NCBI RefSeq assembly: GCF_013410455.1
Contig: NZ_JACCFW010000001.1
Location: forward strand, 2,062,929 to 2,126,928
Length of the DNA: 64,000 nucleotides
Source of the DNA: Allobranchiibius huperziae
Lineage (GTDB): Bacteria > Actinomycetota > Actinomycetes > Actinomycetales > Dermatophilaceae
Reading direction: 5' to 3'
Of this stretch, positions 1-64,000 are shown piece after piece (the first letter of the stretch is position 1; each line of letters starts with the position of its first letter). The translations under genes and the position numbers were made by a program. Below the pieces are notes generated by a model. It saw only the letters and a list, made by a program, of their open reading frames with translations, did no database searches and was not told the DNA's origin.

Positions 1-1
1 C

Positions 2-1048
2 GACCCGATCGCGTGCCCCGACCTGTCGCCCATCAACGACGCCATCGGGGACGCCGAGTGGGTGCTGCACGCGGCCACCCAGGACCTGGCCTGCCTGGCC
101 GAGGTCGGCCTGCGCCCCCAGGCCCTCTTCGACACCGAGCTGGGCGGTCGCATCGCCGGCCTCAAACGCGTCGGGCTCGCAGCCGTCATCGAGCACTACC
201 TGGGAGTGACTCTCGCCAAGGAGCATTCGGCAGCCGACTGGTCCACCCGCCCGCTGCCCGAGCCCTGGCTGCGCTACGCCGCGCTCGACGTCGAGGTGCT
301 GACCCAGGTGCGTGACCTGATGTACGCCGACCTCGAAGCCAGCGGCAAGCTCGACTGGGCTCTGCAGGACTTCCAGGCGCTGCTGTCCTTCACCGGGCCG
401 CCGGTGCGCACCGACCCGTGGCGCCGCACCTCCGGCATGCACAAGATCCGCGAACGCCGCGCCCTCGCTCGCGTGCGCGAGTTGTGGCAGACGCGCGATG
501 CCCTCGCTCGCGACAAGGACATCGCACCGGGCCGGCTGCTGCCGGACGCCCTCATCGTCGCGATGGCCACCACCCCGCCGACCTCGGCCGAGGATCTGAG
601 CGCCCTGGGCGCCGCGCCGCCCGCCCCCGGCGCTCCTCCACGCAGGTCCCGCAAGCCGCATCACGGATTGCTGCGCTACCAGCGCGAGTGGCTGGCGGCG
701 CTGGAGCGCGTGCGCGTCATGCCCGAGCGCGCGCTGCCTCCCGCCTCGGTGCGCGGCGACGGTCCGCCGCCCGTGCGGGCGTGGGCCGACCGCAACCCCG
801 TGGCCGCCGCCCGCCTGTCCCAGGTGCGCGACCGGCTCGGCACCTTCGGCGAGGAACACAGCGTCCCTCTGGAGAACCTCGTCACACCCGAGAGCCTGCG
901 CCGCCTGATCTGGAACGCCCCGAAAGTGTGGGACGAGAGCATGATTCGCGAGCAGCTCGCGTCGTACGGCGCCCGCCCCTGGCAGGTCGACGCCGTGACG
1001 CCGCTGGTCGTGCAGGCCGTCGAGGATCACCCGGCTACTGACGAGTAA
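2..1048 (+). CDS. rnd: Ribonuclease D (HRDC domain), 5' end outside window
   Basis: This is a 3'-5' exoribonuclease of the DEDD family that trims structured RNAs such as tRNA precursors in the cytoplasm. The reading frame is already open at base 2, so the start and exonuclease motif I lie upstream. Visible are motif II (HAATQDLACL) and motif III with its YxxxD signature (RYAALDVEVL), followed by an HRDC-like helical region (about residues 140-220 of the visible part) and a second helical repeat to the C-terminus, as in actinobacterial RNase D. It stops with TAA 60 nt before fadA, which has its own promoter and ribosome site. Family assignment is firm; the substrate is inferred from the family. 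Confidence 0.9.
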   Translation, partial: DPIACPDLSPINDAIGDAEWVLHAATQDLACLAEVGLRPQALFDTELGGRIAGLKRVGLAAVIEHYLGVTLAKEHSAADWSTRPLPEPWLRYAALDVEVLTQVRDLMYADLEASGKLDWALQDFQALLSFTGPPVRTDPWRRTSGMHKIRERRALARVRELWQTRDALARDKDIAPGRLLPDALIVAMATTPPTSAEDLSALGAAPPAPGAPPRRSRKPHHGLLRYQREWLAALERVRVMPERALPPASVRGDGPPPVRAWADRNPVAAARLSQVRDRLGTFGEEHSVPLENLVTPESLRRLIWNAPKVWDESMIREQLASYGARPWQVDAVTPLVVQAVEDHPATDE

Positions 1049-1058
1049 CAATCCGGTC

Positions 1059-1064
1059 TAGAGT
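1059..1064 (+). promoter_or_regulatory. Candidate -10 box of the fadA-fadB operon
   Basis: TAGAGT fits the actinobacterial TANNNT -10 consensus and lies in the 60-nt gap between rnd and fadA. It predicts a short leader that contains the GGAGG ribosome site at about 1099-1103. No convincing -35 is seen. Confidence 0.4.
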
Positions 1065-1108
1065 GGCGGAGTTCGACCAACCCACCACTGCAATCCTCTG
1101 GAGGCGCC

Positions 1109-2344
1109 GTGCCCCGCACGCTGTCAGAGGTCGTTTTCGTCGACGGCGTGCGTACGCCGTTCGGCAAGGCCGGCGAGAAGGGCATCTACGCCCAGACCCG
1201 CGCCGACGACCTGGTCATCAAATGCATCCGTGAGCTGCTGCGCCGTCAGCCGCAGCTGCCGCCGGAGAAGGTCGAGGAGGTCGCCATCGCGGCGACCACC
1301 CAGATCGGCGACCAGGGTCTGACCCTGGGCCGCATCGCCTCGCTGCTCGCCGGTCTGCCGAAGACCACGCCCGGCTACTCCGTGGACCGGATGTGCGCCG
1401 GCGCGATGACCGCCGTCACCAACGTCGCCTCGAGCATCGCGTTCGGCGCGTACGACATCGCCGTCGCCGGTGGCGTGGAGCACATGGGACGCCACCCGAT
1501 GGGTGAGGGCGTCGACCCCAACCCTCGCATCGTCGCCGAGAAGCTCGTCGACCCCAGCGCGCTGGTGATGGGCTCGACCGCGGAGAACCTGCACGACCGC
1601 TACCCCGAGGTCACCAAGGAGCGCTGCGACGCGTTCGCCGTCGGAAGCCAGACCAAGCTCGCCGCGGCGTACGACGACGGCAAGATCCAGCCCGACCTGG
1701 TCGACGTCGCCACCCGGCACGCAGAGCTGGGCTGGGGTCTCGCGACCGCCGACGAGCCGCCGCGCCCCGGCACCACGTTGGAGAGCCTCGCGAGCCTGAA
1801 GACGCCGTTCCGCCCGCACGGTCACGTCACCGCCGGCAACGCTGCGGGCCTGAACGACGGCGCCACCGCGTGTCTGCTCGCCTCCGAGCAGGCGGCCGCG
1901 GACCTCGGTCTGCCGGCTGCGATGCGGATGGTCAACTACTCCTTCGTCGGCGTGGAGCCGGAGGTGATGGGCATCGGTCCCGTCCCGGCTACCGAGAAGG
2001 CCCTGAAGAACGCCGGTCTCTCCATCGAGGACATCGGCCTCTTCGAGCTGAACGAGGCCTTCGCCGTGCAGGTGCTGACCTTCCTGGACCACTTCGGCAT
2101 CGCGGACGACGACCCGCGGGTCAACCCGTGGGGCGGCGCCATCGCCGTCGGCCACCCGCTGGCCTCCTCCGGCGTGCGCCTGATGACCCAGCTCGCGCGT
2201 CAGTTCGCCGAGCACCCCGAGGTGCGCTACGGCCTCACCGCCATGTGCATCGGCATCGGCATGGGTGGCGCGGTGATCTGGGAGAACCCGCACCACGCCG
2301 ACTACGTCCCGAGCATCCAGACCACCACGGACGGAGCCGCCTGA
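1109..2344 (+). CDS. fadA: Acetyl-CoA acyltransferase (thiolase), FadA type
   Basis: This 411-residue thiolase catalyses the last step of fatty-acid beta-oxidation, cleaving 3-ketoacyl-CoA with CoA to acetyl-CoA and a shortened acyl-CoA. The nucleophilic cysteine is C96 in the DRMCAGAM motif. The NEAFA loop, the GHPLASSG histidine motif and the C-terminal cysteine motif CIGIGMGG complete the active site. The GTG start is preceded by a strong GGAGG about 6 nt upstream. Its stop overlaps the fadB ATG (TGATG), so the two subunits of the trifunctional complex are translationally coupled in an FadA-FadB order. Confidence 0.96.
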   Translation: MPRTLSEVVFVDGVRTPFGKAGEKGIYAQTRADDLVIKCIRELLRRQPQLPPEKVEEVAIAATTQIGDQGLTLGRIASLLAGLPKTTPGYSVDRMCAGAMTAVTNVASSIAFGAYDIAVAGGVEHMGRHPMGEGVDPNPRIVAEKLVDPSALVMGSTAENLHDRYPEVTKERCDAFAVGSQTKLAAAYDDGKIQPDLVDVATRHAELGWGLATADEPPRPGTTLESLASLKTPFRPHGHVTAGNAAGLNDGATACLLASEQAAADLGLPAAMRMVNYSFVGVEPEVMGIGPVPATEKALKNAGLSIEDIGLFELNEAFAVQVLTFLDHFGIADDDPRVNPWGGAIAVGHPLASSGVRLMTQLARQFAEHPEVRYGLTAMCIGIGMGGAVIWENPHHADYVPSIQTTTDGAA

Positions 2345-4467
2345 TGACGACGACCACTCAGGACCAGACGCAGCAGCAGCTCATCCAGCCCGACGAGGTC
2401 GTCACCCACGCGCACGTGCGGGACCTCCAACTGCCGGGCGGTGCAGGCACGTTCGCGCTGATCACCCTCGACAACGGCTTCGATCACACCAAGCCCAGCA
2501 GCTTCGGCACGCAGGGCCTGCGCGAGCTGAGCGAGGCCCTCGACACGCTGCACGCGCGCGCCGAGGCCGGCGAGATCGTCGGCGCCGGCGTCACCGGCAA
2601 GCCGTTCATCTTCGCCGTCGGCGCCGACCTGACCGCGGTCCCGTCGATCACCACCCGGGAGCAGGCGTACGAGATCGCCCGCCTCGGGCATGCAACGTTC
2701 CAGAAGCTGTCGGACCTGCCCGTGCCGACCTTCGGCTTCATCAACGGCGCCTCGATGGGTGGCGGTGTCGAGTTGCCGCTCTACGCCGACTACCGCACGA
2801 TCTCCGCGGACGTTCCGGCGTACGCCACGCCGGAGTGCTTCCTCGGGCTCGTGCCCGGTTGGGGCGGCACGTACCTGCTGCCGCGGCTCATCGGGGTCCA
2901 GGACGCGCTCACGCTGATCGTGGCCAACCCCCTGGCCAACAACAAGATGATCGGCGGCAAGCAGGCGTTCAAGCTCGGTGTGGCCGACAGGCTGCTCGAG
3001 TCGGTGACCTTCCTGGAGGACTCGCTGGCCTTCGCCGCCGGTGTCATCGCCGGCACAGAACAGGTCGATCGCCGCGAGGTCGACCTGGACGAGACCGCAT
3101 GGGACGCCGCGATCGAGGCCGCCCGCGGCCAGGTCGAGGGTCGCACCGGCGGGGCCGCCCCGGCCCCGCTGCGGGCGCTGGAACTGATCAAGGCCGCGCG
3201 TACGGCGGATCGGGCCACGGCGTTCGAGGCCGAGAACGACGCCCTCGCCGACCTGATCATGAGCGACGAACTGCGCGCCGGGCTCTACGCGTTCGACCTG
3301 GTGCAGAAGCGGGCCAAGCGGCCGGCCGGCGCCCCGGACAAGTCGCTGGCCCGCAAGATCACCAAGGTCGGCGTCGTCGGCGCCGGTCTGATGGCCAGCC
3401 AGATGGCGCTGCTCTTCGCCCGTCGCCTGCAGGTGCCGGTCGTGCTGACCGACCTGGACCAGGCGCGCGTGGACAAGGGCGTCGCCTACTGCACCGATGA
3501 GATCGACAAGCTGCTCGCCAAGAGCCGGGTCTCCTCCGACAAGGCCAACCACCTGAAGTCGCTGATCTCCGGGTCGGTCACCAAGGAGGCCTTCGCCGAC
3601 GCCGACTTCGTCATCGAAGCCGTCTTCGAGGAGATGTCGGTCAAGAAGCAGGTGTTCGCCGAGGTCGAGGCCGTGGTCGGCGAGGAGTGCGTGCTCGCCA
3701 CGAACACCTCGTCGCTGTCGATCACCGAGATGGCCGCGGAACTGAAGCACCCCGAGCGCGTCGTGGGCTTCCACTTCTTCAACCCCGTCGCGATCATGCC
3801 GCTGCTGGAGATCATCCGCGGCGACGCGACCGACGACGCTACTCTCGCAACGGCGTTCGCCACGAGCAAGGGTCTGAAGAAGACCTCGATCCTGGTCAAG
3901 AACTCACCGTCGTTCGTGGTCAACCGGCTGCTCGGCCGCTTCATGGGCGAGTCGGGCGCGATCGTCGACGAGGGCACCCCGATCGAGGTGGTCGAGCGCG
4001 CGTTCGGCGGCCTCACGCCGATGCCGCCGTTCATGCTCATCAGCCTGGTCGGACCGGCCATCGCCCTGCACAACAGCGAGACCCTGGCCGGTGCGTTCCC
4101 CGACCGGTTCAAGGCATCGCCCAACCTGGCCAAGGTCGTCGAGGCGAAGATCGCCAGCTTCTACGGCGCGGACGGCACGATCGACCCGGCGGTGCTCGAC
4201 CTGTTCGAGGCCCCCGCCGATCCGACCGTTCTGACCGAGCAGGAGGTCCGCGACCGTGCGCTGTCAGCGCTGGGCGACGAGGTGCGCCGGATGCTCGACG
4301 AGGGCGTCGTCGCAGCCGCGCAGGACATCGACCTCGCGATGATCACCGGCGCCGGCTTCCCGTTCTGGAACGGCGGGGTCACGCCCCTGCTCGACCGGAC
4401 CGGGATCTCGCAGGAGGTCACCGGCGAGCGGTTCCTCGCCCCCGGCGTGGCCAGCGTCCCGGCGTAG
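2344..4467 (+). CDS. fadB: Enoyl-CoA hydratase / 3-hydroxyacyl-CoA dehydrogenase
   Basis: This 707-residue bifunctional beta-oxidation subunit hydrates trans-2-enoyl-CoA and oxidises the L-3-hydroxyacyl-CoA with NAD+. The N-terminal crotonase half (about 30-300) carries the NGASMGGGVELPL oxyanion-hole region. The dehydrogenase half begins near residue 338 with the Rossmann glycine motif VGVVGAGLMA and has the catalytic histidine in GFHFFNPV; a C-terminal dehydrogenase domain follows. The ATG overlaps the fadA stop. The same frame stays open upstream inside fadA, but homology begins only after this ATG. It is followed by two stem-loops, so the operon probably ends here. Confidence 0.96.
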   Translation: MTTTTQDQTQQQLIQPDEVVTHAHVRDLQLPGGAGTFALITLDNGFDHTKPSSFGTQGLRELSEALDTLHARAEAGEIVGAGVTGKPFIFAVGADLTAVPSITTREQAYEIARLGHATFQKLSDLPVPTFGFINGASMGGGVELPLYADYRTISADVPAYATPECFLGLVPGWGGTYLLPRLIGVQDALTLIVANPLANNKMIGGKQAFKLGVADRLLESVTFLEDSLAFAAGVIAGTEQVDRREVDLDETAWDAAIEAARGQVEGRTGGAAPAPLRALELIKAARTADRATAFEAENDALADLIMSDELRAGLYAFDLVQKRAKRPAGAPDKSLARKITKVGVVGAGLMASQMALLFARRLQVPVVLTDLDQARVDKGVAYCTDEIDKLLAKSRVSSDKANHLKSLISGSVTKEAFADADFVIEAVFEEMSVKKQVFAEVEAVVGEECVLATNTSSLSITEMAAELKHPERVVGFHFFNPVAIMPLLEIIRGDATDDATLATAFATSKGLKKTSILVKNSPSFVVNRLLGRFMGESGAIVDEGTPIEVVERAFGGLTPMPPFMLISLVGPAIALHNSETLAGAFPDRFKASPNLAKVVEAKIASFYGADGTIDPAVLDLFEAPADPTVLTEQEVRDRALSALGDEVRRMLDEGVVAAAQDIDLAMITGAGFPFWNGGVTPLLDRTGISQEVTGERFLAPGVASVPA

Positions 4468-4487
4468 CCCGCTGCCGTTACCGTCGG

Positions 4488-4525
4488 GAGTACGGGTGTG
4501 CGCTTCACGTGGCGCACCCGTACTC
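4488..4525 (+). terminator. Stem-loop terminator after fadB
   Basis: GAGTACGGGTG at 4488-4498 pairs with CACCCGTACTC at 4515-4525, and the stem extends inward over GC-rich bases. It starts 20 nt after the fadB stop. No U-tract follows, which is usual for high-GC actinobacterial terminators. Confidence 0.7.
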
Positions 4526-4560
4526 TCGATGAGGCACTTGCTCCACCCCCGATCTTGCCG

Positions 4561-4597
4561 AACGCCGCCGACCCGCGACACGCCGGTCGGCGGCGTT
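4561..4597 (+). terminator. Second stem-loop between fadB and the murA-like gene
   Basis: A perfect 13-bp stem, AACGCCGCCGACC (4561-4573) with GGTCGGCGGCGTT (4585-4597), closes an 11-nt loop. It ends 8 nt before the promoter palindrome of the next gene and may insulate that promoter from fadAB read-through. Confidence 0.65.
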
Positions 4598-4604
4598 CGT
4601 CGTT

Positions 4605-4625
4605 ATCTCATATATGAGATACGCT
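4605..4625 (+). promoter_or_regulatory. Palindromic operator plus -10 box of the XRE-MurA gene
   Basis: ATCTCATATATGAGAT (4605-4620) is a perfect 16-bp palindrome. TACGCT at 4620-4625 matches TANNNT and ends 6 nt before the ATG at 4632, so the transcript would begin at the start codon. The palindrome fills the spacer directly upstream of the -10, where a repressor would block RNA polymerase. The obvious candidate ligand is the XRE domain of the encoded protein; that is an inference. Confidence 0.6.
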
Positions 4626-4631
4626 CGCCGT

Positions 4632-6161
4632 ATGACGGATGACTATCTGGACCGCGTCGGCACCCTCATTCGCGACGCCCGCCGCCAGCGCAAGCTGACC
4701 CAGTCCGAGCTCGCCGAATCCCTGCAGACCTCCCAGAGCGCGGTCGCCCGCATCGAACAGGGCAAGCAGAACCTCAGCCTGGAGATGGTCGCCCGGATCG
4801 GCGAGGCCCTCGACACCGAGGTCGTGCAGGTCGCCACCAACACCCCCCTCAACCTGCGCATCAAGGGCGGTCACAAGCTCTCCGGTGAGATCGACGTGCG
4901 CACCAGCAAGAACGCCGCCGTCGCCTGCCTGTGCGCCTCGCTGCTGAACAAGGGCAAGACCACGCTGCGCAACCTCGCGCGCATCGAGGAGGTCAACCGG
5001 ATCACCGAGGTGCTGAACTCGATCGGGGTCAAGACCCGGTGGCTGCCCGACTCCAGCGACCTGGAGATCACCCCGCCGGCCCGCCTCGACCTCGACGCGA
5101 TGGACGAGGCCGCGGCGCAGCGCACCCGCACGATCCTGATGTTCCTCGGCCCGCTGCTGCACGAGTTCGACGACTTCAAGCTGCCGAACGCCGGTGGCTG
5201 CGACCTCGGCGCCCGCACCGTGGAGCCGCACATGCACGCGCTGTCGGCGTTCGGTCTGCAGGTGGAGGCCAGCCACGGCTACTACGTCGCGACCGTCAAC
5301 CGCGAGGTCGCCGCCGGAGCGACGATCATCCTCACCGAGCGCGGCGACACCGTCACCGAGAACGCGCTCTTCGCCGCGGCGCGCTTCGACGGCACCACCA
5401 CCATCCGCAACGCCAGCCCCAACTACATGGTGCAGGACCTGTGCTTCTTCCTGGAGAAGCTCGGGGTGCGCATCGACGGCATCGGCACCACGACGTTGAT
5501 CGTGCACGGCCGCCCGCACATCGACCAGGACGTCGAATACCACCCGTCCGAGGACCCGATCGAGGCCATGTCGCTGCTCGCGGCCGCCGTCGTCACCACC
5601 TCGGAGATCACCATCAAGCGGGTGCCGATCGAGTTCATGGAGATCGAGCTGACCCTGCTGGCCAGCATGGGGATGAAGTACGACCTGTCGCCGGAGTACA
5701 CCTCCGCCAACGGCCGCACCCGCCTCGCCGACCTGCGCACCATTCCCGGCCCGCTGGTCGCGCCGAAGGACAAGATCCACCCGATGCCCTTCCCAGGCCT
5801 CAACATCGACAATCTGCCGTTCTTCGCCGCGATCGCCGCGGTCGCCGAGGGGCAGACGATGATCCACGACTGGGTCTACGAGAACCGCGCCATCTACCTC
5901 ACCGAGCTCACGCCGCTCGGCGCGAAGGTGCACCTGATGGACCCGCACCGGGTGCTCATCGAGGGACCGACCCGCTGGCGCGCCGCCGAGGTCATGTGCC
6001 CGCCCGCGCTGCGGCCGAGCATGGTCGTGCTGCTGGCGATGCTGGCCGCGCCGGGTGAGTCGGTGCTGCGCAACGTCTACGTCATCAACCGTGGCTACGA
6101 GGACATCTACACCCGGCTGAACGCGCTCGGCGCTGACATCCAGTCCTTCCGCGACATCTGA
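4632..6161 (+). CDS. XRE-type HTH fused to a MurA-like enolpyruvyl transferase
   Basis: A 509-residue fusion. Residues about 6-65 form a Cro/C1-type helix-turn-helix (QSELAESLQTSQSAVARIEQG). The rest is an EPSP-synthase/MurA barrel pair that transfers enolpyruvate from PEP to UDP-GlcNAc in peptidoglycan synthesis. The MurA lysine-asparagine pair (SKNAA) and the catalytic loop cysteine in GGCDLGAR (C190) are kept, so the enzyme may be active and fosfomycin-sensitive. I start at the second ATG because the upstream ATG (4614) lies inside the operator palindrome and before the predicted transcription start. Such HTH-MurA proteins are known in actinobacteria beside a canonical MurA; their role is unclear. 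Confidence 0.9.
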   Translation: MTDDYLDRVGTLIRDARRQRKLTQSELAESLQTSQSAVARIEQGKQNLSLEMVARIGEALDTEVVQVATNTPLNLRIKGGHKLSGEIDVRTSKNAAVACLCASLLNKGKTTLRNLARIEEVNRITEVLNSIGVKTRWLPDSSDLEITPPARLDLDAMDEAAAQRTRTILMFLGPLLHEFDDFKLPNAGGCDLGARTVEPHMHALSAFGLQVEASHGYYVATVNREVAAGATIILTERGDTVTENALFAAARFDGTTTIRNASPNYMVQDLCFFLEKLGVRIDGIGTTTLIVHGRPHIDQDVEYHPSEDPIEAMSLLAAAVVTTSEITIKRVPIEFMEIELTLLASMGMKYDLSPEYTSANGRTRLADLRTIPGPLVAPKDKIHPMPFPGLNIDNLPFFAAIAAVAEGQTMIHDWVYENRAIYLTELTPLGAKVHLMDPHRVLIEGPTRWRAAEVMCPPALRPSMVVLLAMLAAPGESVLRNVYVINRGYEDIYTRLNALGADIQSFRDI

Positions 6162-6172
6162 TCCGTGCCGCG

Positions 6173-6222
6173 CGGTTGTCAGCGGGTTCACGGCGCCGAT
6201 GCCACGAATCCGCTGACAACCG
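6173..6222. repeat. Intergenic inverted repeat, family 2, copy 1
   Basis: 13-bp arms CGGTTGTCAGCGG and CCGCTGACAACCG enclose an interior with its own weaker dyad. It begins 11 nt after the murA-like stop, so it probably works as a terminator. Related copies are at 18621-18666 and 63582-63631. Confidence 0.75.
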
Positions 6223-6268
6223 AGTGCATCACCGGGCGGATGAGACCAACGTGAGGGGACGCGCCGAC

Positions 6269-7039
6269 GTGACGCCGCGTACGCCGTACCTGGCCTGGCC
6301 GGGCCCGATCGCCATGGCCCACCGGGGGTTCTCCCGCGACGGCTTGGAGAACTCGATGGCGGCGTTCCGCGCCGCCGTCGACCTCGGGTACGGGTATGTC
6401 GAGACCGACGTGCACGCGACCGCCGACGGGGTGCTCGTGGCCTTCCATGACAGCTCGCTCGACCGGGTCGCCGGTCGAAGCGGCGCGATCGTGGACCTGC
6501 CGTGGCGCGAGGTCGAGACGGCTCGGATCGGTGGGGTGGAGCCCATTCCCCGGTTCGACGAGCTGCTCGAGACGTGGCCGCAGTTACGTCTGAACATCGA
6601 CTGCAAGTCCGACGCCGCAGTCGCACCGCTCGCGGACGCGATCGAGCGGCACCGCGCGTGGGACCGGGTAGGCGTCGCGTCGTTCTCCGACCGGCGACGG
6701 CGATCGGTCCTCGCGCGGCTGACCCGTCCGGTGGCCACCACCGCCAGCCCCGTGCTCGTCGGGGTTGCCCTGGCATTCGGACGAACACCCCTGGCGCGTA
6801 TGCCGATCGGAGCCGTCGACTGCCTGCAGATCCCCGAGCACACCCGCAAGCTGCCGGTGCTGACCCGCACGCTCATCCGCCAGGCGCACAAGGCCGGCGC
6901 GCAGGTGCACGTGTGGACCGTCGACGAGCCGGCGGCGATGCACCGCCTGCTCGACCTCGGCGTCGACGGGCTGATGACCGACCGCGCCGACCTGCTGCGC
7001 GAGGTGCTCATCACACGCGGGCAGTGGCACGAGGTCTGA
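6269..7039 (+). CDS. Glycerophosphodiester phosphodiesterase (GDPD)
   Basis: This protein of about 256 residues hydrolyses glycerophosphodiesters to glycerol-3-phosphate and an alcohol. The GDPD signature AHRGFSRDGLENSM carries the metal-binding H-R and E-N residues; ETDVHATADGVLVAFHD carries the metal/acid ligands. WTVDEP and DGLMTDRAD close the TIM barrel. I chose the GTG at 6269, preceded by a GAGGGG element. An in-frame GTG at 6251 is possible, and the longer frame to 6176 would run through the inverted repeat at 6173-6222. No signal peptide is seen, so it is likely cytoplasmic. Confidence 0.9.
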   Translation: MTPRTPYLAWPGPIAMAHRGFSRDGLENSMAAFRAAVDLGYGYVETDVHATADGVLVAFHDSSLDRVAGRSGAIVDLPWREVETARIGGVEPIPRFDELLETWPQLRLNIDCKSDAAVAPLADAIERHRAWDRVGVASFSDRRRRSVLARLTRPVATTASPVLVGVALAFGRTPLARMPIGAVDCLQIPEHTRKLPVLTRTLIRQAHKAGAQVHVWTVDEPAAMHRLLDLGVDGLMTDRADLLREVLITRGQWHEV

Positions 7040-7051
7040 GCGCCGTCCCTC

Positions 7052-7099
7052 GAGTGTCCGCGGTGTCGTGTGGACGTATGCGCGATGGTGCGGACACTC
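7052..7099. repeat. 48-bp inverted repeat, family 1, copy A
   Basis: Termini GAGTGTCCGC (7052-7061) and GCGGACACTC (7090-7099) are identical in arms and total length to the copies at 57796-57843 and 58438-58485. It lies 12 nt after the GDPD stop, in a terminator position. Confidence 0.75.
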
Positions 7100-7120
7100 G
7101 CCTACGCCGTTAGCGGATCT

Positions 7121-7145
7121 GCTGTCAGCAGCGTGACCTGACAGC
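7121..7145. promoter_or_regulatory. Candidate operator upstream of the clpP pair
   Basis: GCTGTCA and TGACAGC form a perfect 7-bp dyad separated by 11 nt, 30-54 nt before the proposed ATG of the first clpP. It is a candidate site for the nearby PopR/ClgR-type regulator, although I cannot match it to a known consensus. Confidence 0.35.
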
Positions 7146-7174
7146 GAATGCGCAACGGTGGCAGCGTCGTTCGC

Positions 7175-7795
7175 ATGAGTGACGACGAGACACCCACGGT
7201 CAATCCTCTGGACGCCGACCTCGAGCGCCGACTGCTGCAACGGCGCACGCTGCTGCTCGGTGCAGCGCTGGAGGAGGCGAACGGCAATCGGCTCTGCAAC
7301 GCGCTGCTGCTGCTGGCCGCCGAGGACGCGCACGCCGACATCCGGCTGCTCATCAACTCCCCCGGCGGGTCGGTCTCGGCCATGCTCGCGATCCGCGACT
7401 GCATGCGGGTCATCCCGAACGACGTGAGCACGGTGGCGCTCGGCGCCGCGTACAGCGCGGGACAGTTCCTGCTGAGCTCGGGCACCAAGGGCAAGCGGTA
7501 CGCGCTGCCGCACGCGCAGGTGCTGCTGCACCAGGGTTCGGCCGGCTTCGGTGGCACCGCGATGGACATCGCGATCCAGGCCGGGCAGCTGCGGCACACC
7601 CGGGACACGGTGCTGTCGCTGGTCGCGCAGGACACCGGGCAGGACATCGCGACCGTCGAGCGCGACTCGCAGCGCGACCGCTTCTTCACGGCGCAGGAGG
7701 CCCTCGACTACGGATTCATCGACGCGATCGTGGATTCGATGGACCAGGTCGGACCCATCGCGTCCCGCACCGCCGGACTGGGGGCGACGCGATGA
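7175..7795 (+). CDS. ClpP-family serine protease, first of a tandem pair
   Basis: A 206-residue ClpP-type peptidase subunit, which forms a barrel-shaped protease with an AAA+ unfoldase in the cytosol. The catalytic triad is intact: S94 (AYSAGQF), H119 (LLHQG) and D168 (SQRDRF). The substrate-binding strand INSPGGSVSAM is present. I start at ATG 7175 (MSDDETP); an upstream in-frame ATG at 7148 adds nine residues without homology. It overlaps the second clpP by 4 nt (ATGA). Both subunits are divergent from textbook ClpP1P2, and the PopR-like neighbour suggests the ClpP3/ClpP4-type pair of Streptomyces. Confidence 0.92.
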   Translation: MSDDETPTVNPLDADLERRLLQRRTLLLGAALEEANGNRLCNALLLLAAEDAHADIRLLINSPGGSVSAMLAIRDCMRVIPNDVSTVALGAAYSAGQFLLSSGTKGKRYALPHAQVLLHQGSAGFGGTAMDIAIQAGQLRHTRDTVLSLVAQDTGQDIATVERDSQRDRFFTAQEALDYGFIDAIVDSMDQVGPIASRTAGLGATR

Positions 7796-8388
7796 GCTCC
7801 TACACGGTGCCCTACGTCACGACCCGCAGCGAACGCGGCGGTGACCGCACGGTCGACGTGTTCAGCCGGCTGCTCGCCGACCGGGTGGTCTATCTGGGCA
7901 CGGCGATCGACGACGGCGTCTCCAACGTGCTGATCGCGCAGTTGCTGCACCTGGAATCGGACAACCCGGACCAGCCGATCAACTTCTACATCAACTCCCC
8001 CGGCGGATCGATCTCGGCGATGCTCGCGATCTACGACGCCATGCAGTACGTCCGCGCGCGGGTCGAGACGACCTGCGTGGGTCAGGCCGTCTCCACGGCG
8101 GCCGTGCTGCTCGCCGGTGGCGCACCCGGATACCGGCAGATGCTGCCGCACGGCCGGGTGGTGCTGCATGCGCCGGCAGCCGAGGGACGTGGGGCGATCC
8201 CGGACCTGATCCTGGAGGCCGAGGAGGTCGACCGGGTGCGGACGCTCCTGGAGGAGTTGCTGGCGCAGCACACCGAGCACACGCCCGAGCAGGTCCGGCG
8301 CGACACCGAGCGGGATCTGGTGCTGACCGCCGACGCCGCCCGCGCGTACGGCGTGGTCGACACCGTCATCGCATCGCGGAAGGCATGA
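7792..8388 (+). CDS. ClpP-family serine protease, second of a tandem pair
   Basis: A 198-residue ClpP subunit, translationally coupled to the preceding one (ATGA overlap). It keeps the triad S101 (GQAVSTAA), H126 (VLHAP) and D175 (TERDLVL) and the INSPGGSISAM strand. Two unequal ClpP proteins encoded together normally assemble into one hetero-tetradecamer with two different rings. A regulator gene ends 15 nt downstream on the other strand. No Clp ATPase is encoded in this window, so the pair must borrow ClpX or ClpC. Confidence 0.93.
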   Translation: MSSYTVPYVTTRSERGGDRTVDVFSRLLADRVVYLGTAIDDGVSNVLIAQLLHLESDNPDQPINFYINSPGGSISAMLAIYDAMQYVRARVETTCVGQAVSTAAVLLAGGAPGYRQMLPHGRVVLHAPAAEGRGAIPDLILEAEEVDRVRTLLEELLAQHTEHTPEQVRRDTERDLVLTADAARAYGVVDTVIASRKA

Positions 8389-8403
8389 GTGCCGCAGGCG
8401 CGC

Positions 8404-8754
8404 TCAGGCGGCCAGGCGAAGCTCCGCCTGCTGAGACGTCGAGGTCGGTGCACCCGAGCCGGCGGCCAGCTGGTCGCGCACGCGCGAGGTCAGGTCGAGC
8501 AGCGTCAGGTCGAGTGCTCCGCCGATGGCCGCCAACATCTCCGACGACGGCTCCTTGCGACCCCGCTCGACCTCCGAGAGGTACTGCGGGGAGACCCCTG
8601 CGCGGCGGGCCACGTCCGCCAGCCGCTCGGCGCGGGCGGTCCGCTCCCGTCGCAGCTGCTCTCCCAGCAGCTGGCGCCACAGCGGCTCACCCCGGCGCGC
8701 CGCACGTCGCACGCGCGCGTCGTCGGGTGACGGGAAGGGCACCACACTTCGCAT
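8404..8754 (-). CDS. XRE-family regulator, PopR/ClgR type, with LAA tail
   Basis: This 116-residue protein has a helix-turn-helix at about 32-85 (ADVARRAGVSPQYLSEVERG), the distinctive SPQYLSEVERGRKEPSSE signature of the ClgR/PopR group that controls clp genes. It ends in RLAA, an ssrA-like C-terminus. In Streptomyces, PopR activates clpP3P4 and is degraded by ClpP through its terminal alanines, so this regulator is probably itself a Clp substrate. It faces the clpP pair tail to tail. A TAGTCT box ends 6 nt before the ATG, indicating a leaderless transcript. The PopR-versus-ClgR choice rests on context. Confidence 0.85.
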   Translation of the reverse strand: MRSVVPFPSPDDARVRRAARRGEPLWRQLLGEQLRRERTARAERLADVARRAGVSPQYLSEVERGRKEPSSEMLAAIGGALDLTLLDLTSRVRDQLAAGSGAPTSTSQQAELRLAA

Positions 8755-8760
8755 ATGGCG

Positions 8761-8766
8761 AGACTA
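8761..8766 (-). promoter_or_regulatory. -10 box of the PopR-like gene
   Basis: On the minus strand TAGTCT fits TANNNT and ends 6 nt before the ATG at 8754, predicting a leaderless mRNA. Confidence 0.5.
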
Positions 8767-8847
8767 GGCCGCGGCGCCGGTGCGGTGGACGGATTCTGCT
8801 GCGAGCAGACAGCCCGTCTCGGTTCCAGGCCGACGTCGCAGCCTCGG

Positions 8848-8853
8848 TAGGCT
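8848..8853 (+). promoter_or_regulatory. -10 box of the GNAT gene
   Basis: TAGGCT ends 7 nt before the ATG at 8861 and no Shine-Dalgarno is present. This supports both the chosen start and a leaderless mRNA. Confidence 0.5.
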
Positions 8854-8860
8854 CGCAACC

Positions 8861-9322
8861 ATGCTGTCCGCACTGACGATTCGAGAGTCCGGTCCGAACG
8901 ACTGGCGTGCGGCGGGCGAGCTGCGATGGGTGTGGGACATCGAGGACGGCGACGCCCCGGCGTACGAGCACGACGAGTTCGTCCGCACCTTCGCCGACTG
9001 GATCGGCGCGCAGCAGGGCACCCACACCTGCTGGGTGGCGCAGGAGGGTGATGACATCGTCGGCATGGCGTTCTTAGTGCGCACACCCCGGCCGCCGCGA
9101 CCATCGACCGGTGACCGCTGGGTGGCCGAGATCCAGTCGGTGTACGTCCCGGCGAGCCACCGGGGGCGCGGGATCGGCTCGCAGCTGGTCGACACCCTGA
9201 TCGAGCGGGCGCGCACCGCTGGCGCGGACCGGGTCATCGTGCACTCCCGGCCGAAGTCGGTGCAGGTCTACCACCGCGCCGGTTTCGCGACCACCCCGCT
9301 GCTGATGGAGCGCACGCCGTGA
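8861..9322 (+). CDS. GNAT-family N-acetyltransferase
   Basis: A 153-residue acetyltransferase that would move an acetyl group from acetyl-CoA to an unknown amine. The acetyl-CoA pyrophosphate loop RGRGIGSQL lies at about 108-116 after the beta-4 strand EIQSVYVPASH, and YHRAGF marks the C-terminal motif B. The start at 8861 is set by the -10 box just upstream; the frame is open earlier, but the extra residues have no homology. It is monocistronic, ending in a long palindromic terminator shared with fdhA. Substrate unknown. Confidence 0.88.
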   Translation: MLSALTIRESGPNDWRAAGELRWVWDIEDGDAPAYEHDEFVRTFADWIGAQQGTHTCWVAQEGDDIVGMAFLVRTPRPPRPSTGDRWVAEIQSVYVPASHRGRGIGSQLVDTLIERARTAGADRVIVHSRPKSVQVYHRAGFATTPLLMERTP

Positions 9323-9333
9323 GGAAGCGGCCG

Positions 9334-9403
9334 CACCCTGACGGCGTTCGCGTTGGTTGACGGCGTTCGAACGCCGTCAACCCTGCGAAACACCGTCAGG
9401 GTG
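9334..9403. terminator. Large bidirectional stem-loop between GNAT and fdhA
   Basis: Nested dyads: CACCCTGACGG (9334-9344) pairs with CCGTCAGGGTG (9393-9403), TTCGC (9347-9351) with GCGAA (9385-9389), and 9355-9382 is a perfect 28-bp palindrome centred on TTCGAA. It separates two convergent genes and can terminate both. Confidence 0.8.
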
Positions 9404-9419
9404 GCCGTGTGCCGGTCGG

Positions 9420-10631
9420 TCAGGCGACCATCCCGTGCGGGTCGATCACGTACTTCTTCGCCGCGCCCTTGTCGAAGTCGGCGTAGCCAGTCGGCGCCTC
9501 GTCCAGGCTAATCTTCGTCGCGTTGACCGCCTTCGCGATCTGCGCCTTGTCACGCAGGATCAGGTTCATCAGCTTGCGGTTGTACTGCTTCACCGGGCAC
9601 TGACCGGTCATGAACGAGTGCGACTTCGCCCAGCCCAGGCCCAGCCGGACACCGAGGGTGCCTTCCTTGGCGTTGTCGTCGGCAGCACCGGGATCGCCCG
9701 TCACATAGAGCCCCGGGATGCCGATGCCGGCGCCCGCGCGGGCGATCGTCATGCAGTCGTTGAGCACAGTGGCCGGCGCCTCGTCGGCGTCCGCGCCGTG
9801 CCCGCGCGCCTCGAAGCCCACCGCGTCGACGGCGGCATCGACCTCCCGCTCGCCCACGACCTGCTCGATCAGGTCGGCCAGGTCGTCGCCACTCGACAGA
9901 TCCACGCTCTCACAGCCGAAACTGCGCGCCTGCGCGAGGCGTTCGGCGTTCATGTCGCCGACGACGACCACGGCCGCACCGAGCAGCTGCGCGGCGTGTG
10001 CGGCGGCGAGCCCGACCGGACCGGCGCCCGCGACGTACACCGTCGAACCGGTGGTGACGCCCGCTGTGTACGCGCCGTGGTAACCCGTCGGGAAGATGTC
10101 GGACAGCATCGTCAGGTCCAGGATCTTCTCCATCGCCTCCTCGCGGTCCGGGAACGGCAGCAGGTTGAAGTCGGCGTACGGCACCATCACGTACTCCGCC
10201 TGCCCGCCGATCCAGCCGCCCATGTCGACATATCCGTACGCCGCGCCCGCCCGGGCCGGATTGACGTTGAGGCAGATGCCGGTCTTGCCCTCGTTGCACA
10301 TCCGGCACCTGCCACAGGCGATGTTGAACGGCACCGTGCAGATGTCGCCCTTCTTGACGAAGAGCACGTCGTCTCCGAGCTCGACCACCTCACCGGTGAT
10401 CTCGTGGCCGAGGGTCTGGCCCACGGGCGCCGTGGTCCGGCCGCGCACCATGTGTTGATCGCTGCCGCAGATGTTGGTCGTCACCAGCCGCAGGATGGCG
10501 GCGTGCGGCGCGTCCTTCTTCAGTTTCATCCCCGAGACCACGTCGTCCGGGAGCGTGAGCGAGGGATAGTCGATCTCCTCGACGGCGACCTCGCCCGGAC
10601 CCTTGTAGACGACGACTCTGTTGCTTGCCAT
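9420..10631 (-). CDS. fdhA: Glutathione-independent formaldehyde dehydrogenase
   Basis: This 403-residue zinc-dependent medium-chain dehydrogenase oxidises formaldehyde to formate with bound NAD+ in the cytoplasm. The catalytic zinc motif NICGSDQHM, the GHEITGEV glutamate and the four-cysteine structural zinc loop (CGRCRMC then GKTGIC) are present. The NAD-binding motif is VAGAGPVGLAAA at about 200. The long insertion GYVDMGGWIGGQAEYVMVPYADFNLLPFP is typical of the glutathione-independent type. An AGGAAGG ribosome site precedes the ATG, and a 12-bp palindrome lies in the promoter region. It stands alone and probably serves detoxification. Confidence 0.94.
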   Translation of the reverse strand: MASNRVVVYKGPGEVAVEEIDYPSLTLPDDVVSGMKLKKDAPHAAILRLVTTNICGSDQHMVRGRTTAPVGQTLGHEITGEVVELGDDVLFVKKGDICTVPFNIACGRCRMCNEGKTGICLNVNPARAGAAYGYVDMGGWIGGQAEYVMVPYADFNLLPFPDREEAMEKILDLTMLSDIFPTGYHGAYTAGVTTGSTVYVAGAGPVGLAAAHAAQLLGAAVVVVGDMNAERLAQARSFGCESVDLSSGDDLADLIEQVVGEREVDAAVDAVGFEARGHGADADEAPATVLNDCMTIARAGAGIGIPGLYVTGDPGAADDNAKEGTLGVRLGLGWAKSHSFMTGQCPVKQYNRKLMNLILRDKAQIAKAVNATKISLDEAPTGYADFDKGAAKKYVIDPHGMVA

Positions 10632-10668
10632 GACTGCGACCTTCCTGGCTCGGATGTCACGCGAGATG

Positions 10669-10680
10669 TGACCTAGGTCA
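10669..10680 (-). promoter_or_regulatory. 12-bp palindrome in the fdhA promoter region
   Basis: TGACCTAGGTCA is a perfect palindrome 38-49 nt upstream of the fdhA ATG. It is a plausible operator for a formaldehyde- or stress-responsive regulator that is not encoded next to it. Confidence 0.4.
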
Positions 10681-10800
10681 TATCAACGTAGCCACCCGGC
10701 CTGAGCGGCGCTTGTGGTTGACGTAGGTCCTCGGCGAGGGAGCACGGTCTCCCCACACCGCGCGGGACTGCGTGTGACGACCGCTTCGGACCGGGCAGGC

Positions 10801-12672
10801 TCAGTGCGCGATGCGCCCGATCAGGTCCGTCGCGATGACGTCGGAGGTCAGGCCGATCTGCTCCAGCACCTGTCCGCGCGAGGCATGGTCGAGGAAGCGC
10901 TTCGGGATGCCGAACGGGTGCACCGGCACCTCGCAGCCCGCCGCGCGCAGCCGCGCGGTGACCGCCATACCGACGCCGTTGGTCGCCAGGTTGTCCTCGA
11001 TGACGGCCACGTGGCGGGCCGACCTCGCCAGCTCGACCAGCTCGTCGGCCACCGGAAGCACCCAGCGCGGATCGACGACCAGTGTCGAGATCCCTTGTGC
11101 CGCAAGCTTCTCGGCCACGCCCAGTGCCGTGGCACACATCGCTCCGACGCCGACGAGCAGGACATCAGGTGCCGCAGGTCCGTCGTGCAGGACGTCGAGC
11201 GACCCGACCGAGCGCACCGCCGTCAGCGGTTCTGCGACATCGCCCTTGGGGAAGCGGATGACGGTCGGCGCATCGGACACGTCGAGGGCCTCGCGCAACT
11301 GCAGCTTGACCTGCTCGCCGTCGCGCGGCGCGGCGAGCCGCAGCCCGGGCACGATCGAGGAGATCGCCATGTCCCACATGCCGTTGTGCGACGGTCCGTC
11401 CGAGCCGGTGACGCCCGCCCGGTCGAGCACGAAGGTGACGCCCTGGCGGTGCAGCGCGCAGTCCATCAGCAACTGGTCGAAGGCACGGTTGAGGAAGGTG
11501 GCGTAGACCGCGACGACCGGGTGCAGCCCGGCGTACGCGAGGCCGGAGGCCATCGTCACGGCGTGCTGCTCGGCGATGCCCACATCGAAGACCCGGTCGG
11601 GGTACGCCGCGGCGAACTTGTCCAGCCCGACGGGGATGAGCATCGCCGCGGTAATCGCGACGACGTCGGCACGCTCGGCACCGATGCGCACCATCTCGTC
11701 GCTGAACTCGTCGGTCCAGATCCGGCCGGACACCTCGAAGGGCAGCCCGGTCTCGGGGTTGAACTTGCCGATGCCGTGCCACTGGTCGGCCTCGTCGTCC
11801 ATCGCCGGCTGGTAGCCGCGGCCCTTCTGGGTGATCACGTGCACGATGCACGGTCCGCCGAAGTCCTTGGCGCGGCGCAGACCCATCTCGACGGCCTGCT
11901 CGTCGTGGCCGTCGATCGGACCGACGTACTTGATGCCCAGGTCCTCGAACATGCCCTGCTGCGGGGCGACGATGTCCTTGATGCCCTTCTTGACCCCGTG
12001 CAGGGTCTCGTACATCGCATGGCCGACGACCGGGGTCTGCTGCAGCGTCGACTTGCCCCAGTCCAGGACCCGCTCGTAACCGCGCGTGGTCCGCAGGGTC
12101 GCCAGGTGCGCGGCAAGCCCGCCGATGGTCGGCGCGTACGACCGCTCGTTGTCGTTGACCACGATGACCAGCGGCAGGTCCTTGCTGACGGCGATGTTGT
12201 TGAGCGCCTCCCAGGCCATCCCGCCGGTGAGCGCGCCGTCGCCGATGACCGCCACGGTGTGCCGATCGCCCTGGCCCTGCAGCACCCGGGCGTGGGCGAT
12301 GCCCTCGGCCCAGGACAACGACGTGGACGCGTGCGAGTTCTCGACCACGTCGTGCTCGGACTCGGCGCGGCTCGGGTAGCCCGACAGGCCACCCTGCTTC
12401 TTCAGCGCGGAGAAGTCGTGCCGACCGGTGAGCAGCTTGTGGACGTAGGACTGGTGCCCGGTGTCGAAGACCAGCGTGTCCCGGGGTGAGTCGAAGACCC
12501 GGTGCAGTGCGATCGTCAGCTCGACGACGCCCAGGTTGGGGCCGAGGTGTCCGCCGGTCTTGGACACCGACTCCACCAGGAAGGTGCGGATCTCGGCAGC
12601 CAGTGCGTCGAGCTGCTCAGCAGGGATCGCGCGCACGTCACCCGGCTCGTTGATGCCATCGAGCAAACCCAC
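10801..12672 (-). CDS. dxs: 1-deoxy-D-xylulose-5-phosphate synthase
   Basis: This 623-residue thiamine-diphosphate enzyme condenses pyruvate and glyceraldehyde-3-phosphate, the first step of the MEP isoprenoid pathway. The TPP motif [16 protein letters not shown], the proton-transfer histidines (GPNLG and TGHQSYVHK regions) and the catalytic glutamate in [11 protein letters not shown] are intact. A transketolase C-domain completes the usual length. I start at the GTG giving [10 protein letters not shown], the family's standard N-terminus, preceded by GGAAGGG. An in-frame ATG ten codons upstream (12702) adds nothing conserved. Confidence 0.95.
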
Positions 12673-12787
12673 GTAGAAAAATCCCTTCCGGCCACGGTCC
12701 AACGCCCGAGTCTATGCGCTGGGGTACGACGCCACGGACCCCGAGTCGCTGGGCGCGTCAGGGGCCCGGCCGGCTGAGACGGATCGC

Positions 12788-13303
12788 TCAGTGCAGAACG
12801 GTGATCAGCGGCGCGTAGAGCTCCATGGCCGCCAGCGCGTTCTCGTGCGCTTCCTGGGTCGACCCGGCGCACGCGTCCGCTCGGATCGTCACCTCGAGGC
12901 CGGCATCGGCCATCGGCAGGGCCGTCGACAGCACACAGCAGTCCGTGGACACGCCGCACAGCTGCACCGACCGCGCGTCGCCGAGCGCGACGCGCAGCGG
13001 ATCGCCCCACTTGCCGAACGTCGTGGCGTCGACGGTCGGCCTGCCGGCGAACTGCGGGATCAGCTGGTACTGCGGGTGATCCGGCCCGGTGAGGGCGAAC
13101 GGCCACTGCTCGAAGTACGCCGTCCACGCACCCGCTGGCTCGCGCGGAGCGACGTAGCGGGTGAAGACGACGCGGTCGGCATACTCCTGCACAGCCGCCT
13201 CGATGGCGGGCAGTGTCTGAGCGAACATGGGCGACGCCCATGGGCCGCCCGGGTCGGCGAAGACGTGTTGGGCGTCGATCACGACGAGCACGTCAGACGG
13301 CAC
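12788..13303 (-). CDS. Isochorismatase-family cysteine hydrolase
   Basis: A roughly 171-residue amidohydrolase of the nicotinamidase/isochorismatase fold. The catalytic triad is visible: Asp in VVIDAQH near the N-terminus, Lys in FGKWGDP and the nucleophilic Cys in GVSTDCCVLST. The GTG at 13303 overlaps the last 11 nt of the NCS1 permease gene; a GTG at 13291 would avoid the overlap. Coupling to a nucleobase/allantoin-type permease suggests hydrolysis of an imported cyclic or linear amide, but the substrate cannot be read from the sequence. Confidence 0.85.
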   Translation of the reverse strand: MPSDVLVVIDAQHVFADPGGPWASPMFAQTLPAIEAAVQEYADRVVFTRYVAPREPAGAWTAYFEQWPFALTGPDHPQYQLIPQFAGRPTVDATTFGKWGDPLRVALGDARSVQLCGVSTDCCVLSTALPMADAGLEVTIRADACAGSTQEAHENALAAMELYAPLITVLH

Positions 13304-14789
13304 TCGCGGCCTTCGCGGTGGAGGTGGGATCGACGCGCTCCTGGCGCCGGACGGTGCTGGAAGTGAGGGCGACGGCACCCACGAAACCGACGACGATGGC
13401 GACGAGCACGCCGAGTCCGGCGTACGCCCAGGTGCCCTCCTTGCCGCCGAGGTGCAGCGGGTCCAGCAGATAGCCCTGCCATGTCAGCCACGACACCTTG
13501 GCCGAGGTGACGACCAGCCCCCACCCCAGCACCGACCCGATCACCATCAGCACCAACGGGATCGGGGCGAACGAACCGTAGCGGCCACGGGCGTCGTAGA
13601 GCTCGGCATCGGCGTACGCGCGCCTCCGCAGCACCAGGTCGCCGAGGAAGACACCGCACCACGCGGCGATCGGCACGCCCACTGTGACCAGGAAGCCCTG
13701 GAAGTTGGCCACGAAGCTGCTGGAGGTGAAGAAGACGACGTAGATCCCGCCGAGCGTCATGATCGTGCCGTCGATCAGCGCGGCGACGAAGCGCGGCGCG
13801 CGCAGCCCGAGACTGAGCAGCGACAGTCCCGAGGAGTAGATGTCGAGCACGGCACCGGACATCAGGCCCAGGATCGCCACGATCGCGAACGGCACCAGGT
13901 ACCACGTGGGCAGTGCGGACGTGAGCGCGCCGATCGGGTCGCTACCGATGGCGGTGGAGAGCTTGGGATCGGACGCGGCCAGCAGGATGCCGAAGACCAC
14001 GAGCATCACCGGGCCGAGCGCGCCGCCGAACGTGGTCCAGAAGATGACGCCGCGGCTGGGCGTCGAACGCGGCAGGTAGCGGCTGTAGTCGGCCGCGCAG
14101 TTGACCCACCCCAAGCCGAGCGCGGTCAGCACCAGGATCGTCGCGCCGAGCACCTGTGGCACTCCCCCGGCTTTCATGGTGCTCACCGTGTGCCAGTGCA
14201 CGCGGTGCACGGTAAGGGCGATGTAGCCGATGGTGAGGACGGCGGTCGCCAGGGTGATGACGGTCTGCAGCCGCATGATGAGCGCGAAGCCGAAGACTCC
14301 CGCGACGACCGTGATCGCCGCCACCACCAGCAGGACGACCAGCTTGGTGGCGGCGCCGTGGCTCCACCCGAGTTGCGCGAAGACCGTCGAGGTGCCGAGG
14401 GTGGCGAGCACCACCAGCACCGTCTCCCACCCGACGGTGAGGATCCAGGAGATCGCCGACGGCACGCGATTCCCGTTGAGCCCGAACGCCGCTCGCGACA
14501 GCACCAGGGTCGGCGCCGACCCGCGCTTGCCCGCGACGGAGACGAACCCGCACAGCAGGAACGAGCCGATGCTGCCGACCACCGCGGCGCCGAGCGCCTG
14601 CCAGATGTTGAGTCCGAAGCCGATCACGAACGCGCCGTACGCGATCGCGAGCACCGAGATGTTGGAGGCGAACCAGGGCCAGAAGAGCGACGCGGGCTGC
14701 CCGTGCCGTTCGGACTCCTCGATCACGTTCAGACCGTTGGCCTCCACCCCGCTCGGGGCGCGCACCTCTGGTGCCTGCGTCGTCGCCAT
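13293..14789 (-). CDS. NCS1-family nucleobase/cytosine permease
   Basis: This 498-residue inner-membrane cation symporter has about 12 predicted membrane segments. NCS1 landmarks include the N-terminal FWPWFASNISVLA helix, GKRGSAPTLVLSR in the loop after helix 2, the NCAADYSRYLP motif in the middle and GLMSGAVLDIYSSGL. The likely substrate is a nucleobase, allantoin, hydantoin or a pyridine. ATG 14789 has a TAGCGT box 7 nt upstream, so the transcript is probably leaderless. It is followed in operon by the cysteine hydrolase, a likely catabolic partner. Confidence 0.92.
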   Translation of the reverse strand: MATTQAPEVRAPSGVEANGLNVIEESERHGQPASLFWPWFASNISVLAIAYGAFVIGFGLNIWQALGAAVVGSIGSFLLCGFVSVAGKRGSAPTLVLSRAAFGLNGNRVPSAISWILTVGWETVLVVLATLGTSTVFAQLGWSHGAATKLVVLLVVAAITVVAGVFGFALIMRLQTVITLATAVLTIGYIALTVHRVHWHTVSTMKAGGVPQVLGATILVLTALGLGWVNCAADYSRYLPRSTPSRGVIFWTTFGGALGPVMLVVFGILLAASDPKLSTAIGSDPIGALTSALPTWYLVPFAIVAILGLMSGAVLDIYSSGLSLLSLGLRAPRFVAALIDGTIMTLGGIYVVFFTSSSFVANFQGFLVTVGVPIAAWCGVFLGDLVLRRRAYADAELYDARGRYGSFAPIPLVLMVIGSVLGWGLVVTSAKVSWLTWQGYLLDPLHLGGKEGTWAYAGLGVLVAIVVGFVGAVALTSSTVRRQERVDPTSTAKAASAV

Positions 14790-14796
14790 GACGATC

Positions 14797-14802
14797 ACGC
14801 TA
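14797..14802 (-). promoter_or_regulatory. -10 box of the NCS1-hydrolase operon
   Basis: Minus-strand TAGCGT fits TANNNT and ends 7 nt before the ATG. It lies about 60 nt from the divergent arsR operator. Confidence 0.45.
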
Positions 14803-14855
14803 GGCCAGCCGCCGCCGCGCGGCGGGACATCCGGCATTCGATCTTGAATCCACTC

Positions 14856-14888
14856 TTGACAACGTACAACCATTTGGTTGTACGTTGT
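14856..14888 (+). promoter_or_regulatory. arsR promoter with embedded 30-bp operator
   Basis: A -35 TTGACA lies at 14856-14861 and a -10 TACGTT at 14881-14886, which ends 6 nt before the ATG. A dyad with 13-bp arms, ACAACGTACAACC (14859-14871) and GGTTGTACGTTGT (14876-14888), covers the whole promoter, the expected layout for ArsR autorepression. Confidence 0.75.
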
Positions 14889-14892
14889 GCTC

Positions 14893-15264
14893 ATGACCGA
14901 TCCCGAGGACGCCGCGGACGCGATGTTCCGCGCACTCGCCGACCGGACGCGTCGCGACATCCTGCGCCGCATTCTCGCCGGCGAGCACTCGGTGTCGGCG
15001 CTGGCGGAGCACTACCCGATGAGTTTCGCGGCCGTGCAGAAGCACGTCGCCGTCCTCGAACGGGCAGGGCTGCTCGTCAAGCGCCGCCACGGACGCGAAC
15101 AGCTCGCGAGCGGAGACGTCGAAGCGATCCGTTCGGTCGCGTCGATGCTCGGTGAGCTCGAGCAGATCTGGCGCGGCCGGATCTCCCGGATCGACGAACT
15201 GCTCACCACCGAGAAGACCGGAACGACCGACATCACGAACAACCCGACACCAGAGGAGAAGTGA
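14893..15264 (+). CDS. ArsR/SmtB-family winged-helix repressor
   Basis: A 123-residue DNA-binding repressor. The recognition region is HYPMSFAAVQKHVAVLERAGLL at about 44-65, preceded by DRTRRDILRRIL. No cysteine pair for metal binding is seen, and it belongs to the ArsR branch paired with AHSA1/SRPBCC proteins rather than with arsenic genes. Its promoter is covered by a long palindrome, so it very likely represses itself and the downstream gene. The ATG at 14893 coincides with a predicted leaderless start. Confidence 0.92.
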   Translation: MTDPEDAADAMFRALADRTRRDILRRILAGEHSVSALAEHYPMSFAAVQKHVAVLERAGLLVKRRHGREQLASGDVEAIRSVASMLGELEQIWRGRISRIDELLTTEKTGTTDITNNPTPEEK

Positions 15265-15265
15265 C

Positions 15266-15757
15266 ATGCCCGTCACCGATGTCAACACCCAGGCCGAGGC
15301 CCGCACGCTGACCATCACCGCCGAGTTCGCGGCACCCGTCGAGCGTGTCTGGGAGGTGTACGCCGACCCGCGCCAGCTCGAGCGCGTGTGGGGGCCGCCG
15401 ACCTACCCGGCCACCGTCGTGGACCACTCGCTCACCAAGGGCGGCCGGGTGCACTACTACATGACGAGCCCCGAGGGCGAGAAGTACCCCGGATGGTGGC
15501 ACGTGACCTCTGTGGACGCCCCGCACGGCTTCGAGTTCGAGGACGGTTTCGCCAAGAACGCCGACGACTTCGCCCCCGACGAGGCGATGCCGGTGTCGCA
15601 GAACGTCTACCGGTTCGAGGACATCGGCGGCAAGACGCGGGCGACCTACGTCAGCACGTACACGACCGCCGAGGGTCTGCAGAAGGTGCTCGACATGGGA
15701 GTGATCGAGGGCTCCTCCCAGGCGATCAACCAGATCGACGACCTGATCGCCTCCTGA
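15266..15757 (+). CDS. SRPBCC (AHSA1-like) ligand-binding protein
   Basis: A 163-residue helix-grip (START-like) domain protein with the typical opening TITAEFAAPVERVWEVYADPRQLERVWGPP and later YPGWWHVTSV. It has a hydrophobic cavity for an unknown small molecule. It starts 1 nt after the arsR stop with GAGGAG upstream, so the two form one operon; the ArsR-SRPBCC pairing is widespread in actinobacteria and its physiological role is unknown. Confidence 0.9.
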   Translation: MPVTDVNTQAEARTLTITAEFAAPVERVWEVYADPRQLERVWGPPTYPATVVDHSLTKGGRVHYYMTSPEGEKYPGWWHVTSVDAPHGFEFEDGFAKNADDFAPDEAMPVSQNVYRFEDIGGKTRATYVSTYTTAEGLQKVLDMGVIEGSSQAINQIDDLIAS

Positions 15758-15762
15758 CCCGG

Positions 15763-15807
15763 ACGCCGAACGACCCCTGCCGCGTGACGGCAGGGGTCGT
15801 TCGGCGT
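15763..15807. terminator. Bidirectional terminator between SRPBCC and acnA
   Basis: Two 20-bp arms (15763-15782 and 15788-15807) are perfectly complementary around a 5-nt loop. They sit between two convergent gene ends, 6 nt after one stop and 17 nt from the other. Confidence 0.85.
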
Positions 15808-15823
15808 GAAGCCGGTGTCTACG

Positions 15824-18493
<2,670 letters not shown>

Positions 18494-18537
18494 GCCGACT
18501 CCTTCGTCCTGTCCGTCGCGCCGTTCCGGCCGCATCT

Positions 18538-18565
18538 CATTTATCTTGACGTCAAGATAAGTCAA
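18538..18565 (-). promoter_or_regulatory. acnA promoter with perfect 20-bp palindrome
   Basis: TTATCTTGACGTCAAGATAA (18541-18560) is a perfect palindrome. On the minus strand a -35 TTGACT (18565-18560) and a -10-like TAAATG (18543-18538) flank it with a 16-bp spacer. TCTTGA..TCAAGA dyads are typical of MarR/UrtR-type sites; in Streptomyces, TamR of this group controls aconitase. Confidence 0.6.
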
Positions 18566-18620
18566 GCATATCCGCTGCGCTCCCGGCAGCAAAGGTCGAC
18601 CTAACGCGCACCCCGCCTCC

Positions 18621-18666
18621 GTTGTCAGCGGATCAGGGGCGGCGGCGTCACAGAAACGCTGACAAC
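18621..18666. repeat. Intergenic inverted repeat, family 2, copy 2
   Basis: Arms GTTGTCAGCG (18621-18630) and CGCTGACAAC (18657-18666). It lies 14 nt beyond the end of the RNA methyltransferase gene (minus strand), where it would act as its terminator before the acnA promoter. Confidence 0.7.
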
Positions 18667-18680
18667 CGGCGTCGTGCCGG

Positions 18681-20000
18681 TCAGCCCCGCTCAGCTGGAA
18701 CGAGGATCGCGATGCACTCGACGTGGTGGGTCATCGGGAACGCGTCGAACGCGCGCAGCGACGTCAGCGCGTAGCCCTCGTCCGCCGCGTACGCCAGGTC
18801 ACGGGCCAGCGCCGAGGGGTCGCACGCAACGTAGGCGACGGCCCGCGGGCGCAGTCGGGCGATCTGCTGCACGACCTCGCGACCGGCGCCGGTGCGCGGC
18901 GGGTCCAGCACCACCAGATCGGCGGCGCCGCCCAGGTGCCGCTCGACGAGCGGCTCGGCACGACGTACGTCGGAGCGCTCGATCCGCGCCTGCGGCACCT
19001 CGCGCAGGGCGGCCTGCGCGTCGGACACCGCACGCTCGTCACCCTCGATGCCGAGGACAGCACCGCTGTGCCCCACCCGCTCGGCGAGGAACCTGGTGAA
19101 GAGCCCGACGCCGCAGTAGAGGTCGAGCACCCGCTCGCCCGGTCGCGGCGCGAGCTGCCGCAGCACCTCGTCCACGAAGGTCGGCGCCGCCCCGGGGTGC
19201 ACCTGCCAGAAACCGCGCGCGGACACCTCGAAGTCCAGTGACGTCCCACCCGCGGTCACGCTCTCGAGCACACCCGGCACCTCGCCGCGGTGCGGCAGCA
19301 GCACTGCGGTCGCCGAGCCGTCGGACGACACGGCGACGTCCACGCCGGTGATCCCGGCCTCGAAGCGCTCGGTGAAGATCCCGGTCGCCCGCACCTGCGG
19401 CACGCTGATCACGCAGTCCTCGACGGGTACGACGTCGTGTGAGCGGTGTGCGCGGAACCCCGCCCGGCCGTCCGGACCGGTCGCGAGCTCGACGCGGGTG
19501 CGCCAGCGCAGCCCGTCCTCGTCGCCGGGCACGGCCTCGACGTCGCCCGTCCAGTCGATGCCCGCCAACCGGCGCAGCTGCTCGGCGACCACCGCGGTCT
19601 TCAACTCTCGTCCGTACGCCGCGCTCGTGTGCTGCCAGTCGCACCCTCCGCAGCGGCCCGGGCCGGACCAGGGACACGCCGGCGTGCGCCGTTCGGGTGA
19701 GGCATCGAGCACCTCGACCGCGTCGGCCCGCAGGAAGCGCGAGGTGCGGGTGCCGTCGGTGACGCGCGCGCGCACCCGCTCCCCCGGCAGCGTGTGCCGC
19801 ACGAAGACGACGCGGCCCTCCGTACGCGCGACGCACGATCCACCGTGCGCGACCGCCCCGATGTCCAGGACCAGCTCGGTCCCCACCATCGAGCCGGGCG
19901 CGGCGGGATCGCTGCCGGTGCGGCGTGCGGGGCGACGCGATCCGCCGCGCCGTTCGGGTCGTCCGCGGCGGGGTTCGCCGGAGCGGGGGCGCTGGGGCAT
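18681..20000 (-). CDS. TrmA/RlmD-type RNA uracil-5-methyltransferase
   Basis: A 439-residue SAM-dependent methyltransferase that methylates C5 of a uridine in tRNA or rRNA. An N-terminal TRAM domain (about 40-98) is followed by Fe-S cysteines ([12 protein letters not shown]), the SAM-binding motif [13 protein letters not shown], the motif LDPPRTG and the nucleophilic cysteine in [12 protein letters not shown]. The first 35 residues are a basic, disordered tail rich in Arg, Gly and Pro; a start at M38 is possible. It begins 6 nt after the permease stop, so the two are one operon. The exact target uridine cannot be assigned. Confidence 0.92.
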
Positions 20001-20006
20001 CGCGGG

Positions 20007-22013
20007 TCAGCGACCGAGCCGGACGGACCCCGGAGCAGACCCGTCGAAGCGGTCCTCGGACCCCTCGGAGGAGTGCAGCTGCCACGGCACGCTGGTGACC
20101 ATCACACCGGGCGTGAAGAGCAGCCGGGCCTTCAGGCGCAGCGCGGACTGGTTGTGCAGCAGCTGTTCCCACCACTTCCCGAGCACGTACTCGGGGATGT
20201 AGACCATCACCACGTCGCGCGGGCTGTCGCGCCGGATGGCGCGCACGTAGTTGATGACCGGCCGGGTGATCTCGCGGTAGGGCGACGCCACCGTGCTGAG
20301 CGTGACGGGGATGTCGCGCCGCTTCCACTCGTCCTTGAGCGCCTGCGTCTCCTCGTGGTTCACGTCCACGGTCAGCGCCTCGAGCACCGCGGGACGGGTC
20401 GCCCGCGCGTACGCCAGCGCCCGCATCGTCGGCTTGTGGATCTTGGAGACCAGCACGATGACGTGCAGTCGTGCGGGCAGCACCTGCTCGTCGCCGTCGA
20501 TGTCGGACAGCGCCAGCTCGTCGCGCACGTGCGCGTAGTGGCGGCGGATGCCGAGCATAAGGATGTAGAGCACGACCATCGCGCCGACGGCGTACCCGGC
20601 GCCGTGGGTGAACTTCGTCAACAGGACGACGACCAGCACCAGCCCGGCCATCACCGCGCCGACGGCGTTGATGACGCGCGAGCGCCGCATCCGGTATCTG
20701 ACCTTGGGGTCCTGCTCCTCCTTCAGGTGCCTGTTCCAGTGCCGGATCATGCCGGTCTGGCTGGTCGTGAAGGAGACGAAGACGCCGACGATGTAGAGCT
20801 GGATCAGTCGGGTGGTCTCGGCGTGGTAGATCACGATCAGGGCGACCGCCGCGCCCGCGAGGATCAGGATGCCGTTGGAGTAGGCCAGCCGGTCGCCGCG
20901 GGTGTGCAGCTGCCGAGGCAGGAAGCCGTCCTTCGCGAGGATCGACGCCAGCACCGGGAACCCGTTGAACGCGGTGTTCGCGGCCAGCACGAGGATGATG
21001 CCGGTCACGATCGAGACGAAGATGATGCCCGGCGCGAAGCCGTGGAAGACCGCATGGGACAACTGCCCGAGGACGGTGTTCTCGTTGTAGTTCTCGACCG
21101 GCTTGCCGTGCAGCAGGAGCCTGCCCGGGTGGTCGGGGTCCTGCATGTGGATGCCGGTCCAGCGCGACAGGGCGATGATCGAGACGAGCATGATGACCGC
21201 GATGGAGCCCATCATCAGCAGCGTCGTGGCGGCGTTCTTGCTCTTGGGCTTCTTGAACGCCGGCACACCGTTGGAGATCGCCTCGACACCGGTGAGCGCG
21301 GCACATCCGCTGGAGAAGGCGCGCAACAGCAGGAAGAGCATCGCGAACTGCGACAACGACGACATGCCCGCCTGCGGGGCGAGGGAGAACTTCGCGCTCT
21401 CAGCGAGCGGAAGGTCGCCCATCAGCTTGCGGAACACCCCGACGATCGCCAGCCCGACGATGCCGAGGATGAACAGATAGACGGGGATGGCGAAGTACGA
21501 GCCGGACTCGCGCACGCCGCGCAGATTGAGCGCCGTCAACGCGACCACGAGCAGCACGGCCACGATGACCTCGCGGCCCTGCACGAACGGCAGTGCCGCG
21601 GACGCGTTCTGGACGCCGGAGGACACCGACACCGCCACCGTGAGCGTGTAGTCCACGAGCAGGGCCGAGGCCACGGTCAGGCCCGCCTTGGGGCCCAGGT
21701 TGGTGGTCGCGACCTCGTAATCGCCACCGCCGGAGGGGTAGGCGTGCACGTTCTGGCGGTAGGACGCCACGACGATCGCCATCACGAAGACGACGGCGCC
21801 GGTGATGTACCAGGAGTTGGTGGTCACGAACGCGCCACCGGCCGCGCCGAGGGTGATCAGGATCTCGTCGGGCGCGTACGCCACCGAGGAGAGCGCGTCA
21901 CTCGCGAAGATCGGCAGGGCCAACCGCTTGGGCAGCAGCGTGTCGCCCAGCTTGTCACTGCGCATCGCGCGACCGACGAGCACACGCTTGATGGTTCGTC
22001 CAGTCACTGACAC
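20007..22013 (-). CDS. APC-superfamily permease, KimA-like (putative K+ uptake)
   Basis: A 668-residue membrane protein with about 12 membrane segments (residues 40-490) and a soluble C-terminal domain (500-640) resembling a USP-like regulatory domain. The opening VGRAMRSDKLG, ASDALSSVAY, the YRQNVHAYPSGGGDYEV stretch and LLVDYTLTVAVSVSSG match KimA/YdaO of Bacillus subtilis, a high-affinity potassium importer, more closely than amino-acid permeases. The divergent gene pair encodes TrkA-type RCK proteins, which supports potassium transport. The GTG at 22013 has a TAGACT box 8 nt upstream. Annotation pipelines usually call it an amino-acid permease; transport specificity is inferred. Confidence 0.85.
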   Translation of the reverse strand: MSVTGRTIKRVLVGRAMRSDKLGDTLLPKRLALPIFASDALSSVAYAPDEILITLGAAGGAFVTTNSWYITGAVVFVMAIVVASYRQNVHAYPSGGGDYEVATTNLGPKAGLTVASALLVDYTLTVAVSVSSGVQNASAALPFVQGREVIVAVLLVVALTALNLRGVRESGSYFAIPVYLFILGIVGLAIVGVFRKLMGDLPLAESAKFSLAPQAGMSSLSQFAMLFLLLRAFSSGCAALTGVEAISNGVPAFKKPKSKNAATTLLMMGSIAVIMLVSIIALSRWTGIHMQDPDHPGRLLLHGKPVENYNENTVLGQLSHAVFHGFAPGIIFVSIVTGIILVLAANTAFNGFPVLASILAKDGFLPRQLHTRGDRLAYSNGILILAGAAVALIVIYHAETTRLIQLYIVGVFVSFTTSQTGMIRHWNRHLKEEQDPKVRYRMRRSRVINAVGAVMAGLVLVVVLLTKFTHGAGYAVGAMVVLYILMLGIRRHYAHVRDELALSDIDGDEQVLPARLHVIVLVSKIHKPTMRALAYARATRPAVLEALTVDVNHEETQALKDEWKRRDIPVTLSTVASPYREITRPVINYVRAIRRDSPRDVVMVYIPEYVLGKWWEQLLHNQSALRLKARLLFTPGVMVTSVPWQLHSSEGSEDRFDGSAPGSVRLGR

Positions 22014-22021
22014 AACCGCAG

Positions 22022-22067
22022 AGTCTAGGGGCGAGATGCCGGAGCTTCGCGCACACTCCGGTAGCGT
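22022..22067. promoter_or_regulatory. Divergent promoters of the KimA-like and trkA genes
   Basis: A minus-strand TAGACT (22027-22022) ends 8 nt before the permease GTG. A plus-strand TAGCGT (22062-22067) ends 7 nt before the trkA GTG at 22075. Both transcripts would be nearly or fully leaderless, from a 61-nt shared intergenic region. Confidence 0.5.
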
Positions 22068-22074
22068 CCTCGGC

Positions 22075-22740
22075 GTGCACTTCGTGATCATGGGATGCGG
22101 CCGGGTCGGCTCCACGCTGGCCATCGGCCTACAGGAGCACGGGCATGAGGTCGCGATCATCGACCAGGACGAGGGAGCCTTCCGTCGTCTCGGGTCCAAT
22201 TTCGCCGGATCGCGCATCACCGGAGTCGGTTTCGACCGCGAGACGCTGGAGCGTGCGGACATCCGCAACGCGTACGCGTTCGCCGCGGTCAGCAGCGGCG
22301 ACAACTCCAACATCCTGGCCGCGCGTGTCGCTCGCGAGACCTTCGACGTGGAGCACGTCGTCGCGCGCATCTACGACCCGGGCCGCGCCGAGATCTACCA
22401 GCGCCTCGGCATCCCGACCGTCGCCACCGTCCGCTGGACGGCCGACCAGGTGCTGCGCCGGCTCGTGCCGCAGGGCGCCATCCCGCTGCACACCGACCCG
22501 AGCGGCCGCATCAGCCTGCTCGATCTGAGCCCGCACATCAGCTGGGTCGGCACACCGCTGCGGGTCATCGAGCGCGAGACCGGCGCCCGCGTCGGGTACT
22601 TCACCCGCCTCGGCGAGGGCCGCCTGCCCGACCCGGACACGGTGCTGCAGGAAGGCGACCTCTTGCAGGTCCTCGCCGAGCGCGACCGTCGTCCGGAGAT
22701 CGAGGAAACCCTCACCTCACCCCGACCCGCAGATCTGTAG
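22075..22740 (+). CDS. trkA: TrkA-family potassium-uptake regulatory protein (RCK), first
   Basis: A 221-residue cytosolic RCK protein: a Rossmann TrkA-N domain with GCGRVGSTLA and the acidic IIDQDEGAF (NAD(H)/nucleotide binding), then a TrkA-C domain from about 140. Such proteins form gating rings under K+ transporters. The GTG start follows TAGCGT by 7 nt and no ribosome site is present; the frame continues upstream but homology starts here. It is paired with a second RCK gene 12 nt downstream, like CeoB/CeoC of mycobacteria. Confidence 0.93.
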   Translation: MHFVIMGCGRVGSTLAIGLQEHGHEVAIIDQDEGAFRRLGSNFAGSRITGVGFDRETLERADIRNAYAFAAVSSGDNSNILAARVARETFDVEHVVARIYDPGRAEIYQRLGIPTVATVRWTADQVLRRLVPQGAIPLHTDPSGRISLLDLSPHISWVGTPLRVIERETGARVGYFTRLGEGRLPDPDTVLQEGDLLQVLAERDRRPEIEETLTSPRPADL

Positions 22741-22752
22741 GAGTTCCCCACC

Positions 22753-23451
22753 ATGCGCGTCGTCGTCGTCGGAGCGGGCAGTGTCGGCCGCTCGATCGCC
22801 CGCGAACTCATCCACAACGGGCACGCGGTGCTGCTCATCGACAAGTACGCGGAGGACGACCGCACCGCGTCGGTGCCGGACGCGTCCTGGCTGCTCGCCG
22901 ACGCGTGCGAGATGAGCACCCTGCAGGAGGCGCAGGTGCAGGACTGCGACGTCGTGGTCTGCGCGACCGGTGACGACAAGGTCAACCTCGTCGTCTCGCT
23001 GCTCGCGAAGACCGAGTTCGGCATCGCGCGCACGGTCGGACGCGTCAACAACCCCAAGAACGAGTGGATGTTCGACGAGGCGTGGGGTGTGGACGTCGCG
23101 GTGTCGACCCCGCGCATCATGACCGCACTCGTCGAGGAAGCCGTCAGCGTGGGCGACCTCGTGCGCCTCTTCCAGTTCCAGCAGGGCAAGGCGACGATGG
23201 TCGAGATCACCATCCCGTCGGACAGCCCGGCCGTCGGTCAGACCGTGGGCGGGCTGGACCTGCCGCCGGACTGCGTGCTGGTCGGCATCATCCGGGACGA
23301 GCGGCCGATCGTGCCCACCCGGACCGAGCCCATCGAGGGTCTTGACGAGCTGCTCTTCCTCGCCACCGCCGACGCCGAGGCGGCGCTCGGTGCCGCGATG
23401 ACCGGACGCGACATCGCCGACGTGCGCACTGTCTCCCACGAGAGCACCTGA
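22753..23451 (+). CDS. trkA: TrkA-family potassium-uptake regulatory protein (RCK), second
   Basis: A 232-residue RCK protein with VVVGAGSVGRSIA and LLIDKYAED in the TrkA-N half and a TrkA-C half from about 145. It contains the charged CATGDDKVNLV helix typical of the second partner. Twelve nucleotides separate it from the first RCK gene, with an AGGAG ribosome site in the gap. The two probably make a hetero-oligomeric ring that controls the divergently encoded KimA-like permease or a TrkH-type channel elsewhere. Confidence 0.93.
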   Translation: MRVVVVGAGSVGRSIARELIHNGHAVLLIDKYAEDDRTASVPDASWLLADACEMSTLQEAQVQDCDVVVCATGDDKVNLVVSLLAKTEFGIARTVGRVNNPKNEWMFDEAWGVDVAVSTPRIMTALVEEAVSVGDLVRLFQFQQGKATMVEITIPSDSPAVGQTVGGLDLPPDCVLVGIIRDERPIVPTRTEPIEGLDELLFLATADAEAALGAAMTGRDIADVRTVSHEST

Positions 23452-23465
23452 GCCTGCGGCAATTC

Positions 23466-23517
23466 GGCGACATAGCGAAGGGCGCGCTCCGCGGAGCGCG
23501 CCCTTCGCTATGTCGCC
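23466..23517. terminator. Perfect 52-bp palindrome, bidirectional terminator
   Basis: Positions 23466-23517 form one uninterrupted inverted repeat (26-bp arms, centre CCGCGG). It lies between the convergent trkA and OB-fold genes and starts 14 nt after the trkA stop. Confidence 0.85.
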
Positions 23518-23550
23518 CGGCCGGATGCCCGGTGCGTCGGATCAGCCGGG

Positions 23551-23934
23551 TCAGTCCACCTCGACGGCGGGCTTGATCTCGTACTCGGGGTTGAAGATCG
23601 TGGGCATGCCGCGACGGTGCAGCACCCGACCCTTGACGGTCAGGTAGACGCCCGGCTCGATGCCGGCGATGCTCCGGCGGCCCAGCCAGACCAGCTGCAT
23701 CATCCGGGTGCCGTCGTCCAGACCGACGACGAACGCCGGCACGGAATCGGTGCGCGGACGCAGGCTGGTGTAGCGAACGGTGCCGCAACAGCCCGCGATC
23801 TGACGGTCGCAGCACGCCTCGATCGGGGTGCCGCCCCGCTTGGTGGCGGCCTCACGCAGCTCGTCGCGCTCGATGGCAGCCGACGACCTGCTGAATCGGC
23901 GCGCCGCCTCGCGAATCGTCGCCGTTGCGCCCAT
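23551..23934 (-). CDS. OB-fold nucleic-acid-binding domain protein
   Basis: A 127-residue basic protein with an OB-fold in its C-terminal half (VRYTSLRPRTDSVPAFVVGLDDG ... LTVKGRVL). It resembles the small OB-fold proteins always found next to DUF3710 in actinobacteria. The N-terminal half contains a cysteine cluster (EACCDRQIAGCCG) that could bind metal. The ATG overlaps the DUF3710 stop by 4 nt (ATGA). Function unknown; nucleic-acid binding is inferred from the fold only. Confidence 0.85.
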   Translation of the reverse strand: MGATATIREAARRFSRSSAAIERDELREAATKRGGTPIEACCDRQIAGCCGTVRYTSLRPRTDSVPAFVVGLDDGTRMMQLVWLGRRSIAGIEPGVYLTVKGRVLHRRGMPTIFNPEYEIKPAVEVD

Positions 23935-24806
23935 CAGCGCACCTCCGTGATCTCAGGCCCTCGCTCGAACGGATCGAGCGTACGAGGAGCATTCTCCTCC
24001 TCGGCGGCCTCGGCCACCGCATCGGGCACCTTCAGTTCCAGCAGCTCCCGCGGCGCCCGCGCTTCGCTGCCGCGCAGGACCACCGTGTCGCGCACGAAGT
24101 CCACCAACGTGGCGGCTGCCGCCGCGTCGGTCGCTGCGGCACCGGAGAAGACCGCGCGCAGGAACCAGCGTGGGCCGTCGACGCCGGCGAAGCGCGCGGC
24201 GGAGTACGTCGTACGGCCGTCGTTGCCGCGCGCCGGGATGCGCACGGCCAGCTCGATGCCGAGCGGACCGAGCTCTTCAGTGGCCGACCCACCGCCCGTG
24301 ATCAGCCCGTCGGCGATCTCGTCGCGAATGTCATCCCAGATGCCCCGGCTCTTGGGTGCTGCGAACACCTGCACCTGGCAGGCCGATTCGCCCAACACGG
24401 CAGTGATGCCGGTGATGTTTCCGGCCTCCTGGTCCACGTCGAGGCGCAACTCCATGCCGGCCAGCGGACGCAGCGCGAGTGCGCCGAAGTCGAGCCGGTC
24501 GTCGAGGTTCTTGACCTCCGAGCGGTCGAACGGGCCCTTACTGCGATCCAGGTCGTGCGGCCGCGGCAGGCGACCGGGAAGCTCGTGGTGCGAGTCGTCG
24601 GCCTCGTCGTCGCCGGCGTCACTCAGGTCCGCGTCGGCGGCGTCGCCGACATCGGAGCCGACGGAGTCGGTCTCGGACGCGAGATCCGTCGCCTCGATGT
24701 CCTCTGCTCCGGTGTCGTCCGACTCGACCTCGGCCGACGCCGCGTCGTCGTCGTGCCCGGACGCGGTCGGCCCGTCCTCACGCGCCTTGCGGCGGAAGAT
24801 CCCCAC
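23934..24806 (-). CDS. DUF3710 domain protein
   Basis: A 290-residue actinobacterial protein of unknown function. It begins with MGIFRRK, then an acidic Asp/Glu/Ala-rich segment (about 10-85) that is probably disordered. The conserved domain starts at RSKGPFDRSEV and includes DFGALALRPLAGMELRLDVD and the tail VVLRGSEARAPRELLELKVP. Its place between dut and the OB-fold protein is conserved across actinobacteria. It is translationally coupled to the OB-fold gene. Confidence 0.9.
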   Translation of the reverse strand: MGIFRRKAREDGPTASGHDDDAASAEVESDDTGAEDIEATDLASETDSVGSDVGDAADADLSDAGDDEADDSHHELPGRLPRPHDLDRSKGPFDRSEVKNLDDRLDFGALALRPLAGMELRLDVDQEAGNITGITAVLGESACQVQVFAAPKSRGIWDDIRDEIADGLITGGGSATEELGPLGIELAVRIPARGNDGRTTYSAARFAGVDGPRWFLRAVFSGAAATDAAAAATLVDFVRDTVVLRGSEARAPRELLELKVPDAVAEAAEEENAPRTLDPFERGPEITEVR

Positions 24807-24835
24807 GGGTCCAACTTCCCTTCCTCGAACTGATG

Positions 24836-25309
24836 TCAGCGCACCGTATCCCGCGTCGGCGGACTGGTGAAACCGCCGGACGCACCGTGACCGCCCTGGC
24901 CGCGCTCACTGGAGCCCAGGACGTCCACCTCGCTCCACTGCACCTCTTCGACGCGCTGGACGATCAGCTGCGCGATGCGGTCGCCCCGGTCGAACGAGAA
25001 CGACTCGCGGGGATCGAGGTTGATCAGGTTGACCTGGATCTCGCCGCGGAAGCCGGAGTCGATGGTGCCCGGGGCATTGACCATCGTGATGCCGTGTCGG
25101 GCCGCGAGGCCGGAGCGCGGGTGCACGAATCCGGCGTACCCGTCGGGCAGCTCGATGGCGATCCCCGTCGGGATCAGTGCACGGTGCCCCGGCGGGATGG
25201 TCAGGCCGATCCGCGCGTGCAGATCCACCCCCGCGTCGCCCGGGCGGGCGTACGACGGGAGCGGGAGTCCCGGATCCAGCCTGCGGATCGGGACCGGGAC
25301 GGCGCTCAC
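24836..25309 (-). CDS. dut: dUTP diphosphatase
   Basis: A 157-residue trimeric dUTPase that hydrolyses dUTP to dUMP, preventing uracil misincorporation and feeding dTMP synthesis. All five motifs are visible: [46 protein letters not shown] and [12 protein letters not shown]. Motif V has His and Ala where RGxGGFGSTG is usual, a mild variant. The GTG at 25309 lies 7 nt after the DUF4193 stop; the longer frame overlaps DUF4193 in another phase. Confidence 0.94.
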
Positions 25310-25316
25310 GAAGCGC

Positions 25317-25616
25317 TCAGGCCGCGCACTCGCTGCAGACGAGGACTCCGTCGGCGTCGCTGACCAGCTGGCTGCGGTGGTGCACGAGGAAGCAGCGCGA
25401 GCAGGTGAACTCATCCGCCTGGCGCGGGATCACCTGGACGGACAGCTCCTCGCCGGACAGGTCCGCGCCGGGCAGCTCGAAGCCCTCGGCCTGCTCGGTC
25501 TCATCGACATCGACGCTCGCGGCGTTCTTGTCGACGCGGCGCGACTTCAGCTCTTCGATCGAGTCTTCGCTCAGGTCGTCGTCGGTCTTACGTGGGGCGT
25601 CGTAGTCAGTCGCCAT
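25317..25616 (-). CDS. DUF4193 zinc-ribbon protein
   Basis: A 99-residue acidic protein conserved in actinobacteria next to dut. The C-terminus has a zinc-ribbon-like pair CSRC ... CSEC (about 72-98) around [13 protein letters not shown]. The N-terminal half is rich in Asp and Glu, and the motif [15 protein letters not shown] is characteristic. Function unknown; genes of this group have been noted as actinobacterial signature proteins. It heads the DUF4193-dut run. Confidence 0.9.
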
Positions 25617-25727
25617 GCCATGCCCTCTCTGATGCTCATGCGCTCGCCCGTGAACTTCGCCGACGGGCGGAGGAATTGTTACCTACCCGCTGAACGCATG
25701 GCCAACCGGGGTCATTCCCGGTGGCGA

Positions 25728-26564
25728 CTACACCTTCAGAACGCTCTTCAGGGCGGCCACCAGAGGGGCTGGACCAGCGACGACGAGGTCCTTGTCCGGG
25801 GGTCCGTCACCCCTGCCCACGACCACTCCTCCGGCCTCGGTGACGACGAGCTGGCCGGCGGCCTGGTCCCAAGGATTCAGGCCCGACTCGTAATAGACGT
25901 CGAGACGGCCCGCCCCCACCGAGCACAGGTCGAGGGCGGCGCTGCCGATCCGGCGGATGTCGCGCACCTGGCCGATCAGGCTCGCGACGACCGCGCCCTG
26001 CCGCTCGCGTTTGGCGATCTCGTACCCGAAGCCGGTGCCCACCAGCGACTTCGCGAGATGCTTCTCCCCGCTCACCGAGAGCGACTGCACGTCGCCGCGT
26101 CGCCGAAGGAACGCGCCACCGCCGGCGTGGGCGTGGAAGAGCTCGTCGGTGACCGGGTTGTAAACCGCGCCGGCCACCGTGCTCCACTCCCCGCCCTGCC
26201 GTACGTCGCCGACGCACGCCGCGACGGACACCGCGTACGCCGGGATCTCGTAGAGGTAGTTGACGGTGCCGTCGATGGGGTCGACCACCCAGGTGATGCC
26301 CGAGCTGCCCTCGTGCTGGGCGCCCTCCTCGCCCAGCAGGCCGTCGTCGGGACGCAACTGGTCGAGGCGTTCACGCAGGAACGCCTCGCTGCGCTGGTCC
26401 ATCACCGTGACCACGTCGGTGTCGCTGGACTTGGTGGCCGCCACGCCGAGCCCGCGGGGCCGCTCGTCGACGATCAGGCGCCCCGCGGACATCGCGAGGT
26501 CGCACGCCATCTGCTCCAGGGTGGCGAGCTCGGGGTGGCCGAGCTGCGGACGGTCGGTCGCCAT
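25728..26564 (-). CDS. Inositol monophosphatase family protein
   Basis: A 278-residue Mg2+-dependent phosphatase that dephosphorylates myo-inositol-1-phosphate or a related sugar phosphate. Metal-binding motifs: LLGEEG, WVVDPIDGTVNY and NPWDQAAGQLVVTEAGG. The ATG overlaps the ferrochelatase stop by 4 nt, so they are coupled. In actinobacteria inositol feeds phosphatidylinositol and mycothiol. It could also be a SuhB-like protein; the substrate is not certain. Confidence 0.93.
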   Translation of the reverse strand: MATDRPQLGHPELATLEQMACDLAMSAGRLIVDERPRGLGVAATKSSDTDVVTVMDQRSEAFLRERLDQLRPDDGLLGEEGAQHEGSSGITWVVDPIDGTVNYLYEIPAYAVSVAACVGDVRQGGEWSTVAGAVYNPVTDELFHAHAGGGAFLRRRGDVQSLSVSGEKHLAKSLVGTGFGYEIAKRERQGAVVASLIGQVRDIRRIGSAALDLCSVGAGRLDVYYESGLNPWDQAAGQLVVTEAGGVVVGRGDGPPDKDLVVAGPAPLVAALKSVLKV

Positions 26565-27841
26565 CAGTCGCTCCCGCACGCGGCCGGCTTGGGCGTGCGC
26601 AGGTTGGGACAGCAGCCCGCGGCGCACACCGACGGCATCGCGGCACCCGGCCACGCGGGCAGCAGCACCTGTTCGCCGCGCGCCTGGGCGGCCCGCTCCT
26701 CGGCGAGGTCGACCAGCCCGCTCACGAACTCCGGGTCCACCCCGACGGTCGGCACCCGGGTCATCCGCAGGCCGAGCTCGTCGGCGGTCGCGCGCGCCTC
26801 GGTGTCGAGGTCGTACTTGACCTCCATGTGGTCGGAGACGAAGCCGATCGGCGCCACCACGACGTCCGTGACGCCCTTGGCGGCCAGCTCACGAAGGTGG
26901 TCGTTGACGTCCGGCTCGAGCCACGGCTGCCCGGGGGCACCCGAGCGGGAGCAGTAGACGAGCGCCCCGTGCAGGTCGCGGTCCAGGGTGATCCCCGCCT
27001 CGTCGAGGATGACGTGCGCGATCTCGTCGTGCTGGTGCTCGTAGAGGCTGCCCTCACCGTCGCCGGGACCGGAGGTGTCGTCCATCGCCTCCGGGATCGA
27101 GTGGGTCACGAAGACGACCCGCAGCTTCTCGTCGTCCGGCTGACCGCATGCGCGGACGGCGTCGGTCACGAGGCGGGTGTTGACCCGGGAGAAGCTCGGG
27201 TGGGTCGCGTAGGGGCGGATCTTGTCGACGGCCAGCTCGAGGCCCTCGTCCTGCAGTTCGATCTGGGCGGCGGCGATGTCCTCTCGGTACTGCCGGCAGG
27301 AGCTGTAGGAGGAGTACGCGCTCGTGGTGACCACCAGCACCCGGCGGGCTCCCCCGTCGTACGCCTCGCGCAGGGTGTCGACCAGGAACGGCTCGCCGTT
27401 GCGGTTGCCCCACAGCACCGGCGTCGCGATGCCGCGGCGGCGCAGCTCGCCGTGCAGGGCGTCGCGCAACGCGCGGCACTGGTCGTTGATCGGACTGACT
27501 CCGCCGAAGTCGTAGTAGTGCTTCGCCACCGACTCCAGCCGCTCGTCGGGGATGCCGCGACCTGCGGTCACGCGGCGCAGGAACGGCATGACCTCCTCCG
27601 GTGCCTCCGGGCCGCCGAACGACAGCAGCACGACCGCGTCGTACGGCACCATCGCGGCGAGTTCCTCCTGCGGCCCCGGGTCGGGCACCGGCTCGGTCGC
27701 GGCGGCGAGGACCTCTTCGCTCACGCCGCCCGGCTCGGGCTGCTGGACCGGTGCGGGGACCGCTTCCGGAAGGGGCCGCGCCGCAGGAGCGACCGGTTCC
27801 TCCGGGTGGGACGACTCGGGGCCGTCGCTGGGAACGTTCAT
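26564..27841 (-). CDS. hemH: Ferrochelatase (coproporphyrin type) with N-terminal extension
   Basis: Inserts Fe2+ into a porphyrin; in actinobacteria the substrate is coproporphyrin III. The catalytic histidine is in VTHSIPEAM. A cysteine in SSYSSCRQY and three in the C-terminal SVCAAGCCPN match the [2Fe-2S] ligands of mycobacterial ferrochelatase. Homology begins at MVPYDAVVLLSFGG (M64, 27652). The 63-residue Pro/Glu/Ala-rich extension before it has coding-like base composition, so I keep the ATG at 27841, but 27652 is a possible start. It is divergent from sepH. Confidence 0.92.
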   Translation of the reverse strand: MNVPSDGPESSHPEEPVAPAARPLPEAVPAPVQQPEPGGVSEEVLAAATEPVPDPGPQEELAAMVPYDAVVLLSFGGPEAPEEVMPFLRRVTAGRGIPDERLESVAKHYYDFGGVSPINDQCRALRDALHGELRRRGIATPVLWGNRNGEPFLVDTLREAYDGGARRVLVVTTSAYSSYSSCRQYREDIAAAQIELQDEGLELAVDKIRPYATHPSFSRVNTRLVTDAVRACGQPDDEKLRVVFVTHSIPEAMDDTSGPGDGEGSLYEHQHDEIAHVILDEAGITLDRDLHGALVYCSRSGAPGQPWLEPDVNDHLRELAAKGVTDVVVAPIGFVSDHMEVKYDLDTEARATADELGLRMTRVPTVGVDPEFVSGLVDLAEERAAQARGEQVLLPAWPGAAMPSVCAAGCCPNLRTPKPAACGSD

Positions 27842-27961
27842 CGGGCCAGTCTGCCGCGCACGTCGCGTGTGCGGCCCGGGAGGTCGGCGTGGCCTTGCCG
27901 ACGGCCGTCGCCGATCGTGACATCCTGCGGACCAGAAGACATCGAGAGGCGGGACGAAGCG

Positions 27962-29659
27962 ATGCGGGACCTGAAGGTGACCGGGGTCGACGGCGCCGAC
28001 CTGCAGCTGGTCGACGACGAGGGCGGACGCTACCGGCTGTCGGTCGACGACCGGGTGCGTGAGTCGGTCACGGCGGCAGCGGTGGCTGCACCGACGACAG
28101 AGGCAGAGTCGTCTCGCGGCAGTGCGCCTCGCGCCGAGGGCACGCAGCCGGGCACGGGCAGAAGTGCGGCCCCGGCCCCAGCCACGGCGGCCCGTGCGGT
28201 GAGCCTCGTGCCGGAGCAACCCACTGCGCCGATCGGCGACCTGCCCCATCTGCCTCCTGGCGAACTGGTCACCCCGCGCGCCGTGCAGGAGCTGCTGCGC
28301 GCGGGCCACTCGGTGGGACATGTCGCCGCGGCCGCCGGGTGGGACCAGGCCAAGGTGGAGCGCTACGCGGCCCCCATCGAGGCCGAGCGCTCCTACATCG
28401 CCGGTCTCGCGCAGGATCTCCCCGTCGGCGCCAGCACGACCGACACGGCAGCCACCGTGGGACAGCGCGTGGCCGCACGGCTGCACGACCGAGGCGTCGC
28501 CGGCGACACCGTCGCCTGGGACGCACACCGCACGGCGGGTCGCGGCTGGGTCGTGGTGTGCCGGTTCAGCGCCGGCGGCCGTACCCGCGAGGCGACCTGG
28601 TTGTTCCGTGCCGCCACCCGCTCGCTCAACGCCGTCGACGACGAGGCCCGCTGGCTCGGGGAGGACGAGCGAGCCGCAGGTGGCCCGATCCCCGCACCCG
28701 TCGCACCGGTGAAGGTGTTCGACGTCGAGGCCGAGGGTGGGGTGTCCGAGCCCGGGGCTCCCTCCGGCTCACCCGCGTCCGCGAGCGCGTCCACATCCGC
28801 CGGATCCGCGGCCTCCGCGACCTCTGCGGGAGCAGTCGATCTGGTGTCCGCCATGCAGGCCCGCTCGCGCGGCCGGCGCACGAGAGGCTCGCGCAACCGC
28901 TCCGGTCGCACGCCGGTCGACGTGCCACCGATCGAGTCCCTGTCCGACGGATCGCAGGCCACCCGGTCGACGCACCCGGAGCCCCAGTCGGTGCCCGTGC
29001 AGCAGCCCGGGCAGACCGGTCATGAGGCCGACCGAGCGGACCGAGCCGCGCCGGACGAGACGCCCGCGGCACCGACGGTCGACGACCTGGGGCACGACCC
29101 GGTCACCGGCACGGTGGACCTCTTCGGGGCGGTCGCTCTGCACCCGGACGAGTCCGGGTCCGCCTCGGACCACGATGACGAGGACTCTGCCGTCGGGGAT
29201 GCCGAGCGCCCGCAGACCGCCGCCCCGGTGCCCGGCCCCGATCACCCCGAGGCGACCGCGCCGACCACCGATCCCGAGCACTCTCAACACGCCGAGCACA
29301 CCCACGAAACCGCCGAGTCCGAGCGCGGCGAGGATGCCGGGGCGCTTGAGGACGCCGAGGATGTCCGGCACCTGCCCGACGCGAGCATCGGGCACGGGGC
29401 CACGGCGGTCGGCGCGTTGCATGACAGCGACCGCGTCGCACCGGGTGCCCCCGACCCGGCGTCAGAAACGCCGGGGGCGACCCCCGACCGCGACGACCAG
29501 GAGCCGGGCGATCAGGCCGAGGAGCCGACGGTCGACGTGCCGTCGGACGAGACGCCCTCAGCCGCCCCGCCCCGTCGTCCGAGCGGCGCACGGTCCGGAC
29601 GGCCCAGCGTGCCGAGCTGGGACGACATCATGTTCGGCGGCCGGCGCGGCCGAGACTGA
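27962..29659 (+). CDS. sepH: Septation protein SepH (DUF3071)
   Basis: A 565-residue actinobacterial cell-division protein that binds FtsZ and stimulates its assembly. It opens with the SepH core MRDLKVTGVDGADLQL and contains a helix-turn-helix (RAVQELLRAGHSVGHVAAAAG, about 104-124) followed by the domain ending NAVDDEARWL. Residues about 250-545 are low-complexity and acidic, probably disordered. The protein closes with the conserved tail PSWDDIMFGGRR. The ATG at 27962 has an AGAGG site. Its 3' end overlaps the convergent MFS gene by 32 nt. Confidence 0.93.
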   Translation: MRDLKVTGVDGADLQLVDDEGGRYRLSVDDRVRESVTAAAVAAPTTEAESSRGSAPRAEGTQPGTGRSAAPAPATAARAVSLVPEQPTAPIGDLPHLPPGELVTPRAVQELLRAGHSVGHVAAAAGWDQAKVERYAAPIEAERSYIAGLAQDLPVGASTTDTAATVGQRVAARLHDRGVAGDTVAWDAHRTAGRGWVVVCRFSAGGRTREATWLFRAATRSLNAVDDEARWLGEDERAAGGPIPAPVAPVKVFDVEAEGGVSEPGAPSGSPASASASTSAGSAASATSAGAVDLVSAMQARSRGRRTRGSRNRSGRTPVDVPPIESLSDGSQATRSTHPEPQSVPVQQPGQTGHEADRADRAAPDETPAAPTVDDLGHDPVTGTVDLFGAVALHPDESGSASDHDDEDSAVGDAERPQTAAPVPGPDHPEATAPTTDPEHSQHAEHTHETAESERGEDAGALEDAEDVRHLPDASIGHGATAVGALHDSDRVAPGAPDPASETPGATPDRDDQEPGDQAEEPTVDVPSDETPSAAPPRRPSGARSGRPSVPSWDDIMFGGRRGRD

Positions 29660-31217
29660 CCCGCGGCAGGTCGCGACCGCTGCGCCAGATCAGCACCGCG
29701 GTCACCCACAGCAACAGCACCGTCGCGGCGAGCACCATGCCCACCGTGGCGTTGTTCGGGATGACCACCGCGACGATGCCGCCGACGACCCACGACAGCT
29801 GCAGCAGGGTCTCGGAGCGGCCGAAGACGCTGGTGCGCATGTGTTCCGGCACGGTGTCCTGGATCAGTGAGTCCAGAGCCAGCTTGCCGAGCTGCTGACC
29901 GATGCCTGCGATCAGCCCGACCAGGATGGCGGTCCGCAGCCCGAAGAACACGGCCGCGGCGACGATCGCCACGGCATCCGCGAGCAGCGTCACGAGCACG
30001 ATGACCCGCGGCGCGGCGAACTTCAGCAGCGAGCCCATCACCGTGCCCAGTGCGTTGCCGACGCCCGCGGCGCCGACGACGAGGGCGAGCAGCAGGTTGG
30101 TGCGGTGCTCCCACCCGGGGAACGGGTGGGCCCGCATGAGGAACGCTAGGAATATCGTCAGGAATCCGGACAGCCAGCGCAGGCCGACGTTCGCGCGCAG
30201 CGCGAGCACAACGTCGTGGGACACGCCCCGTCGTACGACGTTCTCTCCCGTCGCGAGGTCGACCATCGACGCCGGCTTCTCGCCCTCGCTGGAGTCGACC
30301 CGCGGCGAGAGCAGGACCGCCAGCACCGTGCCGATGATGAAGAGCACGAAAGCGACCCGCAGCGACCAGGCAGGGCCGCCGAGCTTGGTGGCGAGGCCGG
30401 CGATGCCTCCGCCGATCGCCGCGCCGACGACACCGGCCAGCGACAGACGCCCGTTGGCCTTGACCAAAGTGAGCTGCGAGGGCAGGAGCCTGGGCGCGGC
30501 CGCGGAACGGGTCACCAGATAGGCCTTCGAGGCCACCAGCACGCTCATCGCCACCGGGAAGAGCCAGAGTGAATCGGCGTCGACCGCCTGCGCGAGCACC
30601 CAGCAGAGGAACGCACGCCCGGCCAGGGTCGCCCCGATCGCCCACCGTCGACCGTGCCGGAAACGGTCGAGCAGCGGTCCCATGAGGGGCGCGATGACGG
30701 CGAACGGCAGCATCGTCAGCAGCAGGAAGAGCAGGGTGTGACCGCGCGCCTGGCTGCTGCTGCCGGCGAAGAAGACCGTGCCCGCGAGGCCAACCGTCAC
30801 GGCGGCGTCGCCGGCCGAACTGAAGGCGTGCACCTCGATCAGCCGTGACAGGCCCGTCTCGCCCGCGCCCTGCGCCTGGCTGGCCCGGCGCGCCAGCCGA
30901 TAGGACCCGCGGCCGAATCCGGCACTGCCGCGGCCGAGCAGTGCCGCCCCTCGTACGGCGCCCCGGCCGACCGCCTTGGCCGCCCGCCCGCGTGGCGGGT
31001 GTCCGTGTTCCGTATCTGCACCGTCGGCGTACGTCTTGTCCGCGTGGGCGTCCTCTACGCGCCCGTGCGCGCCCTCACGGTGCGGCGACCCGTCGCGCAG
31101 GGGGCCGGACCTCGACGTCGCCCGCCCGTCGGAGCGGTCGACGGGTCGGGTCCGGTCAGGTCGAGGGGCCCGGGGCAGCGGCAGGGTCCGCGCGTCGTCG
31201 GGTCCCGGCTCGTTCAT
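29628..31217 (-). CDS. MFS transporter with long cytosolic N-terminus
   Basis: A 529-residue membrane protein with 11-12 predicted segments. The first ~125 residues are hydrophilic and rich in Arg, Gly and Asp. The MFS core starts at HAFSSAGDAAVTVGLAGTVFF and includes GPLLDRFRHGRRWAI, the characteristic loop between helices 2 and 3. It is a familiar neighbour of sepH in actinobacteria; substrate unknown. I prefer ATG 31217 over GTG 31223. The last 32 nt overlap sepH in antisense orientation. Confidence 0.88.
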   Translation of the reverse strand: MNEPGPDDARTLPLPRAPRPDRTRPVDRSDGRATSRSGPLRDGSPHREGAHGRVEDAHADKTYADGADTEHGHPPRGRAAKAVGRGAVRGAALLGRGSAGFGRGSYRLARRASQAQGAGETGLSRLIEVHAFSSAGDAAVTVGLAGTVFFAGSSSQARGHTLLFLLLTMLPFAVIAPLMGPLLDRFRHGRRWAIGATLAGRAFLCWVLAQAVDADSLWLFPVAMSVLVASKAYLVTRSAAAPRLLPSQLTLVKANGRLSLAGVVGAAIGGGIAGLATKLGGPAWSLRVAFVLFIIGTVLAVLLSPRVDSSEGEKPASMVDLATGENVVRRGVSHDVVLALRANVGLRWLSGFLTIFLAFLMRAHPFPGWEHRTNLLLALVVGAAGVGNALGTVMGSLLKFAAPRVIVLVTLLADAVAIVAAAVFFGLRTAILVGLIAGIGQQLGKLALDSLIQDTVPEHMRTSVFGRSETLLQLSWVVGGIVAVVIPNNATVGMVLAATVLLLWVTAVLIWRSGRDLPRVSLGRAGRRT

Positions 31218-31242
31218 GCCCACATCATCCCCCGCACCGGTG

Positions 31243-31977
31243 TCACTCCCCGGCGGCTCGCGGCGTCGATTCTGTGGCGCCGTGTGCGGCGAGGGTGGGC
31301 AACGGACAGAGGGCGGAGACCTCCGCCTCGAACGGCAGCGGGTGCTGGGAGGTGACGCGCGCGGCGTACGACGTCATCCGTCGCATGTAGTGCCGCCGGC
31401 AGAGCACCTCGTACTCGACGAGGCTCTCCGGTGCGCCCGGTGTCACCTCACCGACGTCGCCGACGACGACCTGGTCGCCCTCGACCACCATCTGACCGTC
31501 GACGACGCGCGCGTTGTGGGTGGCTGTGCGCCCGCACCAGCACAGCGCCTCGACCTGCAGGGTCGACACCCGGTCGGCGAGCTCGATCAGCCGCCTCGAC
31601 CCGGGGAAGAGTTGCGCGCGGAAGTCGGCGGTGATTCCGAACGCGTAGACGTCGATGTCCATCTCGTCGACCACCCGGGCGAGCTGCTCGACCTGCTCGG
31701 AGGTGTAGAACTGCGCCTCGTCGCAGATGAGGAAGCGCAGGTCGCGACCGCGCGTGGCGTGCTCGACGACGACGTCCCAGAAGTCGAGTCCGTCGCTCAC
31801 CTCCAGCGCCTCACGGGCCAGCCCGAGTCGACTGGAGAGCACCGCCTCGCCCGCCCGGTCGTGCCGCGTGAAGACCAGCCCGTCGTGACCGCGGGCGCGA
31901 TGGTTGTGTTCCATCTGCAGCGCCAGGGTCGACTTGCCGCAGTCCATCGTCCCGGAGAAGAAGACCAGCTCAGCCAC
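31243..31977 (-). CDS. tdk: Thymidine kinase, type II
   Basis: Phosphorylates thymidine with ATP for nucleotide salvage. The P-loop is SGTMDCGKST (8-17), the DEAQ motif lies in FLICDEAQFY, and the zinc-binding ribbon is CWCGR ... CRRHY. Length is 244 residues, with a C-terminal extension of about 40 residues beyond the usual ~200. The GTG start has a TAGGGT box 8 nt upstream. It lies 25 nt upstream of the MFS gene on the same strand and probably shares its transcript. The region before it carries the repeat array at 32085-32278. Confidence 0.94.
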   Translation of the reverse strand: MAELVFFSGTMDCGKSTLALQMEHNHRARGHDGLVFTRHDRAGEAVLSSRLGLAREALEVSDGLDFWDVVVEHATRGRDLRFLICDEAQFYTSEQVEQLARVVDEMDIDVYAFGITADFRAQLFPGSRRLIELADRVSTLQVEALCWCGRTATHNARVVDGQMVVEGDQVVVGDVGEVTPGAPESLVEYEVLCRRHYMRRMTSYAARVTSQHPLPFEAEVSALCPLPTLAAHGATESTPRAAGE

Positions 31978-31985
31978 GGTCCACC

Positions 31986-31991
31986 ACCCTA
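31986..31991 (-). promoter_or_regulatory. -10 box of tdk
   Basis: Minus-strand TAGGGT fits TANNNT and ends 8 nt before the GTG at 31977. A GGTGG stretch in the gap may also serve as a weak ribosome site. Confidence 0.4.
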
Positions 31992-32084
31992 AACGGCGAC
32001 AGCCCTCCGACCCACCAGCTGACCGCCTCCCCCGCGTTTCGGCCCGCTCGGCCCCAGACGACCGCCAGAGACCCCACTACGTCG

Positions 32085-32278
32085 CACAAGGGACCGCGCG
32101 GTGCCCTCCCATCCGGCACGCACCCGTCCCGGCCCCCACAAGGGACCGCGCGGCACCCTCCCAGCCAGCACACCCCTGGTCCAGGCCGCCCGAAATCCGG
32201 CGCCGTCACCACAAGGGACCACGCGGTGCCTGCGTGCCATAGGCGCGGACGTCCCGACGTTCACAAGGGACCGCGCGG
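32085..32278. repeat. Array of four 17-bp direct repeats upstream of tdk
   Basis: CACAAGGGACCGCGCGG occurs at 32085, 32137 and 32262, and with one change (ACC-A-CGCGG) at 32210. Start-to-start distances are 52, 73 and 52 bp, close to 5, 7 and 5 helical turns. Copies 2 and 4 remain similar for about 18 further bases (CACCCTCCCAGCCAGCAC). The 338-bp gap 31978-32315 contains nothing else I can name. Function unknown; candidates are an iteron-like binding array or decayed repetitive elements. Confidence 0.8.
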
Positions 32279-32315
32279 CACCCTCCCAGCCAGCACGCCC
32301 CCGTGCGAGAGCAAA

Positions 32316-33473
32316 TCAGGCGGGCAGATGCACGAACGGCACCAGCTGTTCGGCCGCGGTGAGCGACCCGTGCTGACCGACGAGACCCGACACCCGAGGC
32401 GTCATCACCCGGCTGTCGAACACGCCGGCCGGCGCGTGCATCGCCACGATGACCTCGCCGAAGCGCGGCAGCACCCGGTCCAGCACCGGCCCGAAGAGCC
32501 CTGCGGCCACGGCCTCCTCACGGCTGAGCACCCACGCGGACGCCGCGAGCCGTTCACGCCACGCGGCCAGCACGGTGTCGGCGGCCCCGGGCAGGCAGTA
32601 GACCTGAGGTGCGCGCAACTCGCCGCCGACCAGGTGTACACCGTCGCGCAGATCGGGATCGTGGACGACGTCGATGCGGGCGTCGGCGGGGATGTCGACC
32701 ATCCCGTGGTCGGCGGTGATGGTCAGCGAGGTCCCGGACGGCAGCGCGGCGTGCAGCCTCGCGAGCTCCCGGTCGAGCAGCTCCAGCTCGTCACCCCACT
32801 GCCAGGAGTCGCACCCGTGCACGTGACCGGCCTTGTCCACCTCGCCCCAGTAGAGATAGAGCAGCGCGGGATCGTCCGCGGGTGCGGCGCGCAGTGCGGC
32901 GAGCGCGGCGTCGACCCGCCCGGACAACTCCTCCTTCCCCACGAACCGGGCACCGCGCAGCGCCGCGGTCGTCAGGCCGGAGCCGTCGAAGTGGTCCGGC
33001 CCCACCATCGTGACGTGCGCCCCCGCTGCCGTCGCCTGCTCGAAAACCGTCGGGCGTGGCTGCCATTCGAGGGGATCAGGACCGCCCTGCCAGGTCAGTT
33101 CGTTGAAGACGTAGCGGGCTCCCGGCGCCCGCACCTGGTAGGCCACGAGCCCGTGCACCCCCGGTCCGCATCCGGTCCCGAAGCCGCCCATGCTCGTCGC
33201 CGTGGTCGAGGGGAAACCGGCCGTCAGCGGTTCGGCGATCTCCGCTGCCCCGGCCAGGGCACGACGCAGGAACGGCGCGTGCCCACCCCGGGCACGCAAC
33301 TGCTCCCAACCCAGCCCGTCGACGAGCACCACGACGGCGCGGCGTGCCGGCGGAAGCGGCGCTACGGGTGGCTCGCCCGGCAGCCGCACGCCCAGCGACG
33401 CCACGAGCCGGGGCAGCACTCCGACCAGGCCGCGCTCGTCGTACGACGGGAGCACGGCTCCGGGGAAGGTCAC
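32316..33473 (-). CDS. Alkaline-phosphatase-superfamily phosphodiesterase
   Basis: A 385-residue metal-dependent hydrolase of the type I phosphodiesterase/nucleotide pyrophosphatase group. Zinc-site motifs: VVLVDGLGW, the nucleophile region GFPSTTATSMGGFGTG, YWGEVDKAGHVHG and ITADHGMVDIP. No signal peptide is visible, so a cytoplasmic phosphodiesterase is likely. The GTG overlaps the DUF5998 stop (GTGA), so translation is coupled. The substrate is unknown; the conserved DUF5998 partner gives no firm hint. Confidence 0.9.
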   Translation of the reverse strand: MTFPGAVLPSYDERGLVGVLPRLVASLGVRLPGEPPVAPLPPARRAVVVLVDGLGWEQLRARGGHAPFLRRALAGAAEIAEPLTAGFPSTTATSMGGFGTGCGPGVHGLVAYQVRAPGARYVFNELTWQGGPDPLEWQPRPTVFEQATAAGAHVTMVGPDHFDGSGLTTAALRGARFVGKEELSGRVDAALAALRAAPADDPALLYLYWGEVDKAGHVHGCDSWQWGDELELLDRELARLHAALPSGTSLTITADHGMVDIPADARIDVVHDPDLRDGVHLVGGELRAPQVYCLPGAADTVLAAWRERLAASAWVLSREEAVAAGLFGPVLDRVLPRFGEVIVAMHAPAGVFDSRVMTPRVSGLVGQHGSLTAAEQLVPFVHLPA

Positions 33474-34081
33474 CTCGTGGGCTGTCCGAGCGCGCGGGAC
33501 AGGACGGCGGCGAACTGCTTGGCCTGCTCCAGGGTGTCGTCACCGTCGACCTCTCCGGTGATGCGCAAGGTGATGTCGTCGTCGCCGATGGTGCCCTCGT
33601 ACCCGTGGTCGGCCTCGCACTGCGGGTCGGCGCACTGCGCGGGCATGATGTCGATCGCCGCGACGGTGCCCCACCCCAGCTTGAGGGTGATCTCGCGGCC
33701 GAGGCTGCCGGGCCGGTAGTCCTCGGGCGCGGAGACCACGTGCGCGAGCATCACCCCGCGGACCCTCCCGAGCGGGATGGTCTCGGAGGTGGCGGTCGCG
33801 ACCGCGCCGAGGTGCTCGGCAGGCGTGTCGGCGGAGGGCGCGTGGTCGTCGGCGTGCACCACTACGAGACGGTGCGGCGCGAGGACGAGCACGGTGACGT
33901 GACGGCGTACGGTCTCGCTGTCGAAGGTGGTCTCCGCGTGCACCAGGTGGGACACCACGGTGTCGTCGCCGAGCGCGGTGGCGACCACATCGCTCACCAG
34001 CGCCGGGTAGTAGCCCGAGGTGTCGATGTCGGAGAGCAGGGCTTCGGGCAGCGCGTCACTGCGGGGACCGGCATAGGACAT
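33470..34081 (-). CDS. DUF5998 family protein
   Basis: A 203-residue actinobacterial protein of unknown function with the family's opening LLSDIDTSGYYPALVSDVVATAL and the segment VTVLVLAPHRLVVVHADDH. A cysteine-containing stretch AQCADPQCEADHGYEGT could coordinate metal. It is immediately followed, with a 4-nt overlap, by the phosphodiesterase. It begins 87 nt downstream of the Pat stop, so it may be co-transcribed with the sigma-factor operon. Confidence 0.85.
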   Translation of the reverse strand: MSYAGPRSDALPEALLSDIDTSGYYPALVSDVVATALGDDTVVSHLVHAETTFDSETVRRHVTVLVLAPHRLVVVHADDHAPSADTPAEHLGAVATATSETIPLGRVRGVMLAHVVSAPEDYRPGSLGREITLKLGWGTVAAIDIMPAQCADPQCEADHGYEGTIGDDDITLRITGEVDGDDTLEQAKQFAAVLSRALGQPTR

Positions 34082-34168
34082 TGGGGCATCCTCTCACCCC
34101 TGCGGGCCTGCCTCCCAAGCATCGGTACTGCACCCCGGCCGCGGGGACGCGTGCCGTAGGACGACCGG

Positions 34169-36853
34169 TCAGGCCAGTGCGCGCCGTCCGCGATCGGTCC
34201 GTGCCGCGCCCGGCGCGACCGTGATGCTCGCGCCCAGGACCTCGATCCCGTCTTCGTGGGTGTTGACCGGGTTGAGCTCCAGGGAGACGACCTCGGGCAT
34301 CTGCTCCGCGATCATCGAGACCCGCGCGATCACATCCTCCAGCGCGACCCGGTCGACCGGCGGGCGACCTCCGTGTCCGCGCAACAGAGGCGCGGCGCGC
34401 ACCGATCCGATCAGGTCTCGCACGTCCCCGGTGCGCAGGGGCGGGATGCGGTAGCCGATGTCGCCCATCACCTCCCGCGGCGGGCCAGCGAGCGCGAAAC
34501 TCACCACGGGGCCGAAGAGCGGGTCCTCCACCGAGGAGATCACGCACGGGATCCCTGGCGTCGCCATCCTCTGCACCACGAGCCGGTTGGCGTGCAGGGG
34601 GCGCAGTCGGTCGTCGAGGGTCGTGTAGGCCGCGCGGACCGCGGAGCGGTTGTGCAGGTCCAGCCGCACGCTCGCGATGGGCTGGCTGCTCGCGATGGGC
34701 GACGTCGACTTGACCACGACCGGGAAGCCCAGTCGCGCGCCCGCCGCGGCGGCATGGGCCGGCGAGTCGACGGGCACCGTCTCCCAGACCTCGATCCCGT
34801 ACGCCGCCAGCAGCTCGCGCACCTCGCCGGGCTGCAAGGCGCGGCCCTGCGGTGACCCGGCCAGCACGGCGTCGACGACCGCATCGGCGCGGGTGCGGTG
34901 GATGCCCTCGGGGGTGACCAGCTCACCGTGGTCGGCCGCCCGCCACTCGGCGTACCGGGTGGCGGCGGCCAGCGCGCGCACCCCGTCCTCGGGAGTGCTG
35001 TACGCCGGCACGATCACCGGGGTGACCTCGCCGTCGGGCGTCGTACGCCGGCCGGACGCCAGGGCCGCGCGCACCTCGTTGATCCCCACGAAGGTGGCGA
35101 CGCAGGGTTTGCGGTGCCGCGCCGCGACCTGTGCGAGCGCGGTCGCCGAGGCGATGCTCGGCTCGGTCTTCGCGTGCAGGAAGCACGCGACCACGCTGTG
35201 CACGTCCGGGTCGGCGAAGACCTCCTCCAGAGCCTGCTCGACCTGCGCGCCCGACGCGTCCGGCGGCACACTGCGCGGACCGTGCACCACGTCCAAGCCC
35301 CAGCTGACGACCGCGTCCGCGGCGAGCGCGCCAAGCGACACGGTGTTTCCGACGACCGCGACGCCGGTGCCGCCCGGGAGCGGCTGATCGACGACCAGCT
35401 GGGCCACGTCGAGCAACTGGTGCAGGTTCTCGACCCGGATCACGCCGGCCTGCCGCAGCATCTGGGCGAACGCCTCGGGACCGACGGTCGTGTCACGCAC
35501 CCGGTGACCGGGCGGGACGCCGTAGACCGAGGTGCCGGACTTGATCACGATGACCGGCTTCTCCTGCGCCAGCCGTCGGGCGATGCGGGAGAACTTGCGG
35601 GGATTGCCCATCGACTCCAGGTAGAGACCGGCGACGCGCGTGGTCGGATCATCGATCCAGAACTGCATGATGTCGTTGCCGGAGACGTCGATCCGGTTGC
35701 CTGCGGACACGAAGTCGCTGAGGCCCAGGCCGCGACGCCCGGCCGAGGCGAGCACCGAGATGGCGAGGACGCCGCTCTGCGCGAAGAGACCGAACCCGCC
35801 GGCCTCCGGCATGTCCGGCGCCACCGAGGCGTTCATCCGCACGGATTCGCGCGTGTCGATGATCCCGAAGGAGTTCGGGCCGACCACCCGCATACCGCCC
35901 CGCCGCGCCACCTGGAGCAGTTCGCGCTGCAGAGCGGCGCCTTCCTCGCCGACCTCGGCGAAACCCGCCGACACCACGATGAGCGCCTTCACCCGGTGCG
36001 CGGCGCAGTCCCGCGCCACCTCGAGCACCCCGCCGACCGGCACCGCGATCACCGCGACGTCGACCGGTCCGGGCAGGTCGCTCACCCGTGCGTAGACCTC
36101 ACCCTCGACCTCACGGTGCGGGTTGCCGTTGACCGCGTACGCCGTGCCGGTGAACCCCTGCCCGACCAGCCGCTCATAGATCTCCCGGCCCACCGAGGTC
36201 GGGCGAGAGCCGACACCGACCACCGCCACGCTGGTGGGGTGCAGCAGCGCGGCCACGCTGAGGGCCTCCGCCCGGTGCTCGCGGGCCTCCAGCACCTCCC
36301 GGCTGCGGTTGGTGGTCTCGATGCGGAAGGACAGCGCCACGACCCCGTCGTCGAAGTGACGACGCACCTCGAAGCCGGCCTCGGAGAAGACGCCGAGCAT
36401 CTTGCGGTTCTGCGGGAGTACGTCGGCGGTGAACTCCTCGATGTCGCCCTCCTGGCCGATGGCCACCAGGTGCTCGAGCAGCACCGATCCCACACCGCGG
36501 CCCTGGAAGTCGTCGGCCACGTTGAAGGCGACCTCGGCACGCGGCGGTGCGTCACCCACGCGGTCGTAGCGGGCGATGCCCACCAGCTGCTCGCCCGCCT
36601 CCATCACCAGGGCGACCCGGGCGTGGTGGTCCACGTTCGCGAAACGATGCGCGTCGCGGTCCGACAGGTGCGGCAGCGGTGCGAAGAAGCGAAGGTAGAT
36701 CGATTCCTTGGACTGCCGCTCGTGGAACTCCTGGATCAGGGCGGCATCGGTCGGCCGGATGGGGCGCACGTGCCCGATCGAGCCGTCGCGCAGGACGACA
36801 TCGGCCTCCCAGTGGGAGGGATAGCCCGGCGGCCGCGGGTCCCCGTCGCTCAC
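34169..36853 (-). CDS. Pat-type GNAT / NDP-forming acyl-CoA synthetase fusion
   Basis: An 894-residue fusion. Residues about 15-175 are a GNAT acetyltransferase with the acetyl-CoA loop FQGRGVGSVLLEHL. Residues about 210-670 form CoA-binding and succinyl-CoA-ligase-like domains (PTSVAVVGVGSRP, VGPNSFGIID). Residues about 670-880 are an ATP-grasp domain (GFPVVVKSTSP). Streptomyces lividans PatA has the same order, with GNAT first, and acetylates acetyl-CoA synthetases. The region around GHRVRDTTVGPEAF differs from the SHTGAL histidine motif of active synthetases, so that half may only sense ligand. GTG 36853 lies 17 nt after the upstream stop. Confidence 0.9.
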   Translation of the reverse strand: MSDGDPRPPGYPSHWEADVVLRDGSIGHVRPIRPTDAALIQEFHERQSKESIYLRFFAPLPHLSDRDAHRFANVDHHARVALVMEAGEQLVGIARYDRVGDAPPRAEVAFNVADDFQGRGVGSVLLEHLVAIGQEGDIEEFTADVLPQNRKMLGVFSEAGFEVRRHFDDGVVALSFRIETTNRSREVLEAREHRAEALSVAALLHPTSVAVVGVGSRPTSVGREIYERLVGQGFTGTAYAVNGNPHREVEGEVYARVSDLPGPVDVAVIAVPVGGVLEVARDCAAHRVKALIVVSAGFAEVGEEGAALQRELLQVARRGGMRVVGPNSFGIIDTRESVRMNASVAPDMPEAGGFGLFAQSGVLAISVLASAGRRGLGLSDFVSAGNRIDVSGNDIMQFWIDDPTTRVAGLYLESMGNPRKFSRIARRLAQEKPVIVIKSGTSVYGVPPGHRVRDTTVGPEAFAQMLRQAGVIRVENLHQLLDVAQLVVDQPLPGGTGVAVVGNTVSLGALAADAVVSWGLDVVHGPRSVPPDASGAQVEQALEEVFADPDVHSVVACFLHAKTEPSIASATALAQVAARHRKPCVATFVGINEVRAALASGRRTTPDGEVTPVIVPAYSTPEDGVRALAAATRYAEWRAADHGELVTPEGIHRTRADAVVDAVLAGSPQGRALQPGEVRELLAAYGIEVWETVPVDSPAHAAAAGARLGFPVVVKSTSPIASSQPIASVRLDLHNRSAVRAAYTTLDDRLRPLHANRLVVQRMATPGIPCVISSVEDPLFGPVVSFALAGPPREVMGDIGYRIPPLRTGDVRDLIGSVRAAPLLRGHGGRPPVDRVALEDVIARVSMIAEQMPEVVSLELNPVNTHEDGIEVLGASITVAPGAARTDRGRRALA

Positions 36854-36870
36854 TCGGTCAGCTTCCCACG

Positions 36871-38418
36871 TCAGCCGACCGGATCGACGAGCCTCCAGGT
36901 GGCCCCCGCGTCGTTGGACCACCAATACCCCGCGCCGTTCAGGGTGATCGCGTAGTACTGGCTCCCGCCGGGGCTGGCGATCCAGTCGATCCCGCTCGTG
37001 CCCAGGTTGAGCGGCCCGTCCTTGGCCGTGAACGTGGCGCCGCCGTCGGTGGACACGACCAGGGACCCCGCTCCCACGGTCGCGGCCCCACCCGATGTGT
37101 CGGTCGGACCGGCCGAGGCGGCCACGTGATCGGCGTCGATGGATGCCAGGTCCGGCCGAGCGCCGGTGGGCAGCTGCAACGCCCCGGTCGAGACCTTCGT
37201 CCAGGTCGACCCGTCGTCGGTGCTGTGCACCAGCGTGTAATTCGTCAGCGATCCGTTGGGCGTCGGGGCGCACAGTGCGAAGAGCTGGTGGTCGAGGGTG
37301 GAGGACGGGGTGATGGCCTGCAGCGGCGTACCGGCGCATGCGTCCGTCGCGGACATCGGCTCCAGCGTGTCGCCGGTCAACCGTAGCGGGGGCAGCGGCG
37401 ACCCGGAGGCGCTGGTGAGCGAGAGGTAGGCCATGCCGTTGCGGACCACGATCTGCCCGGACACGATCGGCGCCGTGAGGTCGGCGGTGGAGGACGCGGC
37501 CTGCGGCACGGTGTCGGCGGAGGTGTCCATCCGCGTCACGCTCACCGACCCGTCGCACGTCGAGGAGGCGCAGTTGTCGGCGGTGAGGACCAGCAGGTCG
37601 CCGTGCCACGCCTCGACGTCGAGGACGGTACGGCCCGGGTGGGCCACCCGGGAGAAGCTCGCTCCCGAGTCGTGGGTCACCCACAGGTCGCCGCCGAAGA
37701 CGTACCCCGTGGTCGGCGTCACGAAGCGGACGTCGCGCAACTGGTCATCGGCCTGGATGCGACTGGCTCCGGGCCCGACCGGGGTGGAGTAGCGGGATGC
37801 GTCGAAGGTGTGCACGGAGGACCAGTGCGTGCCGTTGTCGCCGGAGCGCAGCAGCACCGGACAGGTGAAGCCCCCGCAGGTGCTGGACCCGAGGTCGTAG
37901 ACCACGTTGTCGCCGGCGTTGCTGAGCGACCAGGTGACGAAGGTGTCCGGCGGCGCCAGACGAGGCTGCGCCTGTGCCTGCGACTGCGACTGACCACCGG
38001 GCGACGTCGACGTCCCGCTCTGTTGCTGCTGCGGCTGCAGGGTGCCGGACCGCCCTCCCGATGAGCCGGACGAGCCGGGTGAATCGGATGCGCCGGCGGG
38101 GCCGCTCGCCTGGGGCGCGCCCGACGAGTTCGTCGTCGATCCACCGGCGAGGGCCGGGGCGTTCGACTGCGGGGTCTGCGCGGTCCAGACCCCGAACGCG
38201 GCGATGGCCGCCACCGCGGCGGCTGCGACGCCACCGGCCAGGAGACGGTGCGGGCGGCGGCGCCGGGCGGCCCGGGTGATCCGGGCCCAGTCCAGGTCAC
38301 CGGCGGCCTCGGGTCGCACCGACGAGCGGTGCGCGCCGAAGAAGCGCGCGACCGGGTCGTCGTCGTACGCCGGTTCGCGGTGGTCGTCGCCGGTGTCGTA
38401 CCGGTCGTGGTTGCTCAT
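36871..38418 (-). CDS. Membrane-anchored Asp-box (BNR) beta-propeller protein, sigma-factor partner
   Basis: A 515-residue protein: a charged cytosolic N-terminus (1-57), one membrane helix (about 59-78), a Ser/Gly/Gln-rich linker (80-155) and an extracellular domain with at least five Asp-box-like repeats (SGDNGTHW, HDSGASF, STDDGSTW, STDGGATF, SNDAGATW). Asp boxes mark sialidase-type beta-propellers, but no catalytic sialidase residues are evident. The ATG overlaps the sigma-factor stop by 4 nt, a typical sigma/anti-sigma arrangement. The cytosolic segment lacks a zinc anti-sigma motif. A role as sensor or anti-sigma factor is inferred. Confidence 0.8.
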   Translation of the reverse strand: MSNHDRYDTGDDHREPAYDDDPVARFFGAHRSSVRPEAAGDLDWARITRAARRRRPHRLLAGGVAAAAVAAIAAFGVWTAQTPQSNAPALAGGSTTNSSGAPQASGPAGASDSPGSSGSSGGRSGTLQPQQQQSGTSTSPGGQSQSQAQAQPRLAPPDTFVTWSLSNAGDNVVYDLGSSTCGGFTCPVLLRSGDNGTHWSSVHTFDASRYSTPVGPGASRIQADDQLRDVRFVTPTTGYVFGGDLWVTHDSGASFSRVAHPGRTVLDVEAWHGDLLVLTADNCASSTCDGSVSVTRMDTSADTVPQAASSTADLTAPIVSGQIVVRNGMAYLSLTSASGSPLPPLRLTGDTLEPMSATDACAGTPLQAITPSSTLDHQLFALCAPTPNGSLTNYTLVHSTDDGSTWTKVSTGALQLPTGARPDLASIDADHVAASAGPTDTSGGAATVGAGSLVVSTDGGATFTAKDGPLNLGTSGIDWIASPGGSQYYAITLNGAGYWWSNDAGATWRLVDPVG

Positions 38419-38921
38419 CGCACCTGCTTCAAATGCTCGGCCAGCATTTTGCGGCCGTCGTAGAGGTCTCGTTTGACTGCGCCCTCGGACTTGCCCAGCT
38501 CGCGGGCGACCTGGGCCACCGACAGATCGGCGTAGTAGTGCAGCAGCACCGTCATCCGCAGTCGCCCGGGCAGCGATTCCACGGCGTCGCGCACGGTCAA
38601 CCGCGTCGCGACATCGGGTTCGGGCGCCGCCACGTCGATGTCGACGGGTCGCCCGGCAGTGAACTTGTCGTACGCCGCCGCCTCACGGCCCCGCTTGCGC
38701 CAGTGGTCGCGGACCTGGTTGGCGACCGTCGTGTAGAGCCACGGCCGCGGCTCGGCGACCTGGCCCCAGTGGTTGATCAACCGGATGAACGCCTCCGTGA
38801 CGAAGTCGTGCGCCAGATCGCGGTCCCCCACCAACGACGTCGCCCATCCGACGAGTCGACCGAAGTGCGCGTCGTACACCTCGCGCACCGCCGCGTCGGT
38901 CGCTGATGCCCCCCGAACCAC
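38415..38921 (-). CDS. ECF RNA polymerase sigma factor
   Basis: A 168-residue sigma factor of the SigE/SigM-like type. Region 2 spans about 10-75 (YDAHFGRLVGWATSLVGDRDLAHDFVTEAF, then NHWGQVAEPRPWLYTTVANQVRDHWR). Region 4 spans about 110-165 with the DNA-binding helix LSVAQVARELGKSEGAVKRDL. I choose GTG 38921 because GAGGGGAGGG lies 5 nt upstream. Longer frames start at ATG 38996 or 39074 but enter the divergent promoter region. It heads the operon with the Asp-box protein and Pat. Confidence 0.88.
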   Translation of the reverse strand: MVRGASATDAAVREVYDAHFGRLVGWATSLVGDRDLAHDFVTEAFIRLINHWGQVAEPRPWLYTTVANQVRDHWRKRGREAAAYDKFTAGRPVDIDVAAPEPDVATRLTVRDAVESLPGRLRMTVLLHYYADLSVAQVARELGKSEGAVKRDLYDGRKMLAEHLKQVR

Positions 38922-39065
38922 CGTCGCCCTCCCCTCTTCACGCGTGTGTCGCCGCGACCGGACGCCGGCGGGCGCCAGGAGGGAGATGGTGGTCATGTCC
39001 CTTGAGACGCCGAAGGCACCCGATCGGTTGGTGCACCTTCGCTGCGCCCGGCGCGTGACGTTGGT

Positions 39066-39071
39066 TACATT
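39066..39071 (+). promoter_or_regulatory. -10 box of the acyl-CoA synthetase gene
   Basis: TACATT ends 5 nt before the ATG at 39077. No ribosome site lies in between, so the mRNA is probably leaderless. Confidence 0.5.
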
Positions 39072-39076
39072 CACAT

Positions 39077-40909
39077 ATGCCGTCGACGAGCCAGCACCCT
39101 ATCGCTACGCCGGCAGACGATTTCCGCGCTGCGCGGGATCACCTGCTGTCCCACCGCACCGACTACGACGCCGCGATCGCAGGCTACTCGCCGCCACGCC
39201 TCGAACGCTTCAACTGGGCCACCGACTGGTTCGACGTGTTGGCCACGGAGGCGGACTCGCGCGATCGGGCGGCGCTGACCATCGTCGATCAGGGCGACGG
39301 CGAGGACCGCCGTACGAGCCACACCTACGCGCAGCTGGCCCGACGCTCTCAGCAGGTGGCCGGCTGGCTGGCGTCGCTCGGCGTCGGCCCCGGTGACCGG
39401 GTGCTGCTGATGCTGGGCAACCAGGTCGAGCTGTGGGAGAGCCTGCTGGCGTGCATCCGGCTGGGCGCGGTCACCATCCCCGCAGCGACGCTGCTCACCC
39501 CGGCGGATCTTCGGGACCGGATCGACCGCGGCGTCGTCGCCCACGCCATCGTCAGGGCCGACGCGGCGGACGCGTTCGAGACGGTGCCCGGCGACTTCAC
39601 CCGCATCGCGGTCGGCGACGGCCACCCGGAGGGCTGGCGCTCCTACTCCGAGAGCGAGTCGTACGCAGGGTCCGCGCCCGCGGCCGTCACCGGCGCGCAC
39701 GATCCGATGCTCGTCTACTTCACCTCGGGCACGACGGCGGCTCCCAAGCTCGTCACCCATACGCATGCGTCCTACCCGGTCGGGCACCTGTCGACGATGT
39801 ACTGGATCGGTCTGCAGCCCGGAGACGTGCACCTCAACGTCAGCTCGCCCGGCTGGGCCAAGCACGCGTGGAGCTGCATCTTCGCACCCTGGAACGCCGG
39901 CGCCACGGTGCTGATGGTCAACCAGGCGCGGTTCGACGCGCAGGGCCTGCTGCGGTCCCTCGCGCAGGAGCGCGCCACGACCTTCTGCGCGCCGCCCACC
40001 GTCTACCGGATGCTCGTGCAGAGCGACCTGGCGCCCTGGCGCGAGCGGTTGTCGCTGCGCGAGATGGTCGGCGCGGGCGAGCCGCTCAATCCCGAGGTGA
40101 TCGAGCAGGTGCGCGCCGCGCTCGGGATCACCGTGCGCGACGGGTTCGGGCAGACCGAGACGACCGCGCAGATCGGCAACACCCCCGGCCAGCGGGTCGT
40201 GCCCGGGTCGATGGGCCGGGCGCTGCCGGGTTACGACGTGGTCCTGGTCGACCCGGCCTCCGGCGCCGACACCGGCGATGACGAAGGCGAGATCTGCCTG
40301 CGTCTGGACGGACCGCTCGGCCGGCCTGTCGGACTGATGGTCGGCTACGACGCGGACCGCGAGCGCACTGCCGAGGCGATGCGCGGCGGGGTCTACCACA
40401 CCGGCGACGTCGCCGTGAGGGACGCGCAGGGCTACGTGACGTACGTCGGGCGCTCCGACGACGTGTTCAAGGCGTCGGACTACCGCATCTCCCCCTTCGA
40501 GCTGGAGTCGGTCCTCATCGAGCACCCGGCGGTGGCCGAGGCGGCCGTGGTGCCGTCGCCGGATCCGACCCGTCTGGCCGTGCCAAAGGCGTACGTCGTC
40601 CTCGCCGCGGGCCACGCACCGGACGAGCGCACCGCGCTCGACATCCTCACGTACGCGCGCGAGCACCTCGCGGCGTACAAACGGATCCGGCGGATCGAGT
40701 TCGCCGAGCTGCCCAAGACGATCTCCGGCAAGATCCGCCGGGTCGAGTTGCGCGCCCGGGAGCAGGATCAGCACGGCACCGGCGCGCCCGATGCGCGGCG
40801 GTCGGGACCGACGGAGTTCTGGGAGTCCGACTTCCCCGACCTGAAGTCGGCGCCCGACTCATCGTCCTCGTCGACGTCGTCGTCCACCTCGCCCGGCCGC
40901 ACGGACTGA
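39077..40909 (+). CDS. AMP-dependent acyl-CoA synthetase (medium-chain type)
   Basis: A 610-residue adenylate-forming ligase that activates a carboxylic acid to its CoA thioester. The P-loop is YFTSGTTAAPKLVTHTH; further motifs are DGFGQTETT, YHTGDVAVRD and KASDYRISPFELE. The catalytic lysine lies in PKTISGKIRR. The architecture resembles ACSM/propionate-medium-chain synthetases. A C-terminal Ser-rich tail of about 45 residues is dispensable-looking. The nitroreductase gene begins 5 nt downstream. The substrate is unknown, but fatty or aryl acids would fit the fadAB context. Confidence 0.92.
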   Translation: MPSTSQHPIATPADDFRAARDHLLSHRTDYDAAIAGYSPPRLERFNWATDWFDVLATEADSRDRAALTIVDQGDGEDRRTSHTYAQLARRSQQVAGWLASLGVGPGDRVLLMLGNQVELWESLLACIRLGAVTIPAATLLTPADLRDRIDRGVVAHAIVRADAADAFETVPGDFTRIAVGDGHPEGWRSYSESESYAGSAPAAVTGAHDPMLVYFTSGTTAAPKLVTHTHASYPVGHLSTMYWIGLQPGDVHLNVSSPGWAKHAWSCIFAPWNAGATVLMVNQARFDAQGLLRSLAQERATTFCAPPTVYRMLVQSDLAPWRERLSLREMVGAGEPLNPEVIEQVRAALGITVRDGFGQTETTAQIGNTPGQRVVPGSMGRALPGYDVVLVDPASGADTGDDEGEICLRLDGPLGRPVGLMVGYDADRERTAEAMRGGVYHTGDVAVRDAQGYVTYVGRSDDVFKASDYRISPFELESVLIEHPAVAEAAVVPSPDPTRLAVPKAYVVLAAGHAPDERTALDILTYAREHLAAYKRIRRIEFAELPKTISGKIRRVELRAREQDQHGTGAPDARRSGPTEFWESDFPDLKSAPDSSSSSTSSSTSPGRTD

Positions 40910-40914
40910 CGGCG

Positions 40915-41532
40915 GTGCAACTGCGCGAAGCCATCCTGCGACGCCGGATGGTGCGGCGTTTCGACGCCACCCGACCGGTCCCGCCCGAGGTGCTGCGACG
41001 AGTGGTACAGCTCGCGCTGCGGGCGCCGAGTGCCGGGTTCAGCCAGGGGTTCGACTTCGTGGTGCTGCGTGACGACGCCGACCGGGCGGCGTACTGGGCG
41101 GCCACATCCGACCCTGACGCGCCCACCGACGGCTGGCTGCACGGAGTGTCCGACGCGCCCGTGCTGATCCTGTGCTGCTCGGACAGGTCGCGCTACCTGC
41201 GCCGCTACGCCGAGCCGGACAAGGCGCGCTCGGGCGTGGCAGGTTCGCCCTGGCCGGTCCCCTACTGGGACGTCGACACCGGCATGGCCGCGTTGCTGAT
41301 GTTGCTCGGCGCGGTCGACGAGGGGCTGGGCGCGCTCTTCTTCGGGGTGCCGGCCGACCGGACCGACACCGTCCTGGCACGTTTCGGCATTCCCGAGGGC
41401 CACCACCTGGTCGGCGTCGTCGCACTCGGCTACGCCGCCGAGGACCGGCCGAGCGGCAGCACCCGCACCCGTGCCCGCCGGCCGCTGGACGAGGTCTTCC
41501 ACGACGGCACCTTCGGCGCCCCGCTGCACTGA
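40915..41532 (+). CDS. Nitroreductase-family flavoprotein
   Basis: A 205-residue FMN-dependent oxidoreductase. The FMN phosphate-binding opening AILRRRMVRRFDATRPV, APSAGFSQGFDFVVL and the C-terminal HHLVGVVALGYAAEDRP are typical of the family; the middle contains WDVDTGMAALLMLLGAVDEGLG. The GTG start lies 5 nt after the acyl-CoA synthetase stop, so both are one operon. The physiological electron acceptor is unknown. Confidence 0.9.
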   Translation: MQLREAILRRRMVRRFDATRPVPPEVLRRVVQLALRAPSAGFSQGFDFVVLRDDADRAAYWAATSDPDAPTDGWLHGVSDAPVLILCCSDRSRYLRRYAEPDKARSGVAGSPWPVPYWDVDTGMAALLMLLGAVDEGLGALFFGVPADRTDTVLARFGIPEGHHLVGVVALGYAAEDRPSGSTRTRARRPLDEVFHDGTFGAPLH

Positions 41533-41594
41533 ACCTGCGTGCGCCGGGCACCGACTGCAGAGCCGGGCCGACCGCTTCTCCGCCCAGGTGAACA

Positions 41595-41640
41595 GTTTGC
41601 GTTGGTGGCCAGTGCTGCAGCACTGGCCACCAACGCAAAC
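41595..41640. terminator. Perfect 46-bp palindrome, bidirectional terminator
   Basis: Positions 41595-41640 are an uninterrupted inverted repeat centred on CTGCAG. They lie between the nitroreductase and the convergent hydroxy-acid oxidase, 62 and 28 nt from their stops. Confidence 0.85.
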
Positions 41641-41668
41641 CGACCACCTCGCCGCTAGCGCAGGTCGC

Positions 41669-42748
41669 CTACCGAGGATCGAATCTCAGCGGCACTCGGG
41701 TGACCAGCGACGGGTCGAGCTGCTCCAACCCCGTCGCACCGGCCAGGCCCATCAGATGGCCGAGTTCCTCGCGCAGCCCGGTCAGCAACTGGGCCACACC
41801 CTCCGCGCCACCGGCGGCCAGGGCCCAGACGGCGGGGCGGCCGACGAACACCGCCGACGCTCCGAGCGCCTGCGCGACCAAGGCGTCACGACCACACCGC
41901 ACGCCACCGTCGGCCAGCACGGTGGTGCGGTCGCCGACCGCGTCGACGACCTCCGCGAGCGCGTACGCCGTCGGGACGGCGCCGTCCAACTGCCGGCCGC
42001 CGTGGCTGCTGACCCACACGCCCGCGGCGCCGGCCTGCACACAGGCCAGCGCGTCGTCACCGCGCAGCACTCCCTTGACGATCACCGGCAACCCGGTCAG
42101 GTCGGCCAGCCGCTCGATGTCGGCGAGCGTCTGACGCGGGGTCTGATCGATCAGCGACCAGGGATCCTGCACGTCGGTCGGCAGATGCTGACGGACCCCG
42201 ATCAGGGCCAGCTCGTCGTCCAACGGCACCGGTCGCGCCCGGCCGGCGGTCGGCCGGTAGCCGAGATACGGCGTGTCACCCGTGAGCACCAATGCGGTGG
42301 CGCCGGCCGCGGCAGCCCGCAGCGCGAGCGCATCGCTGACGCCGCGCTCGCGCATCAGGTAGACCTGGAACCACCACGGCCTGGCGCCCAGTTGCTCCGC
42401 CACCTGCTCGAGCGGCACGGTCGAGCGACTGGACAGCACGAAGGGTGCGCCGCTGGCGGCGGCACCGCGCGCGGTGGCCGCCTCACCCTCGGGATGCACC
42501 AACCGGTGGTACGCCGTGGGCGCGACACCGATCGGGCTCTCCCAGTCACCGAAGACCGCGCACGACGTGTGCACCGACGACACATCCCGCAGCACACGCG
42601 GGCGCAATCGCCATAGGTTCCAAGCCGGTTCAGCCTCTCGGGCGCTCTGGTCATCGCCCGCACCGCGGGCGATGTAGTGCCAGACGTCCGGATCGAGCCG
42701 TTCCCGCGCAGTGCCCTCCAACTCATGGAGCGTCTCGCGCATCGACAT
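41669..42748 (-). CDS. FMN-dependent alpha-hydroxy-acid oxidase/dehydrogenase
   Basis: A 359-residue enzyme of the lactate/glycolate oxidase family that oxidises an L-2-hydroxy acid to a keto acid. FMN and active-site features: WHYIARGAGDD, SPIGVAPTAYHRL, the lysine in VIVKGVL and the catalytic His-Arg in SSHGGRQLDG, followed by LADGGVRCGRDAL. The usual NHGG is SHGG here. The start could be either ATG at 42748 or 42742. It begins 6 nt after the HAD-phosphatase stop and may be co-transcribed with it. Confidence 0.9.
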   Translation of the reverse strand: MSMRETLHELEGTARERLDPDVWHYIARGAGDDQSAREAEPAWNLWRLRPRVLRDVSSVHTSCAVFGDWESPIGVAPTAYHRLVHPEGEAATARGAAASGAPFVLSSRSTVPLEQVAEQLGARPWWFQVYLMRERGVSDALALRAAAAGATALVLTGDTPYLGYRPTAGRARPVPLDDELALIGVRQHLPTDVQDPWSLIDQTPRQTLADIERLADLTGLPVIVKGVLRGDDALACVQAGAAGVWVSSHGGRQLDGAVPTAYALAEVVDAVGDRTTVLADGGVRCGRDALVAQALGASAVFVGRPAVWALAAGGAEGVAQLLTGLREELGHLMGLAGATGLEQLDPSLVTRVPLRFDPR

Positions 42749-42754
42749 CCGGTG

Positions 42755-44443
42755 TTACGGCAGGTAGTACGTCGGGTTCGGCAGCTTGATCGGCACCAGC
42801 GCGGAGCCTCCGATCAGGTCACTGAACTGGTCGCCGAAGTTGGCCAGGATCGTGTATCCGCCGCCGGCCGTCGTCTGTTTGTACGCGCGGGTCTGGCTCT
42901 TGTACTCGATCGTCGTGCAGTTCGCCGTGGCGCAGTGGATGTAGGACGGCTGCTGGCTGGAGCCGACGCCGGTCCACTTGGTGTAGAGGTTGGCCGAGGT
43001 GAAGCCGGTGTAGCCGACCTTGCGCAGGTTGGCGAGGGTCGCGGCCTTCTGGTCGTCGTTGCGGCCGGTCAGGCCGATGATCGTGCAGCCCGCATCGCTC
43101 GCGGCATTGGCCAGCGCGACCATGCCGGGAGTGGCCGGGAACCGCTCCTGCTGCACGTAGACGTCCTGCAGCGCCGGGTCGAAGTTGAAGTGCATCGCGG
43201 CGTCCTCCATGTCGTACGTCGACAAGGTGGTGTCGTCCACGTCCAGCACGACGGCGGGCCGGATCCCGAAGTACCGGGTGACCCCGCACGCGGCGTCCAG
43301 CAGGGGCGAGATCCGCCGGGTCAGACCGGTGATCTCGGTGATGTACGGCGAGCTGGTCTTGTTGGCGATGCCGGTGGAGTCCGCGTTGTAGTAGGTGCGG
43401 ATCGTCGCCTTGGTCGAATCGATGTTGGGGATCCCCTCACCCCCGGCGGTCTTGCCGCTGCTGCCGTCCGGCTTCATCGTGAAGTGGGTGCGCGGGGCGA
43501 GCCTGGGCTCGGACAGCCCGGGCAGGTCCGGCGACGGCAGGTAGTAGGTGGGGTTGGGCAGCTTCAGGTAGTGCTGCGCGTGCCGACCCTGCAGGTCCGA
43601 CCACTGGTCGCCCAGGTTGAGCGCGATGTCGTAGCCCTGGGACTCGATGTGGGCGCGGGTGCCCGCCTTGTACTCCACGGTGGTGCACTTCGCGGTCGCG
43701 CAGGTGATGTACGACGGCTGTTGGCTCGTGCCCTTGCCGGTCCACTTCGTGTAGAAGTGGTCCGCGGTGAAGCCGGTGAAGCCGACCTTCGCGAGGTTCT
43801 TGAGGGTCGCCGTCCTCTGGTCGTCGTTGCGCCCGGTGAGACCGAAGATCGTGAACCCCATGGCCGCGGCCTTCTTCTCGAACGCCACCGTCGCCGGGAC
43901 GGCCGGGAACCTTTCGTCCAGCACGTAGACGTCCTGCAGCGCGGGGTCGAAGTTGAAGTGCATCCCCGCGTCCTCCATGTCGTAGGTCCACAGGGTCGTG
44001 TCGTCGACGTCGAAGACCAGGGCGGGCTTCTTGCCCGTCTTCTTCGCGCCGGCGAGCAACGCGGGCAGCTTCTTCGTCTCGCGGGTCATCAGCGCGTTCA
44101 TCTGGTCGATGTACGGCGAGCTGGTCTTGCTGGCGATGCCGTTGGTGGCGTTGTAGTAGGTGCGCACCGTCGACTTCACCGAGTCGATGTTGGGGATGCC
44201 GGCGCCGCCCTGCGTAGCCCCGCTGGAGCCGTCGGGAGCCATCGTGAAGTGGGTGCGCGGCGCGAGACGCTCGCCGACGCCGAGCGGAGAGCGCTGCAGC
44301 TCGCGCACGGCGGCGGAGTGGCCGGGTCCGCGCGGTGTGGCGGCCGTGGCCGTGGTCGCAGTGGCCAGGGCGAGGGCGGGCACGGCGGACGTGGTGACGA
44401 CGACGGCGGTGATCCGGCGCGCGGTCAGCGAACGGTAGGACAT
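42755..44443 (-). CDS. Secreted acid phosphatase with two tandem HAD domains
   Basis: A 562-residue exported protein. A signal peptide (about 1-35, ending TATAAT) is followed by two homologous HAD class IIIB domains, residues 59-303 and 315-562. Each has the nucleophile motif DVDDTTL (D145/D147 and D401/D403), GLTGRNDDQ as motif II and GDQWSDL or GDQFSDL near the end. Long stretches such as MHFNFDPALQDVYV are identical between the copies, so the duplication is recent. Both active sites look intact. It has a good GGAGG ribosome site. The substrate is probably a phosphomonoester outside the cell. Confidence 0.9.
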   Translation of the reverse strand: MSYRSLTARRITAVVVTTSAVPALALATATTATAATPRGPGHSAAVRELQRSPLGVGERLAPRTHFTMAPDGSSGATQGGAGIPNIDSVKSTVRTYYNATNGIASKTSSPYIDQMNALMTRETKKLPALLAGAKKTGKKPALVFDVDDTTLWTYDMEDAGMHFNFDPALQDVYVLDERFPAVPATVAFEKKAAAMGFTIFGLTGRNDDQRTATLKNLAKVGFTGFTADHFYTKWTGKGTSQQPSYITCATAKCTTVEYKAGTRAHIESQGYDIALNLGDQWSDLQGRHAQHYLKLPNPTYYLPSPDLPGLSEPRLAPRTHFTMKPDGSSGKTAGGEGIPNIDSTKATIRTYYNADSTGIANKTSSPYITEITGLTRRISPLLDAACGVTRYFGIRPAVVLDVDDTTLSTYDMEDAAMHFNFDPALQDVYVQQERFPATPGMVALANAASDAGCTIIGLTGRNDDQKAATLANLRKVGYTGFTSANLYTKWTGVGSSQQPSYIHCATANCTTIEYKSQTRAYKQTTAGGGYTILANFGDQFSDLIGGSALVPIKLPNPTYYLP

Positions 44444-44543
44444 GAAACCTCCGGTGGCGGTGACGGTCGTGACGAACCTACCTGCGGGCCCGGACAACGG
44501 GAAGGTGTGAGCTCGCCTCGGCCCGGCCGTGGGTGCCGACGGA

Positions 44544-44549
44544 TACATT
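44544..44549 (+). promoter_or_regulatory. -10 box of the nuclease lipoprotein gene
   Basis: TACATT ends 7 nt before GTG 44557. This sets the start and implies a leaderless mRNA. Confidence 0.5.
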
Positions 44550-44556
44550 CGGGCGC

Positions 44557-45453
44557 GTGGCCACCGGGGGATGCAGCAGAGGTCGTCGCGTCGTCGCCCT
44601 GATGGGTGCCGGCGCAGTGCTCGTCGCGCTCCTCGGCGCGTGCGGACCGGCGGGGAACGCGAAGACGGCCGCCACCGGGCCCGGACCGGCCTCCGCCTCG
44701 TCGACGACGCCCGGCAGCCGTGCGACCGGGGCGGGACGGGGCTCCGGCGCGACTCCGACCTCGCCCTCGTCCGCAGCGACGCCGCCGCCCTCTCTCGGAG
44801 CGCTCGTTCCGGTGCTGAGCGTGATCGACGGCGACACCATCGCCGTCCGCGAGGGCGGCGTACGCCGCAAGATCCGACTGATCGGCGTCGACACCCCCGA
44901 GACCCGCAAACCGAACACGCCGGTGCAGTGCTTCGGCAAGGAGGCGAGCAGCAAGATGCAGAGCCTCGTGCAGAGCCGCAGCGTGCGGCTGCAGGCCGAC
45001 CCGTCGCAGGGCGACACCGACAAGTACGGCCGGTCGCTGCGCTACGTCTTCACCGCGGACGGCCGCAACGTCGCTCAGCTGCTCATCGCGGGCGGCTTCG
45101 GCCGTGAGTACACCTACGACACGGCGTACCGGTTCCAACCTCAGTTCCGGGCCGCCGAGAGCGCCGCGCGCGGCGCCCGCGCCGGGCTGTGGGGCGCCTG
45201 CCCGTCGTTCGGTTCGCCCGTCGCCGGTTCACAGCCGAGCACCGCGCCCGCTCCGGCGGGCCCGAACGACCCCGCCGCGGCACCGGCCGGCTGCCGGATC
45301 GAGGGCAACATCAACTCCAGGGGCGAGAAGATCTACCACCTGCCGGGCAGCGCGACGTACGACAAGACCGTCATCACGCCGAGCACGGGCGAGCGCTACT
45401 TCTGCTCAGAGGCGGCTGCGGTCGCCGCGGGGTGGCGCGCCGCCCGTGACTGA
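44557..45453 (+). CDS. Thermonuclease-like lipoprotein with C-terminal sunset-type domain
   Basis: A 298-residue lipoprotein. The lipobox LLGAC ends at about residue 29, and a Thr/Ser/Pro/Gly linker follows. The SNase domain (about 85-215) has VIDGDTI, the arginine-containing IRLIGVDTPETR and DKYGRSLRYVF, matching the calcium and catalytic residues of micrococcal nuclease. The C-terminal ~55 residues (CRIEGNINSRGEKIYHLPGS ... ERYFCSEAAAVAAGWR) form the small conserved module found after actinobacterial nucleases. It probably degrades nucleic acids at the cell surface. GTG 44557 follows a -10 box; an in-frame ATG lies at 44533. Confidence 0.9.
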   Translation: MATGGCSRGRRVVALMGAGAVLVALLGACGPAGNAKTAATGPGPASASSTTPGSRATGAGRGSGATPTSPSSAATPPPSLGALVPVLSVIDGDTIAVREGGVRRKIRLIGVDTPETRKPNTPVQCFGKEASSKMQSLVQSRSVRLQADPSQGDTDKYGRSLRYVFTADGRNVAQLLIAGGFGREYTYDTAYRFQPQFRAAESAARGARAGLWGACPSFGSPVAGSQPSTAPAPAGPNDPAAAPAGCRIEGNINSRGEKIYHLPGSATYDKTVITPSTGERYFCSEAAAVAAGWRAARD

Positions 45454-45520
45454 TCACCGCCGGAGCCGCCCGGCGCTCCCCGGCGTGCGGGTATGCCGGC
45501 ACGCATCGCACGGCGCCGGC

Positions 45521-46597
<1,077 letters not shown>

Positions 46598-46615
46598 GGC
46601 GAGTCCTTTCCTTCA

Positions 46616-46633
46616 CCGGCAGTGAACTGCCGG
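46616..46633 (-). terminator. Small hairpin between malG-type permease and ATPase genes
   Basis: CCGGCAGT and ACTGCCGG form an 8-bp stem with a 2-nt loop, 53 nt after the permease stop. It may be an RNA-processing or attenuation element that lowers ATPase expression rather than a full terminator. Confidence 0.4.
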
Positions 46634-46686
46634 GCGATCGATGGTGGATGGAAGACGGGAGGAGTTGCGCCGCGTACGAGACCGGA

Positions 46687-47595
46687 TCAGCGCCCGGCCA
46701 GCGAACCGCCGATGCCCCCGACGCTGAAGTACTTGTTGAGCACGGAGAAGAGCAGGACGGGCGGCACCATCATGATCACCGCGACGGCCATCACCAGGCC
46801 CCAGTTGGTGGCGTTCTGCTGGAAGAAGGTCTGCAGGCCGATCTGCAGCGTGTAGTTCTGGTCCGACCGCAGGAAGACGACTGCGATGAGGTAGTCGTTC
46901 CAGGCCAGCAGGAAGGAGAAGATCGCCGTCGACAGGAGGCCGGGCAGGGAGTTGCGCAGCACGATGCGGAAGAAGCTGCCGAAGACCGAGCACCCGTCGA
47001 TCCAGGCGGCCTCCTCCAGCGAGATGGGGATCGAGTCGAAGTACGCGGCCATCATCCAGACGGCGACCGACATGGTCGAGCCGACGTAGATGATCGTGAT
47101 GCCCGTCAGGCTGTCGACGAGCCCGACCTTGGCGAAGAGGATGAACAGGGGGATCACCGACGTCACCACGGGGAGCGATTGCGCGACGAACAGGATCAGC
47201 GCGTACCCGGACACGAGCCGGTTGCGTCCTCTGGACAGGACGTAACCGGCGGGAGCGGCGACGCTCACGGCGACCACCACCGTGACGAGGGTGACGAGAA
47301 GGCTGTTCTTGAGCCAGGTCCCGACGGAGGTCTGTTGGAAGACCTTGCTGAAGTTCTCCAGCGTGAGGCCGGTGGCCGTACTTCCGAGCGATGGCTGGAC
47401 CGACAGGTAGAGCACGGCCACGATCGGGACGAGCACCACGGCGGTGATGACCAGGATGACCGCGAACCGCCACCACTGACCGCGCCTCTCGGACGAGCTG
47501 ATGGCGCCGCGCTTGCGCGGCCTGCGCGCGGTGTCGGTGTCGGTACGCACCGCGGCCGCCTTGCCGAGTCGGATCGGCGAGCTCTCGGCACTCAC
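46687..47595 (-). CDS. Carbohydrate ABC transporter permease (MalG type)
   Basis: A 302-residue inner-membrane permease with six membrane segments. The EAA loop EEAAWIDGCSVFGSFFRIVLRNSLPG contacts the ATPase. Its GTG overlaps the first permease's stop (GTGA). The N-terminal ~45 residues are cytosolic and basic. Together with the MalF-type partner it forms the translocation pore. Confidence 0.94.
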   Translation of the reverse strand: MSAESSPIRLGKAAAVRTDTDTARRPRKRGAISSSERRGQWWRFAVILVITAVVLVPIVAVLYLSVQPSLGSTATGLTLENFSKVFQQTSVGTWLKNSLLVTLVTVVVAVSVAAPAGYVLSRGRNRLVSGYALILFVAQSLPVVTSVIPLFILFAKVGLVDSLTGITIIYVGSTMSVAVWMMAAYFDSIPISLEEAAWIDGCSVFGSFFRIVLRNSLPGLLSTAIFSFLLAWNDYLIAVVFLRSDQNYTLQIGLQTFFQQNATNWGLVMAVAVIMMVPPVLLFSVLNKYFSVGGIGGSLAGR

Positions 47596-48551
47596 TCGAT
47601 GTCCACCTTTCGAATCTGGCGGTAGAGCAGGGTGGCGATGACGACCAGCACGATCGTCATCAGGAAGGCGATGGCCACGCCGGGACCGGTCTGGAAGTTG
47701 GCGAAGACGGTCAGATACGCCATCACCACCAACGACTGGGTCGCTCTCACCGGGCCTCCCCCGGTGAGCAGGAAGATCGTCGGGAAGTCGTTGACGCAGA
47801 AGATGGTCATCAGCACCCAGCTGATGTAGGTCGACCGGGAGATCATCGGGAGCGTGATCTCCCGGAACGTCTGCCACTTGCCGGCACCGTCGATCTTGGC
47901 GGCCTCGTACACGTTGACGTCCACCGACGCCAGGGCGGAGGACATCATCATCATCATGAACGGGAAGCTGATCCACACCTTGAACACGCACACGAGGATC
48001 TGGGCGAGGAGCGGATCGGCGAGGAAGAGCACGTTGCCGAAGCCGAGCGCTGCGAAGAGCTTCGACATCGGGGACTGCGGCGTCGCGACCAGCCAGTTCC
48101 ACGACGTGGCCGAGACCACCACGGGGACCACCCACGGCAGCAGCAGCAGCACCTTGAAGATGCTCCTGCCAGGGATCCGCGTCCGCAGCAGCAGCGCGAG
48201 TGCGAGCCCGATCGCCCAGCTGCCGAAGACCCCGACGAGGGTGAACACCACGGTGAACCGCGCCGCGTGCCAGAAGTTCGGGTCATGAAGGACGCCCGTG
48301 TAGTTGCGTAACCCGATGAACGTGCCGGAGTCGATGAGACTGCCGTTGCGCAACGACTGCAGTGCGGCGTAGATGACGGGGTAGAGGTTCAGCAGGAGGA
48401 GCAACGCGACCGAGGGCAGCGCGAAGATCGCGAAGACCCGTGCGAACCGGTTGCGCCGCCTGTGGTGCACCGATCGAGGCGGGCGCCCACGCCCACCGAC
48501 GCCCACGCCCTTGCGCGCCCGCACCAGAGCTCCGGTTGACGACGATGCCAT
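47592..48551 (-). CDS. Carbohydrate ABC transporter permease (MalF type)
   Basis: A 319-residue permease with six membrane segments. The EAA loop is YEAAKIDGAGKWQTFREITLP. A cytosolic N-terminus of about 40 Arg/Gly-rich residues precedes the first helix. The ATG has an AGGAG site. It lies 86 nt downstream of the binding-protein stop and is translationally coupled to the MalG-type gene. Confidence 0.94.
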   Translation of the reverse strand: MASSSTGALVRARKGVGVGGRGRPPRSVHHRRRNRFARVFAIFALPSVALLLLLNLYPVIYAALQSLRNGSLIDSGTFIGLRNYTGVLHDPNFWHAARFTVVFTLVGVFGSWAIGLALALLLRTRIPGRSIFKVLLLLPWVVPVVVSATSWNWLVATPQSPMSKLFAALGFGNVLFLADPLLAQILVCVFKVWISFPFMMMMMSSALASVDVNVYEAAKIDGAGKWQTFREITLPMISRSTYISWVLMTIFCVNDFPTIFLLTGGGPVRATQSLVVMAYLTVFANFQTGPGVAIAFLMTIVLVVIATLLYRQIRKVDIE

Positions 48552-48637
48552 GCACTTCTCCTGTGAGCCGGGGGTGTGATGGTGGCGCGAACGGCGGGTG
48601 GCGCCTGCTGCTGGCCGTACCACCCGCCGCGCGGCCT

Positions 48638-49972
48638 CTAGGTCATCAGCGGTTCGATGGCGTTCTGCAGGGTGGTGAGTGCCGCCTTCGCGGAGACCTT
48701 GCCGCCGAGGATGCTCTGCGCGAAGTTGTTCATGGGCGCTGTTCCGTCGACGGTGTTGGCGACGTTGTAGAACAGGGCCGTCCCGCCGGGAGCGGCCCAC
48801 GTCTTGAAGATGGGCTGCCAGTCGTCGACGATCTTGACGTTGTTGGGGTCGGCCTTGAACTGCTCGGTGGCGGTGATGGACTTCAGGGGCGGGAGACCGA
48901 TACCGGTGTTCTGCGTCCACAGCGACTTCATGCTCTGGTAGTAGTACGTCAGGAACGCCTCCGAGCCCTTCTGACTCGGCGTGTTCGTGTACATCATGAT
49001 GTTGTTCGGGAAGTACAGGCCGCCCTTCTTGCCGCTCGTGCTCGCGAGGGGCACACCGACGACCATGTCCTTGGCGACCGAGCCGCCGACCGAGACCGCG
49101 GCACCGGCCGTGTCCCAGCCCATCCCGAACTTCTTGGCCGTCCACTGCGAGTAGACGTTCGCCGTGCTGTAGGTGGCAGCGGCGGGGTCGGAGTACCCCT
49201 TCTTCACCAGTCCGAGGATGAACTCCACCGCCTCGACGTTCGCGTCACTGGCGCAGTCGGGCTCCTGCTTTGCGTTGAACAGGCCACCGCCGTTGTTGAT
49301 CATGAACGCCGTCAGGATGTGCGCCATGATGTTGTTGCCGGTGCCGGCTCCGAGGCCGAACCCGTAGACGCCGATGCTCTTGAGCTTCGCGCAGACGTTC
49401 TCGTACTCCGCCCAGGTCGTGGGCGGTTCGACACCGGCCTTGGCGAGCAGCGACTTGTTGTACCAGGACACGCGCACGTCGAGGTTGTAGGGCACACCGG
49501 CGTAGCCCTTGTCGGTCTTCATGGTGTCGACCAGACCGGGGAAGAAGTCGTCGTAGATCCCGTTCTTCTTCCAGGAGTCCAGCAGGTTGTCGGCGTACGC
49601 GATCTGCCCCTGGTGCGCGAACTGGAACGCCTGCGTGCCGCCGCCCGAGCTGACGGCCGGGCCTGTCCTGGAGGCGATGGCGGAGGCGAACGTCTGGGTG
49701 AAGTTCGCCCACTGGATCTCCTGGTAGGTCGCTGCCGGCAACCCACCGGTCGGCTTGTAGGCCGTGGTGATCTTCTTGTCCAACGGGTTGAAGGCCGTGC
49801 CGCCCCACGGCATGTTCCAGAACTTCAGGGCCTTGCCACTGCCGCCGCCCCCACCACTCTTCGTGCCTCCGCTGGAGGAGCACGCAGCGAGCGCAGCAGC
49901 GACGGCCGCGCCGCCGGTCATGCCGAGGACGCCGCGACGACTGAACGACGCCCCCGCAAGGTGAGAATCCAT
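48638..49972 (-). CDS. Extracellular sugar-binding lipoprotein
   Basis: A 444-residue substrate-binding protein of the ABC type 1 sugar family. The signal region has a twin-arginine-like SRRGVLGM, a hydrophobic stretch and the lipobox LAAC (Cys about 31), then a Gly/Ser linker. Export may be by Tat. The mature part shows LKFWNMPWGG, VPYNLDVRVSWYNKSLLAKAG and WAEYENVCAKLK, typical of oligosaccharide-binding proteins. An AGGAG precedes the ATG. It is the first gene of the transporter operon, with a promoter and operator sites upstream. Confidence 0.93.
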   Translation of the reverse strand: MDSHLAGASFSRRGVLGMTGGAAVAAALAACSSSGGTKSGGGGGSGKALKFWNMPWGGTAFNPLDKKITTAYKPTGGLPAATYQEIQWANFTQTFASAIASRTGPAVSSGGGTQAFQFAHQGQIAYADNLLDSWKKNGIYDDFFPGLVDTMKTDKGYAGVPYNLDVRVSWYNKSLLAKAGVEPPTTWAEYENVCAKLKSIGVYGFGLGAGTGNNIMAHILTAFMINNGGGLFNAKQEPDCASDANVEAVEFILGLVKKGYSDPAAATYSTANVYSQWTAKKFGMGWDTAGAAVSVGGSVAKDMVVGVPLASTSGKKGGLYFPNNIMMYTNTPSQKGSEAFLTYYYQSMKSLWTQNTGIGLPPLKSITATEQFKADPNNVKIVDDWQPIFKTWAAPGGTALFYNVANTVDGTAPMNNFAQSILGGKVSAKAALTTLQNAIEPLMT

Positions 49973-50051
49973 CTCGATCTCCTGTTCTCTTCGCAGTGCC
50001 CCGGTCAGCGACAAGATGCGACTTCGCGGGCACGAGTACCCGCCGATCGGA

Positions 50052-50107
50052 GAAACATTTCGCTCTGGGGTGCGAAGAGTATCCAAGCCCTGCCGTGCGG
50101 CTGTCAA
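50052..50107 (-). promoter_or_regulatory. Promoter and operators of the sugar ABC operon
   Basis: On the minus strand, TTGACA (50107-50102) and GATACT (50084-50079) are separated by 17 bp, a near-consensus promoter. Just downstream are an inverted repeat TTCGC-N8-GCGAA (50060-50077) and GAAACATTTC (50052-50061). The latter resembles the LacI-type GAAACGTTTC operator found inside lacI, so repression by that LacI protein is likely. Confidence 0.65.
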
Positions 50108-50211
50108 CAGTTTCTGTGAGGCAGATCACGCAAAACGCCTTCGCGGATGCCGAGATGAGGGTCCAAGCGACGACGGCGACCCTTGATCTCGCGAAAAGCA
50201 TCGGATGTCAG

Positions 50212-50246
50212 TACCATTCCCGCCATGACCACGCGAAACGTTTCGC
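50212..50246 (+). promoter_or_regulatory. lacI -10 box and intragenic operator
   Basis: TACCAT (50212-50217) ends 7 nt before ATG 50225, a leaderless promoter. GCGAAACGTTTCGC (50233-50246) is a perfect 14-bp palindrome over codons 3-8 of lacI, at about +9 to +22 of the transcript. This is an ideal position for autorepression. Confidence 0.7.
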
Positions 50247-51271
50247 CTCGACGGGCGACACTTGCAGAGATCGCCATGGACGCATCGGTCTCCATGTCGA
50301 CGGTCTCGAAGGTGCTCAACGGTCGTCCGGGTGTCTCGGAGCCGGTGCGCATCCGTGTCGAGAACCTCCTCGCGGCGGCCAGCTATCAGCGGCGCACCGA
50401 CGAGAAGTCCCACTCCGGCTTCATCGAGCTGGTCTTCGCAGGCCCGTTCAACATCCAGGCCGGATGGACCACGGCATTGCTGGCAGGGGTGGACCGTGTC
50501 GCTCGGGAGAACGGGATCAGCGTCCTGCTCACCGTCAGCGGCGAGCACCACGGACCAGCGCCGGAGTGGATCGTCGGCGCGACCACACGGAATCCTGCGG
50601 GGGTCATCCTGGTCTCCTCCGAGCTGTCGGACGACTCCAAACGACGGCTGCGCACCCGGAACATCCCGTTCGTCATCATCGACCCGGCCGGAGATCCGGC
50701 CCTCGACGTCGCGTCCGTCGGCTCGGCCAACTGGTCCGGCGCGCTGATGGCCACCCAGCACCTGATCGAGCTCGGACACCGCAGGATCGGTCTGATCACC
50801 GGGTCGGACGACATCATGAGCTCGCACGCGCGCACCTCCGGCTACCGCACCGCACTGGCGAGGGCCGGGATCGAGATCGACCCGGGGCTGATCATCGCCG
50901 GTCGGTACGAGTACGAGGACGGAGTCCAGGGCGGCGCCCGGCTGCTGGCCGCCGCCGACCGCCCCAGCGCGATCTTCACCGCGAACGACCAGCAGGCGTT
51001 CGGCGTCTACGAAGCCGCCCGGTCCCTCGGGATCAGCGTTCCGAACGACCTGTCCATCGTGGGGTTCGACGACATCGAAGCCGCCCGGTGGATGACGCCG
51101 CAACTGACGACGGTGCGCCAACCACTGACCGAGATGGCCGAGCAGGCGACCCGATTCCTTCTGCAGCTGCGCAATGACGGCGATCCGTCGACGATGCGCC
51201 TGGAGATGGCGACCAGCCTGGTCGTCCGAGGAAGTACCGCCCCTCCGAGCAGGCAGCTGACGGCGACATGA
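50225..51271 (+). CDS. LacI-family transcriptional repressor
   Basis: A 348-residue repressor. The headpiece (about 10-60) has ATLAEIAMDASVSMSTVSKVLNGRPGVSE, followed by a periplasmic-binding-protein-like ligand domain (DLSIVGFDDIEAARWMTP near the end). It is divergent from the ABC operon and overlaps thuA by 4 nt, so it controls the whole locus and is induced by a sugar or derivative. The start is supported by the -10 box 7 nt upstream. The longer frame (from 50183) has no homology. Confidence 0.94.
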   Translation: MTTRNVSPRRATLAEIAMDASVSMSTVSKVLNGRPGVSEPVRIRVENLLAAASYQRRTDEKSHSGFIELVFAGPFNIQAGWTTALLAGVDRVARENGISVLLTVSGEHHGPAPEWIVGATTRNPAGVILVSSELSDDSKRRLRTRNIPFVIIDPAGDPALDVASVGSANWSGALMATQHLIELGHRRIGLITGSDDIMSSHARTSGYRTALARAGIEIDPGLIIAGRYEYEDGVQGGARLLAAADRPSAIFTANDQQAFGVYEAARSLGISVPNDLSIVGFDDIEAARWMTPQLTTVRQPLTEMAEQATRFLLQLRNDGDPSTMRLEMATSLVVRGSTAPPSRQLTAT

Positions 51272-51978
51272 CCGCCGCGACGGATCCGACCCGCAGCGCG
51301 CTGATCGTCCGCGGCGGATGGGACGGCCACCAGCCGGTGCAGACGACCGACTCGATGATCCCGTTCCTGCAGGACAACGGTTTCAGCGTCCGGGTCGAGG
51401 AGTCGCCGGCCGTTTACACCGACGCCGACTACATGGGCACGGTGGATCTGATCCTGCAGACCAACACGATGAACTCCATCGCCGACGACGAATTGGCGGG
51501 CCTGCAGGCCGCGGTCCTGGGCGGCGCGGGACTGGGCGGTTGGCACGGCGGCATCGTCGACTCCTACCGCGACAGCGCGGACTACCTGCACATGATGGGC
51601 GGCCAGTTCGCCCACCATGCCGCCAAGCACCCCGCGCTGCGCACCGGCGAGCAGTCCGACAACTACCTCCCGTTCACCGTGCAGATCACACCGGCGGGTC
51701 GGGCCCACCCCATCACCCGGGGCGTCGCGGACTTCGATCTGGAGACGGAGCTGTACTGGGTGCTCACGGACGAGCACAACGAGGTGCTCGCCACCGTCAC
51801 CCAGCCGGCCCGTCCGTGGGACGCGTGGCACCGGCCGGTCACGTTCCCTGCCATCTGGACGAGGCAATGGGGCAAGGGCAGGGTGTTCGTCTCGACCCCC
51901 GGCCACACCCTGTCGATCCTGGATCACCCCGACGTACGCGCCATCGTGCAGCGCGGTCTGCTGTGGGCCGCGCGATGA
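51268..51978 (+). CDS. ThuA-domain protein
   Basis: A 236-residue protein with the glutamine-amidotransferase-like fold of ThuA. It is named after trehalose utilisation in Sinorhizobium, where ThuA and ThuB process keto-disaccharides. Characteristic stretches: GGWDGHQP near the N-terminus, GGWHGGIVDSYRDS, MMGGQFAHH and HPITRGVADF. Its ATG overlaps the lacI stop, and its stop overlaps the next gene (both ATGA). It probably acts with the adjacent dehydrogenase on an imported sugar. Confidence 0.92.
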   Translation: MTAATDPTRSALIVRGGWDGHQPVQTTDSMIPFLQDNGFSVRVEESPAVYTDADYMGTVDLILQTNTMNSIADDELAGLQAAVLGGAGLGGWHGGIVDSYRDSADYLHMMGGQFAHHAAKHPALRTGEQSDNYLPFTVQITPAGRAHPITRGVADFDLETELYWVLTDEHNEVLATVTQPARPWDAWHRPVTFPAIWTRQWGKGRVFVSTPGHTLSILDHPDVRAIVQRGLLWAAR

Positions 51979-53060
51979 ACGTGGGTGTGATCGGCGTCGG
52001 CGTCATCAGTGCGCAGTACTTCGCCCAGTTCCCCTCACTGCCGGGTCTGACCCTGGTCGCCGTCGCCGACATCGACGAGGCTCGCGCGGCCGAGGTGGCC
52101 GCTGCGCAGGGTGTGCGGGCGCTCGGTGTGGACGCGTTGCTCGCCGCCCCGGACATCGATGTCGTCCTGAATCTCACGATTCCCGCCGTGCACGTCGACG
52201 TGAGCATGCGGGCGCTGCGGGCCGGCAAGCACGTCTTCACGGAGAAGCCCCTCGGCCTGACCCCGCAGGAAGCGGCTCCGATGCTGCAGCTGGCCCGTTC
52301 GTCGGGTCTGCGGGTCGGAAGCGCCCCGGACACCGTCCTCGGCACAGGCGTCCAGACGGCGCGCGCGCTGCTCGACAGCGGCGCGGTCGGCGACCCCGTC
52401 GCTGCGTCCGTCCAGTGGGCCTCGCCCGGCCACGAGCTCTGGCACCCGCACCCGCAGTTCTACTACCAGCCCGGCGGCGGCCCGCTCTTCGACATGGCGC
52501 CGTACTACCTCAGCACCCTCATCACCCTCTTCGGTCCGGTCGTGCGGGTCAGCGGTGTCACGCGCAGGTCGAGCCGTGAGCGCACGGTGGCGACCGGCCC
52601 CGAGGCGACCGCCGCCGTCCCGGTGCAGGTCGACACCCATGTGAGCGCCATCCTGGAGCACCGCGACGGCGTCACGTCGACCGTCACCGTCAGCTTCGAG
52701 GTCTGGGCCTCCCGCACTCCCCTGTTCGAGGTGTACGGCACCAGCGGCACCATCGCCGTCCCGGACCCGAACTGGTTCGCAGAGCCCGTCGAGGTCTGGA
52801 CGACCGCGACCGGGGACTGGGCTGGGGTCGAGGTGTCGGCGGGCTACCCGGACGCGGGGCGGGGGGTGGGGCTCGCCGACATGGCACGTGCCATCGAGAC
52901 CGACCGCCCGCACCGCGCATCCGGCGACCTGGCGTTCCACGTGCTGGAGATCATGGACGCCGTCCTGCTGTCGGCCGGGCGACATCAGGTCGTGCACCTG
53001 GTCAGCACCGTCGAACGACCGGAGCCGGTGCCGAAGGGATCGTCACCGGCCACCTGGTAG
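51975..53060 (+). CDS. Gfo/Idh/MocA-family oxidoreductase
   Basis: A 361-residue NAD(P)-dependent sugar dehydrogenase. The Rossmann motif is [12 protein letters not shown], the conserved lysine lies in FTEKPLGLT (the EKP motif), and [16 protein letters not shown] carries the catalytic region before the Asp/His helix. It is coupled to thuA by an ATGA overlap. By analogy with ThuB it could oxidise a hydroxyl of a disaccharide to a keto sugar. The exact substrate is unknown. Confidence 0.93.
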
Positions 53061-53154
53061 ACACCGGCCCACCACCTCGTCGCGCCCAGCTTCCACACAC
53101 GGGCTGGACACGGACACCTCCTACGAATCGTCGAACGAAAGGGTGAATGCAGCG

Positions 53155-54633
53155 ATGAGCACGAGCACAGACAGAGCGGCCGACCGAGGTGACGGGCTGA
53201 GGTTCCCGGACGGTTTCGTCATCGGCTCGGCCACGGCGTCGTACCAGATCGAGGGCGCCGTCGAGGCGGACGGACGTGGCACGAGCATCTGGGACACCTT
53301 CAGCCACACGCCCGGCAAGACCCTCGACGGCGACACCGGCGACGTGGCCGACGACCACTACCACCGGGTCGAGGCCGACCTGGACCTGATGCAGTCGCTC
53401 AACCTGCACGCCTACCGGTTCTCCATCGCCTGGCCGCGCATCCAGCCGACCGGTCGCGGCCCGGCCAACCAGGCGGGCCTCGACTTCTACTCCCGGCTGA
53501 TCGACGGACTCATCGCGCGCGGCATCACCCCCGTCGCCACGCTCTACCACTGGGATCTGCCCCAGGCGCTGCAGGACGAGGGCGGCTGGACCAACCGCGA
53601 GACGGCGCTGGCGTTCGCCGAATACGCCCGCATCGTGGGTCAGGCGCTGGGTGACCGGGTCGCGATCTGGACGACCCTGAACGAGCCGTGGTGCGCGGCG
53701 TTCCTCGGGCACGCGTCCGGTGTGCACGCACCCGGCCTCACCGATCCGTCGGCGGCGCTGCAGGCAGCGCACCACCTGAATCTCGCGCATGGGCTGGCCA
53801 TCGAGCAGTTGCGCGCCGTGGTGACCAACGACCCGCAGTTCTCGGTCACGTTGAACCTGCACATGCTGCGTGGATCGGGGCCGACGGGGGACGAGGCCGT
53901 ACGACGTCTGGACGCGGTCGGCAACCGCATCTTCACCGGACCGCTCCTGCACGGCGCGTACCCCGCCGACCTGCTGCGCGACACCGCGTCCATCACCGAC
54001 TGGTCCTTCGTGCAGGAGGGTGACGCCGAGATCATCCACCAGAAGATCGACGCCCTCGGCGTCAACTACTACTCGACGTCGTTGGTGCGGGTGTGGGACG
54101 GGCGCGGCGAGCGCCAGAGGGCGGACGGTCACGTCGCCGGTGACGCGTCACCGTGGCCGGGTGACGACGACATCGAGTTCCTCGCGCAGCCGGGTCCTCA
54201 CACCTCGATGGGGTGGAACATCGATCCGAGCGGGCTCGAGGACCTGCTGCTCGCCGTGCACGCGGAGTTCCCGGGACTTCCGCTGCTCGTGACCGAGAAC
54301 GGCGCCGCGTTCGAGGACACGGTGACGACCGAGGAGACCGGTCCGGCCGTGCACGACGCGGACCGGGTGGACTATCTCAGGCGGCACCTCACCGCGGTAC
54401 ACCGCGCCGTCGAGCGGGGCGCGGATCTGCGGGGGTACTTCGTGTGGTCGCTGCTGGACAACTTCGAGTGGGCACTCGGTTACTCCAAGCGGTTCGGCAT
54501 CGTTCGCGTCGACTACGACACCCTGGAGCGGCTGCCCAAGGACAGCGCGCACTGGTATGCCGAGCTCGCCGCCACCCGCGCGATTCCCGCCGCCTCGCCG
54601 GATGCGGAGCCTTCGCTGTCGGTCGGCGACTGA
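53155..54633 (+). CDS. GH1 family beta-glucosidase
   Basis: A 492-residue cytosolic glycoside hydrolase. The acid/base glutamate is E177 (TLNEPW) and the nucleophile is E381 (VTENGA). The N-terminal signature is [37 protein letters not shown] forms the aglycone subsite. No signal peptide is seen, so it acts on imported beta-glucosides or phospho-free disaccharides. It lies 94 nt after the oxidoreductase and probably belongs to the same transcript. An in-frame GTG at 53143 is an alternative start. Confidence 0.94.
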
Positions 54634-54638
54634 CCCAC

Positions 54639-54678
54639 CCGCCCGGGTGCGCCGCCGCAGTGGTGGCACACCCGGCGG
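54639..54678. terminator. Stem-loop between GH1 and DUF1990 genes
   Basis: CCGCCCGGGTG (54639-54649) pairs imperfectly with CACCCGGCGG (54669-54678), with an inner GCC/GGC extension. It occupies the short convergent gap and can serve both genes. Confidence 0.55.
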
Positions 54679-54681
54679 TCC

Positions 54682-55209
54682 TCAGCCGGCGCGGCAGTGC
54701 CGCCGCACCGAGTCGACGTACCGCCAGCTGGCGGCGCGCTGCACCCCTCGACCAAGCGGCCCGGCCAGCCGGGTGAACCACCGCCCCGGCGCCGACACCG
54801 CCGAGACGCTCACCCTCGTCTCACCGGAGGCCAGCCGCTCGACGAGGAAGAGCTCCTCCCCGCGTTCGGGATGGCCCGGCAACGTGCCGTAGGCGAAGCC
54901 GCGCCGGTCGGTCTCCCGCACCACGTGGACCACCCGGGTCGGGATCCGCAGTCCCCGACCTCGCACACCGAGGGTCATCACGACGGTGTCCCCCACCTCG
55001 AGCGGACGGTCGGGCGCCTGCACCCGGGCCCCCACGGCACGTTGCATGCCGAGCCCGAGCACGAAGTCGCACGCCCGCTCGAAGACCTCCGGTCCGCCGA
55101 CGATCCGGGAGGTGCCGCTCGCGTGCATCCCCTCCGGCACCGGCGTGATCCCGCGGGTCAGGCCCACGGGCGCATACGTCAGGGGCTGCTGGTCCAGGTG
55201 TGCGGGCAC
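54682..55209 (-). CDS. DUF1990 family protein
   Basis: A 175-residue protein with the DUF1990 pattern: an N-terminal YAPVGLTRG, VPEGMHASGTSRIVGGPEVFERACDFVLGLGMQRAVGARV, then VVHVVRETDRRGFAYGTLPGHPERGEELFLVERL. The fold resembles lipid/SRPBCC-like barrels. The function is unknown. GTG 55209 gives the conserved N-terminus; the frame stays open far upstream only as the antisense of parC. Confidence 0.88.
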   Translation of the reverse strand: MPAHLDQQPLTYAPVGLTRGITPVPEGMHASGTSRIVGGPEVFERACDFVLGLGMQRAVGARVQAPDRPLEVGDTVVMTLGVRGRGLRIPTRVVHVVRETDRRGFAYGTLPGHPERGEELFLVERLASGETRVSVSAVSAPGRWFTRLAGPLGRGVQRAASWRYVDSVRRHCRAG

Positions 55210-55335
55210 CCGTCGATCGTCGCACGGCCGGCAGGACGCGCCCGACGGCTCACGGCGTGGGTGCCGAGCCCGGCAGGCGGCGGTGAGAGACACTGACCCG
55301 GCAGTCACCGACCCACCCAAGGAGACATCCGACGC

Positions 55336-57786
55336 ATGGCGCGCGGCACCAAGACACCACCTCCCGCGGACGACTTCGTGGAGAACATCACCGACATCGA
55401 CGTCCAGGACGAGATGCAGACGGCGTACCTGGAGTACGCGTACTCGGTCATCTACTCCCGCGCCATCCCGGACGCGCGCGACGGCCTCAAACCGGTGCAG
55501 CGGCGCATCCTCTTCTCGATGGACGAGCTGGGCCTGCGCCCGGACCGCTCGCACGTGAAGTCCTCGCGGGTCATCGGCGAGGTGATGGGCAAGTACCACC
55601 CGCACGGTGACCAGCCGATCTACGACAGTCTCGTGCGACTCGCCCAGGACTTCACGATGCGCCTGCCGCTGGTCGACGGGCACGGCAACTTCGGGTCGCT
55701 GGACCAGGGCCCGGCGGCCGCGCGGTACACCGAGGCCCGCCTGGCCCCGGCGTCCATGACGATGGTCGCGGCGCTGGATGAGGACACCGTCGACTTCGAG
55801 CCCAACTACGACGAGCAGTTCCAGCAGCCGACCGTACTGCCCGCGGCGTTCCCCGCCCTCCTGGTCAACGGCGCGAGCGGCATCGCCGTCGGGATGGCGA
55901 CCAACATGGCGCCGCACAACCTGGTCGAGGTCGTCGACGCGGCACGCCACCTGATCTCCCACCCGGACTGCTCCCTGGACGACCTGATGAAGTTCGTGCC
56001 CGGTCCGGACCTGCCGTGCGGCGGGCAGATCGTCGGCCTGGACGGCATCCGGGACGCCTACCTCTCCGGTCGCGGCAGCTTCCGCACCCGGGCCACTGTG
56101 CGCATCGAGAACGTCACTCCCCGCCGCAAGGGGATCGTGGTCACCGAGCTGCCCTACCTCGTCGGGCCCGAGAAGGTCATCGACAAGGTCAAGGACCTGG
56201 TGCAGGGCAAGCGGCTGCAGGGCATCGCCGATCTGAAGGACCTCTCGGACCGCACGAAGGGTCTGCAGCTGGTCATCGAGATCAAGAACGGCTTCAACCC
56301 CGAGGCGGTGCTCGAACAGCTCTACCGGCTCACCCCGATGGAGGAGTCCTTCGGCATCAACAACGTGGCGCTGGTCGACGGCCAGCCGCGCACGCTGGGC
56401 CTGAAGGAGCTGCTGAAGGTCTACGTCGACTTCCGCATCGACGTCGTACGCCGCCGCACCCAGTACCGCCTCGACAAGCGGCTCGACCGGCTGCACCTGG
56501 TCGAGGGTCTGCTGATCGCGATCCTGGACATCGACGAGGTCATCCAGGTCATCCGCACCTCGGACGACTCCGGCGCCGCGCGGTCCCGGCTGATCGAGGT
56601 CTTCGACCTGTCGGAGGCGCAGGCCAACTACATCCTCGACCTGCAGCTGCGCCGACTGACCAGGGTCTCCCGGATCGAGCTGGAGAAGGAGCAGCAGGAG
56701 CTCCTCGAGGCGATCGAGGCGCTGCGGGCGATCCTGGCCGACGAGAAGCTGCTGCACCGCACGGTGTCCAGCGAGTTGGCCGAGATCTCCAAAACCCATG
56801 GCACGCCACGTCGTACGACGCTGTTGGAGTCCTCCGGCACACCTGCGGCGGCCGCGTCGCTGGAGGTCGCCGACGACCCCTGTCACGTGCTGCTGTCCTC
56901 CACCGGGCTGCTCGCGCGCACCACCACCGCCGACCCGCTGCCCGAGGGGGGCACCCGGCGCAAGCACGACGTGGTGGTGGCCGGGGTGTCGACAACGGCG
57001 CGGGGCGAGTTCGGCATGGTGACCTCCACCGGCCGGTTGGTGCGTGTCTCGGCGATCGACCTGCCGACCATGCCTCCGACCAGCGGTGCGCCGGTCCTGT
57101 CCGGCGGCGCACCCGTCGGCGCGTACGTCGACCTGACCCCCGGCGAGCAGGTGCTCACCCTGACGTCGCTGCGCGCGGACTCACCCGGGCTGGCGCTCGG
57201 CTCGCGTCAGGGTGTGGTCAAGCGGGTCAACACCGACTACCCGAGCAAGGACACCTTCGAGCTGATCACGCTCAAGGAGGGCGACTCCCTTATCGGCGCG
57301 GTGGAGCTGCGCACCGGCACCGAGGAGCTCATCTTCGTCACCACCGAGGCGCAGCTGCTGCACTTCAACGCCGATCTCGTGCGCCCGCAGGGGCGTTCGG
57401 GTGGCGGAATGGCCGGCATCAAGCTCGGCAGCGGTGACACCGCCGTGTGGTTCGGCGCAGTGGACCCGCAGCTGCCGAACGCCGTCGTGACCGTCGCCGG
57501 CAGTGCGGACGCCCTCCCCGGGATGGACAGCGCGACCCCCGGATCGGTCAAGGTCACCGCCTTCGAGGTGTATCCCGGCAAGGGACGTGCCACCGGCGGC
57601 GTGCGGGCGCAACGTTTCGTACGCGGTGAGAACGTGCTCGTGCTGGCCTGGGTCGGTCCGACTCCCCCGCGTGCCGCCGGACCGACCGGTACGCCGGTGG
57701 ACCTGCCCGAGCCCGACGACCGTCGCGACGGCAGCGGTGCACCTGCGGGCGGTCCGATCGCGGCCGTCGGAGGCACGCCCCGCTGA
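55336..57786 (+). CDS. parC: DNA topoisomerase IV/gyrase-type subunit A (ParC-like)
   Basis: An 816-residue type IIA topoisomerase subunit that cuts and rejoins DNA. The quinolone-resistance region GEVMGKYHPHGDQPIYDSLVR is at about 81-101 and the catalytic tyrosine is Y131 (AARYTEARL). The C-terminal beta-pinwheel lacks a clear GyrA box, which supports a decatenating ParC-like enzyme. AAGGAG precedes the ATG. The subunit B gene starts beyond the window end and its 3' part is at 63635, about 5.8 kb away on the other strand. Confidence 0.92.
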   Translation: MARGTKTPPPADDFVENITDIDVQDEMQTAYLEYAYSVIYSRAIPDARDGLKPVQRRILFSMDELGLRPDRSHVKSSRVIGEVMGKYHPHGDQPIYDSLVRLAQDFTMRLPLVDGHGNFGSLDQGPAAARYTEARLAPASMTMVAALDEDTVDFEPNYDEQFQQPTVLPAAFPALLVNGASGIAVGMATNMAPHNLVEVVDAARHLISHPDCSLDDLMKFVPGPDLPCGGQIVGLDGIRDAYLSGRGSFRTRATVRIENVTPRRKGIVVTELPYLVGPEKVIDKVKDLVQGKRLQGIADLKDLSDRTKGLQLVIEIKNGFNPEAVLEQLYRLTPMEESFGINNVALVDGQPRTLGLKELLKVYVDFRIDVVRRRTQYRLDKRLDRLHLVEGLLIAILDIDEVIQVIRTSDDSGAARSRLIEVFDLSEAQANYILDLQLRRLTRVSRIELEKEQQELLEAIEALRAILADEKLLHRTVSSELAEISKTHGTPRRTTLLESSGTPAAAASLEVADDPCHVLLSSTGLLARTTTADPLPEGGTRRKHDVVVAGVSTTARGEFGMVTSTGRLVRVSAIDLPTMPPTSGAPVLSGGAPVGAYVDLTPGEQVLTLTSLRADSPGLALGSRQGVVKRVNTDYPSKDTFELITLKEGDSLIGAVELRTGTEELIFVTTEAQLLHFNADLVRPQGRSGGGMAGIKLGSGDTAVWFGAVDPQLPNAVVTVAGSADALPGMDSATPGSVKVTAFEVYPGKGRATGGVRAQRFVRGENVLVLAWVGPTPPRAAGPTGTPVDLPEPDDRRDGSGAPAGGPIAAVGGTPR

Positions 57787-57795
57787 CCGCTCCGC

Positions 57796-57843
57796 GAGTG
57801 TCCGCACTTTCGTGCACCCGTCTGCGCGAAAGTGCGGACACTC
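57796..57843. repeat. 48-bp inverted repeat, family 1, copy B
   Basis: Termini GAGTGTCCGC and GCGGACACTC, with a stem that continues inward (ACTTTCG with CGAAAGT). It lies between the convergent parC and DinB-fold genes and its end overlaps the latter's stop codon. A bidirectional terminator is likely. Confidence 0.8.
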
Positions 57844-58393
57844 ACTCGCCGGTGACGCCGTCGACCGACTCGCGGATCAGGTCGGCATGCCCGTTGTGCC
57901 GGGCGTACTCCTCGATCAGATGCAGGATGACCCAGCGCAGCGAGAAGAGCTCTCCGGTACGACGGCTCGGTCGTGCGCTCAACGTGTCCAAAGCGGTCGG
58001 CGAGGCCGCCAGCTCGCGCAGGATGGCGTCGCTGCGCGACCTGGACTCGGCGTATTGAGCCTGCAGTTGCTGCACGCTCCTGCCTGCCGCGGTCGTCATC
58101 TCCCAGTCGCTGTCGCCGTCCCAGTCAGCGGACGCCCAGGGCTCGACCGGGTCGGCGCCGAGCAGCACCTCACCGCTCCAGTTGTCCTCCACGAGCGCCA
58201 GGTGTGCCATCAGACCGCCCAGCGTGAGCGTCGAGGGCGGGTGGGTCGCCTGCAGCTGGGCCGGCGACAGGCCGTCGACCTTCATCATCAGGGTGTCGCG
58301 GTGGTAGTCGAGGAAGCCGAGGAGCGTCTCGAACTCGCTCGCGGCGTGCGGCGGATCGACTCGCGCATCGTGCGAGTCCGGCGTGGTGGTCAT
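57842..58393 (-). CDS. DinB-fold (DUF664-type) protein
   Basis: A 183-residue four-helix metalloprotein family member (DinB/DUF664), related to mycothiol- or bacillithiol-dependent enzymes. Metal-ligand histidines appear in LLGFLDYHRDTL, LGGLMAHLALVEDNW and LRWVILHLIEEYARHNGHADL. In actinobacteria these often act as mycothiol S-transferases; that role is inferred here. The ATG at 58393 has a TAGGGT box 7 nt upstream. The stop codon lies inside repeat copy B. Confidence 0.88.
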   Translation of the reverse strand: MTTTPDSHDARVDPPHAASEFETLLGFLDYHRDTLMMKVDGLSPAQLQATHPPSTLTLGGLMAHLALVEDNWSGEVLLGADPVEPWASADWDGDSDWEMTTAAGRSVQQLQAQYAESRSRSDAILRELAASPTALDTLSARPSRRTGELFSLRWVILHLIEEYARHNGHADLIRESVDGVTGE

Positions 58394-58400
58394 GGCCGAG

Positions 58401-58406
58401 ACCCTA
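58401..58406 (-). promoter_or_regulatory. -10 box of the DinB-fold gene
   Basis: Minus-strand TAGGGT ends 7 nt before ATG 58393. Repeat copy C begins about 32 nt further upstream, so it covers or adjoins the -35 region. Confidence 0.45.
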
Positions 58407-58437
58407 GGTCCGGGCGCGGACATGTCCCCGGGGCTGC

Positions 58438-58485
58438 GAGTGTCCGCACTTTCGTGCACCCGTCGGCACGGAACTGCGGACACTC
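58438..58485. repeat. 48-bp inverted repeat, family 1, copy C
   Basis: Same 10-bp termini and length as copies A and B; the first 24 bp are identical to copy B except beyond the loop. Unlike the others it lies between two divergent genes, upstream of both, where a terminator role makes little sense. Confidence 0.8.
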
Positions 58486-58539
58486 GCCGACCGGTCGCAT
58501 GCCGACCGAGCTGTCGGCGGCCGGTGCGAGCATGCCCGC

Positions 58540-59715
58540 GTGCTGCACACCGTCGCCATCTCGGGCTATCGCTCCATCCGCGACCTGGTGCTGCCCCTGA
58601 CCGGTCTCGACGTGGTCACCGGGCCCAACGGCAGCGGCAAGTCCAACGTCTACCGGGCGCTGCGCCTGATCAGCGGCCTGGCGACCGACAGCGCGATCAA
58701 CGCCCTGGCACGGGAGGGCGGCCTGGGGGCCGTGCTGTGGGCCGGTCCGGAGTTCGGCTCCGGCGCCGCGCACGCGGCCGGACACCCGGCGCAGGGCACC
58801 CGACGCAAGGGGCCCGTCGCGCTGCGGCTGGGCTTCTCCGGCGACGGGGTCGGGTACGCGGCGGACCTCGGGCTGCCCACTCCGATGGACGTCGGCGAGG
58901 ACTCGATGTTCCGCCAGGATCCGGTGCTCAAACGGGAGTGGGTCTTCGCCGGGGCGTTCCCCAAGCCGTCGGGACTCCTGGTGGACCGCAACCGGCAGGT
59001 GGTGCGGGTGCGCGACGACACCTGGCACGACCTGCCGTATCCCGTCCCCGGGCACCGCAGCGTGCTGTCCGAGGTCGCGGACGGGGCGAGTGCGCCGGAG
59101 GTGCTGGGTCTGCGGGACACGTTGCGGGAGTGGCGTTTCTACGACCATCTGCGCACCGACCCGGGTGCTCCGGCTCGACTGCCGCAGGTCGGCACCCGCA
59201 CCCCGGTCCTGGCGTCGGACGGTGGCGACCTCGCCGCGGCCCTGCGGACCATCCTCGAGTTCGGCCACGGCGATCTGCTGCAGGACGTCGTGCAGGACGC
59301 GTTCACCGGTTCGCGGCTCATGATCGAGTCGCGGGACGGCGTCTTCTCCGTGGGGCTGCATCAACCGGGCATGCTGCGGGTGCTCGGGGCCGCCGAGCTG
59401 TCCGACGGCACCCTGCGGTTCCTGATGCTCGCCGCAGCGCTGCTGAGCCTGCGCCCGCCCTCGCTGATGGTGCTCAACGAACCCGAGACCAGCCTGCATC
59501 CCGACCTCTACCCGGCCCTCGGCGCGTTGATGGCCGCGGCCGCCGCCCAAACCCAGCTCGTCGTGGTGACGCATGCGTCCGACCTCGCCACGTGCATCGA
59601 GAACGCCGGCCGTGCGCAGGTCGGGCGGTTGCGGTTGGACAAGGCCGACGGGCAGACCCGGTTGCCCGACTTCGGGATGCTGACCACCCCGCCCTGGGAG
59701 TGGCCGCGCCGCTGA
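58540..59715 (+). CDS. AAA-family ATPase (RecF/SMC-like, AAA_21 type)
   Basis: A 391-residue ABC-class ATPase. Walker A is GPNGSGKSN (about 29-37) after VAISGYRSIRDLVLPL, and Walker B is LMVLNEPETSLHPDL. The ABC-type signature region is AAELSDGTLRFLMLAAALLSL, and THASDLA gives the H-loop. It has no TOPRIM domain, so it is not an OLD nuclease. The GTG start is the only one that retains the N-terminal strand. No toxin or nuclease partner is adjacent; its function is unknown, perhaps DNA repair or phage defence. Confidence 0.88.
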   Translation: MLHTVAISGYRSIRDLVLPLTGLDVVTGPNGSGKSNVYRALRLISGLATDSAINALAREGGLGAVLWAGPEFGSGAAHAAGHPAQGTRRKGPVALRLGFSGDGVGYAADLGLPTPMDVGEDSMFRQDPVLKREWVFAGAFPKPSGLLVDRNRQVVRVRDDTWHDLPYPVPGHRSVLSEVADGASAPEVLGLRDTLREWRFYDHLRTDPGAPARLPQVGTRTPVLASDGGDLAAALRTILEFGHGDLLQDVVQDAFTGSRLMIESRDGVFSVGLHQPGMLRVLGAAELSDGTLRFLMLAAALLSLRPPSLMVLNEPETSLHPDLYPALGALMAAAAAQTQLVVVTHASDLATCIENAGRAQVGRLRLDKADGQTRLPDFGMLTTPPWEWPRR

Positions 59716-59733
59716 ACCGAGCGGCTGACGAAT

Positions 59734-59747
59734 GCGGAAATTTCCGC
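59734..59747. terminator. Short palindrome between AAA and HhH-GPD genes
   Basis: GCGGAAATTTCCGC is a perfect 14-bp palindrome in the 66-nt convergent gap. GCGGACACTC at 59774-59783 equals the right arm of repeat family 1, but no left arm is present. Confidence 0.45.
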
Positions 59748-59781
59748 GGTCCGTCGACCGTCATCGCGCTACGGCGGACAC

Positions 59782-60363
59782 TCAGTCGCCGGCAGCCGCG
59801 GCCTTCGCCTGCTTCTTCGCCGCCTTCTTGAAGTCGCGCACCTGCTGCAGCGATTCGGGCCCGACGACGTCCGCGACCGAGCGGCGGCTGCCGTCCTCGG
59901 CGTACGGGCCGATCGCCTCACGCCATCCCGCCGGCCGGACGTTGAGCTGCTTGCCGAGCAGGGCCGCGAAGATCCGCGCCTTCTGCTGGCCGAAGCCGGG
60001 CAGTGCCTGCAGGCGGCGCAGCAATTCGCCCGCATCGCCCGCGGTCGTCCAGAGCCGGGAGGCGTCGCCCTCGTACTGGTCGCGCACGACGACCGCGAGC
60101 TCCTGCACCCGGCCCGCCATCGAGCGCCCGTAGCGGTGGATGGCCGGCGGGGTGGAGCACAGATCGGCCCAGGCCTCCGGGTCCTGTTCGGCGATCCGCG
60201 CCGGATCCAGCGAGCCGAACCGATCCATGATCTTGGCCGGGCCCCGGAACGCATGCTCCATCGGGTACTGCTGGTCCAACAGCATCCCGACGAGCAACGC
60301 GAACGGGTCGGTGCTGAGCAGTTCGTCCGCGCGCTCGTCCTGGGCAATCCGCAGCGTCGTCAT
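59782..60363 (-). CDS. HhH-GPD-type DNA repair protein
   Basis: A 193-residue member of an actinobacterial HhH-GPD group related to base-excision DNA glycosylases. The helix-hairpin-helix appears as LQALPGFGQQKARIFAALLGK (about 116-136). The usual catalytic Asp after the HhH is not obvious: the following segment reads VRPAGWREAIGPY. Glycosylase activity is therefore uncertain. An Ala/Lys-rich C-terminal tail follows. A TATCCT box ends 8 nt before the ATG. It is next to DNA polymerase IV. Confidence 0.87.
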   Translation of the reverse strand: MTTLRIAQDERADELLSTDPFALLVGMLLDQQYPMEHAFRGPAKIMDRFGSLDPARIAEQDPEAWADLCSTPPAIHRYGRSMAGRVQELAVVVRDQYEGDASRLWTTAGDAGELLRRLQALPGFGQQKARIFAALLGKQLNVRPAGWREAIGPYAEDGSRRSVADVVGPESLQQVRDFKKAAKKQAKAAAAGD

Positions 60364-60384
60364 ATCCGCAGAGGATAGGCGCCC

Positions 60385-61569
60385 TCACTCCGGCAGTCTC
60401 GGCATCTCCCAACCGCCCGACCGCCCGACGTGCACGCCGCGGGTGAGCGCCGTGTTGCCGAAACGCTCCCGGATCTCATCCAGCGTCTGATCGACCCGAC
60501 CGGATTCGACCGCGTCGAACGGCAGCATGGGCTGCAACCGATCAGGAGTCGTCAGACCGGCGATCGTGATGCCCAGCAACGTGATCCCACGATCTGCAAT
60601 GAGTGGCGACACCTGCTCCAGCAGCTCCCGACCGACCCGCAGGAACGTCTGGGTGGCCGCCGACGGCAGCGGCAGGGTGCGCGAGCGGGTGATCCGGTTG
60701 AAGTCGGCGAGGCGCAGCCGCAGGGTGAACGTCGCTCCCCACCGCCCTGAGTCGCGCAGCCGCCCGCACACCTTCTCCACCAGTCCCATCAGGATCTCGT
60801 CGAGCTCGTCGCCGGTACGCGGCCGTCCGCCGATCGCCCGTTGGGCACCCATCGACCGGCGCCGACGCCCGGGCATCACCGGTCGCGGGTCGCGGACGTT
60901 CGCCAGCGCCCACAGGTGGTGACCCGCTGCGGCGCCCAGCTCCCCCACCACGGCGTCCTCCCGCGCGGCCGCGAGCTGGCCGATCGTCGCGATCCCGCGC
61001 GCGTGCAACTTGGCGGACGTCACCTTGCCCACTCCCCACAGCCGCTCGATCGGCAGCGGATGCAGGAACGCGGTCTCACCACCTGCCGGTACGACGAGCA
61101 GCCCGTCGGGTTTGGACACCGCGCTCGCGATCTTCGCGACGAACTTGGTCTGCGCGACCCCCACCGAGATCGGCAGCCCGACCTCGGAGCGCACCCGCGA
61201 CCGCACCGTGCGCGCGATCAGCTCCGGTGGTCCCACGAGGCGCCGCAGTCCCCCGACGTCCAGGAACGCCTCGTCGATGGAGATCCCCTCGACCACCGGC
61301 GTGATGTCGTGGAACACCTCGAACACAGCCCGACTGGCCTGGGTGTACGCGCTCATCCGCGGTGGTACCACCACCAGATCCGGGCACAGACTGCGCGCCG
61401 CCCGCTCGCTCATCGCCGTCCGCACGCCGCAGGCCTTGGCCTCGTAGCTGGCCGCGAGCAGGATGCCCCCGCCCACCGCCATCGGGCGGTCGCGCAGCGA
61501 CGGGTCGTCGCGCTGCTCGACCGAGGCGTAGAACGAGTCCAGGTCGGCGTGCAGGATGGACACGAACAC
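60385..61569 (-). CDS. dinB: DNA polymerase IV (Y-family)
   Basis: A 394-residue error-prone translesion polymerase. Catalytic acidic residues lie in HADLDSFYASVEQ and in GISIDEAFLDV. The little-finger domain is C-terminal (ATFTLRLRLADFNRITRS). The HhH clamp motif is PIERLWGVGKVTSAKL. The final residues lack an obvious beta-clamp QLxLF motif, though LQPMLPF occurs about 45 residues from the end. The GTG start lies inside a LexA-type SOS box. It starts 165 nt from the divergent monooxygenase. Confidence 0.94.
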   Translation of the reverse strand: MFVSILHADLDSFYASVEQRDDPSLRDRPMAVGGGILLAASYEAKACGVRTAMSERAARSLCPDLVVVPPRMSAYTQASRAVFEVFHDITPVVEGISIDEAFLDVGGLRRLVGPPELIARTVRSRVRSEVGLPISVGVAQTKFVAKIASAVSKPDGLLVVPAGGETAFLHPLPIERLWGVGKVTSAKLHARGIATIGQLAAAREDAVVGELGAAAGHHLWALANVRDPRPVMPGRRRRSMGAQRAIGGRPRTGDELDEILMGLVEKVCGRLRDSGRWGATFTLRLRLADFNRITRSRTLPLPSAATQTFLRVGRELLEQVSPLIADRGITLLGITIAGLTTPDRLQPMLPFDAVESGRVDQTLDEIRERFGNTALTRGVHVGRSGGWEMPRLPE

Positions 61570-61576
61570 ATGTTCG
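61563..61576 (-). promoter_or_regulatory. LexA-type SOS box at the dinB start
   Basis: CGAAC-N4-GTTCG matches the core of the actinobacterial SOS box (TCGAAC-N4-GTTCGA), with only the outermost pair changed. It overlaps the dinB GTG, so LexA would block initiation. Confidence 0.7.
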
Positions 61577-61660
61577 CACCCCCGCAGGCCAGGCGCCAGA
61601 CCGGTGCCGATCCTCTGCCGGATCGTGACGACGTCCCGACCCGATCCGATGACCGTCGGG

Positions 61661-61676
61661 CCGTCCGAACGGACGG
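61661..61676. promoter_or_regulatory. Candidate operator upstream of the monooxygenase
   Basis: CCGTCCG and CGGACGG are perfect 7-bp arms around AA, 58-73 nt before the monooxygenase ATG. A TetR-type site is conceivable, but no regulator is adjacent. Confidence 0.4.
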
Positions 61677-61733
61677 TGCGGCCCCAGGGGTTCGTGGTGT
61701 GTCATGGGTCACAGTCGATGTGATCGGAGCACC

Positions 61734-63575
61734 ATGTCCCAGACGCTGGATCCCACGGAACAGGCCGACGCGGCCGAGCCCGACAGCCCCACCTCCATTG
61801 CCGAGGAGTGGTTCGGAGACTTCGAGCGGGCACTGGCCGCCCGCGACGTCCGCGCGGCCGCCGAGCTGTTCGCGACCGAGTCCTACTGGCGCGACCTGAT
61901 CGCGTTCACCTGGAACCTCAAGACCGTGGAGGGCCGCCGCGGTGTCACGGACCTGCTCTCCAACACCCTGGAGGCCACCGACCCCTCTGGATTCGCGCTC
62001 ACCGAAGCCGCCGACGAGGCCGACGGCGTGATCACGGCGTGGTTCACCTTCGAGACCGCCGTCGGACGCGGTCGCGGGCTCCTGCGGCTCGTGGACGAGG
62101 ACGGGCCCAAGGCCTTCACCCTCCTCACCACCTTGTACGAGCTCAAGGGCCACGAGGAGCCGAGGAACGAGCACCGCCCCCAGGGCGCGCAACACGGGGC
62201 CACCAAGGACCGTCGGTCGTGGCTGGAGAAGCAGCAGGAGGAGATCGACAGCTTCGGCACCACCACGCAGCCGTACGTACTGGTCGTCGGCGGAGGCCAG
62301 GGCGGCATCGGCCTCGGTGCTCGACTGCGTCAGTTGGGAGTGCCCAGCCTGGTGATCGACAAGCACCCGCGCCCGGGCGACCAGTGGCGCAGTCGCTACA
62401 AGAGCCTCGCGTTGCACGATCCGGTCTGGTACGACCACCTGCCCTACCTGAAGTTCCCGGAGAACTGGCCGGTGTTCAGCCCGAAGGACAAGATCGCCGA
62501 CTGGCTGGAGGGCTACACCAAGATCATGGAAGTGCCCTACTGGCCCAGCACGACGGCGACGTCGGCGACCTACTCGCCGCAGACGCAGACCTGGACGGTC
62601 GAGGTGGAGAAGGAGGGCAAGCCGTTCACCCTGCGACCCACTCACCTGGTGCTGGCCACCGGGATGTCCGGCAAGCCCAACCTGCCGCAGTACCCCGGTA
62701 TGGAGGTCTTCCGGGGCGACCAGCACCACTCGTCCGCGCACCCTGGTCCGGACGCCTACGCGGGCAGGAAGTGCGTGGTCATCGGTAGCAACAACAGTGC
62801 CTTCGACATCTGCGGTGCGCTGTGGGAGAAGGGCGCCGACGTCACGATGGTGCAGCGCTCCTCGACCCACATCGTGCGCAGCGCCTCGCTGATGGAGTAC
62901 GGCCTCGGCGACCTCTACTCCGAGCGGGCCCTGAAGGCCGGGGTGACCACGGAGAAGGCGGACCTGATCTTCGCCTCGCTGCCCTACCGGATCATGCACC
63001 GCTTCCAGATCCCGGCCTACGAGAAGATGGCCGAGGTCGACAAGGACTTCTACGACCGGCTCGCATCGGCCGGCTTCGATCACGACTGGGGCGACGACGG
63101 CTCCGGCCTGTTCATGAAGTACCTGCGCCGCGGATCCGGCTACTACATCGACGTGGGCTCGGCGGACCTGGTCGCGAACGGTGACGTGAAGCTCGCACAC
63201 GGCAACGTGGACCACCTCACCGAGGACGCGGTGGTGCTGGAGGACGGCACCCGGCTGCCGGCCGATCTGGTCGTCTACGCGACCGGCTACGGGTCGATGA
63301 ACGGGTGGGCGGCAGACCTGATCGACCAGGAGACCGCCGACCGGCTCGGCAAGGTCTGGGGACTGGGCTCGGACACCACCAAGGACCCCGGCCCCTGGGA
63401 GGGCGAGCAGCGCAACATGTGGAAGCCGACCAACGTCGAGCACCTCTGGATGCACGGCGGCAACCTGCATCAGTCACGGCACTACTCGCTCTATCTGGCG
63501 CTGCAGCTGAAGGCCCGCTTCGAGGGCCTCGACACGCCGGTCTACGCGCTGCAGGAGGTGCACCACACCGGCTGA
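61734..63575 (+). CDS. SnoaL-like domain fused to a flavin monooxygenase
   Basis: A 613-residue fusion. Residues about 20-150 form an SnoaL/NTF2-like domain (ALAARDVRAAAELFATESYWRDL). From about 180 comes a two-dinucleotide-fold flavoprotein: FAD motif VLVVGGGQGGIGLG, NADP motif CVVIGSNNSAFD and DLVVYATGYGSMNGWA. It resembles Baeyer-Villiger or N-oxygenating FMOs of actinobacteria. The substrate is unknown. The CGGAGC site fits the ATG at 61734; an in-frame ATG at 61704 is less likely. Confidence 0.92.
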   Translation: MSQTLDPTEQADAAEPDSPTSIAEEWFGDFERALAARDVRAAAELFATESYWRDLIAFTWNLKTVEGRRGVTDLLSNTLEATDPSGFALTEAADEADGVITAWFTFETAVGRGRGLLRLVDEDGPKAFTLLTTLYELKGHEEPRNEHRPQGAQHGATKDRRSWLEKQQEEIDSFGTTTQPYVLVVGGGQGGIGLGARLRQLGVPSLVIDKHPRPGDQWRSRYKSLALHDPVWYDHLPYLKFPENWPVFSPKDKIADWLEGYTKIMEVPYWPSTTATSATYSPQTQTWTVEVEKEGKPFTLRPTHLVLATGMSGKPNLPQYPGMEVFRGDQHHSSAHPGPDAYAGRKCVVIGSNNSAFDICGALWEKGADVTMVQRSSTHIVRSASLMEYGLGDLYSERALKAGVTTEKADLIFASLPYRIMHRFQIPAYEKMAEVDKDFYDRLASAGFDHDWGDDGSGLFMKYLRRGSGYYIDVGSADLVANGDVKLAHGNVDHLTEDAVVLEDGTRLPADLVVYATGYGSMNGWAADLIDQETADRLGKVWGLGSDTTKDPGPWEGEQRNMWKPTNVEHLWMHGGNLHQSRHYSLYLALQLKARFEGLDTPVYALQEVHHTG

Positions 63576-63581
63576 GCACCG

Positions 63582-63631
63582 CGGTCGTCAGCAGATTCCT
63601 GGCGTCGGCACCAGGAAGACGCTGACAACCG
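63582..63631. repeat. Intergenic inverted repeat, family 2, copy 3
   Basis: Arms CGGTCGTCAGC (63582-63592) and GCTGACAACCG (63621-63631) differ at one G-T-compatible position. The interior TTCCTGG/CCAGGAA forms a second stem. It sits between the convergent monooxygenase and parE genes, 3 nt before the parE stop. Confidence 0.75.
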
Positions 63632-63634
63632 AGT

Positions 63635-64000
63635 TCAGACGTCGATGCGTTCCTTGTCCAGCGCAGCGGCCGAGTCGACGATGAAGTCCTTGCGCGGCGC
63701 CACATCGCTGCCCATCAGCAGGTCGAAGACCGACTCGGCCTTCTCCGCGTCCGCCATCGTGACGCGGCGCAGCATCCGGTGCCGCGGCTCCATCGTGGTC
63801 TCGGCCAGCTGGTCGGCGTCCATCTCGCCGAGGCCTTTGTAGCGCTGCGGCGTCTTGATGGTCCGCCCGCGCTTCTGCAGCTGCCCGATGGTCTGGCGCA
63901 TCTGCGCCTCGGAGTAGGTGTAGAGCACCTCCCCCTTGGAGCGGCCCTGCGCGGTGGTCTCGATGCGGTGCAGCGGAGGTACGGCGGCGTACACCTTGCC
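63635..64000 (-). CDS. parE: DNA topoisomerase IV/gyrase-type subunit B, 3' end
   Basis: The last 121 residues of the ATPase subunit of a type IIA topoisomerase; the rest lies beyond the window. The TOPRIM-to-C-terminal sequence contains YAAVPPLHRIE, the family's invariant QRYKGLGEMDADQLAETTM, RRVTMADAEKAESVFDLLMGSDVAPRKDFI and an acidic end. It is the presumed partner of the parC-like gene at 55336. The two are on opposite strands with about five unrelated genes between them. Confidence 0.93.
   Translation of the reverse strand, partial: GKVYAAVPPLHRIETTAQGRSKGEVLYTYSEAQMRQTIGQLQKRGRTIKTPQRYKGLGEMDADQLAETTMEPRHRMLRRVTMADAEKAESVFDLLMGSDVAPRKDFIVDSAAALDKERIDV

Follow-up and report, generated by a model that had tools for sequence, protein, structure and literature searches.

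BirA, PutA and NadR are trigger enzymes or enzyme-repressors, that is, enzymes that also bind DNA at the promoters of their own pathway. MurA, the UDP-GlcNAc enolpyruvyl transferase, catalyses the first committed step of peptidoglycan synthesis and is, at this entry point to peptidoglycan, the target of fosfomycin. The stretch of DNA analysed here (64 kb; the window) encodes a MurA preceded by an XRE/Cro-type HTH domain, hereafter HTH-MurA, with a candidate palindromic operator in its own promoter (Table 1). HTH-MurA differs from BirA, PutA and NadR in belonging to a peptidoglycan step, in its XRE fold and in acting, apparently, on one main target, the promoter of its own gene. In build it resembles BzdR and BoxR, in which an XRE-type HTH likewise stands N-terminal to a metabolic enzyme domain. 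According to the available text of PMC3602430, BzdR joins an XRE HTH to a shikimate-kinase-like domain that has lost its activity, controls benzoate degradation genes and answers to benzoyl-CoA. HTH-MurA, in contrast, keeps its active-site residues and has its own gene as evident target; its C-terminal domain is of the EPSP_synthase/MurA type and not shikimate-kinase-like, which sets it outside the BzdR family, and its HTH matches the PRK08154 model weakly (34.5 bits, cut-off 204). The autorepressor HipB, with an operator given as TATCC-N8-GGATA in the accessible part of PMC3376134, shares with HTH-MurA the XRE fold, the arrangement of 5-bp arms around an 8-bp centre and the location of the site in its own promoter. 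HipB, however, is a small antitoxin with a toxin partner, whereas the neighbours of HTH-MurA are metabolic, in the window a 3-hydroxyacyl-CoA dehydrogenase fusion and a GDPD gene. A toxin-antitoxin reading, suggested by the HipB-like score of the HTH (51.8 bits, short of the 71.65-bit cut-off of TIGR03070 for HipB/Y4mF antitoxins), was ruled out by these neighbours.

An apparent orthologue, judged by synteny, is MurA2 (SCO5998) of Streptomyces coelicolor: an aconitase gene adjoins HTH-MurA in S. coelicoflavus (locus L048), and SCO5999 (AcnA) adjoins SCO5998 in the excerpts available of PMC12161575. In print SCO5998 is one of two MurAs of S. coelicolor; PMC8346170 reports a SigB-dependent promoter for it, PMC12161575 a predicted DmdR1 site, and the available portions of these two papers make no mention of an HTH operator. 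More generally, no account of the operator or of HTH-MurA autoregulation was found in openly licensed PMC papers. MurA is not named in the main text of a survey of XRE motifs, as far as the accessible text of PMC12565409 goes, and Table S1 of that survey (223 motif clusters) might hold the motif unnamed; the whole word MurA is absent from PMC4255298.

Table 1. Features of the HTH-MurA locus (positions in the window).
Feature	Position	Strand	Remarks
Strong G+C hairpin	4559..4599	+	-37.3 kcal/mol, z -6.3; just 5' of operator
Candidate operator TATCTCATATATGAGATA, 18-bp perfect palindrome	4604..4621	.	-28 to -11 of predicted +1
-10 box TACGCT (TANNNT)	4620..4625	+	Overlaps 3' end of operator, whose last TA forms the first bases of the box
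HTH-MurA gene, 509 aa	4632..6161	+	Predicted leaderless, ATG at predicted +1
XRE/Cro-type HTH domain, residues 13-63	4668..4820	+	PF01381 (HTH_3), E 3.6e-12, 46.6 bits, cut-off 23
Recognition helix, residues 35-42 (QSAVARIE)	4734..4757	+	Helix in structure model; residues 35, 36 and 39 vary with operator
Linker, residues 62-70	4815..4841	+	pLDDT <50
MurA (enolpyruvyl transferase) domain, residues 75-505	4854..6146	+	Fold match to solved MurAs
Codon of catalytic Cys190	5199..5201	+	
Strong hairpin 3' of HTH-MurA gene	6170..6225	+	-38.2 kcal/mol, z -5.5

The first-pass annotation of this DNA had described the gene as a fusion of an HTH domain with a MurA whose catalytic cysteine is intact, and both parts of that description were borne out. 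Pfam finds PF01381 (residues 13-63) followed by PF00275 (residues 78-495; 160.6 bits, cut-off 22.8), and Cys190 aligns with the cysteine of the GGC motif of solved MurAs and is a cysteine in all 191 full-length HTH-MurA proteins. The HTH_3 domain, together with an operator that is a full or near palindrome in 188 of 192 loci, places the protein in the XRE/Cro-type class, and its helices fall at residues 5-19, 24-31, 35-42 and 50-60 of the structure model, in which the linker that follows is probably flexible. The enzyme domain matches a MurA structure at E 1.4e-39 and passes the PRK09369 cut-off (334.1 against 297 bits). It shares with canonical MurA (TIGR01072) the fold and the catalytic Lys, Asn, Cys, Arg and Asp residues, and differs from it in the additional HTH, in having E and A at the positions of K48 and D369, and in a score below the equivalog cut-off (314.6 against 392.7 bits). 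An alternative ATG at 4614, the earlier start of the ORF finder, falls inside the palindrome; since an ATG stands at the equivalent place in just 32 of the 188 operator-bearing orthologous loci, the true start is most likely 4632.

The palindrome lies where it had been placed, at 4605-4620, and is longer than the 16 bp first given to it, since the flanking T4604 and A4621 also pair, for a total of 18 bp with arms TATCT/AGATA around an 8-bp centre. TATCTCATATATGAGATA is the sole match in the window at up to three mismatches (0.02 expected by chance) and the sole site in the 3.72-Mb genome at up to two. A TANNNT box at leaderless spacing after the palindrome had also been proposed, and TACGCT fits it, ending 6 nt 5' of the ATG; TANNNT occurs at the equivalent place in 179 of the 188 operator-bearing loci, and a start codon follows it after 6-8 nt in 170. 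TANNNT some 10-12 bp 5' of the start codon is a mark of leaderless actinobacterial genes in the available text of PMC3160421 and PMC8079986. We infer a transcription start at the ATG; transcription need not start there only, since a SigB-dependent promoter has been reported for SCO5998 (PMC8346170, available text). The hairpin 5' of the operator may terminate the beta-oxidation gene whose end is at 4467, and that 3' of HTH-MurA is a possible terminator too; the presence of strong hairpins on both flanks suggests that the gene is transcribed alone.

Conservation of the palindrome upstream of orthologues was analysed in a collection scan, which took the best 80 of 583 orthologous stretches and so favoured close relatives, together with extra loci from further genomes; duplicate removal reduced 215 HTH-bearing loci to 192. 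When the 18-mer was matched over 14 positions, 188 of these 192 HTH-MurA loci scored 11-14, and the remaining four scored 7-8, leaving a clean gap below 11. The proposal thereby withstood the check by orthologue promoters that the first-pass annotation had set for it. The operator-bearing loci span 12 family groups of the class sample. Column conservation was computed for the 116 operator-bearing loci other than 72 of Streptomyces type. Within the operator, 17 of 18 columns hold 0.7-2.0 bits, values that are inflated by the choice of each site as the best match; the T of the -10 box holds 1.55 bits, and every other column from 50 before to 14 after the operator at most 0.55 bits. Upstream regions of 28 MurA genes without HTH, including any windows shortened by a contig end, gave no score above 9 of 14, and a site common to non-HTH murA promoters was thus rejected for these 28 loci. 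Of 3422 other windows in the first 81 loci, 18 scored at least 11, mostly at an aconitase-side palindrome. Conservation across orthologues ruled out a chance or low-complexity palindrome. Only 12 of the 188 operators are perfect 18-bp palindromes as in the window, the others being near-palindromes. A3 is found in 29 and T16 in 28 of the 188, with both in nine; because these two positions vary largely independently, covariation across the dyad is weak when taken alone, and perfect dyad compensation was dropped as a stand-alone proof.

The aconitase-side palindromes deserve separate mention. In many Streptomyces loci a second palindrome, TATCTCGATGTCGAGATA, lies near the aconitase gene beside HTH-MurA; an operator of a neighbouring regulon was rejected as an account of our site, since the core of TATCTCGATGTCGAGATA differs and this palindrome accompanies the aconitase gene. 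In the 80 collection loci an aconitase piece was counted in 38 and the TATCTCGATGTCGAGATA palindrome in 41, as two separately counted sets. In the window the aconitase ORF (15824-18592, minus strand; aconitate hydratase by NCBIfam) carries at its start a perfect palindrome of its own, TATCTTGACGTCAAGATA, at 18542-18559. We take TATCTCGATGTCGAGATA and TATCTTGACGTCAAGATA to be possible sites of TamR, of the MarR family. Elsewhere in the window, positions 7148-8754 hold two adjacent clpP genes and then, convergent with them, a small gene of XRE type (8404-8754, minus strand). At E 1e-10 NCBIfam gives this small gene a single match, ClgR, which at 67.6 bits falls short of its 170-bit cut-off.

A search of the 393 genomes of the class sample detected HTH-MurA in 123; these fall into 12 family groups, and in many other groups of the sample the fusion was not seen. 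A sample of the whole phylum (296 genomes) gave 28 matches, of which just 16, all from the class, extend across the HTH in the alignment. The site in a strict form, AWCTCA-N4-TGAGWTA, occurred in 105 of the 123 class genomes with HTH-MurA against 17 of the 270 without it (cross-tabulated by hand), 10 of these 17 belonging to family f96; the reversed pattern, as a control, occurred in 11 of the 393 genomes (hand count). Of the 18 HTH-MurA genomes that gave no strict match, most carry a variant operator, two (G168, G541) have none, and two (G620, G674) were outside this comparison. Among the matches listed, almost all strict sites of HTH-MurA genomes lie at the gene's own promoter, and the strict operator usually occurs once per genome, at that place. 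An additional strict match lies elsewhere in at least six HTH-MurA genomes, such extra sites having been seen in six of seven genomes chosen for suggestive counts; a wider regulon was rejected, as the six extra sites each precede a different ORF (by longest downstream frames). Another core, AACGTT, is present in two of the six extra-site genomes and in two of three inspected genomes without HTH-MurA. Some further sites were noted. Locus L275 (genome G482) has a second strict, true-looking operator 1.16 kb 5' of the HTH-MurA operator, before another ORF, and loci L046, L052 and L081, of three Streptomyces genomes, have a second operator-like site, AATCTCATATCCGAGATA, about 146 bp 5' of the first codon. 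A different palindrome, ATCTCAACGTTGAGATA, appears in four genomes (L279, L281, L284, L292) and is probably the site of another regulator.

Variation in the HTH, together with the distribution of strict sites described above, points to HTH-MurA itself as the putative binder of the operator. Gln35, with which the predicted recognition helix begins, is present in 189 of the 191 full-length proteins, and the two exceptions, L111 and L202, are both operator-less. In the frame-split L130, also operator-less, the recognition helix is likewise replaced and Gln35 lost, so that loss of Gln35 is confined to three of the four loci that lack the operator. The fourth, L008, retains the helix and comes from a genome (G007) that carries a canonical MurA as well. 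Since L130 and L202 come from one genus group, this joint loss of helix and operator amounts to about two independent events. Helix variants at residues 36 and 39 are also associated with operator form: all six SQG helices go with the symmetric A3/T16 operator TAACTC...GAGTTA, one of them with a change in the first base, against 3 of 182 for the others. Residue 39 (T/G against others) set against A3/T16 gave a table of 8/1/1/106 in 116 of the 192 rows, the two exceptions being L207 and L212. On a MurA-domain tree of these 116 rows a dependent model beat an independent one (LR 34, p 7e-7), for a residue-39 trait that was picked after inspection of the data. A test of independent pairs gave two supported pairs (four on all branches), too few for significance, and none in the opposite direction. 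In 434 repressor we take the counterparts of residues 36 and 39 to be positions 29 and 32, which face the DNA.

This covariation bears on two other readings of the site. The palindrome might belong to another XRE regulator, with the HTH of HTH-MurA acting elsewhere or vestigial; further XRE-type genes are indeed present, among them the one at 8404-8754, and a strict match occurs in the 17 genomes without HTH-MurA counted above. We regard this as quite improbable, since changes in the helix residues track the site, as does their loss, and strict sites are much commoner where HTH-MurA is present. It is still less credible, to the point of being very improbable, that the palindrome is a mere promoter or structural element, kept for RNA polymerase or as a hairpin. 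Its overlap with the -10 box would agree with such a role, as would a weak fold as RNA (-5.4 kcal/mol); yet TANNNT alone marks leaderless actinobacterial promoters in the available text of PMC3160421, the palindrome covaries with a protein helix, and, lying 5' of the predicted start, it would not be transcribed.

The active-site residues K93, N94, C190, R195, D393, R419, R461 and R487 are kept in all 191 full-length proteins, and we take their equivalents in E. coli MurA to be K22, N23, C115, R120, D305, R331, R371 and R397. At the positions that we equate with K48 and D369 in E. coli MurA numbering, 188 of the 191 have E and all 191 have A, respectively, which, along with the score below the TIGR01072 cut-off, argues for a divergent MurA subfamily. 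A TIGR01072 search found no second MurA in the window's genome, a search that a MurA of unrelated sequence would escape; the other PF00275 protein of that genome is AroA (TIGR01356, 392.5 bits, cut-off 287). In a hand tally of 84 HTH-MurA genomes, which counts G168 despite its frame-split gene, leaves out G035 (MurA in two pieces, HTH not seen) and would likewise miss a MurA of unrelated sequence, HTH-MurA was the sole detected MurA in 45 and stood beside a canonical MurA in 39. Being the only detected MurA in the window's genome and in those 45, HTH-MurA is probably the housekeeping enzyme there; enzyme activity is probable, since no other protein detected in those genomes could supply the product. 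In G168 (L130/L203) the only detected MurA is split in frame, by a sequencing error or a true break, and was matched as two pieces. The two sampled genomes of the window's family that lack HTH-MurA (G117, G580) have two canonical MurAs each and no strict site, as if these had replaced it.

We therefore consider it likely that HTH-MurA combines a working MurA with its own dedicated regulator, which would repress its own gene through the operator. Altogether, the analysis confirmed the original observation and made it stronger than had been stated. The first-pass interpretation gained partial support: the fusion, the intact cysteine, the leaderless -10 box and the operator hold up, and coevolution of helix and operator favours binding by the protein itself, whereas coupling to UDP-GlcNAc/PEP supply would be one possible reading beside plain autorepression. 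Two HTH domains, presumably bound as a dimer, would occupy the 18-bp operator, which fills the space just 5' of the -10 box; since the operator shares the TA of that box, the bound dimer should exclude RNA polymerase and so block transcription. Repression rather than activation would agree both with this position and with the general behaviour of XRE autoregulators. Self-activation, with HTH-MurA in the -35/-10 spacer aiding RNA polymerase where the promoter has no clear -35, appears improbable: column conservation in the 116 loci did reveal no -35 consensus 5' of the operator, as such a role might have it, yet the site overlaps the -10 box, a classical repressor position, and genomes without operator and helix (G541, G022 and the frame-split G168) keep the HTH-MurA gene as their only detected MurA, so that the gene appears to work without the operator.

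Under autorepression, the gene would be off when enzyme is sufficient and on when it is scarce or otherwise engaged. Feedback by concentration is the simplest such device, and ligand sensing is possible. In a stronger form of the same explanation, compatible with autorepression and advanced here tentatively, at somewhat less than an even chance, HTH-MurA would be a ligand-gated trigger enzyme in which binding of UDP-GlcNAc, PEP or fosfomycin alters affinity for the operator, so that expression reports supply or inhibition. The union of conserved active-site residues with a DNA-binding domain that has its own operator speaks for it, and BzdR, which binds its effector benzoyl-CoA through the enzyme-like domain, offers a precedent (PMC3602430, available text). 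The low-confidence, probably flexible linker argues weakly against rigid allostery, and a ligand effect is not visible in sequence; with the HTH tethered by such a linker, a plain concentration-sensing autorepressor would explain the data equally well. More tentative still is a one-protein homeostat, in which HTH-MurA would sense its occupancy by UDP-GlcNAc, PEP or fosfomycin and tune its own leaderless transcription, a device kept in nearly all fusion-bearing lineages of the class and lost along with the helix where unneeded.

If autoregulation of this kind is true, cell-wall flux would be set by a built-in feedback loop in many actinobacteria with HTH-MurA as their only detected copy, and inhibitors could shift the level of their own target. 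HTH-MurA also offers a clean model of an enzyme gaining, retuning and losing a private operator.
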